From positions 1 through 34,940 of the forward strand of contig NZ_NFKA01000026.1 of the NCBI RefSeq assembly GCF_002160145.1: a stretch of 34,940 bases of DNA, read 5' to 3'. The notes below the pieces were generated by a model. The model was not told where the DNA came from. It was given only the letters and a program-made list of their open reading frames with translations, and ran no database searches. This document shows, in pieces, positions 1-34,940 of this stretch. Position 1 is the stretch's first letter. Each line of letters starts with the position of its first letter. Source of the stretch: Gemmiger sp. An194 (GTDB taxonomy: Bacteria > Bacillota > Clostridia > Oscillospirales > Ruminococcaceae). The position numbers were made by a program, and so were the translations under genes.

Positions 1-35
1 CTTCTGGGAAGCTGTTCAAACTGCTTGCTTGTCAT
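1..35 (-). CDS. Partial divergent gene, N-terminus only
   Basis: On the minus strand an ATG at 35-33 opens a frame that reads MTSKQFEQLPR before leaving the window. It is preceded by a strong GGAAAGGAGG ribosome binding site (complement of 41-50) five bases upstream. Eleven codons are too few to name a product. The gene is divergent from the ribbon-helix-helix gene at 201, and the region between them carries palindromic operator-like repeats, so both are plausibly controlled together. The frame was chosen on the ribosome binding site alone. Confidence 0.5.
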   Translation of the reverse strand, partial: MTSKQFEQLPR

Positions 36-78
36 GCCGGCCTCCTTTCCGGCTCCCTTGCTGTGATTATATTATACT

Positions 79-158
79 ACATGTACCCATGTATATCAAT
101 TGACGCATTACACAAACATGTACCCATGTATCCGTATATTTTTTACATGTACACATAC
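79..158. promoter_or_regulatory. Three palindromic operator-like repeats
   Basis: The 16-bp sequence ACATGTACCCATGTAT occurs exactly at 79-94 and 116-131, and a variant (ACATGTACACATAC) at 145-158. Each exact copy has the inverted form ACATG-N4-CATGT, as expected for binding by a dimeric regulator. The third copy overlaps the probable -35 of the gene at 201. The sites lie between two divergent genes, one encoding a ribbon-helix-helix protein, so autorepression is the simplest inference. Confidence 0.65.
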
Positions 159-176
159 ACAAAAATGTGGTATAAT
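148..176 (+). promoter_or_regulatory. Promoter of the ribbon-helix-helix gene
   Basis: TGTACA (148-153) and TATAAT (171-176) are separated by 17 bp, and TGG just before the -10 makes it an extended -10 promoter. The -35 lies inside the third operator-like repeat. Transcription would begin around 183, which leaves a leader of only about 18 nt. Confidence 0.6.
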
Positions 177-200
177 AGAGCAGGAAAGGCGGTGCTTAAA

Positions 201-401
201 ATGCCGATAAGTGAAGCCAGAAAGCGCGCAAATCAAGCGTATATCGATAAGCAGGATGAAATCAAAGTTAGAATGCCAAAGGGCCGCAAAGCCGAAATTC
301 AGGCCCATGCGGAAGCGCACGGTGAAAGTGTCAATGCGTTCATCAATCGGGCCATAAACGAGACTATGGAACGGGACAGTTCCGGCCCTGAGAAGCAATA
401 A
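201..401 (+). CDS. Ribbon-helix-helix (Arc/MetJ-type) DNA-binding protein
   Basis: A 66-residue protein with the layout of the Arc/MetJ/CopG fold. A short basic strand (DEIKVRMPKG, about residues 19-28) is followed by helix A (KAEIQAHAEAHG) and helix B (SVNAFINRAINETME); a basic N-terminal tail precedes them. Such proteins dimerise, insert the paired strands into the major groove and are usually autorepressors in plasmids, integrative elements or toxin-antitoxin pairs. The ATG at 201 was chosen over a longer upstream frame because AGGAAAGG lies at 182-189 and the promoter at 148-176 would cut longer versions. The upstream palindromic repeats are the likely binding sites. No toxin gene follows; a terminator does. 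Lower GC than the downstream genes, and its place beside a tRNA, suggest acquired DNA. Confidence 0.75.
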   Translation: MPISEARKRANQAYIDKQDEIKVRMPKGRKAEIQAHAEAHGESVNAFINRAINETMERDSSGPEKQ

Positions 402-411
402 AAAACAGAGA

Positions 412-452
412 TGCCCCCACCATTGCCTGCGTGGCTCTGGTGGGGGCGTTTT
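412..452 (+). terminator. Terminator of the ribbon-helix-helix gene
   Basis: A perfect 10-bp stem pairs GCCCCCACCA (413-422) with TGGTGGGGGC (438-447), followed by GTTTTC. It lies 11 bases after the stop codon. Confidence 0.8.
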
Positions 453-500
453 CTCTGATCCGCCGTGCGGCTTACTTGTAGTTCCGGCCTGTGTTTTTTA

Positions 501-545
501 CTGTGTAGATTCTGTGTAGTTTCTGTGTCGCAGAAACTACTTTTT
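501..545. repeat. 11-bp-phased direct repeats next to a 10-bp inverted repeat
   Basis: CTGTGTAG, CTGTGTAG and CTGTGTCG begin at 501, 512 and 523, exactly 11 bp apart and therefore on one face of the helix. They run into a perfect inverted repeat, GTAGTTTCTG (516-525) and CAGAAACTAC (531-540), followed by TTTTT. Helically phased short repeats beside a tRNA gene resemble integrase arm-type sites, but no integrase gene is in the window. A weak terminator is the alternative. Confidence 0.5.
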
Positions 546-576
546 GTTACTTACTACTGCCTATCAAAAACAAAGA

Positions 577-620
577 AAAACCGCATTGTGAAGCTATTTT
601 CGGCCTTACAATGCGGTTTT
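577..620. terminator. Bidirectional hairpin downstream of tRNA-Val
   Basis: A 13-bp perfect stem pairs AAAACCGCATTGT (577-589) with ACAATGCGGTTTT (608-620), with A/T tracts on both sides. It can terminate the tRNA transcript coming from the right. It lies six bases past the tRNA CCA end. Confidence 0.75.
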
Positions 621-625
621 AAAAA

Positions 626-701
626 TGGTGGACGGTAAGGAACTCGAATCCCTGACCCTCTGCACGTCAAGCAGATGCTCTACCAGCTGAGCTAACCGTC
701 C
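626..701 (-). tRNA. tRNA-Val (GAC)
   Basis: A 76-nt cloverleaf is complete on the minus strand. The acceptor stem GGACGGT/ACCGTCC is perfect, the D arm reads GCTCAGCTGGTAGAGC, the anticodon stem TCTGC/GCAGA encloses loop TTGACGT with anticodon GAC, and the T arm has loop TTCGAGT. The discriminator A and the CCA end are encoded. It reads GUC valine codons. The ribbon-helix-helix gene and phased repeats lie on its 3' side, the usual side for integration of mobile elements. Confidence 0.95.
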
Positions 702-720
702 ATGTCCTTTCGGCTTGATT

Positions 721-749
721 ATTATATCGAATCTTTTTTCAAATTGCAA
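721..749 (-). promoter_or_regulatory. Promoter of tRNA-Val
   Basis: On the minus strand TTGCAA (744-749) and TATAAT (721-726) are separated by 17 bp, placing the transcription start just upstream of the tRNA. Confidence 0.7.
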
Positions 750-841
750 GTACTTTTTGAAAAAAAGTTTTTCTTTTTTATTTTCCCTCGTTTTGCCGTA
801 CTCCGGCACGTTTTTCCCCCTTCTGGAAAGGAGTCCTTTGC

Positions 842-3379
842 ATGCATCTTCCCTTTGCCCGGTCTGAATCCTCCCGCCGATTGTCCGGCTTTTTGCCCGC
901 ACTGGCCGCCGCGCTGGTTCCGGTGGCCCTGCTGGCCGGACTGTACGCCGCCCAGGGCGTGGCCCCCTTCGGGCCGAACAGCCTGTTCTTCGGCGATATG
1001 GACGGCCAGTATTCCCATTTTCTGGCCAGCTTCTCCGAGCTGTTCGGCCGGGGAGCGTTCTACACCTGGCACAAGGCGCTGGGCGGCGAGGCCCTCAGCT
1101 GGGCCGCCTACTATCTGTTCAGCCCTTTTAATTTTCTGGTGCTCTTGTTCCCCACCTCCCAGCTGCCCACCGCCGTGACCCTGCTCACCCTGACCAAGGC
1201 GGGCTGTGCGGGACTTTCCATGCAGCTGTTCCTGCGCCGCCGGGCGGGCAGCCGACTCTCGGTGCCGCTCAGCTGGGCCTGGGCGCTGAGCGGCTATCTG
1301 CTGGGCTTTTCCCAGAACATCATGTGGATGGACGCGCTGATCGCCCTGCCGCTGATTGCCTGGGGCATCCGGCGTATTCTGGAGGGCCGTTCCCCCTGGC
1401 TGTATCTGGTAAGCCTTGCGGCGGGCATCCTCTGCTGCTATTACATCGGCTGGATGCTCTGCCTGTACTCCCTGCTCTATTTTGTGTGCGGACTGGCTGC
1501 GGGCGATGCTGCGGGCCGCAAGCTGCGGGTGTCGGTGCGCTTTGCGCTGGCCAGCCTGCTGGCAGGCGGGCTGAACGCCTGGGTGCTGCTGCCGGTGGCC
1601 GGGGCGCTCGGTCAGGGCAAGGCCCAGGCGGCCATGGAATGGGGCTTTTCCACCAACTTTTCCCTTCCCCAGCTGCTGGGCCAGCTGTTCGCGGGGGCCT
1701 ACCCCGCCGGGCAGGACACCAACACCCTGCCTCTTGTCTTCTGCGGCACCCTGCCGCTGGTGCTGGCGGCGCTGTTCTTTTTCCGGCCCGGTGCGCTGCG
1801 TCCAAAGCTTGCGGCGGGCGGGCTTCTGGCCTGCCTGCTGCTCAGCTTCTGGCTGCGCACACCGGATCTTATCTGGCACGGCTTCCAGAGCCCCAGCTGG
1901 TTCAATTACCGCTACAGCTTTCTGTTCATCTTCACTTTGCTGGAGCTGGCGGCGCTGGGCGGCAAAGGGTTTGCGGAGCGTCTGCCCGCCGTCCGCCAGT
2001 TCGCGTCTGCCGGGGCCGTTGCCCTTCTGCTGGCCTGTGCCTGGGGCTTTGGGGTGGTTTCCGGCTGGGCGGCGGTGCTCACCCTGTGCTGTCTGGCGGC
2101 TGCCGCGTTGCTGCTGGCAATGCCCCGGCGGCGGGCCGCGGGCCTGCTGGCTGCTTTCTGTCTGGCGGCAGAGCTGACGGCCAACGGCTGGTCCTCGCTG
2201 GAGGCCTTCGAGCCATCTTCCTCCACCCTTCCCCAGCTGACGAAGCAATGGCAGTCCACCGTGGAGGAACTCAGCGCTCAGGCCCCCTCGGCCCGGATGC
2301 AGCTGACCGAAGGCGGGCAGAACACCCCCTTCCTGCTGGGCTACAACGGCCTGAGCCACTACAGCAGCAGCTATTCCCAGACCACCTATGAGCTGCTGCG
2401 GGCGCTGGGCTGCACCGGCACCAGCGGCTGGATGGCCTGGTCCGACGGGCTGACCCAAAGTGCCGCCAGCCTGCTGGGGCTGCGCTGGCAGCTGAGCGGA
2501 ACAGCATCCGGCCAGTGGCAGCAGCAAGATGATGTGTGGGAGAATCCCTGCGCTCTGCCGCTGGTCGTTGCGGCAGCGGACATAGAAAGTGAGCGGCTGG
2601 CGCTGGACCGGCCCTTCGACAACCTGAACCAGATCTACAGCACCCTTCTGGGCGAGGACGCAGGCATTCTTCACCCCATCGAAGCCGGGCCCTCTGTTCA
2701 GAGCATGGAAGCCGGGGCAGACGGGCTGCACTACACCGCAACCGGCGAAAATGCCGCTTTGCACTTTTCCCTCACCGCCCCTGTCTCCGGCGTGCTGTAC
2801 GCCAGCTTCCCGGTGTATGACCAGTATTGCGGGGCGGATGTATTTGTGAACGGCGAAGTGGCGGGCCAGACCCTGCTGCAGCAGGAGAACGGCACGGTCT
2901 GCCTGGGGCAGGTGCAGGCGGGCCAGACCATCACCGTGGAGCTGCGGCCTCAGGACGACACTCTTTCGCTGGGCGGCTGGAGCTTTGCCGTGGAAGACAG
3001 CCAGGCTCTGGCCACTGCCTGCACCCGACTGCAGCAGCAGAGCCTTCAGGTGGCAGAGTTTGCCCCCGGCCTTGTGCGCGGGACCATCCGGGTGCCCGAG
3101 GGCTGCACCGCCCTGTTCACCAGCATCCCCGCCGAGCCCGGCTGGCAGGTGCTGGTGGACGGCGAAACCGTCGCCCCCGAAACCGCCTGGGACGCGCTGC
3201 TCACCGTGCAGATCACCCCGGGCGAGCACCTGGTGACCCTGCGCTTTACCCCCGCCGGGCTGGGCCTGGGCACGGCGGTGAGCCTGTGCAGTCTGGGGGC
3301 CGCGGCGACCTGGCTGGCGGCGCGCCGCCTTGGTCATACAGCCCAGAAAGCCCCGCGCAGCAGCCAAAAAACCTTGTGA
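842..3379 (+). CDS. YfhO-family polytopic membrane protein
   Basis: An 845-residue protein. The first 450 or so residues contain about a dozen hydrophobic segments, then comes an extracytoplasmic region of roughly 370 residues, then one C-terminal membrane segment (about 815-835) with a basic tail. This is the layout of the bacterial YfhO family, GT-C-like proteins tied to glycosylation of teichoic or lipoteichoic acids and other surface glycans. An acidic motif after the first membrane segment (FFGDMDGQYSHF, about residues 49-60) fits the catalytic Asp of the GT-C fold. The ATG at 842 follows GGAAAGGAG (825-833). A second GT-C-like protein lies at 6691-8379 and a third at 26917-29880. The sugar donor and acceptor cannot be read from the sequence. 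Confidence 0.8.
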   Translation: MHLPFARSESSRRLSGFLPALAAALVPVALLAGLYAAQGVAPFGPNSLFFGDMDGQYSHFLASFSELFGRGAFYTWHKALGGEALSWAAYYLFSPFNFLVLLFPTSQLPTAVTLLTLTKAGCAGLSMQLFLRRRAGSRLSVPLSWAWALSGYLLGFSQNIMWMDALIALPLIAWGIRRILEGRSPWLYLVSLAAGILCCYYIGWMLCLYSLLYFVCGLAAGDAAGRKLRVSVRFALASLLAGGLNAWVLLPVAGALGQGKAQAAMEWGFSTNFSLPQLLGQLFAGAYPAGQDTNTLPLVFCGTLPLVLAALFFFRPGALRPKLAAGGLLACLLLSFWLRTPDLIWHGFQSPSWFNYRYSFLFIFTLLELAALGGKGFAERLPAVRQFASAGAVALLLACAWGFGVVSGWAAVLTLCCLAAAALLLAMPRRRAAGLLAAFCLAAELTANGWSSLEAFEPSSSTLPQLTKQWQSTVEELSAQAPSARMQLTEGGQNTPFLLGYNGLSHYSSSYSQTTYELLRALGCTGTSGWMAWSDGLTQSAASLLGLRWQLSGTASGQWQQQDDVWENPCALPLVVAAADIESERLALDRPFDNLNQIYSTLLGEDAGILHPIEAGPSVQSMEAGADGLHYTATGENAALHFSLTAPVSGVLYASFPVYDQYCGADVFVNGEVAGQTLLQQENGTVCLGQVQAGQTITVELRPQDDTLSLGGWSFAVEDSQALATACTRLQQQSLQVAEFAPGLVRGTIRVPEGCTALFTSIPAEPGWQVLVDGETVAPETAWDALLTVQITPGEHLVTLRFTPAGLGLGTAVSLCSLGAAATWLAARRLGHTAQKAPRSSQKTL

Positions 3380-3415
3380 CAACGCCCAATGCTGTTAAAA
3401 ATCATTTGTATATTC

Positions 3416-3444
3416 TTGACAAACCTTTTTTCCTGCTTTAGTAT
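3416..3444 (+). promoter_or_regulatory. Promoter of typA
   Basis: A consensus TTGACA (3416-3421) lies 17 bp before TAGTAT (3439-3444). The start codon of typA is about 60 bases further on. Confidence 0.6.
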
Positions 3445-3506
3445 AGGTAAGGTTACGAATAGATGTAATTATATATGGAGCGATCCAATTCAGAAAGGAT
3501 AACAAT

Positions 3507-5333
3507 ATGGAACGTAAAGATTTGCGCAACATTGCCATCATCGCCCACGTTGACCATGGTAAGACCACCCTGGTGGACCAGATGCTGAAGCAGAGCGGCG
3601 CGTTTCGTGAAAATCAGCAGGTGGCCGAGCGCGTGATGGACTCCGGCGATATCGAGCGGGAGCGCGGCATCACCATTCTGGCCAAGAACTGCTCCACCGT
3701 ATACAACGGTGTGAAGATCAACATCGTGGACACCCCGGGCCACGCCGACTTCGGCGGCGAGGTGGAGCGTGTTCTGAAGATGGTCAACGGCGTGCTGCTG
3801 CTGGTGGACGCCGCCGAGGGCTGCATGCCCCAGACCCGTTTCGTGCTGCAGAAGGCCCTGCAGCAGAACCTGAACCTGGTCATCGCCGTGAACAAGATCG
3901 ACCGTCCTGACGCCCGCATCAAGGAAGTCATCGACGAAGTTCTGCTGCTGCTCATGGACCTGGGTGCCACCGACGAGCAGCTGGACAGCCCCATGGTCTT
4001 CTGCTCCGGCCGCGCCGGTACCGCCAGCTACAGCCCGGATGTGCCCGGCACCGACCTGAAGCCCCTGTTCGACACCATTCTGGAGTACGTGAAGGGTCCC
4101 GAGGGCGACCCCGACGCTCCCTTCCAGATGCTGTGCTCCAGCGTGGACTACAACGAGTTCGTGGGCCGCATCGGCATCGGCCGCATCCAGAACGGCCGCA
4201 TGAAGGTTGGCCAGGACGTGCAGGTCTGCGACTGGCACGATCCCAGCGTTTCCATCAAGGGCCGCATCACCAAGCTGTACGAGTTCAAGGCCAACGGCCG
4301 TGAGCCCTCCGAGGAGGCCATGGCCGGCGATATCGTCGCCTTCTCCGGCATCACCGATGTGACCATCGGCAACACCCTGTGCGACCCCGCCAACGTGGAG
4401 CCTCTGCCCTTTGTGAAGATCAACGATCCCACCGTGGAGATGACCTTCGCCGTGAACGACAGCCCCTTCGCCGGCCGCGAGGGCAAGTTCGTCACCAGCC
4501 GCCAGATCCGCGACCGCCTGCAGCGCGAGCTGCTGAAGGACGTGGCCCTGAAGGTTGAGGACTCCGCCACCAGCGATTCCTTCCGTGTGATGGGCCGTGG
4601 CGAGATGCACCTGTCCATCCTGATCGAGACCATGCGCCGTGAAGGCTACGAGCTGCAGGTCAGCCCCCCGAAGGTTCTGACCCACGAGGAGGACGGCCAG
4701 CTGATGGAGCCCTTCGAGCGCGTTGTCATCGACACCCCCACCGAGTACCAGGGCGCGGTCATGACCGCTCTGGGCTCCCGCAAGGCCATCCTGCAGCAGA
4801 TGGAGCCCATCGGCACCCGCGTGCGCCTGGAGTTCCGCATGCCCAGCCGCGGCCTGTTCGGCTACCGCAGCCAGTTCCTCACCGATACCCACGGCGAGGG
4901 CATCCTGAACACCATTTTTGACGGCTACGACGCCTGGTGCGGCGATATCACCTGCCGCAGCACCGGCAGCCTGGTAAGCTTCGAGACCGGCGACGCCGTG
5001 ACCTACGGCCTGTTCAACGCCCAGCAGCGCGGCACCCTGATCGTGACCCCGGGCGAGAAGGTCTACGAGGGCATGGTCATCGGCTACACCCCCACCGGCG
5101 AGGACATCAGCGTGAACGTCTGCAAGACCAAGCACCTGACCAACACCCGTGCTTCCGGCTCCGACGACGCTCTGCGTCTGGTTCCCGTTTCCAAGTTCAG
5201 CCTGGAGGCCTGCCTGGAGTTCCTGGCTCCCGACGAACTGCTGGAGGTTACCCCCGAGAACCTGCGCATCCGCAAGCGCATCCTGAACCACGACATGCGC
5301 ATGAAGCAGCTGAAGGGCAAGAAGAACGGCTAA
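3507..5333 (+). CDS. typA: Ribosome-associated GTPase TypA/BipA
   Basis: A 608-residue translational GTPase of the usual BipA length. The G1 loop is AHVDHGKT (13-20), the switch I region has RGIT (53-56), G3 is DTPGH (75-79) and G4 is NKID (129-132). EF-G-like domains II, III and V follow, then the BipA-specific C-terminal domain, which ends in a lysine-rich tail. TypA binds the ribosome at the EF-G site and supports 50S assembly and growth under stress. AGAAAGGATAAC precedes the ATG. The gene has its own promoter and a strong terminator, so it is monocistronic. Its heavy use of GGC, CTG and AAG codons fits a highly expressed gene. Confidence 0.97.
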   Translation: MERKDLRNIAIIAHVDHGKTTLVDQMLKQSGAFRENQQVAERVMDSGDIERERGITILAKNCSTVYNGVKINIVDTPGHADFGGEVERVLKMVNGVLLLVDAAEGCMPQTRFVLQKALQQNLNLVIAVNKIDRPDARIKEVIDEVLLLLMDLGATDEQLDSPMVFCSGRAGTASYSPDVPGTDLKPLFDTILEYVKGPEGDPDAPFQMLCSSVDYNEFVGRIGIGRIQNGRMKVGQDVQVCDWHDPSVSIKGRITKLYEFKANGREPSEEAMAGDIVAFSGITDVTIGNTLCDPANVEPLPFVKINDPTVEMTFAVNDSPFAGREGKFVTSRQIRDRLQRELLKDVALKVEDSATSDSFRVMGRGEMHLSILIETMRREGYELQVSPPKVLTHEEDGQLMEPFERVVIDTPTEYQGAVMTALGSRKAILQQMEPIGTRVRLEFRMPSRGLFGYRSQFLTDTHGEGILNTIFDGYDAWCGDITCRSTGSLVSFETGDAVTYGLFNAQQRGTLIVTPGEKVYEGMVIGYTPTGEDISVNVCKTKHLTNTRASGSDDALRLVPVSKFSLEACLEFLAPDELLEVTPENLRIRKRILNHDMRMKQLKGKKNG

Positions 5334-5363
5334 GCCACCTTTCCTTCTCTGAACTGAGCATCT

Positions 5364-5394
5364 GCCCCTGTGCCGCCCGGCACAGGGGCTTTTT
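5364..5394 (+). terminator. Terminator of typA
   Basis: A perfect 11-bp stem pairs GCCCCTGTGCC (5364-5374) with GGCACAGGGGC (5379-5389) around a GCCC loop and is followed by TTTTT. Confidence 0.92.
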
Positions 5395-5407
5395 GCATCC
5401 TTTTTCG

Positions 5408-5436
5408 TTGACAAGCCCCCTGCCCCGCCTTATGAT
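5408..5436 (+). promoter_or_regulatory. Promoter of the aldo/keto reductase gene
   Basis: TTGACA (5408-5413) and TATGAT (5431-5436) are spaced by exactly 17 bp, about 37 bases before the start codon. Confidence 0.75.
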
Positions 5437-5472
5437 GAAAGCAGAATGTAACGCAAACGGAGGCACTTTGCC

Positions 5473-6612
5473 ATGGAAAAATTGTTCGGAACAAAAAAGC
5501 TGGGGTTCGGCTTTATGCGCCTGCCCCTCACCGGCCCCGCCGCCGACCCGGCCAGTGATGTGGACCTGGAAAAAGCCCGCCGCATGGTGGACGATTTTAT
5601 GGACGCGGGCCTGTGCTACTTCGACACCGCCCACGGCTACCTGAACGGCAAAAGCGAAACCGCCCTGCGCCACTGCCTGACCAGCCGCTACCCCCGCCAG
5701 AGCTACCTGCTGGCGAATAAACTCTCCAACAGCTTTTTTGAAAGCGAGGAGGAGATCCGGCCCCTGTTTTTCTCCCAGCTGGAGGCCTGCGGGGTGGACT
5801 ACTTCGACTTCTACCTGATGCATGCCATGAACGCGGTATATTATCCCAAATACTGCGCCTGCAATGCTTTTGCGGTAGCCCGGCAATTGAAGGCGGAGGG
5901 CCGCATCCGGCACATCGGCATCTCCTTCCACGACAAGCCCGCCCTGCTGGAACAGATCCTCACCGAACAGCCGGACATCGAGGTGGTGCAGATCCAGTTC
6001 AACTACGCGGACTACGACAGCTCCAGCGTGGAAAGCCGGGTGCTGTATGAGATCTGCCGCCGCTTCCAAAAGCCGGTGATCGTGATGGAGCCGGTGCGGG
6101 GCGGCGCGCTGGCCAACCTGCCGCCCCAGGCCGCCGAGGCCTTTGCCGGAATGGAGGGCAGCCCGGCGGGCTATGCCCTGCGCTTTGCGGCCAGCTTTGA
6201 AGGGGTGGGCATGGTGCTCAGCGGTATGAGCGACCCGGCCCAGATGGAGGAAAACCTGGGCCTGTTTCGAAACTTCCGCGCCCTGTCGCCGCTGGAATGG
6301 CAGGCGGTGAGCAAGGCCCGCAAGGCGCTGGCCGGGCTGAAGAGCATCGGCTGCACCGGCTGCCGCTACTGTGTGGACGGCTGCCCCAAGGCCATTTCCA
6401 TCCCCGAGCTGTTCGCCTGCGCCAACAGCCGGAACCTGTTCAACGATATGGGCTCCGCCACCTATTACGGCATCTGCACCCGTGGCGGTCACGGCAAGGC
6501 GGCGGACTGCATCGGCTGCGAAAAATGCGAAGCCTCCTGCCCTCAGCACCTGCCCATCCGTCAGCTGCTGGCCCAGGTAAGCGCCCAGTTCGACACACCC
6601 GCCAAAGAATAA
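5473..6612 (+). CDS. Aldo/keto reductase with two 4Fe-4S clusters
   Basis: A 379-residue protein of the COG1453 type. Residues 1-285 form an aldo/keto reductase barrel with the catalytic tetrad recognisable as D51, Y56 (DTAHGY), K83 (LANK) and H117 (YLMH). The C-terminus is a ferredoxin-like domain with two cysteine sets, C294/C297/C300/C304 and C346/C349/C352/C356, each ending in CP, sufficient for two 4Fe-4S clusters. Such fusions occur mainly in anaerobes and probably pass electrons between ferredoxin-type carriers and the barrel active site; the physiological substrate is unknown. The ATG at 5473 follows ACGGAGG. It is a single-gene unit between its own promoter and a bidirectional terminator. 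Confidence 0.92.
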   Translation: MEKLFGTKKLGFGFMRLPLTGPAADPASDVDLEKARRMVDDFMDAGLCYFDTAHGYLNGKSETALRHCLTSRYPRQSYLLANKLSNSFFESEEEIRPLFFSQLEACGVDYFDFYLMHAMNAVYYPKYCACNAFAVARQLKAEGRIRHIGISFHDKPALLEQILTEQPDIEVVQIQFNYADYDSSSVESRVLYEICRRFQKPVIVMEPVRGGALANLPPQAAEAFAGMEGSPAGYALRFAASFEGVGMVLSGMSDPAQMEENLGLFRNFRALSPLEWQAVSKARKALAGLKSIGCTGCRYCVDGCPKAISIPELFACANSRNLFNDMGSATYYGICTRGGHGKAADCIGCEKCEASCPQHLPIRQLLAQVSAQFDTPAKE

Positions 6613-6617
6613 AAACG

Positions 6618-6666
6618 AAAAGAGCGCGGGCTTTCTTCTCGATCGGAAGAAAGCCCGCGCTCTTTT
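6618..6666. terminator. Bidirectional terminator between convergent genes
   Basis: A perfect 21-bp stem pairs 6618-6638 with 6646-6666 around a 7-nt loop, with A and T tracts at both ends. It serves the aldo/keto reductase gene on the plus strand and the membrane protein gene on the minus strand. Confidence 0.95.
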
Positions 6667-6690
6667 TGATTCTGTTGCCTGGATTGGCTC

Positions 6691-8379
6691 TTAGCGGGTC
6701 AGCGCCGGCTGCTGTTTGGCCGCCCTGCGGCTGCGCATCAGCTGCCAGGCCGCGCCCGCGCAAAGGGCCAGCGTGCCAAGGCCGCTCACCCAGTCCGACA
6801 CATGCTGCAGGGTGGTGCCGGTGTAGCTCACCCGCACCTGACCCGCCGGGGCGTTCTCCGGGATGGTCAGCTCCACCCGGCCGCCGCCGTCCTTATGCAG
6901 CTCCAGTTCAATGGGTGCGCTGCCGTCCGCCGGGGTGAGGGTGGCGGAATAGCCCTTATACCACAGCTTGGGGATGCCATAGGCTCCGAAGACCTGGCCG
7001 TCGAAGTCAAACACGAAATCGCCATTGGGCAGATAATTGCCGCTGTAAACGCCGGTGGTGTTGCTGTACTGGGCCCCCGGCTCAAAGGCAAAAGCCTTGG
7101 CGTCCACTCCGGTGGGCACCCATTCGGCTCCCACCAGATAGAAGGTCTCGCCCCGCTGGCTGGTGAAATAGTTGGACGGGTAGTTCACCTGCTCGGGGAA
7201 CTGGGTGGAGCTGACCGCCAGGTCCACGCCGCCCAGCACAAAGGCTGCCGCCAGCACCAGCACCCGAACCCGGCGGCTGCTCAGATTTGCCAGCACCAGC
7301 GTAATGGCCAGGCAGACCGCCAGCTGACTGAAGGCGTTAAGCCGCCAGGGGAACTGGATGCTGTTCAGCAGGGTGTCATCCAGCATGCGCCAGGGCACGA
7401 AGGGCAGCACCAGCACCGTGAGCACCACGCCCGCCGCCAGAAAGGCCCAGGCGGCGCGGCGCGCGCCGCTGCGCCGCCCCAGCGGGCAGACCAGCAGCAC
7501 CAGAGCGGCCACAATGCCCACCAGACCGGTGATACCCAAACCGATGTAGCTGGTGGGGTCAAACAGATTGGCTACGCTCACCGTATTCCAGGAAACCTGG
7601 GTCAGCGGCTGCTCGGTCACCGCGAATTTATCGCTGGCGAACTGCTCCAGCATGGGCAGCCAGTAATAGCAGCTCACCAGCAGGCAGGCCCCGGCAGCGC
7701 CCAGACCGCTCAGAATCGCCCGACGGTTCAGCACCCGGGGCAGCCGCACCAGCACCCAGACAATGGCCAGAAGCCCCGCCAGGGCAAGGCTCACGGTGTG
7801 GCTGAGCACCAGACCGGTGAAGCCCAGCCACAGCACCCAGGGGCGCTTGGCTCCCTCCTCGGTCAGGTCCCACAGGCCCCAGACCACCAGAGGCAGGAAG
7901 ATCATGGCCTGCACCTCGCCCACCGCGCTGCGGATGTAAAGGTTCACAAAATGATAGTGGCACAGACCGTACAGAACCATCAGCAGGCAGCCGCCAAAAT
8001 GCTTTTTGGTGATGGCCCGCCCGGCAAAATAGCTGGTGACGCACTGGGCCGCCGCGCAGCCCAGCATCAGGAATTTGAAGGCCATCTCCGGCCCCAGGCC
8101 CGCCACCCGGGCCAGTGCCGCCGGATACAAAAACAGGTCCGGGTAAAACAGGCCGCTGGCGTAGCCGTAGCCGCCCAGCATCAAAGAATAGATGCGCACC
8201 GGTATGCTGGCATGCCCGCCCAGGGCCGCGGCCAGACCCTCCAGCCGCAGGATGTGGAACACGCTGTCGTGCCCGGCCACCAGGTCCCGGCTGGCAAAGG
8301 GCAGCGCACAGAGCAGCAGCACCAGCGCGGCACAGCCAAGGCCGGTGGCAAGCTCGTATCGAATGGTTTTGCTTCGCAT
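6691..8379 (-). CDS. GT-C-like membrane protein, PTPS-related family
   Basis: A 562-residue polytopic protein that resembles the membrane family annotated as 6-pyruvoyl-tetrahydropterin synthase-related (PF10131), a misleading name for GT-C-fold proteins. The first hydrophobic segment (about residues 13-30) is followed by the acidic motif AGHDSVFH, where GT-C enzymes carry their catalytic Asp, and then by about ten membrane segments. A lumenal-type domain (about 395-525) and a last membrane helix near the basic C-terminus complete it. It is probably a sugar or lipid-linked sugar transferase acting outside the membrane, but the substrate is unknown. The ATG at 8379 follows AAGGCGG. Its layout echoes the YfhO protein at 842. 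Confidence 0.75.
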
Positions 8380-8420
8380 GGATCGTTTCCGCCTTTTTCT
8401 ACAATTTATGCGTTCGTATT

Positions 8421-8429
8421 ATTATAGCA
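8421..8429 (-). promoter_or_regulatory. Extended -10 promoter of the GT-C-like gene
   Basis: TGCTATAAT on the minus strand lies about 42 bases upstream of the start codon. No convincing -35 is present, which is acceptable for an extended -10 element. Confidence 0.5.
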
Positions 8430-8471
8430 CACAGCGGCCGGAATTTCCGCCCCAAAAGTTGGTATGGGCGC

Positions 8472-8516
8472 AAAAAAGGCCCCGGCGGGCCGCAAACATG
8501 CGGTTCCACCGGGGCG
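8472..8516 (-). terminator. Terminator of the DUF4349 lipoprotein gene
   Basis: On the minus strand GCCCCGGTGG pairs with CCGCCGGGGC across about 18 bases and is followed by a run of six T residues (complement of 8472-8477). Confidence 0.8.
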
Positions 8517-8531
8517 GTATTTCGGGTCAGC

Positions 8532-9485
8532 TTACTTCATCTGGGTGTATTTTGGGGGCTGGCTGCCGTTTTCCCCATCCGGGCGCTTTTGCTGCGCGGG
8601 CTGGGGCCGCTTTCTGGCGGCGCGGCGGGCCAGCAGCACCACCAGGACGATCACCACCGCCGCCACCACCAGGAAGGGCAGCAGATAGATCAGGCCGATC
8701 ACCAGCTCCTGCACCACGCTCACAAAGCCGTTCCAGCTGCCCCGGAAGGCGGAGCCCACCCGGCTGAGAAAGCTGGGGCTCTGGGGCGTGAGCTCGGTCA
8801 CCTCGTCCAGATAGACCTCCACCGTGCTGTAGCTGATCTGGTCCTGCAGCACATTCATCTGACCGGTGTAGCTCTCGATCTGGTACTGCACCTCGCTGCG
8901 CTGCTGCTCAATGGCCAGCAGATCCTCCAGACTTTCGGCCTTTGCCGCCAGCTCATCCAGCCGCTGGCGCTGCTGCTCCAGGCTGGCCAGGCGGGCCTCC
9001 AGATCCACATATTCGGCGGTCACATCCTGGCTGGACTCACTGCGCCGAACCAGATTGGCGGCCTGGGCCGCCGCGTTCAGAAATTCGCTGTAGTTGTCCG
9101 CCGGGACCCGCAGGGTGTAGTACACGCTGCGGTCGCCCCGCTCAGCGCTGCCGCTGCTTTCGCTGCTCTGCACATAGGCCCCCGCCTGGCTGGCCGCCTC
9201 CAGCAGGTCGGCGCTCGCCTGGTCATATTGCTTGGTCTCCAGCCAGAGGGTGGCGTTGTAGATGATCTTTCGGCTGTCCTGCGGGGTGAGCGCGCCGGAA
9301 TCCAGGTCGGTCACCCCCGTGCCTGTGCCCGTTCCGTTGGCAGCGTCCTCCATGGCTGCGCCCGCCATCTCCTGTACCGCGGCGGAGCTGGTGACCGCTG
9401 TGCTGGACCCGCCGCATCCGGTGAGCAGACCGGCGAAAAGGGCGGCCGCAAGCGCTGCGGCAAGCCAATGCTTGTTGTGCTTCAT
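8532..9485 (-). CDS. DUF4349 membrane-anchored lipoprotein
   Basis: A 317-residue protein with a lipoprotein signal (basic MKHNKH, hydrophobic core, lipobox LLTGC), so it should be exported and lipid-anchored outside the membrane. A DUF4349 domain follows: a beta-rich part with the YNATLWLE and YYTLRVPADNYSEF segments, then a long coiled coil (SLEQQRQRLDELAAKAESL) and a second strand pair. A C-terminal membrane helix (about 270-295) is followed by a basic cytosolic tail. The family's role is unknown; the architecture suggests an envelope scaffold or sensor. The ATG at 9485 was preferred to the 47-codon-longer frame because it follows AGGAGGGAAACAGG and starts the signal peptide. It is probably monocistronic. 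Confidence 0.85.
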   Translation of the reverse strand: MKHNKHWLAAALAAALFAGLLTGCGGSSTAVTSSAAVQEMAGAAMEDAANGTGTGTGVTDLDSGALTPQDSRKIIYNATLWLETKQYDQASADLLEAASQAGAYVQSSESSGSAERGDRSVYYTLRVPADNYSEFLNAAAQAANLVRRSESSQDVTAEYVDLEARLASLEQQRQRLDELAAKAESLEDLLAIEQQRSEVQYQIESYTGQMNVLQDQISYSTVEVYLDEVTELTPQSPSFLSRVGSAFRGSWNGFVSVVQELVIGLIYLLPFLVVAAVVIVLVVLLARRAARKRPQPAQQKRPDGENGSQPPKYTQMK

Positions 9486-9580
9486 CCTGTTTCCCTCCTT
9501 GTTTTTTGGCAAAACCACCAAGATTTCGCGGTGAAGAATGTCACCTCTCTGACCCTTATACGAAATTGCTGCCGGGATTA

Positions 9581-9609
9581 TTGCAGCCCCCTTATAAATA
9601 AGATACAAT
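9581..9609 (+). promoter_or_regulatory. Promoter of the phosphofructokinase gene
   Basis: TTGCAG (9581-9586) and TACAAT (9604-9609) are 17 bp apart, about 65 bases before the start codon. Confidence 0.65.
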
Positions 9610-9673
9610 AAAAAGCGTTGTGTCACAAGGGGTCGACGGCTGACCCGCTTTTTGAAGAAGGATGTGTATTTTG

Positions 9674-10897
9674 ATGGGTATGAATTTTCTGGTGGGGCAG
9701 AGCGGCGGCCCCACTGCGGTAATCAATTCCAGTCTGGCCGGCGTGTATGAAACCGCCCGCGCCTGCGGCGCCGGGCGCATTTACGGCATGCATTACGGCA
9801 TTGAGGGTCTTTTGAACGAGAAGCTGCTGGATCTGGACCAGCTGCTGGGCAAGGCGCTGAACATTGAGCTGCTCAAGCGCACCCCCGCCTCTTATCTGGG
9901 CAGCTGCCGGTACAAGCTGCCCACCCCCGAGCAGGACGAAAGCGTGTACAAGACCCTGTTCGCCCTGTTTGAGCGTTATCAGATCGACGCGGTGCTTTAC
10001 ATCGGCGGCAACGACAGCATGGACACCATTGCCAAGCTGGCGGCCTACGGCAGCCGCATCGGCAGCCCCATCCGGTTCATCGGTGTGCCCAAGACCATCG
10101 ACAATGACCTGATACTCACTGACCACACCCCCGGCTTTGGCAGCGCGGCCAAGTACATCGCCACCGTGATGAAGGAGATCATCCGGGATTCCAACGTGTA
10201 TGACCTGAAGAGCGTGACCGTGACCGAGATCATGGGCCGTCACGCGGGCTGGCTGGCCGCCTCCGCAAGCCTGGCCAAGGGCGACGACTGCGACGGCCCG
10301 GACCTGATCCTGCTGCCGGAGGTCCCCTTCAGCGAGGAGCTGTTCCTGCGCCGGGTAGAGGCCCTGCGCAAGGAAAAGAACAACATCGTCATTGCCGCCA
10401 GCGAGGGCGTGCGCCGCAAGGACGGCACCTTCCTGTGCGATCTGGCGGGCGGTGACGGCGCGGTGGATGCCTTCGGCCACAAGGTCACCCTGTCCGGCAC
10501 CAGCCGGTATCTGGAGGGTCTGATCCGCCATCATCTGGGCTGCAAGACCCGTGCCATCGAGCTGTCCACCCTGCAGCGGTGCGCCAGCCACCTGACCAGC
10601 CGCATCGATGTGAACGAGGCCTACCAGGTGGGCGGCATGGCGGTGCAGGCTGCCATTCAGGGCCAGACCGGCCGGATGAGCGCGCTGATTCGCCGTCAGG
10701 ATGCCCCCTACGTGGCGGACTGCGAGACCGTGGATGTGCAGGCCGTGGCCAACAAGGAAAAGGCCATTCCCGCCGAGTGGATCACCCCGGACGGCATGCA
10801 GGTGACCGGCGCCTTCGAGGCCTACGCCCGGCCCCTGATCCAGGGCGAGCAGATCCCCATTTACGTGGCCGGCGTTCCCCTGCACACCCGCCTGTAA
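9674..10897 (+). CDS. pfp: 6-phosphofructokinase, PPi-type active site
   Basis: A 407-residue enzyme of the phosphofructokinase A family that phosphorylates fructose 6-phosphate in glycolysis. It has the N-terminal GQSGGPTAVINSS loop, GGNDSMD (111-117), VPKTIDND (138-145) and MGRHAGW (187-193). Asp114 replaces the Gly at the second variable position of the E. coli GGDGS loop, and Lys140 replaces the Gly before TIDND. These two substitutions are the established signature of PPi-dependent enzymes (EC 2.7.1.90). The ATG at 9674 was chosen because AGAAGGA ends 11 bases upstream; the ATG at 9662 lies inside that ribosome binding site. PPi dependence is inferred and not proven by the sequence. Confidence 0.9.
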   Translation: MGMNFLVGQSGGPTAVINSSLAGVYETARACGAGRIYGMHYGIEGLLNEKLLDLDQLLGKALNIELLKRTPASYLGSCRYKLPTPEQDESVYKTLFALFERYQIDAVLYIGGNDSMDTIAKLAAYGSRIGSPIRFIGVPKTIDNDLILTDHTPGFGSAAKYIATVMKEIIRDSNVYDLKSVTVTEIMGRHAGWLAASASLAKGDDCDGPDLILLPEVPFSEELFLRRVEALRKEKNNIVIAASEGVRRKDGTFLCDLAGGDGAVDAFGHKVTLSGTSRYLEGLIRHHLGCKTRAIELSTLQRCASHLTSRIDVNEAYQVGGMAVQAAIQGQTGRMSALIRRQDAPYVADCETVDVQAVANKEKAIPAEWITPDGMQVTGAFEAYARPLIQGEQIPIYVAGVPLHTRL

Positions 10898-10930
10898 GCA
10901 GCCCTGTCATTTTCAATCATTTTGCAAAGC

Positions 10931-10965
10931 AAAGCACTCCCGGCTGGTCGGGGGTGCTTTTTGCT
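10931..10965. terminator. Terminator between pfp and sbcC (convergent)
   Basis: AAAGCACTCCC (10931-10941) pairs with GGGGGTGCTTT (10950-10960), with one G-T pair, followed by TTGCTTTTTG. It lies between the convergent stop codons at 10897 and 10973. Confidence 0.8.
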
Positions 10966-10972
10966 TTTTGCT

Positions 10973-13900
10973 TTATAATTTTCGCAGGGCCACGGTGCTG
11001 CCGCCAGGGGTCTTGGTGACCACCAGCTGGTTCTCGATGCGGCTTTTCAGCTCCGGCACATGGCTGATAATGCCCACCATCCGCTGACCCTGCACAAGGC
11101 TGTGCAGCGTGGTGACCGCCTGCTCCAGACTTTCGGCATCCAGGGTGCCGAAGCCCTCGTCCACAAACAGCACATCCAACTCCACGCCGCCCGCGTAATT
11201 CTGGATCACGTCGGACAGACCCAGCGCCAGGGCCAGCGCCGCCTGGAAGGTCTCGCCGCCGGACAGACTGCCCACGCTGCGCACCTTGCCGGTGTAGTTG
11301 TCCAGCACATCCAGGTCCAGGGTGTCCTTGGTTTCGGCGGAGGTCATCTGGTGGCATTCCAGCTGGTAGCGCCCGCCGGTCATGGCGAACAGCCGCTGGT
11401 TGGCGGCCTCCACCGCGTCGGCAAAATAGGCGGCCAGCACATATTGCTCGAACTGCTGCTTGCCCAGCCCGCCGGAAAGCTTGCCCCCGGCGGTGGCGTC
11501 CAGCCGCTCGATCAGCTGCTGGCGCTTCTGGGCCTGCTCCAGTTTTCCGGCGGCGGTGCGCACATCCTCCATGGTCTGCCGGTTGGCCTCCAGCCGCCCG
11601 GCAAGCCGGATGCGCTCCCCGTTCAGGGCTGCGCGCTGCTGCTCCTGCTCCTTCATGGCCTGCTCCAGCTCCTGGGGCTGGCAGGCCGGGGCGGGGGCGT
11701 TTTGCTGCTGGGCACGCAGCTGCCTGTAAAGAGTTTGGGTCTCCTCGCAGGCCTTTTGCTCCTGCTCCAGCTGCCGGCGCAGCGCTTTGATCTCCTCTTC
11801 GGTGTGCAGCGCCTGCCGGAAGGCTTCCTCGCTCATGTCGCCGGCCTCCAACGCCTTGCTCCAGTCCTGAGCCGCCCGGCGGGCTTCCTCCGCCGCTTTT
11901 TCGTCGTTCTTCTGCCGCTCGTCTTGCAGGGTGAGGGCGGCGGCCAGCGCCTTCTGGTACTCCTCCAGATCGGTTCGGGTCTCTTGCGTGCTCCGGTCCA
12001 GCCGGGCCTTCTCGGCCTGCATGGCAGCCAGGGTCTGCTCCGCCTCGGCGCGTGTGGCATGGGGCAGGCCCGCCTGCAGCTTTTCCGCCTGCTGCCGGGC
12101 CGCATCCTGCCGGGCGGTGGTCTGTGCTGCCTGAGCCTGCAATTCGCTGCGCTTCTGGCGGGTCTGGTCCAGCTGCCTGCGGTCGTCTGCCAGCTGGTTC
12201 ACCGCTGCGCTTGCGGCCTCCACCTTGGCCTGACACTCTGTTTTTTCCGCTTCGGCCTGCCGGAGCAGCTGGTCCAGCCGCTCGTCCCAGTCCAGCAGCA
12301 GGCGGGACAGGGTCTTTGCATCCTCTTCCGGGGGCAGCTCCTGCTCCAGCTCGGCCAGCACCTGGCGGGCCTGCCGGATGTACTGCTCCCGGGCGCTGCC
12401 CGCCTGAGCGGTGAGGGTGCTGCTGGCCTGTAACGCCTCATTGTAGGCGGTACGGGCCGTTTCCATGGCGGCGGCCAGTGCCTCCAGCTCTTCCTTATTG
12501 GGCGCGCCGGTCACGCCCCGGGCCGGGCTGGGATGGTGCACGCTGCCGCACACCGGGCAGGGCTGGCCGGGGGTCAGGTCCCTTGCCAGCAGCCCCGCCT
12601 GGTCCCGGCGGAACATCTGGTCCGCGCTCATATAGGCCTGCTGGGCCTTGTCCAGTTCATCGCTTGCCTGTTCCAGCGTCCCGCGGGCAGCCTGCTCGCT
12701 CTTTTGCAGCTTCACCAGCTCCCGCATCCGGCTGCGGGTCTCCGCCATTTTCTCCTTGGCCCCGCTCCAGCGGGTCAGCTCCTGTTCCACCCTCTGGGCG
12801 GCGGTGAGGGCGGCGGCCAGACCATCCGCCAGCGTCTGGGTCTGTTCCAGGGCGGCGGCCTGCTGCTCTTCCAGCTTGCGGGCCGCTTGCTCCGCGCTTT
12901 TCAGCCGGTCCAGCTCCCGGGCACAGGCCTGCTGCTGAGCCTTTGCTGCGTCCAGCTCGTCATATTGCTTTAGGGCCTCGGTCTGCCGTTCCAGCGCCAC
13001 CGCCAGCCGGGCGACGGTCTGCTGATTCTGCGCCAGCTGCTCCCGGGCCTGCTCCCACCGGGGAGCCTGAGCGTTCAGCCCTTCCAGCTGCGCCTGTGCT
13101 TCGGCGTGCAGCCGGGCAGCCTGCTCCGCCGCCAGCCAGGCCTTTTCGCTGCTCTGCCACACCGAGGCCAGCCGGGCAGCTGCCTCCCACCGGCCCAGCC
13201 GGGCAAGGTCCTCCACCCGCCGGGGCGCTTCGCTCTGCTGCTGCGCCAGCTGCTGCTCCAGCCGGGCCAGCTGCTCGGCCCTCTGCCCGGCCTCCCGGGC
13301 GCTCTGCACCAGCGCGGCGCTTTGCTTGATGCTCTCGTCCAACTGGCCTATTTTTTCCTCCAGACCGGCCAGGGTGTCCCGGTCCGCCCGGCAGAGCTCC
13401 TCCGCCAGCTCCAGCACCCGGCCGCTGCGCCAGACGCAGCCTGCATCCGCCAGCAGCTGGGTCAGCTCTGTGGCCTCCTCTTCCTCTGGCAGGCGCAGGC
13501 CCGCCAGATACTGGCGCAGGGAATCCACCTGCTTTTCCGTCTCGGCCCGGCTGGCCGAGGCCAATTCTTTCAGCCGTTGCTGCAGCTGCTGACAGCGCTC
13601 GGTGGCGAACACCTGCCGTAGAATGGCGCTGCGGTCCCGGCCGGATTTGTTCAGCAGCTCGGCGAACTGGTTCTGGGCGATCATGGCGATCTGGCGGAAC
13701 TGGTCCACCTGAATGCCCAGCAGCTCTTCCACCGCCGCGTCCACGCTCTCCTTGCCTTCGGCCACCGGCACGGGGTTCTCTCCCTCCAGCCGCTCCAACA
13801 GGGCGGTGGCGGGCACCTCGGTGGTACCCTCGCCCCGCTTTTTGCGGCGGGTCTGGGCGGGGCGGCGGGTGATGCGCCACCGCTCGCCCCGATGTAAAAA

Positions 13901-14146
13901 CACCAGCTGAGCGCTGGTCTCCAGGGTATCGTCCGCATAGTCGCTGCGGATCATCTTCTCGCTGCGCACCCGGCCGGTAAGCTTACCGAAAAGCGCATAG
14001 CACACCCCGTCGAACAGGGTGGTCTTGCCCGCGCCGGTGTCGCCGGTGATCAGAAACAGACCACCCGCGCCCGCGGCCTCAAAATCCACGGTCTGGCTGC
14101 CCGCATAGGCGCCGAAGGCGGTCAGGGTCAGGGTCAAGGGTCTCAT
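10973..14146 (-). CDS. sbcC: SbcC, ATPase subunit of the SbcCD nuclease
   Basis: A 1057-residue SMC-like ATPase. Walker A is GDTGAGKT (35-42). Two very long coiled coils rich in Gln, Glu and Ala flank a zinc hook, CPVC (530-533). The ABC signature LSGGE starts at about 961 and the Walker B segment LDVLFVDE is near 990. With SbcD it forms the bacterial Mre11-Rad50 equivalent, which opens hairpins and processes blocked DNA ends. The ATG at 14146-14144 overlaps the sbcD stop in an ATGA arrangement, so the two are translationally coupled; a TTG six codons upstream was rejected because it lies before the GGGAGGTGG ribosome binding site. Confidence 0.96.
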   Translation of the reverse strand: MRPLTLTLTAFGAYAGSQTVDFEAAGAGGLFLITGDTGAGKTTLFDGVCYALFGKLTGRVRSEKMIRSDYADDTLETSAQLVFLHRGERWRITRRPAQTRRKKRGEGTTEVPATALLERLEGENPVPVAEGKESVDAAVEELLGIQVDQFRQIAMIAQNQFAELLNKSGRDRSAILRQVFATERCQQLQQRLKELASASRAETEKQVDSLRQYLAGLRLPEEEEATELTQLLADAGCVWRSGRVLELAEELCRADRDTLAGLEEKIGQLDESIKQSAALVQSAREAGQRAEQLARLEQQLAQQQSEAPRRVEDLARLGRWEAAARLASVWQSSEKAWLAAEQAARLHAEAQAQLEGLNAQAPRWEQAREQLAQNQQTVARLAVALERQTEALKQYDELDAAKAQQQACARELDRLKSAEQAARKLEEQQAAALEQTQTLADGLAAALTAAQRVEQELTRWSGAKEKMAETRSRMRELVKLQKSEQAARGTLEQASDELDKAQQAYMSADQMFRRDQAGLLARDLTPGQPCPVCGSVHHPSPARGVTGAPNKEELEALAAAMETARTAYNEALQASSTLTAQAGSAREQYIRQARQVLAELEQELPPEEDAKTLSRLLLDWDERLDQLLRQAEAEKTECQAKVEAASAAVNQLADDRRQLDQTRQKRSELQAQAAQTTARQDAARQQAEKLQAGLPHATRAEAEQTLAAMQAEKARLDRSTQETRTDLEEYQKALAAALTLQDERQKNDEKAAEEARRAAQDWSKALEAGDMSEEAFRQALHTEEEIKALRRQLEQEQKACEETQTLYRQLRAQQQNAPAPACQPQELEQAMKEQEQQRAALNGERIRLAGRLEANRQTMEDVRTAAGKLEQAQKRQQLIERLDATAGGKLSGGLGKQQFEQYVLAAYFADAVEAANQRLFAMTGGRYQLECHQMTSAETKDTLDLDVLDNYTGKVRSVGSLSGGETFQAALALALGLSDVIQNYAGGVELDVLFVDEGFGTLDAESLEQAVTTLHSLVQGQRMVGIISHVPELKSRIENQLVVTKTPGGSTVALRKL

Positions 14147-15276
14147 ACTTCCACCTCCCGGCAAATGGGCTCCAGCACCGCCCGCTCCTCCTCACTGAGG
14201 GGCTGGCCGTGCACGGTCCGGTAAAAATCCGCGAACTGGTCCAAAAGGCCCGCCCGCTGCAGCTGCCGCGCCCGCAGCTGGGCCTCGCTGCGGCCGGTGG
14301 GGATCTGAGGCGCCAGCTCCAGCTTGACCAGGTTCGGGTAAACGCTGCGCATCCGGGCGGCGGCGTTGGGCGGGATCTGCCGGTCGGTGAGCACCGCATG
14401 GACAAAGTCCGCGCAGCCCGGCTCGGCGCTGTCGATCAGCTCCTCCAGCGGACCCTGCACCCGGCGCAGCGGCCGCAGCGGTGCAAAGGGCAGCGCCTGC
14501 CAGCGCACATCCCCCTTTTCGCCCAGCTCCACCAGCACCGCCGCCTTGCGGTGGCGCACCTCGCTCACCGAATAGGCCAGGGGCGAGCCGCAGTAGCGGA
14601 CATGCTCCGCCCCCACCTGCTGGGGGCCGTGGATGTGCCCCAGAGCCACATAGTCAAAGCCCTCGAGCACCGCCGCGTCCACATTGTCCAGCGTGCCCAG
14701 GTTCAGCGTCTCGGAGTCGCAGGTCTCGGGACTCTTCCCCCCGCTGGTCACGAACTGGTGGGCCATGATCAGATTGCGGGCGGAAAAATCCGGCCCGGCG
14801 GCCCGGATCAGGGCGGCCACCGCGTCGGTGTAGCTCTCGATGGTCTCCTGCGGCAGGGCAGCCCGCACCTGGCTGGGCCGGATGAAGGGCAGCGCCCACA
14901 GATGCACCGGGCCAAAGTCATCCTCCAGCACATAGTGCTCCAGCCCGCCGGAAAACACCGCCGCCAGATGCACCCCGCCTGCGGCCAGCAGCTGGCTGCC
15001 GAAGCCCAGCCGGTCGGCGCTGTCGTGGTTGCCGCTGATCAGATACACCGGGATCTTCGCCCGGCACAGTCCGGTGAGAAATTCATCCAGCAGCGCCACC
15101 GCACCCACGGTGGGCACGCTGCGGTCGTACACATCGCCCGCCACCAGCACGCCGTCCACCTGGTGCTCGGTTGCCATGGCAAGGCATTGGTTCAGGATGT
15201 GCCGCTGGTCCTCGTAAAGATCCACCTCGCAGAGCCTGCGCCCCAGATGCAGATCGGATAAATGCAGAAATTTCAT
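14143..15276 (-). CDS. sbcD: SbcD, nuclease subunit of SbcCD
   Basis: A 377-residue Mre11-type metallophosphoesterase. The metal-binding motifs are visible in order: DLHLG (D8, H10), AGDVYDR (D48), SGNHDSADR (N83, H84), then MAHQF and GHIHG. The C-terminal cap domain matches the family in length. It supplies the Mn-dependent endonuclease and 3'-5' exonuclease activity that SbcC gates with ATP. It is the first gene of a two-gene operon and overlaps sbcC by four bases. A probable promoter lies at 15322-15350. Confidence 0.96.
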   Translation of the reverse strand: MKFLHLSDLHLGRRLCEVDLYEDQRHILNQCLAMATEHQVDGVLVAGDVYDRSVPTVGAVALLDEFLTGLCRAKIPVYLISGNHDSADRLGFGSQLLAAGGVHLAAVFSGGLEHYVLEDDFGPVHLWALPFIRPSQVRAALPQETIESYTDAVAALIRAAGPDFSARNLIMAHQFVTSGGKSPETCDSETLNLGTLDNVDAAVLEGFDYVALGHIHGPQQVGAEHVRYCGSPLAYSVSEVRHRKAAVLVELGEKGDVRWQALPFAPLRPLRRVQGPLEELIDSAEPGCADFVHAVLTDRQIPPNAAARMRSVYPNLVKLELAPQIPTGRSEAQLRARQLQRAGLLDQFADFYRTVHGQPLSEEERAVLEPICREVEV

Positions 15277-15321
15277 GGTTCTTTGCCTTTCTTTGGCGCC
15301 GCATATCGCGGGCCTGCCTTG

Positions 15322-15373
15322 ATTATACCAGAGCCGCCGCCCACTTGAAAGCCCCGCCGCCCTGTGCTACCAT
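15322..15373. promoter_or_regulatory. Overlapping divergent promoters sharing one -35 box
   Basis: The hexamer at 15345-15350 reads TTGAAA on the plus strand and TTTCAA on the minus strand. To the right, TACCAT (15368-15373) lies 17 bp away and serves the acetyltransferase gene. To the left, TGGTATAAT on the minus strand (15322-15330) lies 17 bp away and serves sbcDC. The two polymerases could not bind both promoters at once. Confidence 0.6.
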
Positions 15374-15408
15374 AGGGGCAAACCCAAACGGAAAGGCGGG
15401 AACAGAAG

Positions 15409-15921
15409 ATGGAACTGCGTTTGGAAGCCCCCCGGCCCGAGCACCGGCAGCTGGTGGAAACCTACCGGCGGGAATTTTTGAACAGCGGCGACTCCATCGA
15501 CGGCTCGGCCGGTCTTGCCTGGTGCAGCGGCTTTGACGAGTGGATGGCCCTCGTGGCCGACAATTCCCGCGACGAGACCGCCCGCCCCGGCTGCGTGGCC
15601 ACCAGCGTGTTCCTGGCCTTCGACGGCCCGGAGCTGGTGGGCATGGTGGACATCCGCCACCGGCTGAACGACTACCTGCGCCGCTACTGCGGTCACATCG
15701 GCTACAGCGTGCGCCCGGCCCTGCGCCGCCGGGGCTATGCCACCGCCATGCTCAACCTCGCTTTGGAGGAATGCCGCCGCCTGGGGCTTTTTCAGGTGAT
15801 GCTCACCTGCGAGAAAACCAACGTGGCCTCCGCCCGCACCATGCTCCACTGCGGGGCGGTTTTGCAGGACGAGCTGCTCATGGGGAGCATGACCATTCAG
15901 CGATACTGGATCGAGCTGTGA
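15409..15921 (+). CDS. GNAT-family N-acetyltransferase
   Basis: A 170-residue single-domain acetyltransferase. The acetyl-CoA binding motif A is visible as YSVRPALRRRGYATAML (about residues 101-117), with the R-R-x-G-x-A loop. It is followed by LALEECRRLGL and the TCEKTNVASARTMLHCGA segment that closes the fold. It resembles the group of GNAT proteins annotated as predicted acetyltransferase, COG3981-like. The substrate is unknown. The ATG at 15409 follows GAAAGGCGGGAAC. It is divergent from sbcDC and followed by its own terminator. Confidence 0.88.
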   Translation: MELRLEAPRPEHRQLVETYRREFLNSGDSIDGSAGLAWCSGFDEWMALVADNSRDETARPGCVATSVFLAFDGPELVGMVDIRHRLNDYLRRYCGHIGYSVRPALRRRGYATAMLNLALEECRRLGLFQVMLTCEKTNVASARTMLHCGAVLQDELLMGSMTIQRYWIEL

Positions 15922-15948
15922 CCAATTGAATTTTTTATAACCGTGACC

Positions 15949-15998
15949 GCGCCGCCGCCTTTTACCGACTTAGGGTAAGACGGCGGCGCATATTTTTA
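15949..15998 (+). terminator. Terminator of the acetyltransferase gene
   Basis: GCGCCGCCG (15949-15957) pairs with CGGCGGCGC (15981-15989), extended by an inner TTTTACC/GGGTAAG match, and TATTTTTAT follows. Confidence 0.85.
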
Positions 15999-16072
15999 TC
16001 TGTTTGCCGCATATTAAACCATCGTTTCTCAAAAATGTAGAATATTTTTTAGTTAATTTGTTCAAATGCCCA

Positions 16073-16101
16073 TTGCCACCCCTTGTAAAAAGCGTTATAA
16101 T
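16073..16101 (+). promoter_or_regulatory. Promoter of the V/A-ATPase operon
   Basis: TTGCCA (16073-16078) and a perfect TATAAT (16096-16101) are 17 bp apart. It is the only convincing promoter seen before the ten-gene operon. Confidence 0.78.
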
Positions 16102-16127
16102 AGTATCAAAATTTCATCGCAAACGCG

Positions 16128-16167
16128 GCCCTGTGGGCCACGGGCCGGGCCATTTTGGTCCGGCCCG
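16128..16167 (+). other. Structured 5' leader of the ATPase operon
   Basis: Two GC-rich hairpins lie between the probable transcription start (about 16108) and the first start codon (16199). GGCCC (16128-16132) pairs with GGGCC (16136-16140), and an 11-bp stem pairs CGGGCCGGGCC (16141-16151) with GGTCCGGCCCG (16157-16167) around an ATTTT loop. No T run follows, so these are not terminators; a stabilising 5' structure is likely. Confidence 0.5.
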
Positions 16168-16198
16168 CGCCCTTTGCTGCGGGAAAGGAGCTCTTAGC

Positions 16199-16525
16199 AT
16201 GAACACCACCAACGAACTGCTGCGAGCAATTTTAAAGATGGACGAGGAGGAGCGGCTGCGCACCCAGGCCACCGAGGAATACCGGCGCGGCGCCCAGACC
16301 CGCCTGACCGAGGCAGCCCGCAGCCAGGAGGCCGAGATCATGGCCGCCATGCGCACCCGGGTGGACGCCTTTTCCGCCAGGGAGCAGGCCCGGGCCGATG
16401 AACGCCTGGCTAAACTGGAGGCCGGCAAGCAGCAGGCCCTCAGCCGGATGGAGCAGCTCCGGGCGGACAAACGGGAGGAATGGGTGAAAACCATCACCGA
16501 CCGGGTGCTGGGGCGGGAGGCGTAA
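16199..16525 (+). CDS. V/A-type ATPase stalk subunit G/H
   Basis: A 108-residue, almost wholly helical, highly charged protein (Glu, Arg, Gln, Ala) predicted to form one long coiled coil, with the conserved-looking C-terminal end WVKTITDRVLG. This is the form of the peripheral stalk subunit called G, H or NtpF, which pairs with subunit E to hold the catalytic head still. The ATG at 16199 follows GGGAAAGGAG. It opens the operon, and subunit C follows after three bases. The assignment rests on size, composition and position more than on motifs. Confidence 0.8.
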   Translation: MNTTNELLRAILKMDEEERLRTQATEEYRRGAQTRLTEAARSQEAEIMAAMRTRVDAFSAREQARADERLAKLEAGKQQALSRMEQLRADKREEWVKTITDRVLGREA

Positions 16526-16528
16526 GCC

Positions 16529-17590
16529 ATGGGCAACACGCAGGCCTCCAATGCCATTCTGGCCAAAAGCCGCGCGCTTTACGGCCGCCGCCTCACCGGG
16601 CAGGACTACCAGCAGCTGATGAACTGCCGGGATCTGCCGGAGGTGATCACCTATTTAAAAAGCCGCACCGCCTATGCCCGCGCGCTGGAGGGCGCGGACC
16701 CCACCCGGGTACGCCGGGCGGAGCTGGAGGTCCGGCTGCGGCAGAATCTGTTCGACCAGTACGCGGCCTTGTGCCGGTACGAGATGAACATCGGCCACGA
16801 TTTTTACCGCTACTTTATTCTAAAGGCGGAGGTTCGGGCGCTTGCCAACCGTCTGCAGGAGCTGGCCGCCCCCGGCAGCGAGACGCTGCGGCTGTATCAG
16901 ATGCCGGAATTCATCCGCCGCCATTCCAAGCTGGACGCTGCCGCCCTGGCCTCCGCCCGGGACCTGGCCAGCCTCACCGCTGTGGTGGAGGGCACGGTTT
17001 ACCATCCCATCCTCATGAGCTTCTGCGAAAAGGCGGGCTTTGTGCTGGATAAGGACGGCGTTTTGCAGGTACAGGCCGCGCTGGATCAGCTGATCTACAA
17101 CACCATGGAGGAGCTGGTGGCCAAAAAGCTGCATGGAGCCGCCAAAAAGGACATGGACTACCTGCTGCGCCGCAAGAGCGACCTGGCCGCCATCGTCTAC
17201 ATGTACCGGCTCAAGCAGATGATCGGTGCCGACCGAGCGTATCTGTTGCCCCGGCTGGCGGTGGGCTACAGCAACATGAGCCAGAAGCAGCTGCTCTATT
17301 TGATGGACGCGGCGGACTGCGAGGACTTTGTGCACCGGCTGGCCCGCACCCCTTATGCCCGGGAGTTCTTCGGCTCCTCCTTCACCCGCGTGGAGGACGC
17401 GGTGCAGCGGCTGGACTACCGCTGGCATCTGAAAAAGCTGCGCTTTTCCACCGACCCCAGCGTGGTGCTGTTCTGCTACATCTTTCTGGCGGAAAACGAG
17501 CTGACCAACCTGACCCACATCATCGAGGGTGTCCGCTATCACCTGCCGCCGGAAAAGATCGCCCCCCTGCTGGTGGGCGTGGGCGATTGA
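16529..17590 (+). CDS. ntpC: V/A-type ATPase subunit C (central stalk funnel)
   Basis: A 353-residue protein of the V-ATPase subunit d / AC39 family, called subunit C in bacteria. It sits on the membrane rotor ring and connects it to the D-F central shaft. The N-terminal ARSRALYGRRLTGQDYQQL-like segment, the many all-helical repeats and the LARTPYAREFF region fit the family, and the length is typical. The ribosome binding site GGGAGG overlaps the end of the preceding gene. Here it precedes subunit I, unlike the Enterococcus hirae order, where C follows E. Confidence 0.9.
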   Translation: MGNTQASNAILAKSRALYGRRLTGQDYQQLMNCRDLPEVITYLKSRTAYARALEGADPTRVRRAELEVRLRQNLFDQYAALCRYEMNIGHDFYRYFILKAEVRALANRLQELAAPGSETLRLYQMPEFIRRHSKLDAAALASARDLASLTAVVEGTVYHPILMSFCEKAGFVLDKDGVLQVQAALDQLIYNTMEELVAKKLHGAAKKDMDYLLRRKSDLAAIVYMYRLKQMIGADRAYLLPRLAVGYSNMSQKQLLYLMDAADCEDFVHRLARTPYAREFFGSSFTRVEDAVQRLDYRWHLKKLRFSTDPSVVLFCYIFLAENELTNLTHIIEGVRYHLPPEKIAPLLVGVGD

Positions 17591-17606
17591 GGGGAGGTGC
17601 CGAGCG

Positions 17607-18572
17607 ATGTTATTTGAACCGAAAATGCAGCTGGTCTGGGTGAACGGACCCATCGGCCGACTGACGGATTTTCTCGAGCGCTGCTGCCTGGACCAGGGCA
17701 CGGTGCATACCGCCCGGGCGCTGGACAACATGAATCCGGCGGCGGGCTACGCCGCACCGGAAACCAGCGGCGAATGGTCCGCTCTGGTGGCCCGGCTGGA
17801 GGCGGCCGCCGGGGAGGATTCTCTTCCCCTGACCCACCCCTGCGAGGAATTCTCGCCCCGGCAGCGCCAATTGCTGGAGGAGCTGGAGCACCAGCTGGCC
17901 GAGAGCGACGCGGATCTGAAGCTGTTGAACGACCAGCTCATCCTCTGCCGCACCGGCAGCGAACAGTTCCGCCAGTTTTCCGGGCTGGAGGTGCCGGTGG
18001 ACCAGCTGGAGCAATGCCGCTTCGTGCAGGTGCGCTTCGGCTGCATGCCCCAGCGGGGGCTGGAGATGCTGCAGCGGAATTATTCCAAGGACTGCCTGCT
18101 GTTTTTGCCCTGCGGACAGAACGAACAAGGATGCTGGGGCGTCTGCCTGACCCCCATGGTGGAGGCCGCCCGCATGGACGGCGTGCTGGCCGAGCTGCGG
18201 TTCGAGCCGGTGCATCTGCCGGGTGCGGCGGGCACGCCCGCTCAGATCGTGGAAAATCTTGACCGGAACATCCGGCTGCTGGAGGCCGAAAAAGCCGCCG
18301 CGCTGGACCACCGGGCCGCCTTGTGGCAGCAGGCAAAGCCCTGGGCCGCTCCCCTTTACGCCCTGGCCTGCCGAAGGGCCCGGGTGGAGGAGCTGCGCCG
18401 GTGCGCCGCGGTGCGCGGCGAGCGATTCTTTTACTGCGTATGGCTGCGCCAGCCGGATCTGGCGGCTTTTGAAGCCGCCTGCCGGGGTCTGGGCCAGCTG
18501 GATCTGCTGCCGGACCGGGTGCTGGCCCGCCGGGCCTGGGAGCAGGAAACAGCAAGAAGCGAAGGAAAGTGA
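17607..18572 (+). CDS. Soluble subunit I-like paralog lacking the membrane domain
   Basis: A 321-residue protein with no membrane segment. It lines up from end to end with the cytosolic half of the full subunit I encoded next: KMQLVWVNG against KMKLVRVDG near the N-terminus, FSGLEVP (124-130) against FSGLDVP (126-132), QVRFG against KIRFG, and TPAQIV (210-215) against TPAQIV (213-218). It stops where the membrane domain of subunit I would begin. The match in residue numbering shows duplication of the cytosolic arm, not a chance fragment. It has its own ribosome binding site (GGGGAGG), an intact frame and 12 bases of spacing to subunit I. It may attach a second stator arm or regulate assembly; neither role is established. 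Confidence 0.85.
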   Translation: MLFEPKMQLVWVNGPIGRLTDFLERCCLDQGTVHTARALDNMNPAAGYAAPETSGEWSALVARLEAAAGEDSLPLTHPCEEFSPRQRQLLEELEHQLAESDADLKLLNDQLILCRTGSEQFRQFSGLEVPVDQLEQCRFVQVRFGCMPQRGLEMLQRNYSKDCLLFLPCGQNEQGCWGVCLTPMVEAARMDGVLAELRFEPVHLPGAAGTPAQIVENLDRNIRLLEAEKAAALDHRAALWQQAKPWAAPLYALACRRARVEELRRCAAVRGERFFYCVWLRQPDLAAFEAACRGLGQLDLLPDRVLARRAWEQETARSEGK

Positions 18573-18584
18573 GATGAGAACACC

Positions 18585-20543
18585 TTGGCCATTGAAAAAA
18601 TGAAGCTGGTTCGGGTGGACGGGCTGCTGCCCCAGCTGGACGAGCTGATCGCAGCCTGCTGCCTGAACGGCGATTTCCACCCGGAGCCCGCGGTGCAGCA
18701 CATGTCCGGCTCGCTGGGCTATGTGACCCTCAGCGAGGACAACCCCTACACCCCGGACGTGCAGCAGATGGAAGACCTGTTCCGGCTGGCCGGGCAGACC
18801 GAGCTGCCCGCCGTCACCGGCAAGCCCCGCCACATCCGGGGCGAGGAGCTGGAGCTGGTGCATCAGGTGGCCCGGCAGCTGCAGGACCTGGCCGCCGAGC
18901 GGGATGCACTGGTGGAACAGAAAAACCAGCTGGCCCAGCAGCGGGACCAGTTCGCCCACTTCTCCGGGCTGGATGTGCCGCTGGAAAGCATTCTGGGCTG
19001 CGAGTATATCAAGATCCGATTCGGTTTTCTGCCCAAGGCCAGCTACGCCCGCATGACGGTGGCCTACGCCGAGAACCCCCATGTGCTCTTTGTCACCTGC
19101 GGCGAGGAGGCCGCCGGGTACTGGGGCCTGTATTTCACCCCCCGGGAGACCGCTGACGAGATTGACGGTATCTTCTCCACCCTGTTCTTCGAGCGGCTGC
19201 ATCTGCCCGCCGCCACCGGCACCCCGGCCCAGATCGTGAGCCAGCTGGATGCCCAGATGGCCGAGCTGGACAAAAAACTGGAGGATGTGGCCCGGCGCAC
19301 CGCCGATTACTGGGCCGAAGAGGAAAAGCCCCTGGCGGACATCTACCGCCAGCTGAAATGGCACCAGAGCGTATTTGATATGCGCCACTACGCCGCCTGC
19401 CGCGATAACTACTTCTTCTTCGTGGGCTGGGTGCCCGCCGACAAGGCCCCGGAATTCGAGAAGAAGGCAAAGGCCATCCCCCACATGCGGGTCACGGTGA
19501 GCGACCCGGGCGAGGTGGAGGAATCCACGCCGCCCACCCTTTTGAAGAACCCCTGGTTCGTGCGGCCCTTCGAGATGTTCGTGGACATGTACGGCCTGCC
19601 CAGCTACGGCGAGATGGACATCACCGCCTTTGTGGCCATCACCTTCACGGTGCTGTTCGGCATCATGTTCGGCGACCTGGGCCAGGGCGCGGTGCTGGCC
19701 ATCGGCGGCTTTGTCCTTTGGAAGTGGAAAAAGATCGGTCTGGCCCGGCTGGTGGTGCCCTGCGGCATCTCCAGCATGGTGTTCGGCTTTCTGTTCGGCT
19801 CGGTCTTCGGCTTCGAGGAGGCCCTGAACCCGGTGTACCAGGCTCTCGGCTGGAGCGGCAAGCCCATCAGCTGGTGGCCCGGCGCTCCCCATTCGGTGCT
19901 GGACACCGCCGCCATCAACCCCATTCTGATCTGCGCCATCTTCATCGGCGTGGCCATGGTCTTCCTGGCCATGCTGCTGCACGTATACGCGGCGGTGCGC
20001 AAAAAGCACTGGGGCGAGGCCATCTTCTCCAACAACGGCCTGGTGGGCATGCTGGTGTACGCCGCCGGTGTTTCGCTGGTGAGCGGCTTCATGAAGGGCC
20101 CCGTCTTCCTGCCGAGCGGCATGGCGCTGGCCATTCTGGTGGCGGGCCTTGTGGTGCTTTTCTTCCAGGAGGTGCTCATCGGTCTGGTGGATCATCATCC
20201 CCACTGGAAGCCGGACAGCTGGGCCGACTACTGCATGCAGAATGTGTTTGAACTGCTGGAATACGTGCTGAGCTATTTCAGCAATACGGTATCCTTCCTG
20301 CGCGTGGGCGCCTTCGTCTTCGTGCACGCGGCCATGATGATGGCCATCTTCAGCCTGGCGGGCGACCCGCCCAACATGATCGTGGTGGTGCTGGGCAACG
20401 CCCTCATCATCGCACTGGAGGGCCTGCTCTCCGGCATTCAGGGCCTGCGCCTTGAATTTTACGAAATGTTCAGCCGCTGCTACGAGGGCGGCGGCCACCC
20501 CTTCCGGGGCGTGGACCTGACCAAGAAGGCGCAGCAGGGCTGA
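18585..20543 (+). CDS. ntpI: V/A-type ATPase subunit I (membrane stator)
   Basis: A 652-residue protein of the V-ATPase a / bacterial I family. Residues 1-330 form the cytosolic arm that binds the peripheral stalks. Seven or eight membrane helices follow, including the conserved MFGDLGQG motif and, late in the domain, NTVSFLRVGAF with Arg573, the essential arginine that lies against the rotor ring in ion translocation. The start is TTG at 18585, chosen because it gives the family-typical MAIEKM opening; ATG at 18600 would lose those residues. The nearest upstream ribosome binding site (GAAGGAAAG) is somewhat far, so translation may depend on coupling with the preceding gene. Confidence 0.95.
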   Translation: MAIEKMKLVRVDGLLPQLDELIAACCLNGDFHPEPAVQHMSGSLGYVTLSEDNPYTPDVQQMEDLFRLAGQTELPAVTGKPRHIRGEELELVHQVARQLQDLAAERDALVEQKNQLAQQRDQFAHFSGLDVPLESILGCEYIKIRFGFLPKASYARMTVAYAENPHVLFVTCGEEAAGYWGLYFTPRETADEIDGIFSTLFFERLHLPAATGTPAQIVSQLDAQMAELDKKLEDVARRTADYWAEEEKPLADIYRQLKWHQSVFDMRHYAACRDNYFFFVGWVPADKAPEFEKKAKAIPHMRVTVSDPGEVEESTPPTLLKNPWFVRPFEMFVDMYGLPSYGEMDITAFVAITFTVLFGIMFGDLGQGAVLAIGGFVLWKWKKIGLARLVVPCGISSMVFGFLFGSVFGFEEALNPVYQALGWSGKPISWWPGAPHSVLDTAAINPILICAIFIGVAMVFLAMLLHVYAAVRKKHWGEAIFSNNGLVGMLVYAAGVSLVSGFMKGPVFLPSGMALAILVAGLVVLFFQEVLIGLVDHHPHWKPDSWADYCMQNVFELLEYVLSYFSNTVSFLRVGAFVFVHAAMMMAIFSLAGDPPNMIVVVLGNALIIALEGLLSGIQGLRLEFYEMFSRCYEGGGHPFRGVDLTKKAQQG

Positions 20544-20585
20544 TTGCCTGCCGCCTTTGAGATAGTTATTTGGAGGTAATGATCT

Positions 20586-21044
20586 ATGAATCCCGTAATC
20601 ACTGCTCTGCTCGTTTTGCTGCCCCTGGCCCTGATCATGGGCTGCGCCGCCTGGCTGGCCAAGCGCTCCGCCGCCGGTATGCCGGTCAAGCGCACCCTGG
20701 CCATCAACCTGAGCTGCTTTCTGGTTGTGATGCTGATCGCCGGCTGCTTCGCCTTCGCAGTCAGCGCTGAGGACGCTGCCGCCACCACCGCCGTGATGAC
20801 CGCCGCCGAGAAGGCCGCCAGCAACGAGAGCATGGGCCTTGGCCTGCTGGCTGCCGCGCTGGTTACCGGTCTGGCCGGCATCGGCGGCGGCCTGGCCGTT
20901 GCCGCCGGTGCTCCCGCCGCCATCGCCGCCGCCAGCGAGGACCCCAAGAGCTTCGGTAAGAGCCTGATCTTCGTTGCTCTGGGCGAGTCCATCGCGCTGT
21001 ACGGCGTGGTTATCTCCATCCTGATCCTGAACAAGCTGGTCTGA
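20586..21044 (+). CDS. ntpK: V/A-type ATPase rotor subunit K with N-terminal extension
   Basis: A 152-residue membrane protein. Helices at about 4-24 and 38-60 are followed by a polar alanine-rich linker (61-82) and then a rotor-type hairpin: a glycine-rich helix (LVTGLAGIGGGLAVAAGA), the polar loop ASEDPKSFGK and a helix carrying the ion-binding GESIALYG with Glu134. Only one ion-binding carboxylate is present. Ser135 and Tyr139 match positions of Na+ ligands in F-type c subunits, but the position of the helix-1 Gln is Val105, so ion choice is unclear. Ring subunits are needed in many copies, and the gene has one of the best ribosome binding sites of the operon (TGGAGG). Confidence 0.92.
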   Translation: MNPVITALLVLLPLALIMGCAAWLAKRSAAGMPVKRTLAINLSCFLVVMLIAGCFAFAVSAEDAAATTAVMTAAEKAASNESMGLGLLAAALVTGLAGIGGGLAVAAGAPAAIAAASEDPKSFGKSLIFVALGESIALYGVVISILILNKLV

Positions 21045-21077
21045 CCCGGCGGCTTCCAAACGAAGGGAGGGCAGACC

Positions 21078-21386
21078 ATGCGGTTTTATCTGATCAGCGA
21101 CAATACCGATACCCAGACCGGCATGCGGCTGGCGGGCATCGAGGGCGTGGTGGCCCACCAGGCCGACGAAGTGACCGCCGCCCTGGACTATGCGCTGGCC
21201 CAGCCGGACGTGGGCATGATTCTGGTGACGGAAAAGATCGCCGACGATTTCGAGGCCATCGTGAACGAGGCAAAGCAAGCCCCGGACGCCCCGCTGATCC
21301 TGGCCATTCCGGACCGGCACGGCTCGGCCCTGGGCAAGGATCGCATCACCCGCTATGTGCGGGAGGCCATCGGCGTAAAAATTTAA
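21078..21386 (+). CDS. ntpG: V/A-type ATPase subunit F (central shaft)
   Basis: A 102-residue protein with the Rossmann-like fold of subunit F: MRFYLISDNTDTQTGMRLAG at the N-terminus, the GMILVTEKIA strand and the LILAIPD segment. It binds subunit D in the rotating shaft. The length is typical. GAAGGGAGG precedes the ATG. Confidence 0.93.
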   Translation: MRFYLISDNTDTQTGMRLAGIEGVVAHQADEVTAALDYALAQPDVGMILVTEKIADDFEAIVNEAKQAPDAPLILAIPDRHGSALGKDRITRYVREAIGVKI

Positions 21387-21423
21387 CCCGATGACCGCAA
21401 ACCAACCAAAAGAGGTGTAAGCC

Positions 21424-22017
21424 ATGATCGACGAAAACGAGCGGGCCGCGCAGTTTCTGCAGGCCATCCAGCGGGACGCCGAGCACCGGCGCAGCGAGAT
21501 CGTGAAGGCCATTGACGCCGAAACCGCCGCCGAGCTGGAAAAGAAGCGGACCGAAGCGGAAAAAAAGGCCGCCCGCATGGAGGAATACGAAACCCAGCGC
21601 GCCACCGAAAACGCCAACCGGCTGCTTTCGCAGAGCGTGCTGGACGCCGGGGCGGAGCTTGCCCGCCGCCGGGGCCAGATCGCGGACGAGGTGTTCTCGG
21701 CCTGCGAAAAAGAGATCGAAGCCTTCGTGAGCAGCCCGGACTACGGGCCGTTTCTGAAGCAGAACGCCGCCGGGCTGCTGACACTGCTGCGGTGCGACAC
21801 CGCCCAGTTCTTCGCCCGGCCCCAGGACCTGGAGCTAGCCCGGCAGAACCTGCCCGCCGGCTGCACCGTGGAGGCAGACGGCACCATCCGTCTGGGCGGG
21901 CTGCGCGCCCGCGCGGGCAGCACCGAGGCGGACGACACGCTGGACATGCGCATGGAGAACCAGAAGGACTGGTTTTTGCGCTCCTGCGGCATGTCCATCG
22001 CGCTGGAACAGTTGTGA
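21424..22017 (+). CDS. ntpE: V/A-type ATPase subunit E (peripheral stalk)
   Basis: A 197-residue protein with a long charged N-terminal coiled coil (residues 5-95, with many Glu, Lys and Ala) and a globular C-terminal part including GGLRARAGSTEADDTLDMRM, which matches the family's end region. With the G/H subunit it forms the peripheral stalk that ties the catalytic head to subunit I. The ribosome binding site is AGAGGTG. Its stop overlaps the ribosome binding site of subunit A. Confidence 0.9.
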   Translation: MIDENERAAQFLQAIQRDAEHRRSEIVKAIDAETAAELEKKRTEAEKKAARMEEYETQRATENANRLLSQSVLDAGAELARRRGQIADEVFSACEKEIEAFVSSPDYGPFLKQNAAGLLTLLRCDTAQFFARPQDLELARQNLPAGCTVEADGTIRLGGLRARAGSTEADDTLDMRMENQKDWFLRSCGMSIALEQL

Positions 22018-22028
22018 GGTGAAGGGAA

Positions 22029-23786
<1,758 letters not shown>

Positions 23787-23814
23787 CCGGCGCCGGAAAG
23801 GAGAGATTTGTACC

Positions 23815-25239
23815 ATGCTCTTAGAGTATGTGGGCCTCAGCCAGATCAACGGCTCGCTGGTGATTCTGGATGGGGTGAAAAACGCCAGCTACGACGAGAT
23901 GGTGGTGCTGCGCCTTGACGACGGCAGCCAGCGCATCGGCCGCATCGTGATGATCGAGGGCGAGAAATGCGTGATTCAGGTGTTCGAGGGAACCACCGGG
24001 TTCTCGCTTTCCAACACCCGCACCACCCTGACCGGCCATCCCATGCAGGTGGACCTGAGCCCGGAGCTGCTGGGCCGCACGCTGGACGGTCTGGGCCGCC
24101 CCATCGACGGCCTGGGCGCCATCTACCCGGAATGCCGCCGGGACGTGAACGGCGCGCCCATCAACCCGGTGAGCCGGGTCTATCCCCGCAACTACATCTG
24201 CACCGGCATTTCCGCCATTGACGCGCTGACCACCCTGATCCGCGGCCAGAAGCTGCCCATCTTTTCCGGGTCCGGCATGCGCCACAACGAGCTGGCGGTG
24301 CAGATCGTAAAGCAGGCAAACGTATCCGACGGCGAGGATTTCGCCATCGTGTTCGCGGCCATGGGCGTGAAGAACGATGTGGCGGATTATTTCAAGAGCT
24401 CCTTCGAGGCCGCCAACGTAATGGACCGGGTGGTCATGCTGCTGAATCTGGCGGGCGACCCCATCGTGGAACGCATCATCACACCCAAGGCGGCGCTGAC
24501 CATCGCCGAGTATCTGGCCTTTGATCTGGGCAAGAACATTCTGGTCATCCTCACCGACATGACCAGCTACTGTGAGGCCCTGCGGGAGTTCTCCTCCTCC
24601 AAGGGCGAGATCCCCGGCCGTAAGGGCTACCCCGGCTACCTGTATTCCGATCTGGCCAGCCTGTACGAGCGGGCGGGCATCGTGAAGGGCAAGAAGGGTT
24701 CCGTGACCCAGATCCCCATTCTGACCATGCCCAACGACGACATTACCCATCCCATTCCGGACCTGACCGGATACATCACCGAGGGCCAGATCGTGCTGGA
24801 CCGCAATCTGGACGCCACCGGCGTGTATCCGCCCATCAGCGTGCTGCCCAGCCTGTCCCGTCTGATGAAGGACGGCATCGGCAAGGGCTACACCCGCGAG
24901 GACCACAACCCGCTGGCCAACCAGCTGTTCGCCACCTATGCCCGAGTACAGGACGCAAAGGCGCTGGCCAGCGTCATCGGTGAGGAAGAGCTTTCGCCCA
25001 GCGACAAGCGGGTGATGGAGTTCGGCCGCGCCTTTGAGGAAAAGTTCGTGGGTCAGGGCAACACCAGCCGGACCATCGAGGAGACGCTGGATCTTGGCTG
25101 GGAGCTGCTGAGCATGCTGCCCAAAGAGGAGCTGGACCGTGTGGACCAGGTATTGCTGGACCACTACTACAAGCCCAAAACCGACCCCAAGCAGCGGGAG
25201 CTGGGGGTGCGCCGGGCTTTCCACAACGACGCCGAGTAA
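23815..25239 (+). CDS. ntpB: V/A-type ATPase regulatory subunit B
   Basis: A 474-residue non-catalytic head subunit. The barrel domain ([20 protein letters not shown]), the degenerate nucleotide-binding region [16 protein letters not shown], which lacks the GKT of a true P-loop, and the [20 protein letters not shown] and [14 protein letters not shown] segments are all present. It alternates with subunit A in the head. ATG at 23815 follows GGAAAGGAGAG. The length is typical. Confidence 0.97.
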
Positions 25240-25272
25240 CCGGGCAGATACACCCAGAAAGGAGGCCTTGTT

Positions 25273-25881
25273 TTGGCGCAGCAGATATTCCCCACAAAAA
25301 GCAATCTGATGGCACAGCAGAAGAGCCTTGCGCTGGCCAGCCAGGGCTACGAACTGATGGACCGCAAGCGCAACATTCTGGTACGCGAGATGATGCAGCT
25401 CATCGACCGGGCCGCCGCCATTCAGGACCAGATCGCCGCGGCCTATGCGGAGGCATACGCTGCCCTGCAGCTGGCCAATGTGACGCTGGGCGTGGTATCG
25501 AGCTTTGCTCACACGGTACCGGTGGAAAACGGGCTTTCGCTGGACTGGCGCAGTGTGATGGGCGTGGAGCTGCCCATGGTAAAGCTGGAGGAGACCGCGC
25601 CCCAGAGCCTGTATTACGGTCTGGGCGGGACCAACAGTCAGCTGGACGAGGCATACCGCAAGTTCTGCCAGGTGAAGCGGCTCACGGTGGAGCTGGCCGA
25701 GGTGGAAAGCAGTGTATACCGCTTGGCACAGGCCATTCAGAAGACCCAGAAGCGGGCCAACGCCCTGAGCAACATCATGATTCCGCAGTTCAATTCCAAC
25801 ATCAAGTACATCACCGAAGTGCTGGAAGAAAAAGAACGGGAAGATTTCTCCCGCCTCAAAGTAATCAAATCTTCTTTTTAG
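25273..25881 (+). CDS. ntpD: V/A-type ATPase subunit D (central shaft)
   Basis: A 202-residue protein that is mostly two long antiparallel helices, with FPTKSNLM near the N-terminus and KRANALSNIMIPQ near the C-terminus, both typical of subunit D. It is the rotating axle, equivalent to F-type gamma. The start is TTG at 25273, supported by AAAGGAGG seven or eight bases upstream. It is the last gene of the operon; its stop codon touches the first unit of the 83-bp repeat array. Confidence 0.95.
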   Translation: MAQQIFPTKSNLMAQQKSLALASQGYELMDRKRNILVREMMQLIDRAAAIQDQIAAAYAEAYAALQLANVTLGVVSSFAHTVPVENGLSLDWRSVMGVELPMVKLEETAPQSLYYGLGGTNSQLDEAYRKFCQVKRLTVELAEVESSVYRLAQAIQKTQKRANALSNIMIPQFNSNIKYITEVLEEKEREDFSRLKVIKSSF

Positions 25882-26150
25882 CGGACTCGACCGGTAACGG
25901 GGTGCGGTACGCTTCTGGATACGCACCGGATTTTCCTCAGCAACGTACGCCAGCACCCATTTGGCGGACCCGACCGTTGGCGGGGTGCGGTACGCTTACG
26001 GGTACGCACCGGATTTTCCTCAGCAACGTACGCCAGCACCCATTTGGCGGACCCGACCGTTGGCGGGGTGCGGTACCCGATATATACCGGGTAAACCTCC
26101 GCGAAAGGATGCCAACTGCCCTTGACGGACTCGACCGGTTCTTTGCCGTG
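25881..26150. repeat. Tandem 83-bp repeat array, left arm
   Basis: Units begin at 25881, 25964 and 26047 (83, 83 and 78 bp), with a partial fourth from 26125. Each opens with GCGGACYCGACCG (or ACGGACTCGACCGG), and the first two also carry GTACGCACCGGATTTTCCTCA. Within a unit, GGTGCGGTAC and GTACGCACC can fold into a hairpin. There are no unique spacers, so this is not a CRISPR. The array starts on the last base of the subunit D stop codon and would lie in the 3' untranslated region of the ATPase mRNA. The same repeat recurs inverted at 26684-26916. Confidence 0.9.
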
Positions 26151-26212
26151 TTCCAAGGGTTTGAAACAAAATCCCTTTCTTCCCCGCCAAGATTGCAATC
26201 CAGTTCATTGAA

Positions 26213-26461
26213 TTAAAAACAAAAATTACTTTTAGTGTTTAAAACTCGCGCAACTGCACCTCGCCTTTTTGGGCGGGGTGCTTCTTTGTGTGTGTATATC
26301 TTCTTGGATATCTTTTTGGGTATCTTATATTGCTCTTCCGGTTTCGTCACTTTCAAATGCTGCATCCGGTGCATGGAAGGCTCGAAACTGTCGTTTCCAT
26401 CTTTCAAATTCGTAACATGGAAGTGACGCAGCGGGCACAGGGTTTTCGGCATGGAACGCAT
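26213..26461 (-). CDS. Possible 82-residue basic protein, unknown
   Basis: On the minus strand an ATG at 26461 follows a strong AAAGGAGG (complement of 26471-26478) with nine bases of spacing and opens an 82-codon frame rich in Lys, His and Arg. I do not recognise it. In favour is the ribosome binding site. Against are the lack of a clear promoter (only a weak extended -10, TGCTATCAT, further upstream), the strong terminator hairpin between that promoter and the start, and its place inside a repeat-flanked island. The T-rich end of a terminator on the other strand lies inside it. It may be a relic or part of a repetitive element. Confidence 0.3.
   Translation of the reverse strand: MRSMPKTLCPLRHFHVTNLKDGNDSFEPSMHRMQHLKVTKPEEQYKIPKKISKKIYTHKEAPRPKRRGAVARVLNTKSNFCF
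26256..26287 (+). terminator. Probable terminator of the ATPase operon
   Basis: GCACCTCGCC (26256-26265) pairs with GGCGGGGTGC (26272-26281), with one G-T pair, around a T-rich loop and is followed by TTCTTT. It is the first terminator-like structure after subunit D, 375 bases past the stop. Confidence 0.65.
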
Positions 26462-26497
26462 GGGTGTTTTCCTCCTTTGGTTCTGTTGAAATTTCCG

Positions 26498-26574
26498 GGA
26501 ACAAACGGGCAGAAAAAAAACCGGCGGCGCATGGCAAAATAAAAGCCATACGCCGTCGGTTTTCTATTTGTTCC
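26498..26574 (-). terminator. Long hairpin, probable terminator of the PMT-like gene
   Basis: Arms 26517-26535 and 26545-26563 match at 17 of 19 positions around a 9-nt loop, and outer arms GGAACAAA (26498-26505) and TTTGTTCC (26567-26574) extend the palindrome to 77 bp. On the minus strand it is followed by eight T residues, a strong terminator. It lies 354 bases past the stop of the gene ending at 26917 and just before the ribosome binding site of the possible ORF at 26461, so an attenuator is also possible. Confidence 0.7.
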
Positions 26575-26683
26575 AGTTTATATGATAGCACAGGAGGAAC
26601 CGGGCTTTCCAGGGTCAAAACAAAGGTTTATCCGGGCTTTTCGACGAAAATCCGGGTAAACTACACTGCAATCAGCCTGCCCC

Positions 26684-26916
26684 GGTCGAGTCCATAAATG
26701 GGTGTTCGCGTACCCGTAAGCGTACCGCCCCCCGCTGCCGGTCGAGTCCGCCAAATGGGTGCTGGCGTACGTTGCTGAGGAAAATCCGATGCGTACCCGT
26801 AAGTGTACCGCACCCCGCTAACGGTCGAGTCCATCAAAAAGGCAGTTTGCGTATTTCGCTGAGGAAAATCCGGTGCGTACCCGTAAACGTCCCGCACTCA
26901 GTTACCGGTCGAGTCG
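26684..26916. repeat. Tandem 83-bp repeat array, right arm, inverted
   Basis: The sequence GGTCGAGTC begins at 26684, 26740, 26823 and 26907 (spacings 56, 83 and 84). Each unit is the reverse complement of the left array; for example CAAATGGGTGCTGGCGTACG in the second unit matches the left units read backwards. The array ends at the stop codon of the gene on the minus strand. The two arrays form an inverted pair around about 530 bp. Confidence 0.9.
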
Positions 26917-29880
26917 TTAAAAAAACCAGGAGGGGAGCCAGCGGGCGGAGGCGATCCAGGTTTCGGATACCGAGATGCCGGTCACCGCCGGGTAGAACCA
27001 GAGGAACACCGCTGCCGCCGCAATCAGAACGCACAGGGCGATTCTCCGCGCAAGCTGCGGCCGGTCATGGTCCAGCTTGGACAGCATCAGGGCAAGCCCC
27101 GCCACCGCAAACCACAGGCTGGGGAAATAATGGTACAGGAAGGTGCACCGGGTCACCAGTACCCAGGGCAGCAGCTGCGCCAGATACAGCACCAGCACAC
27201 TTCCCTGCGCCCGGCATGCCCGCCCGCTGATCTGCCGCCAGACCAACGCGCACAGCCCGGCCAGCGCCGCCCACCATACGATGGGATTGCCCATGCCCGC
27301 AATGGTCCCCCGCATCCCCGCAGGCAGCCCGCTGGCAGAATAATACCATACAGGGCGTAATAACAATGGCCAGGTATACCAGTTGGATTCATAGGGATGG
27401 GTGCTCTTGAGCTGACTGTGGTAGTTGAACATGGTCAGCTGACACTGCCACCACTCGCCCAGGCTGAAGCCGCCTTCCCGCCACCAGTAGGGCAGATAAG
27501 CCAGCACGTAAATCATCAGCGGAATCAGCACGAAGAAGAGCACACCGCCCATCAGGGCAATGGCCAGCTCCCTGCTGAAGCCCGGCTTCTTCTGCCGCCA
27601 GCGGGCCCACAGCACGCCGAAATACAGCACCGCCAGCCCGGCCCCGGCATAGATGCCGGTCCACTTGCTGGCCGCGCCCAGGCCGAAGGAAACACCAGCC
27701 AGGGCCATGGGCAGGATGCTGTTATCCACACCTTTGGTCAGCACGCTCTGGCAGTACCAGAGCATGAAATAGGCTCCCAGCAGGATAAAGAAGGTACCGT
27801 AGATGTCGATGGTGGCAATCCGGCTCTGGGCATAGCGCATCAGATCCAGCCCGGCCAGAAGGGCCGCAAAACCCGCCCACCGGGGCGACCGGGTAAGCCG
27901 CCGCACAAAGAGATACAGCACCGGCACCAGCGCGATGCCGAACAGCGCGCCCGCCACACGCCAGCCGAAGCCGGTCATGCCGAACACCGCGATGCCCAGC
28001 ATGATGAACACCTTGCCCAGCGGCGGGTGGGTGGTCTCGTACACCGGCATACCATGCAGATGCTCGTAGGCGGTGCGGCCGTGGTAGATCTCGTCAAAAT
28101 ACATGCTGTTTTTGTAGCTGATGGTGTCCGGCACCAGATTCTGCTCGTCGAACAGTGCCCCGCTCTCGCCGGTCACGGCCAGGCATTCGCCCGCGTCGTT
28201 CTTGAAGGCCAGCTCCATCAGGCTGGCATCGGTGAGGGTGATGGTGTAGGTCTCGCTGTCGGTAACCGGCAGCGACAGCCAATGGAACACGTTGCCGTAG
28301 TCCAGCGCCTGGTTCACCAGCTCGGTGCCCCGACTGTCGGTCACGGTGAGCTGACCGCTCCAGTTGATCTGGGGATAGATCCACAGGCTGGAGGCCTCGC
28401 CCTCCACCTGTACGGTGTAGGTCTTGGTCCCCTGCACCACCTCCGGGTTCTGAGGCGCGGTGAAGTCACCCAGATTCATCAGGCTTACCACTCCCACCAG
28501 CACAGTGCCCGCCAGCAGCCAGAGCAGCTCCGGCCGGGTCCAGCGGGGCTGGGGTGCGGGCGCGGTAAGGGCAGGCTCCGGGGAGGGTTGCAGCGCACAG
28601 ATCTTTTCGCCGCGGCACAGCCGCAGGCAGGCCAGCCAGACCATCACGGTGCCCACCAGGTTGGCCAGGCTCACCACCGCGATCATCACACGGGCGGTGT
28701 CGCTGGTGAGGAACTGGTCCTCGGTGCCGTTGGAAGCCAGCACCAGCGCCAGATTGAGCAATGTGGACATGCTCAGCACTGCGGTGCCCGCCAGCAGCTT
28801 GCGGTCCGCCCAGCGGGCCACTGCCGCCAGCAGCAGTGCCAGCGCCGGGATCAGATACCGCTCGTGCATCCGGTGGCTCAAGCAGAAGATGGCAACCCCG
28901 TAAAAGCCCGCCAGCAGCATGGGGCAGAACCGGCCGCTGCGCACACTGATCCAGGCCAGATACAGCATGGCGACGGTGGCGACCAGAATGCCCACAGTGC
29001 CCAGCATCTGCCAGGTGATGGGCGTGCCGAACACGCCCTCGGTCTGCACGATCCAGTTGCCGCCCAGCAGGGTGATCAGATTAAAGCCGTTCACGCTGGC
29101 ATAGGGATAACTGGCCACGGTTCCGGTGTACTTTTCCACCAGCCAGTCCATGGGCTGGTCACCCCAGAAGGGCAGTGCAAAGGCCAGCACCACCGCCACA
29201 GACAAAACAGCTCCCAGCGCCGCGCGAACCACTACCCTGCCCCGCTCGGCCACAGGGCCGGTGAACAGAGGCAACGCAAAGCAGACCGCCAGCACCGGCC
29301 CGAACAGCAAAGCCTGGGGCTTCAGAGCCAGCGCCAGACCGTACAGCAGGGCGGCGGGCAGATATTTTTTCCGGCTCAGCAGCCAGAACACCCCCACCAG
29401 GCAGAGGGCAGGCACGCTGTCCACCTGCTTCCAGACGGCGGTGTCGTACAAAAAGGCCGGACAGAAGGCGACGAGCACCGCGATGAGCATGGCCCGCTTT
29501 TCGTTCAGATGGGTGCGGGCGATGTGCCAGATCAGAGCGGTCAGGCCCACATCACACAGGATGGGTACACTGCTCAGCAGCAGCACAAAGCCCTTGCCGC
29601 TCACATCCATGCCCAGCAGCTTGCCCAGGCTGCCCAGCACCCAGAGCACCAGCATATAGCCGGGGGGATAATCCGCAAAATATTCCGGGGAATAGAACTG
29701 GCCCGGGCCCAGATCCGCCAGGCGCTGCGCCCAGGCGGTGAAGCAGGCCACATCGGTGGAATAGCCCTCGGTGACCAGGGTCAGCCCGATGCGCAGCACA
29801 GCGGCGCAGATCAGCAGCACCAGCAGACCGTTGGGCAATCGCCGGTCACTCCGGCGAACATGTGGTTTGGCGTTTGCCAT
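26917..29880 (-). CDS. Two-module GT-C / PMT-like glycosyltransferase
   Basis: A 987-residue polytopic protein made of two GT-C modules. The N-terminal module (about 1-490) has an Asp motif after the first helix (STDVACFTAWAQRL) and ADYPPGYM. The C-terminal module (about 590-987) is protein O-mannosyltransferase-like (GT39): YFDEIYHGRTAYEHL with the acidic pair, THPPLGKVF and the AQSRIATIDIYGTFF segment. A soluble beta-rich stretch (about 500-590) joins them. Such enzymes move sugars from a polyprenyl phosphate donor to acceptors outside the membrane. The ATG at 29880 follows AAAGGAGAGAG. The function is inferred; donor and acceptor are unknown. Confidence 0.85.
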   Translation of the reverse strand: MANAKPHVRRSDRRLPNGLLVLLICAAVLRIGLTLVTEGYSTDVACFTAWAQRLADLGPGQFYSPEYFADYPPGYMLVLWVLGSLGKLLGMDVSGKGFVLLLSSVPILCDVGLTALIWHIARTHLNEKRAMLIAVLVAFCPAFLYDTAVWKQVDSVPALCLVGVFWLLSRKKYLPAALLYGLALALKPQALLFGPVLAVCFALPLFTGPVAERGRVVVRAALGAVLSVAVVLAFALPFWGDQPMDWLVEKYTGTVASYPYASVNGFNLITLLGGNWIVQTEGVFGTPITWQMLGTVGILVATVAMLYLAWISVRSGRFCPMLLAGFYGVAIFCLSHRMHERYLIPALALLLAAVARWADRKLLAGTAVLSMSTLLNLALVLASNGTEDQFLTSDTARVMIAVVSLANLVGTVMVWLACLRLCRGEKICALQPSPEPALTAPAPQPRWTRPELLWLLAGTVLVGVVSLMNLGDFTAPQNPEVVQGTKTYTVQVEGEASSLWIYPQINWSGQLTVTDSRGTELVNQALDYGNVFHWLSLPVTDSETYTITLTDASLMELAFKNDAGECLAVTGESGALFDEQNLVPDTISYKNSMYFDEIYHGRTAYEHLHGMPVYETTHPPLGKVFIMLGIAVFGMTGFGWRVAGALFGIALVPVLYLFVRRLTRSPRWAGFAALLAGLDLMRYAQSRIATIDIYGTFFILLGAYFMLWYCQSVLTKGVDNSILPMALAGVSFGLGAASKWTGIYAGAGLAVLYFGVLWARWRQKKPGFSRELAIALMGGVLFFVLIPLMIYVLAYLPYWWREGGFSLGEWWQCQLTMFNYHSQLKSTHPYESNWYTWPLLLRPVWYYSASGLPAGMRGTIAGMGNPIVWWAALAGLCALVWRQISGRACRAQGSVLVLYLAQLLPWVLVTRCTFLYHYFPSLWFAVAGLALMLSKLDHDRPQLARRIALCVLIAAAAVFLWFYPAVTGISVSETWIASARWLPSWFF

Positions 29881-29955
29881 GATCTCTCTCCTTTTCACAC
29901 GCACGGCCGCACCGTGCGGGGATGGCCCACCCAAACTGTGGACACTCTTATGTTC

Positions 29956-29985
29956 AGTATAGTCAAAACGTCCTGCTCATTGCAA
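29956..29985 (-). promoter_or_regulatory. Promoter of the PMT-like gene
   Basis: On the minus strand TTGCAA (29980-29985) and TATACT (29956-29961) are 18 bp apart, about 75 bases upstream of the start codon. Confidence 0.55.
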
Positions 29986-30040
29986 GGGGCAGGGTGTGGT
30001 TTTCCTGTGAAAACGAAACAAGAGTACAAAAACAGGGCAC

Positions 30041-30079
30041 AAAAAAGCCGGATGCGGTGAAGCCTTCACCACACCCGGC
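30041..30079 (-). terminator. Terminator of cysS
   Basis: On the minus strand GCCGGGTGTGGTGAAG pairs with CTTCACCGCATCCGGC (mostly matched) and is followed by six T residues (complement of 30041-30046). Confidence 0.88.
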
Positions 30080-30134
30080 AAACCGTCGGATCGCAGGGCC
30101 GCCCCGCTTGGGAGCGAGCCCAGTATGTGATATT

Positions 30135-31535
30135 TTAAGAAATTTTAGACACTTTGGGGCCCTGAGCGGTGTCTTCCACCTGCCAGCCCATCTCGGTGAT
30201 CTGGGCGCGCAGAGCGTCGGCGGTGGCCCAGTCCTTAGCCTTCTTGGCGGCGGCGCGGCGCTCCACCAGCTCCATCACCTCGGCAGGCACCTCGTTGGTC
30301 TTGCGGTTGTACAGCAGGCCCAGCACGCCGGTCAGCTCGTCGAACACCTCAGCGGCATTGGTCAGCGCAGCCTTGGAGGCCTCCTTGCCCAGGGTGTTGA
30401 TCTCCTTCACCAGCTCAAAGATGGCGGCCAGCGCATCCGGGGTGTTCAGATCGTCGTCCATGGCGGTGTTGAACTTGGCCTTGGCGGCGGCAGCCTTCTC
30501 CACCAGTACCTCGCTGCCGGTCTCGGCGGCGTTCTTGATGAGGAAATCCAGATTCTCGCGGCAGGTATACAGCCGCTCCAGGCTGGACTTGCAGGACTGG
30601 ATCAGCTCCACGGTGTAGTTCAGCGGCATGCGGTAGCCCGCGGTGAGCAGGAAGTAACGGATGGGCTCATAGCCGTAAGCGTCGGCAATCTCACGCACAG
30701 TGAAGAAATTGTTGGCGCTCTTGCTCATCTTGTGGTTGTCGATGTTCAAAAAGCCGTTGTGCATCCAGTAGCGGCTGAAGGTGCAGCCGTTGGCGCACTC
30801 GGACTGGGCGATCTCGTTCTCGTGGTGGGGGAAGATCAGGTCCTGACCACCGCAGTGCAGGTCGATGGTCTCGCCCAGATGCTTGCGGGCCATGGCGCTG
30901 CACTCAATGTGCCAGCCGGGCCGGCCGGGGCCGTAGGGGCTTTCCCAGGCGGGCTCGCCGGGCTTGGCGGCCTTCCAGACCGCGAAATCCGCCGGGTCCT
31001 CCTTCAGGTCGTCGTCCATCTGGCTGCGCAGCTCACGGTTGCCGCTCTCCAGGTCCTCCAGGTTCAGGTGGCTCAGCTTGCCGTACTCCTTGAACTTTCT
31101 GGCCCGGAAATACACGTCGCCGTTCTTGGCCACATAGCCGTAGCCCTTTTCGATGATGTCGGCCACGATGCCCAGGATCTCGTCGATGTGCTCGGTGGCG
31201 CGGGGACGCACGCTGGGTGCCAGCACGTTCAGGCCCTCGCTGTCCTTGATATACTCGGCCTCGTAGCGGCGGGCGACCTCCTGCATGGGCACGCCTTCCT
31301 CCTGGCCCTTCTTAATCAGCTTGTCGTCAATGTCGGTGATGTTGGAAACGTAGATCACCTTATTGCCCTGGTACTCCAGATACCGGCGCAGGGTGTCGAA
31401 CACCACCATGGGCCGGGCGTTGCCGATGTGGATGAAATTGTACACGGTGGGGCCGCACACATAGATGCGGTACTCGCCGGGCTTCTGCGGGATGAACTCC
31501 TCTTTTTTGCGGGTGAGGGTGTTAAAAATCTGCAT
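30135..31535 (-). CDS. cysS: Cysteinyl-tRNA synthetase
   Basis: A 466-residue class I synthetase of the usual length. It has the zinc ligand Cys27 in YVCGPTVYN, the HIGH-like HIGN (36-39), the GWHIECSAM and HCGGQDLIFPHHENE segments and KMSKS (269-273). It charges tRNA-Cys with cysteine in the cytoplasm. The ATG at 31535 follows AAGGAGCG. No T-box is seen in the short leader. It has its own promoter and terminator. Confidence 0.98.
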   Translation of the reverse strand: MQIFNTLTRKKEEFIPQKPGEYRIYVCGPTVYNFIHIGNARPMVVFDTLRRYLEYQGNKVIYVSNITDIDDKLIKKGQEEGVPMQEVARRYEAEYIKDSEGLNVLAPSVRPRATEHIDEILGIVADIIEKGYGYVAKNGDVYFRARKFKEYGKLSHLNLEDLESGNRELRSQMDDDLKEDPADFAVWKAAKPGEPAWESPYGPGRPGWHIECSAMARKHLGETIDLHCGGQDLIFPHHENEIAQSECANGCTFSRYWMHNGFLNIDNHKMSKSANNFFTVREIADAYGYEPIRYFLLTAGYRMPLNYTVELIQSCKSSLERLYTCRENLDFLIKNAAETGSEVLVEKAAAAKAKFNTAMDDDLNTPDALAAIFELVKEINTLGKEASKAALTNAAEVFDELTGVLGLLYNRKTNEVPAEVMELVERRAAAKKAKDWATADALRAQITEMGWQVEDTAQGPKVSKIS

Positions 31536-31595
31536 ACTGCTTCGCTCCTTGCTCTGCGCAACGGCCCCATGGCCCGGCGCAGTTTCAATGGTATC

Positions 31596-31624
31596 ATTAT
31601 ACCAGCCTTTGGCGGTTTGCGCAA
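31596..31624 (-). promoter_or_regulatory. Promoter of cysS
   Basis: On the minus strand TTGCGC (31619-31624) and TGGTATAAT (-10 at 31596-31601) are spaced by 17 bp and include an extended -10. Confidence 0.65.
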
Positions 31625-31644
31625 CGGCGGACCGGACCTTTTGG

Positions 31645-31690
31645 CAAAAACAAAACGCCCGGCGATCCGCAGATCGCCGGGGCGCGTTTG
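31645..31690 (-). terminator. Terminator of corA
   Basis: On the minus strand CCCGGCGATC and its complement (around 31656-31684) form a stem with loop TGCG, followed by GTTTTGTTTTTG. It separates corA from cysS. Confidence 0.85.
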
Positions 31691-31712
31691 TACTTTTGAA
31701 AACCGTTCTCGG

Positions 31713-32648
31713 TTACAGCCACTTCTTCCAGCGGGCCAAAAAGCCTGCGCCCAGAGTAGCCAGCACGGCAATGACCACCACGATCACAAAGCCGAAGGGA
31801 TTCTCGGCGAAGGGCACCGGCACGTTCATGCCCCACAGGCTGGACACGATGGTGGGCACCGTGAGGATGATGGTCACGGCAGCCAGCAGCTTCATCACGA
31901 TGTTCAGGTTGTTGGAGATCACGGAGGCGAAGGCATCCATGGTGCCGGACAGAATGTCCCGGTAGATGCTGCTCATCTCCATGGCCTGCTTGTTCTCGAT
32001 GATTACGTCCTCCAGCAGATCGGTATCCTCGGGGAAGTCCCGCACAAAATCCATGCGCAGCAGCTTCTCCAGAACGATCTCGTTGCCCTTCAGGGAGGTG
32101 GAGAAGTACACCAGGCTCTTCTCCAGGCCCAGCATCTGGATGAGCTCTTTGTTCTTCATGCTCTTGTGCAGCTCGTTCTCCACGCGGGTGCTGGCCTTGT
32201 CCACCTGGCGCAGGTAGAACAGGAACAGGCTGGCGTTGCGATAGAGCATCTGCAGGGCCATGCGCTTGCGCTTCTTGGTGCTGCAGGCCTTGACCAGACC
32301 CTCCATGAAGGCCCGGGGCAGCGCGGTCTCCTTCAGAGAGACAGTGATGATGTTATCCTCGGTGAGCACGATGCCGAAGGGAATGGTGGAATACACAAAG
32401 CTGTGGCCCTCGGTCTGCACGATGGGGGTGTCCACGATGATGAGGATGTGGCCGTTGTCCTCCACTTCAATACGGCTGCGTTCCTCTTCGTCCAGCGCGG
32501 CCCGAACCAGGTCCGGGTCCACATGCAGCTGGGCGCAGACCCGGCCGATCTCCTTCTCGTTGGGGTCGCACAGGTTGATCCAGGAGCCGGGCAGGATCTG
32601 GTCCTGCTCCAGCATACGGCCGCTGTCGCTCAGATAAATATTCAACAT
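31713..32648 (-). CDS. corA: CorA-type Mg2+ transporter
   Basis: A 311-residue member of the CorA family. A long cytosolic domain (1-245) is followed by two membrane helices (about 250-271 and 286-305). The selectivity motif GMN (273-275) sits in SSLWGMNVP between them, and the C-terminus is basic (ARWKKWL), which closes the pore at high Mg2+ in the known pentamers. It takes up Mg2+, possibly Co2+ or Ni2+. The ATG at 32648 follows GCAGGTG, which can be hidden by an upstream complement in the leader. It is monocistronic behind an unusually long leader with a small ORF. Confidence 0.95.
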   Translation of the reverse strand: MLNIYLSDSGRMLEQDQILPGSWINLCDPNEKEIGRVCAQLHVDPDLVRAALDEEERSRIEVEDNGHILIIVDTPIVQTEGHSFVYSTIPFGIVLTEDNIITVSLKETALPRAFMEGLVKACSTKKRKRMALQMLYRNASLFLFYLRQVDKASTRVENELHKSMKNKELIQMLGLEKSLVYFSTSLKGNEIVLEKLLRMDFVRDFPEDTDLLEDVIIENKQAMEMSSIYRDILSGTMDAFASVISNNLNIVMKLLAAVTIILTVPTIVSSLWGMNVPVPFAENPFGFVIVVVIAVLATLGAGFLARWKKWL

Positions 32649-32657
32649 AAAAAAACA

Positions 32658-32737
32658 CCTGCTTTCTCAAACTTACCGGTTCTTCTCCCGGCTGTGTTTG
32701 CGGCGCACGGCATTACAGCCGCCCCCCGAAAAGCAGG
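32658..32737 (-). promoter_or_regulatory. Potential helix sequestering the corA ribosome binding site
   Basis: In the minus-strand RNA, CCUGCUUU (complement of 32730-32737) is perfectly complementary to AAAGCAGG (complement of 32658-32665), which contains the corA ribosome binding site. The helix would enclose 64 nt with its own GC-rich pairings. It begins 15 nt after the stop of the leader ORF, close enough for a ribosome there to interfere. Whether it forms is unproven. Confidence 0.5.
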
Positions 32738-32741
32738 CTCC

Positions 32742-32759
32742 GCGCTCATAATTCAGCGC
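32742..32759 (-). other. Hairpin holding the leader ORF stop codon
   Basis: On the minus strand GCGCT and AGCGC pair around GAATTATG, so the stop codon of the leader ORF spans the hairpin's 5' arm and loop. It adjoins the sequestering strand for the corA ribosome binding site. Confidence 0.45.
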
Positions 32760-32833
32760 AGAATGCAGGGTAAGGCAGCAAAGCCGGTTCCGCTGATAAA
32801 ACGATCCACACATCTACTGGGGTCGCCGTCCAT
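32753..32833 (-). CDS. Leader peptide upstream of corA, 26 codons
   Basis: An ATG at 32833 on the minus strand follows AAGGAG (complement of 32842-32847) with the ideal spacing of eight bases and opens a 26-codon frame that begins MDGDPSRCVDRF and ends PCILR. It lies inside the corA leader, between its promoter and the corA start. The N-terminus carries two Asp residues and a Pro among the first five residues. In enterobacteria, short acidic or proline-rich N-termini (MgtL) weaken ribosomes at low Mg2+, and the corL ORF controls corA; similarity here is of position and composition only. It could be a chance ORF, but the ribosome binding site is among the best in the window. Confidence 0.6.
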   Translation of the reverse strand: MDGDPSRCVDRFISGTGFAALPCILR

Positions 32834-32866
32834 GCTGTCATCTCCTTGCATTGAATTTTTTGCAGT

Positions 32867-32915
32867 GGGCCTTTCGGCCCTCAATTAGTGTATGCCCGCC
32901 GGACAGGTTTGTCAA
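32867..32915 (-). promoter_or_regulatory. corA promoter and 5' hairpin
   Basis: On the minus strand a consensus TTGACA (32910-32915) lies 17 bp before TACACT (32887-32892). Transcription would begin near 32880, right at a GGGCC-GAAA-GGCCC hairpin (32867-32880) that may protect the 5' end. The untranslated leader before corA is therefore about 230 nt. Confidence 0.72.
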
Positions 32916-32927
32916 GCCATAAAACGC

Positions 32928-32953
32928 CAAAAAACGACGCTTTTTGGCGCTAC
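32928..32953. repeat. Hairpin upstream of the corA promoter
   Basis: CGCCAAAAA and CTTTTTGGCG pair around a short spacer. The surrounding 32916-33040 holds further GGCAAA/GCCAAAA motifs but no gene that I can support. Confidence 0.4.
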
Positions 32954-33041
32954 GCGGTAAAAAGCGGGTAAAAAGGCCAAAAATGCCCCAAAACGGGCAA
33001 ATTCGGCCCGGTTTGGGGCACGGCGGCGGGATTGCTCCGGC

Positions 33042-33087
33042 AAAAAAGAAAGCCGGGGAAACCAGCTGCTTCGCTGGCCTCCCCGGC
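33042..33087 (-). terminator. Terminator of the 3D-domain protein gene
   Basis: On the minus strand GCCGGGGAGGCCAGC pairs with GCTGGTTTCCCCGGC around a 6-nt loop and is followed by TTTCTTTTTT. It lies 24 bases past the stop codon. Confidence 0.92.
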
Positions 33088-33111
33088 ACGGGTTACTGGG
33101 TTTTGCGGGCC

Positions 33112-34155
33112 TCAGCCCATCACATACACGTTCACTTCCTGCACACCGTTCATCAGCGCTTCGGAGAAGCTGTCGTAGAACAGGTCCACCAGGCAGCTGC
33201 CGTTCAGCAGCGAAGCGCCTGTGTCGGTGGCGATGGCATAGCCGTAAACCAGCTTGCCGTCGGTGCTGGTGATATAGAGCTTGGTGCCGTACGGGATGAG
33301 GGCGGGGTTCACGGCAACGGTGCCGCAATACAGGCCCAATCCGGAAGCGCCCCGGCCCCGGCTGGCACTGTAGCCGGTGGCCCGGCCGGTGTACACCGCC
33401 GTGTAGCCGGTGGGCACGCCGTCCACCACCTCAGGACCTTCCAGCGGCGAAACCGGCGCCCCTGCCTGATAGGCCTTGATGATGGTGTTCTGGGGTGCCA
33501 CGGTCTGCACCACGCTGATCACCTGGCTGGATTCCACCACGCCGTCCACCACGCGCTCGCGGTGGGTGATCTGGTTGGTGCCCTCGTGCCCCTGCTGCAC
33601 CAGCTGGGTCCGGTTGCGGTTCCTGTAGAACAAGCTGGTGTACACATACTCGGTCTCGTAGGGGATGGATTCCTCCACCACGGTGTCCCGGTATTCCACC
33701 CGGTGTACCTGGATGCTCAGGCCGTCGGAAATGGCGGTGTGCAGGCTGGGCTCGGTGTAATCGTGCTCACCCAGCTCCACGCCGCAGGCGGCCAGTGCGT
33801 CGTTCACGGTGCCGTTGACCAGGCGCAGCTGGTGGGTCTGGCCGTCCGCGGTGACGGTGAGGTCCAGCGCCCGCTGGATGCTCAGACTGGCCTGATTGCC
33901 CTTGTAGGCGGTGTAGTGCACATCGTCGCCCTCCTCAGCCACGATGCCGCTCAGCTGCATGAGCTGCTGCGGGTCGTCCAGGTGGGTCATAACCACCTCG
34001 CTCGCGCCCTCGGAATCGGTGATGCGCACCAGATGCAGCGCCTGATGCAGGCCGATCAGGGTGAGCGCCAGGCAGCCCACGGTAATCAGGCAGGCCCACA
34101 CCTTGACCGGCACCGCCAGAACCAGGCGGCGCAATTTGTTGATGATCGTAATCAT
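33112..34155 (-). CDS. DUF348/G5/3D-domain cell-wall protein (YabE-like)
   Basis: A 347-residue exported protein. A basic N-terminus and a membrane helix (about 13-32) act as uncleaved anchor or signal. DUF348-type repeats follow (about 70-150: LDLTVTADGQTHQLRLVNGT and GLSIQVHRVEYRD), then a G5 domain (about 150-215), and a C-terminal 3D domain (about 262-347) with RATGYSASRG, VNPALIPYGTKLYI and the Asp-bearing ATDTGA and VDLFYDS motifs. The 3D domain resembles lytic transglycosylase MltA and is found in YabE and resuscitation-promoting-type proteins, so peptidoglycan cleavage is likely. ATG at 34155 follows TTAGGAGATTGC; an 80-codon longer frame lacks a ribosome binding site and would cross the promoter. 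Confidence 0.88.
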   Translation of the reverse strand: MITIINKLRRLVLAVPVKVWACLITVGCLALTLIGLHQALHLVRITDSEGASEVVMTHLDDPQQLMQLSGIVAEEGDDVHYTAYKGNQASLSIQRALDLTVTADGQTHQLRLVNGTVNDALAACGVELGEHDYTEPSLHTAISDGLSIQVHRVEYRDTVVEESIPYETEYVYTSLFYRNRNRTQLVQQGHEGTNQITHRERVVDGVVESSQVISVVQTVAPQNTIIKAYQAGAPVSPLEGPEVVDGVPTGYTAVYTGRATGYSASRGRGASGLGLYCGTVAVNPALIPYGTKLYITSTDGKLVYGYAIATDTGASLLNGSCLVDLFYDSFSEALMNGVQEVNVYVMG

Positions 34156-34299
34156 GCAATCTCCTAACGTTCCATGCTGGCGGGCAATGGGGGCCAAAAC
34201 GGCCCGCCGGCGGCCTGGAACATGGGGCCAGACCGCGCCCTGCTTTCGATGGCCCGAAGCCTTTGCCGGCAAATGCGGGCTGTTCCGGGCACTTGTGGC

Positions 34300-34329
34300 A
34301 TTGTAGCAAAAGCGGACCGGAGCCGTCAA
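34300..34329 (-). promoter_or_regulatory. Promoter of the 3D-domain protein gene
   Basis: On the minus strand TTGACG (34324-34329) and TGCTACAAT (-10 at 34300-34305) are separated by 18 bp with an extended -10. The leader is about 140 nt. Confidence 0.55.
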
Positions 34330-34868
34330 ACGGGAAAGCTCCGCCGTTTTTTGCCGCATGCTTTCAAATTTCGCCGAAATATATTTACCGTTCACTGTTG
34401 CTTTTAAAATTCTCGCTTTTTCGGCTTTTTTCTTAAGATTTCTTAAGATTCAAACCGATTGTATCAATATCGCCTCCTTTTGTACAACATAAATTCCCGC
34501 TGCCGCTCACAGAATCCTCTGGCAGGATTTTGTGCAGCTTCCACAATTTTTATTCCGATTATGGATTTTTCCTCGCTCATGCAAGCCGCTGCAATTTGCT
34601 AAAACGCCTCCGCTTTTCTTCCGGCCCCGGTGCTTTTCCGCCTGTTTTTCGGGCATGACCCGGCCCCGTTTTCCGGGTCTGATTCTGATTGTATCCCCTG
34701 CCGCCGGGCATATTTTGCCGAAGGGTGCCCTGTGCTGTTTTTCCCTTTTTTCCACGGCTGCTGCGCCCGGTTATACTCCGCTTTTTTCAGGCAGTGCGCC
34801 TTCACCGACAGGTGCAAATCATGGGGCGATATCCATATATAATGTAATATATAAATATCCTATATCAT
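34330..34868. other. Intergenic region, no gene recognised
   Basis: About 540 bases with lower GC and no frame that has both a ribosome binding site and protein-like composition. The notable features are the perfect tandem pair TCTTAAGATT at 34431-34440 and 34441-34450, each containing the palindrome CTTAAG, and an AT-rich stretch of TATA-like words at 34828-34868. Confidence 0.6.
34431..34450. promoter_or_regulatory. Tandem TCTTAAGATT pair, possible regulator site
   Basis: Two exact 10-bp copies lie side by side, one helical turn apart, the spacing favoured by OmpR/PhoB-type response regulators. No regulated gene is identified. Confidence 0.35.
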
Positions 34869-34940
34869 AACCCCACGTTGAACGTGGGGTTTGCAGAACG
34901 GCCCTATAAGGGCCATTATTCCAGCAGCACCTAAAGGTGC
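34869..34940. mobile_element. Three consecutive hairpins, probable IS200/IS605-type end (partial)
   Basis: Three perfect palindromes follow one another to the window edge: AACCCCACGTT/AACGTGGGGTT (34869-34891), GGCCCTATAAGGGCC (34900-34914) and GCACCTAAAGGTGC (34927-34940). Small imperfect or perfect hairpins at a non-inverted end are the recognition signals of Y1 transposases of the IS200/IS605 group. No transposase gene is inside the window, so the call depends on what follows. A regulatory RNA leader is the alternative. Confidence 0.4.

Follow-up and report, generated by a model that had tools for sequence, protein, structure and literature searches.

The window analysed here is one entire contig of 34,940 nt from Gemmiger sp. 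An194 (NZ_NFKA01000026.1), whose genome comprises 3.07 Mb. A gene for a CorA-type Mg2+ channel is encoded on its minus strand between cysS and a G5/3D-domain gene. An earlier note, made from the letters alone, had proposed a Mg2+-sensing leader peptide upstream of corA. The features of the locus are as follows, in the direction of transcription.

33112-34395: G5/3D-domain gene, on one flank of corA
32910-32915, minus strand: -35 hexamer TTGACA; TTGACAAA in 10 of 10 aligned sequences (window and nine relatives)
32887-32892, minus strand: -10 hexamer TACACT; TACACT or TAAACT across the ten-sequence alignment
32842-32847, minus strand: Shine-Dalgarno sequence (SD) of the leader ORF, AAGGAG
32753-32833, minus strand: leader ORF, 26 codons and TGA, MDGDPSRCVDRFISGTGFAALPCILR; reading frame intact in all seven genus members
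32819-32833, minus strand: head M-D-G-D-P, codons 1-5, proposed ribosome-destabilising element
32810-32818, minus strand: codons 6-8, AGT AGA TGT, start of the codon patch (AGT, CGA and TTA are enriched at codons 6-12 of the leaders)
32738-32763, minus strand: hairpin spanning the leader stop codon
32729-32738, minus strand: anti-SD arm GCCTGCTTTT, with the 8-bp complement inside it at 32730-32737
32657-32666, minus strand: corA SD arm GAAAGCAGGT, pairing with 32729-32738
32649-32655, minus strand: seven T directly before the corA start, right behind the SD-sequestering helix
31713-32648, minus strand: corA, CorA-type Mg2+ channel of 311 amino acids (PF01544, E 5e-50)
30135-31535: cysS, on the other flank of corA

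The leader covers about 230 nt between the promoter and the corA ATG at 32648, and the anatomy described in the earlier note was recovered in all its parts. The gene downstream encodes a Mg2+ transporter by its CorA domain. The promoter, TTGACA-17-TACACT, agrees with the consensus at 10 of 12 positions, and a shuffled 2-kb region averages 0.4 such sites. The 26-codon ORF begins with ATG at 32833, ends with TGA at 32755-32753 and has a good ribosome binding site (AAGGAG at 32847-32842); its peptide opens MDGDPSRC, and the span matching codons 6-12 of the leaders is 32798-32818. A hairpin over the ORF stop was found at 32763-32738, and the 8-bp complement to the corA ribosome binding site is formed by CCTGCTTT (32737-32730) and AAAGCAGG (32665-32658). 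This helix is predicted to extend to 10 pairs, 8 of them Watson-Crick. Because seven T stand just behind it, the SD-sequestering helix could also be an intrinsic terminator before the corA start.

The leader stretch of 281 nt folds with -107.6 kcal/mol (z -3.0 against shuffles). An Rfam scan of the whole window at gathering thresholds gave a tRNA at 629-701 as its sole match. A strong terminator-like hairpin with 15 pairs and a T run lies at 33052-33087 (minus strand), behind the G5/3D-domain gene and upstream of the corA promoter.

Conservation in the genus and its near relatives

When the corA upstream region of the window was aligned with those of nine relatives, conservation was most marked in two places, at the promoter and at the SD and opening codons of the leader ORF. 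All seven genomes of the genus retain the promoter, the SD and the ORF head, which reads MDGDPSRC in four genomes, MDGDPSSR in two and MDADPSSQ in one. Loss of the start codon or the frame in close relatives, named in the earlier note as an outcome that would speak against its reading, was found in none of the seven. The Pro5 codon varies within the genus (CCC, CCT and CCG); only this genus comparison of synonymous change at codons 4-5 is free of circularity, since Asp or Glu at residue 4 and Pro at residue 5 were selected for in the whole set. The genus peptides comprise 22 or 26 residues with differing tails, and the leader stop ends 80-104 nt before corA in every case.

The anti-SD arm moves between sequences, and the helix over the corA SD was therefore counted per sequence and against shuffles instead of by covariation in a fixed alignment. 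At least 6 Watson-Crick pairs are predicted in 16 of the 17 listed sequences (window and near relatives), with the 5' arm anywhere between -90 and -21, and some arms differ in sequence yet pair. The helix claimed in the earlier note is thus retained at this length by nearly all of these sequences; in L006 it has only 5 pairs. In L010 a different sequence is paired, at the 5' side of its SD.

The leader family before corA in Bacillota

The survey was widened to 225 corA upstream regions from Bacillota, obtained from 35 of 41 matches in relatives, 103 of 108 in a family sample and 87 of 91 in a class sample; the phylum sample of corA regions comprised the best-matching part only, 42 lower matches being left out. 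These regions are mutually related and unevenly sampled. A leader was called where a small ORF preceded by an SD of at least 4 nt has [DE]-P at residues 4-5. By this rule, an SD-preceded M-x-x-[DE]-P ORF occurs in 100 of the 225 regions, spread over 17 family-level groups: in 7 of 7 regions of the genus, in 71 of 107 of the window's family and in 29 of 118 from outside that family, these 29 belonging to 16 further family groups. The motif is absent under the rule from 125 of the 225 regions, many of which show nothing. The SD spans at least 5 nt in 93 of the 100 leaders, at least 4 nt being the selection rule. Heads include MDGDP, MSPDP, MNPDP, MGTDP, MDADP, MDCDP, MKPDP and others.

Asp or Glu at residue 4 and Pro at residue 5 hold in the 93 distinct heads by selection, and the position of Asp-Pro was used as an unselected test. 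When Asp-Pro was scored over residues 2-21 of 213 ORFs with an SD of at least 5 nt and a length of at least 8 residues, it started at residue 4 in 93 regions, at residue 3 in 3 and at residues 6 and 14 in one each. Residue-shuffled controls had Asp-Pro at residue 4 in 0.94 ORFs on average and in 4 at most; the reverse-complemented control had no such ORF, yet out of only 47 compared with 213. The genus-wide conservation and this position count against shuffles argue that the leader is more than a chance ORF. Over the 100 leaders, codon 4 is GAC, GAT or GAG, each of the four Pro codons occurs at codon 5, and the head is kept while the tails vary in sequence and length. Residue 2 is acidic in only 36 of the 93 distinct heads, so many heads hold a single acidic residue.

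The head was also found in 26 of 80 named corA loci, a species-level collection overlapping in part with the 225 regions. Carriers include Candidatus Fournierella and Pygmaiobacter species, a Christensenellaceae MAG, Ruminiclostridium cellobioparum, an Angelakisella and Acetobacterium tundrae. Leader-like ORFs with the look-alike heads MDSGP, MDAGP, MDVGP, MDDPEAD and MDTDGS stand before corA in motif-less regions and named loci, and perhaps belong to a broader class with a less strict Asp-Pro requirement. Three Clostridia-like corA genes (L308, L319 and L358) lie on contigs labelled Methanosarcina or Methanosarcinaceae, which may reflect contamination or transfer.

The head precedes three kinds of Mg2+ transporter gene

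Whole genomes were scanned with patterns for the leader. A strict pattern, which misses many leaders including that of the window, gave 25 matches in 197 genomes of the family, all of them by coordinates just upstream of corA; the reversed pattern gave 1. An MDxDPG-type pattern gave 22 matches in 249 genomes of the phylum, compared with 6 in the reversed control. Six of the 22 lie before corA, in G489, in G694 and in four members of family group f136; the f136 leaders begin approximately 0.4-0.5 kb ahead of the aligned part of corA. Eight lie before MgtE at seven places (G669, G597 and G646 of family group f148, and the same four f136 genomes), and the seven genes downstream carry MgtE_N, CBS and MgtE domains. 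The others are one match before an NRMT operon, three in one kind of gene, which is presumably that of elongation factor P as its translated end reads, two in another gene, one at a contig end (L260) and L270. The four f136 genomes have the leader twice, before corA and before mgtE (L271, L274, L280, L281; L275, L277, L278, L279). Two further f136 genomes, G674 and G602, have MDADPGG heads before MgtE. A class-level pattern gave 16 matches in 246 genomes, 10 before corA, 1 before MgtE and 5 chance-like (L400, L401, L406, L408 and L409), with 3 in the reversed control. The MgtE match (L405, class Clostridia) reads MDSDPLPG and begins 89 nt before the opening of the MgtE frame.

Leaders before MgtE are a minority: 162 genomes had a match, and of the 30 loci inspected among them 4 were found by the rule and 3 are credible. 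L371, considered as an MgtE leader, was rejected because its sequence resembles the end of an adjacent MgtE copy. A search of the window's genome with PF01769 found no MgtE. A loose pattern gave 9 matches in that genome and 17 in the reversed control, and hence no sign of a second leader.

In G603, the head MDTDPDGR stands before a PRC-MgtE_N-CBS gene, which is followed by an NRAMP gene. The best solved relative of this transporter is 7qia (E 1e-111), compared with 4e-27 for the best MntH, and according to passages of PMC8806188 PDB 7qia is EleNRMT, a characterised Mg2+ transporter. The two closest orthologues of the operon (L411 and L412; G603 itself is L265, L392 and L410) keep MDTDPDGR with differing tails. 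Among NRMT loci, the head was found in 3 of 30, all of one genus, and MDTDPDGR is absent from the 1500 nt upstream of the other 27. Two further NRMT matches to the rule, MRNEP and MVNEP, look spurious, and in the NRMT-bearing group the strict pattern matched in 1 of 45 genomes. The NRAMP gene of several genomes of family group f94 (L419-L422, L424-L426, L431) is listed with one in-frame stop, mostly TAG, inside the matched stretch, which could represent read-through, an alternative code or a sequencing error.

Judged by sequence, the head thus stands before three unrelated Mg2+ uptake systems, CorA, MgtE and NRMT. Being common to all three, it is tied to magnesium more strongly than in the earlier note.

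Codon usage behind the head

In 94 distinct leaders, codons 6-12 depart from the usage of corA codons 2-50. Ser is encoded by AGT in 62 of 86 cases (28 of 247 in corA), Arg by CGA in 41 of 74 (9 of 180) and Leu by TTA in 30 of 49 (34 of 363). The bias is bound to the reading frame: within codons 6-12, AGT occurs 62 times in frame compared with 3 and 2 times out of frame, CGA 41 times compared with 7 and 4, and TTA 30 times compared with 11 and 16. It is highest at codons 7-9, has faded by codon 13 and is slight in the late leader ORF (AGT 17 of 66, CGA 2 of 43), and corA codons 2-12 show no comparable dip. GGG and TAT are also enriched behind the head. Neither the order of AGT and CGA nor their position is fixed, which points to the codons rather than to a fixed RNA motif.

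In genomes of high or middle GC content, corA seldom uses AGT, CGA and TTA; in AT-rich genomes this overall rarity is mostly gone. AGT is still enriched in the AT-rich genomes (13 of 16, compared with 19% in corA), as is GGG (6 of 18, compared with 5%). A milder use of infrequent codons persists along the leader ORF in GC-rich genomes. A simple rare-codon reading is incomplete because rarity is mostly missing from the AT-rich genomes and continues along the ORF in the GC-rich ones. Asp4 favours GAC in all three GC groups. In our reading, slow decoding would hold the ribosome with Asp-Pro near the peptidyl-transferase centre, and it would explain the codon enrichment only partly.

Predicted RNA structure and switching

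Folding was compared over 72 leaders whose stop ends at least 25 nt upstream of corA. The best predicted helix on the corA SD has 7.0 Watson-Crick pairs on average compared with 5.07 in shuffled sequences, and at least 6 pairs in 81% compared with 30%. Masking the ORF through its stop lowers the predicted SD access from 0.335 to 0.229; in the shuffles the value goes from 0.379 to 0.411. Free minus masked is thus +0.106, compared with -0.032 for the shuffles (sd 0.023, 12 shuffled sets; z 5.9). Freeing the ORF opens the SD by more than 0.1 in 24 of the 72 leaders and closes it in 4. With the mask ending 12 nt from the first stop base, z is 3.1, and 23 leaders open and 16 close by more than 0.1. 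The same 12-nt mask applied to 95 leaders gives a mean difference of -0.022 (shuffles -0.106), with 19 opening and 22 closing by more than 0.2.

The switch in access to the corA start that the earlier note had proposed is accordingly significant, as a prediction, for the 72 modelled leaders taken together, but is not predicted for the leader that had prompted it. For the window's own leader, folding predicts no switch, with an SD access of 0.20 when the ORF is free and 0.18 when it is covered, and both states share one predicted main helix. Events during transcription are only poorly captured by equilibrium folding.

The ORF tails of the three NRMT leaders have in common the stretch GGRGGGAATT, read in two different frames, which could pair with the 5' arm of a predicted terminator hairpin. 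The antiterminator is the minimum-energy fold in two of the three, and in the third (L410) the minimum is the terminator. The T run of the L411 terminator hairpin is interrupted. Frequent intrinsic terminators before corA were considered and rejected: a crude rule, beyond which the long-range helix and seven T of the window lie, finds them in only 11 of 95 leaders.

Discussion

Leaders of Mg2+ transporter genes with short ORFs are described in enterobacteria. According to passages of PMC11282234, the EPDP at residues 2-5 of E. coli MgtL causes ribosome drop-off at low Mg2+ and so turns mgtA on, and no expression of an mgtA fusion was detectable after Glu2 and Asp4 had been changed. The leaders studied here share with MgtL, as those passages portray it, a short SD-preceded ORF in the leader of a Mg2+ transporter gene and the Asp4-Pro5 of EPDP. 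By inference, full translation would likewise mean off and drop-off on. The head in the window holds D2, D4 and P5, acidic and proline residues within residues 2-5. The earlier note had likened these N-terminal residues to those of MgtL, and the likeness was borne out at residues 4-5, which are the conserved Asp-Pro, with the same head before MgtE and NRMT. Unlike MgtL, the present leaders belong to another phylum, precede CorA, MgtE and NRMT and have a patch of biased codons behind the head. Their predicted output structure is an SD-sequestering helix in the window and an intrinsic terminator hairpin in the NRMT leaders.

Salmonella mgtQ, as passages of PMC8092293 present it, is a uORF with destabilising Asp2 and Glu5 that controls access to the mgtB SD via alternative stem-loops. 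The burial of the transporter gene's SD in a helix is common to both, being predicted for the window and for the mean of the 72 leaders. In the same passages mgtQ differs in having 8 codons, in lying inside an operon and in its acids at residues 2 and 5; the window-type leader lies 5' of the gene, has Asp4-Pro5 and recurs in many families. Translation of corL is inversely related to corA expression and follows Mg2+ in Salmonella and E. coli (passages of PMC11552253). It is likewise a leader ORF of corA, but the passages concerned describe fewer acidic and proline residues, an involvement of Rho and no shared head. By anatomy, the leader may work like MgtL and mgtQ, the likeness being one of short head and layout. 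Among the open-access literature matches listed, a scope that does not extend to bioRxiv, there is no report of such leaders in Clostridia.

The M-box (ykoK) riboswitch, which we take to be RF00380, controls Mg2+ transporters in Bacillota. It is an RNA aptamer, and it has no match in the window at Rfam gathering thresholds. The M-box is also named in the abstract of PMC12810186.

We consider it probable that a cis-acting leader peptide senses Mg2+ via the ribosome and thereby controls the transporter gene. The leader ORF looks translated. When Mg2+ is plentiful, the ribosome would pass the Asp-Pro head and occupy the tail of the ORF, so that the SD-sequestering helix, or the intrinsic terminator of the NRMT operon, would form and the transporter would be off. 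At low Mg2+, ribosomes with a nascent chain of 5-10 residues would dissociate at the head, aided by slow decoding at codons 6-10; the tail, now free, would capture the anti-SD arm (in the NRMT operon, the 5' terminator arm), and expression of the transporter gene would follow. The peptide itself would have no function after synthesis. The sign of the leader effect on corA output at low Mg2+ is one that we infer from predicted folds and from the enterobacterial systems.

Some readings of the ORF as a protein were set aside. A functional small protein is unlikely, given that the peptide tail changes from genus to genus, and an N-terminal extension of CorA was rejected, as 96 of the 100 ORFs stop short of corA and the remaining four terminate within it in another frame.

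The biased codons behind the head would also suit a stalling site, at which the ribosome halts without dropping off and so reports help from EF-P or an ABCF protein such as YfmR, or the supply of prolyl-tRNA, rather than Mg2+. Asp-Pro repeat reporters do stall in Bacillus subtilis without EF-P, and extra YfmR relieves the stall, as passages of PMC11381351 describe. One Asp-Pro pair would probably act less strongly than those repeats, however, and what follows the head is a Mg2+ transporter gene, from one of three unrelated families, rather than a gene for proline or translation; this reading is unlikely. Positive translational coupling, in which ribosomes that finish the leader open the SD helix or reinitiate and the leader sets corA output or responds in the opposite direction, would fit the 21 of 100 leaders whose stop ends 11-19 nt before the corA start, and the 16 of 72 in which SD access rises by over 0.1 once the mask reaches 12 nt from the stop. 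It agrees poorly with the gap of 80-104 nt in all seven genus genomes and with the burial of the SD, on average over the 72 leaders, when the ORF is covered through its stop. It accounts neither for the fixed Asp-Pro head nor for the restriction to corA in the family scan, and we regard it as quite improbable. That the RNA itself is a Mg2+ riboswitch, with the ORF incidental or auxiliary, draws on a leader fold stabler than shuffles (z -3.0). No Rfam family, M-box included, matches the leader at the gathering threshold, and the conserved part is the head of a reading frame with its SD, the downstream structure and spacing varying widely. Such a riboswitch is very unlikely. The candidate Mg2+-sensing leader peptide of the earlier note is supported by the comparison of sequences.

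We also lean, if only slightly, towards a wider reading. The leaders would form a phylum-wide class of Mg2+ sensors in Bacillota, in which M-x-x-D-P and a patch of slow codons make ribosome survival over the first ten codons dependent on Mg2+. One module would serve three unrelated transporter systems, with SD sequestration as output in most and intrinsic termination in others, and the patch would be an unrecognised second half of the sensor.

The Asp4-Pro5 core is common to the CorA, MgtE and NRMT leaders and that of E. coli MgtA, which makes ribosome destabilisation at low Mg2+ directly testable, and about 100 natural variants are at hand for comparison. If the proposal is true, Mg2+ sensing by ribosome stability, known from enterobacteria, would be a general device in many Clostridia, gut species included, where it would come with a distinct head sequence, a contribution at the level of codons and at least two kinds of output structure.
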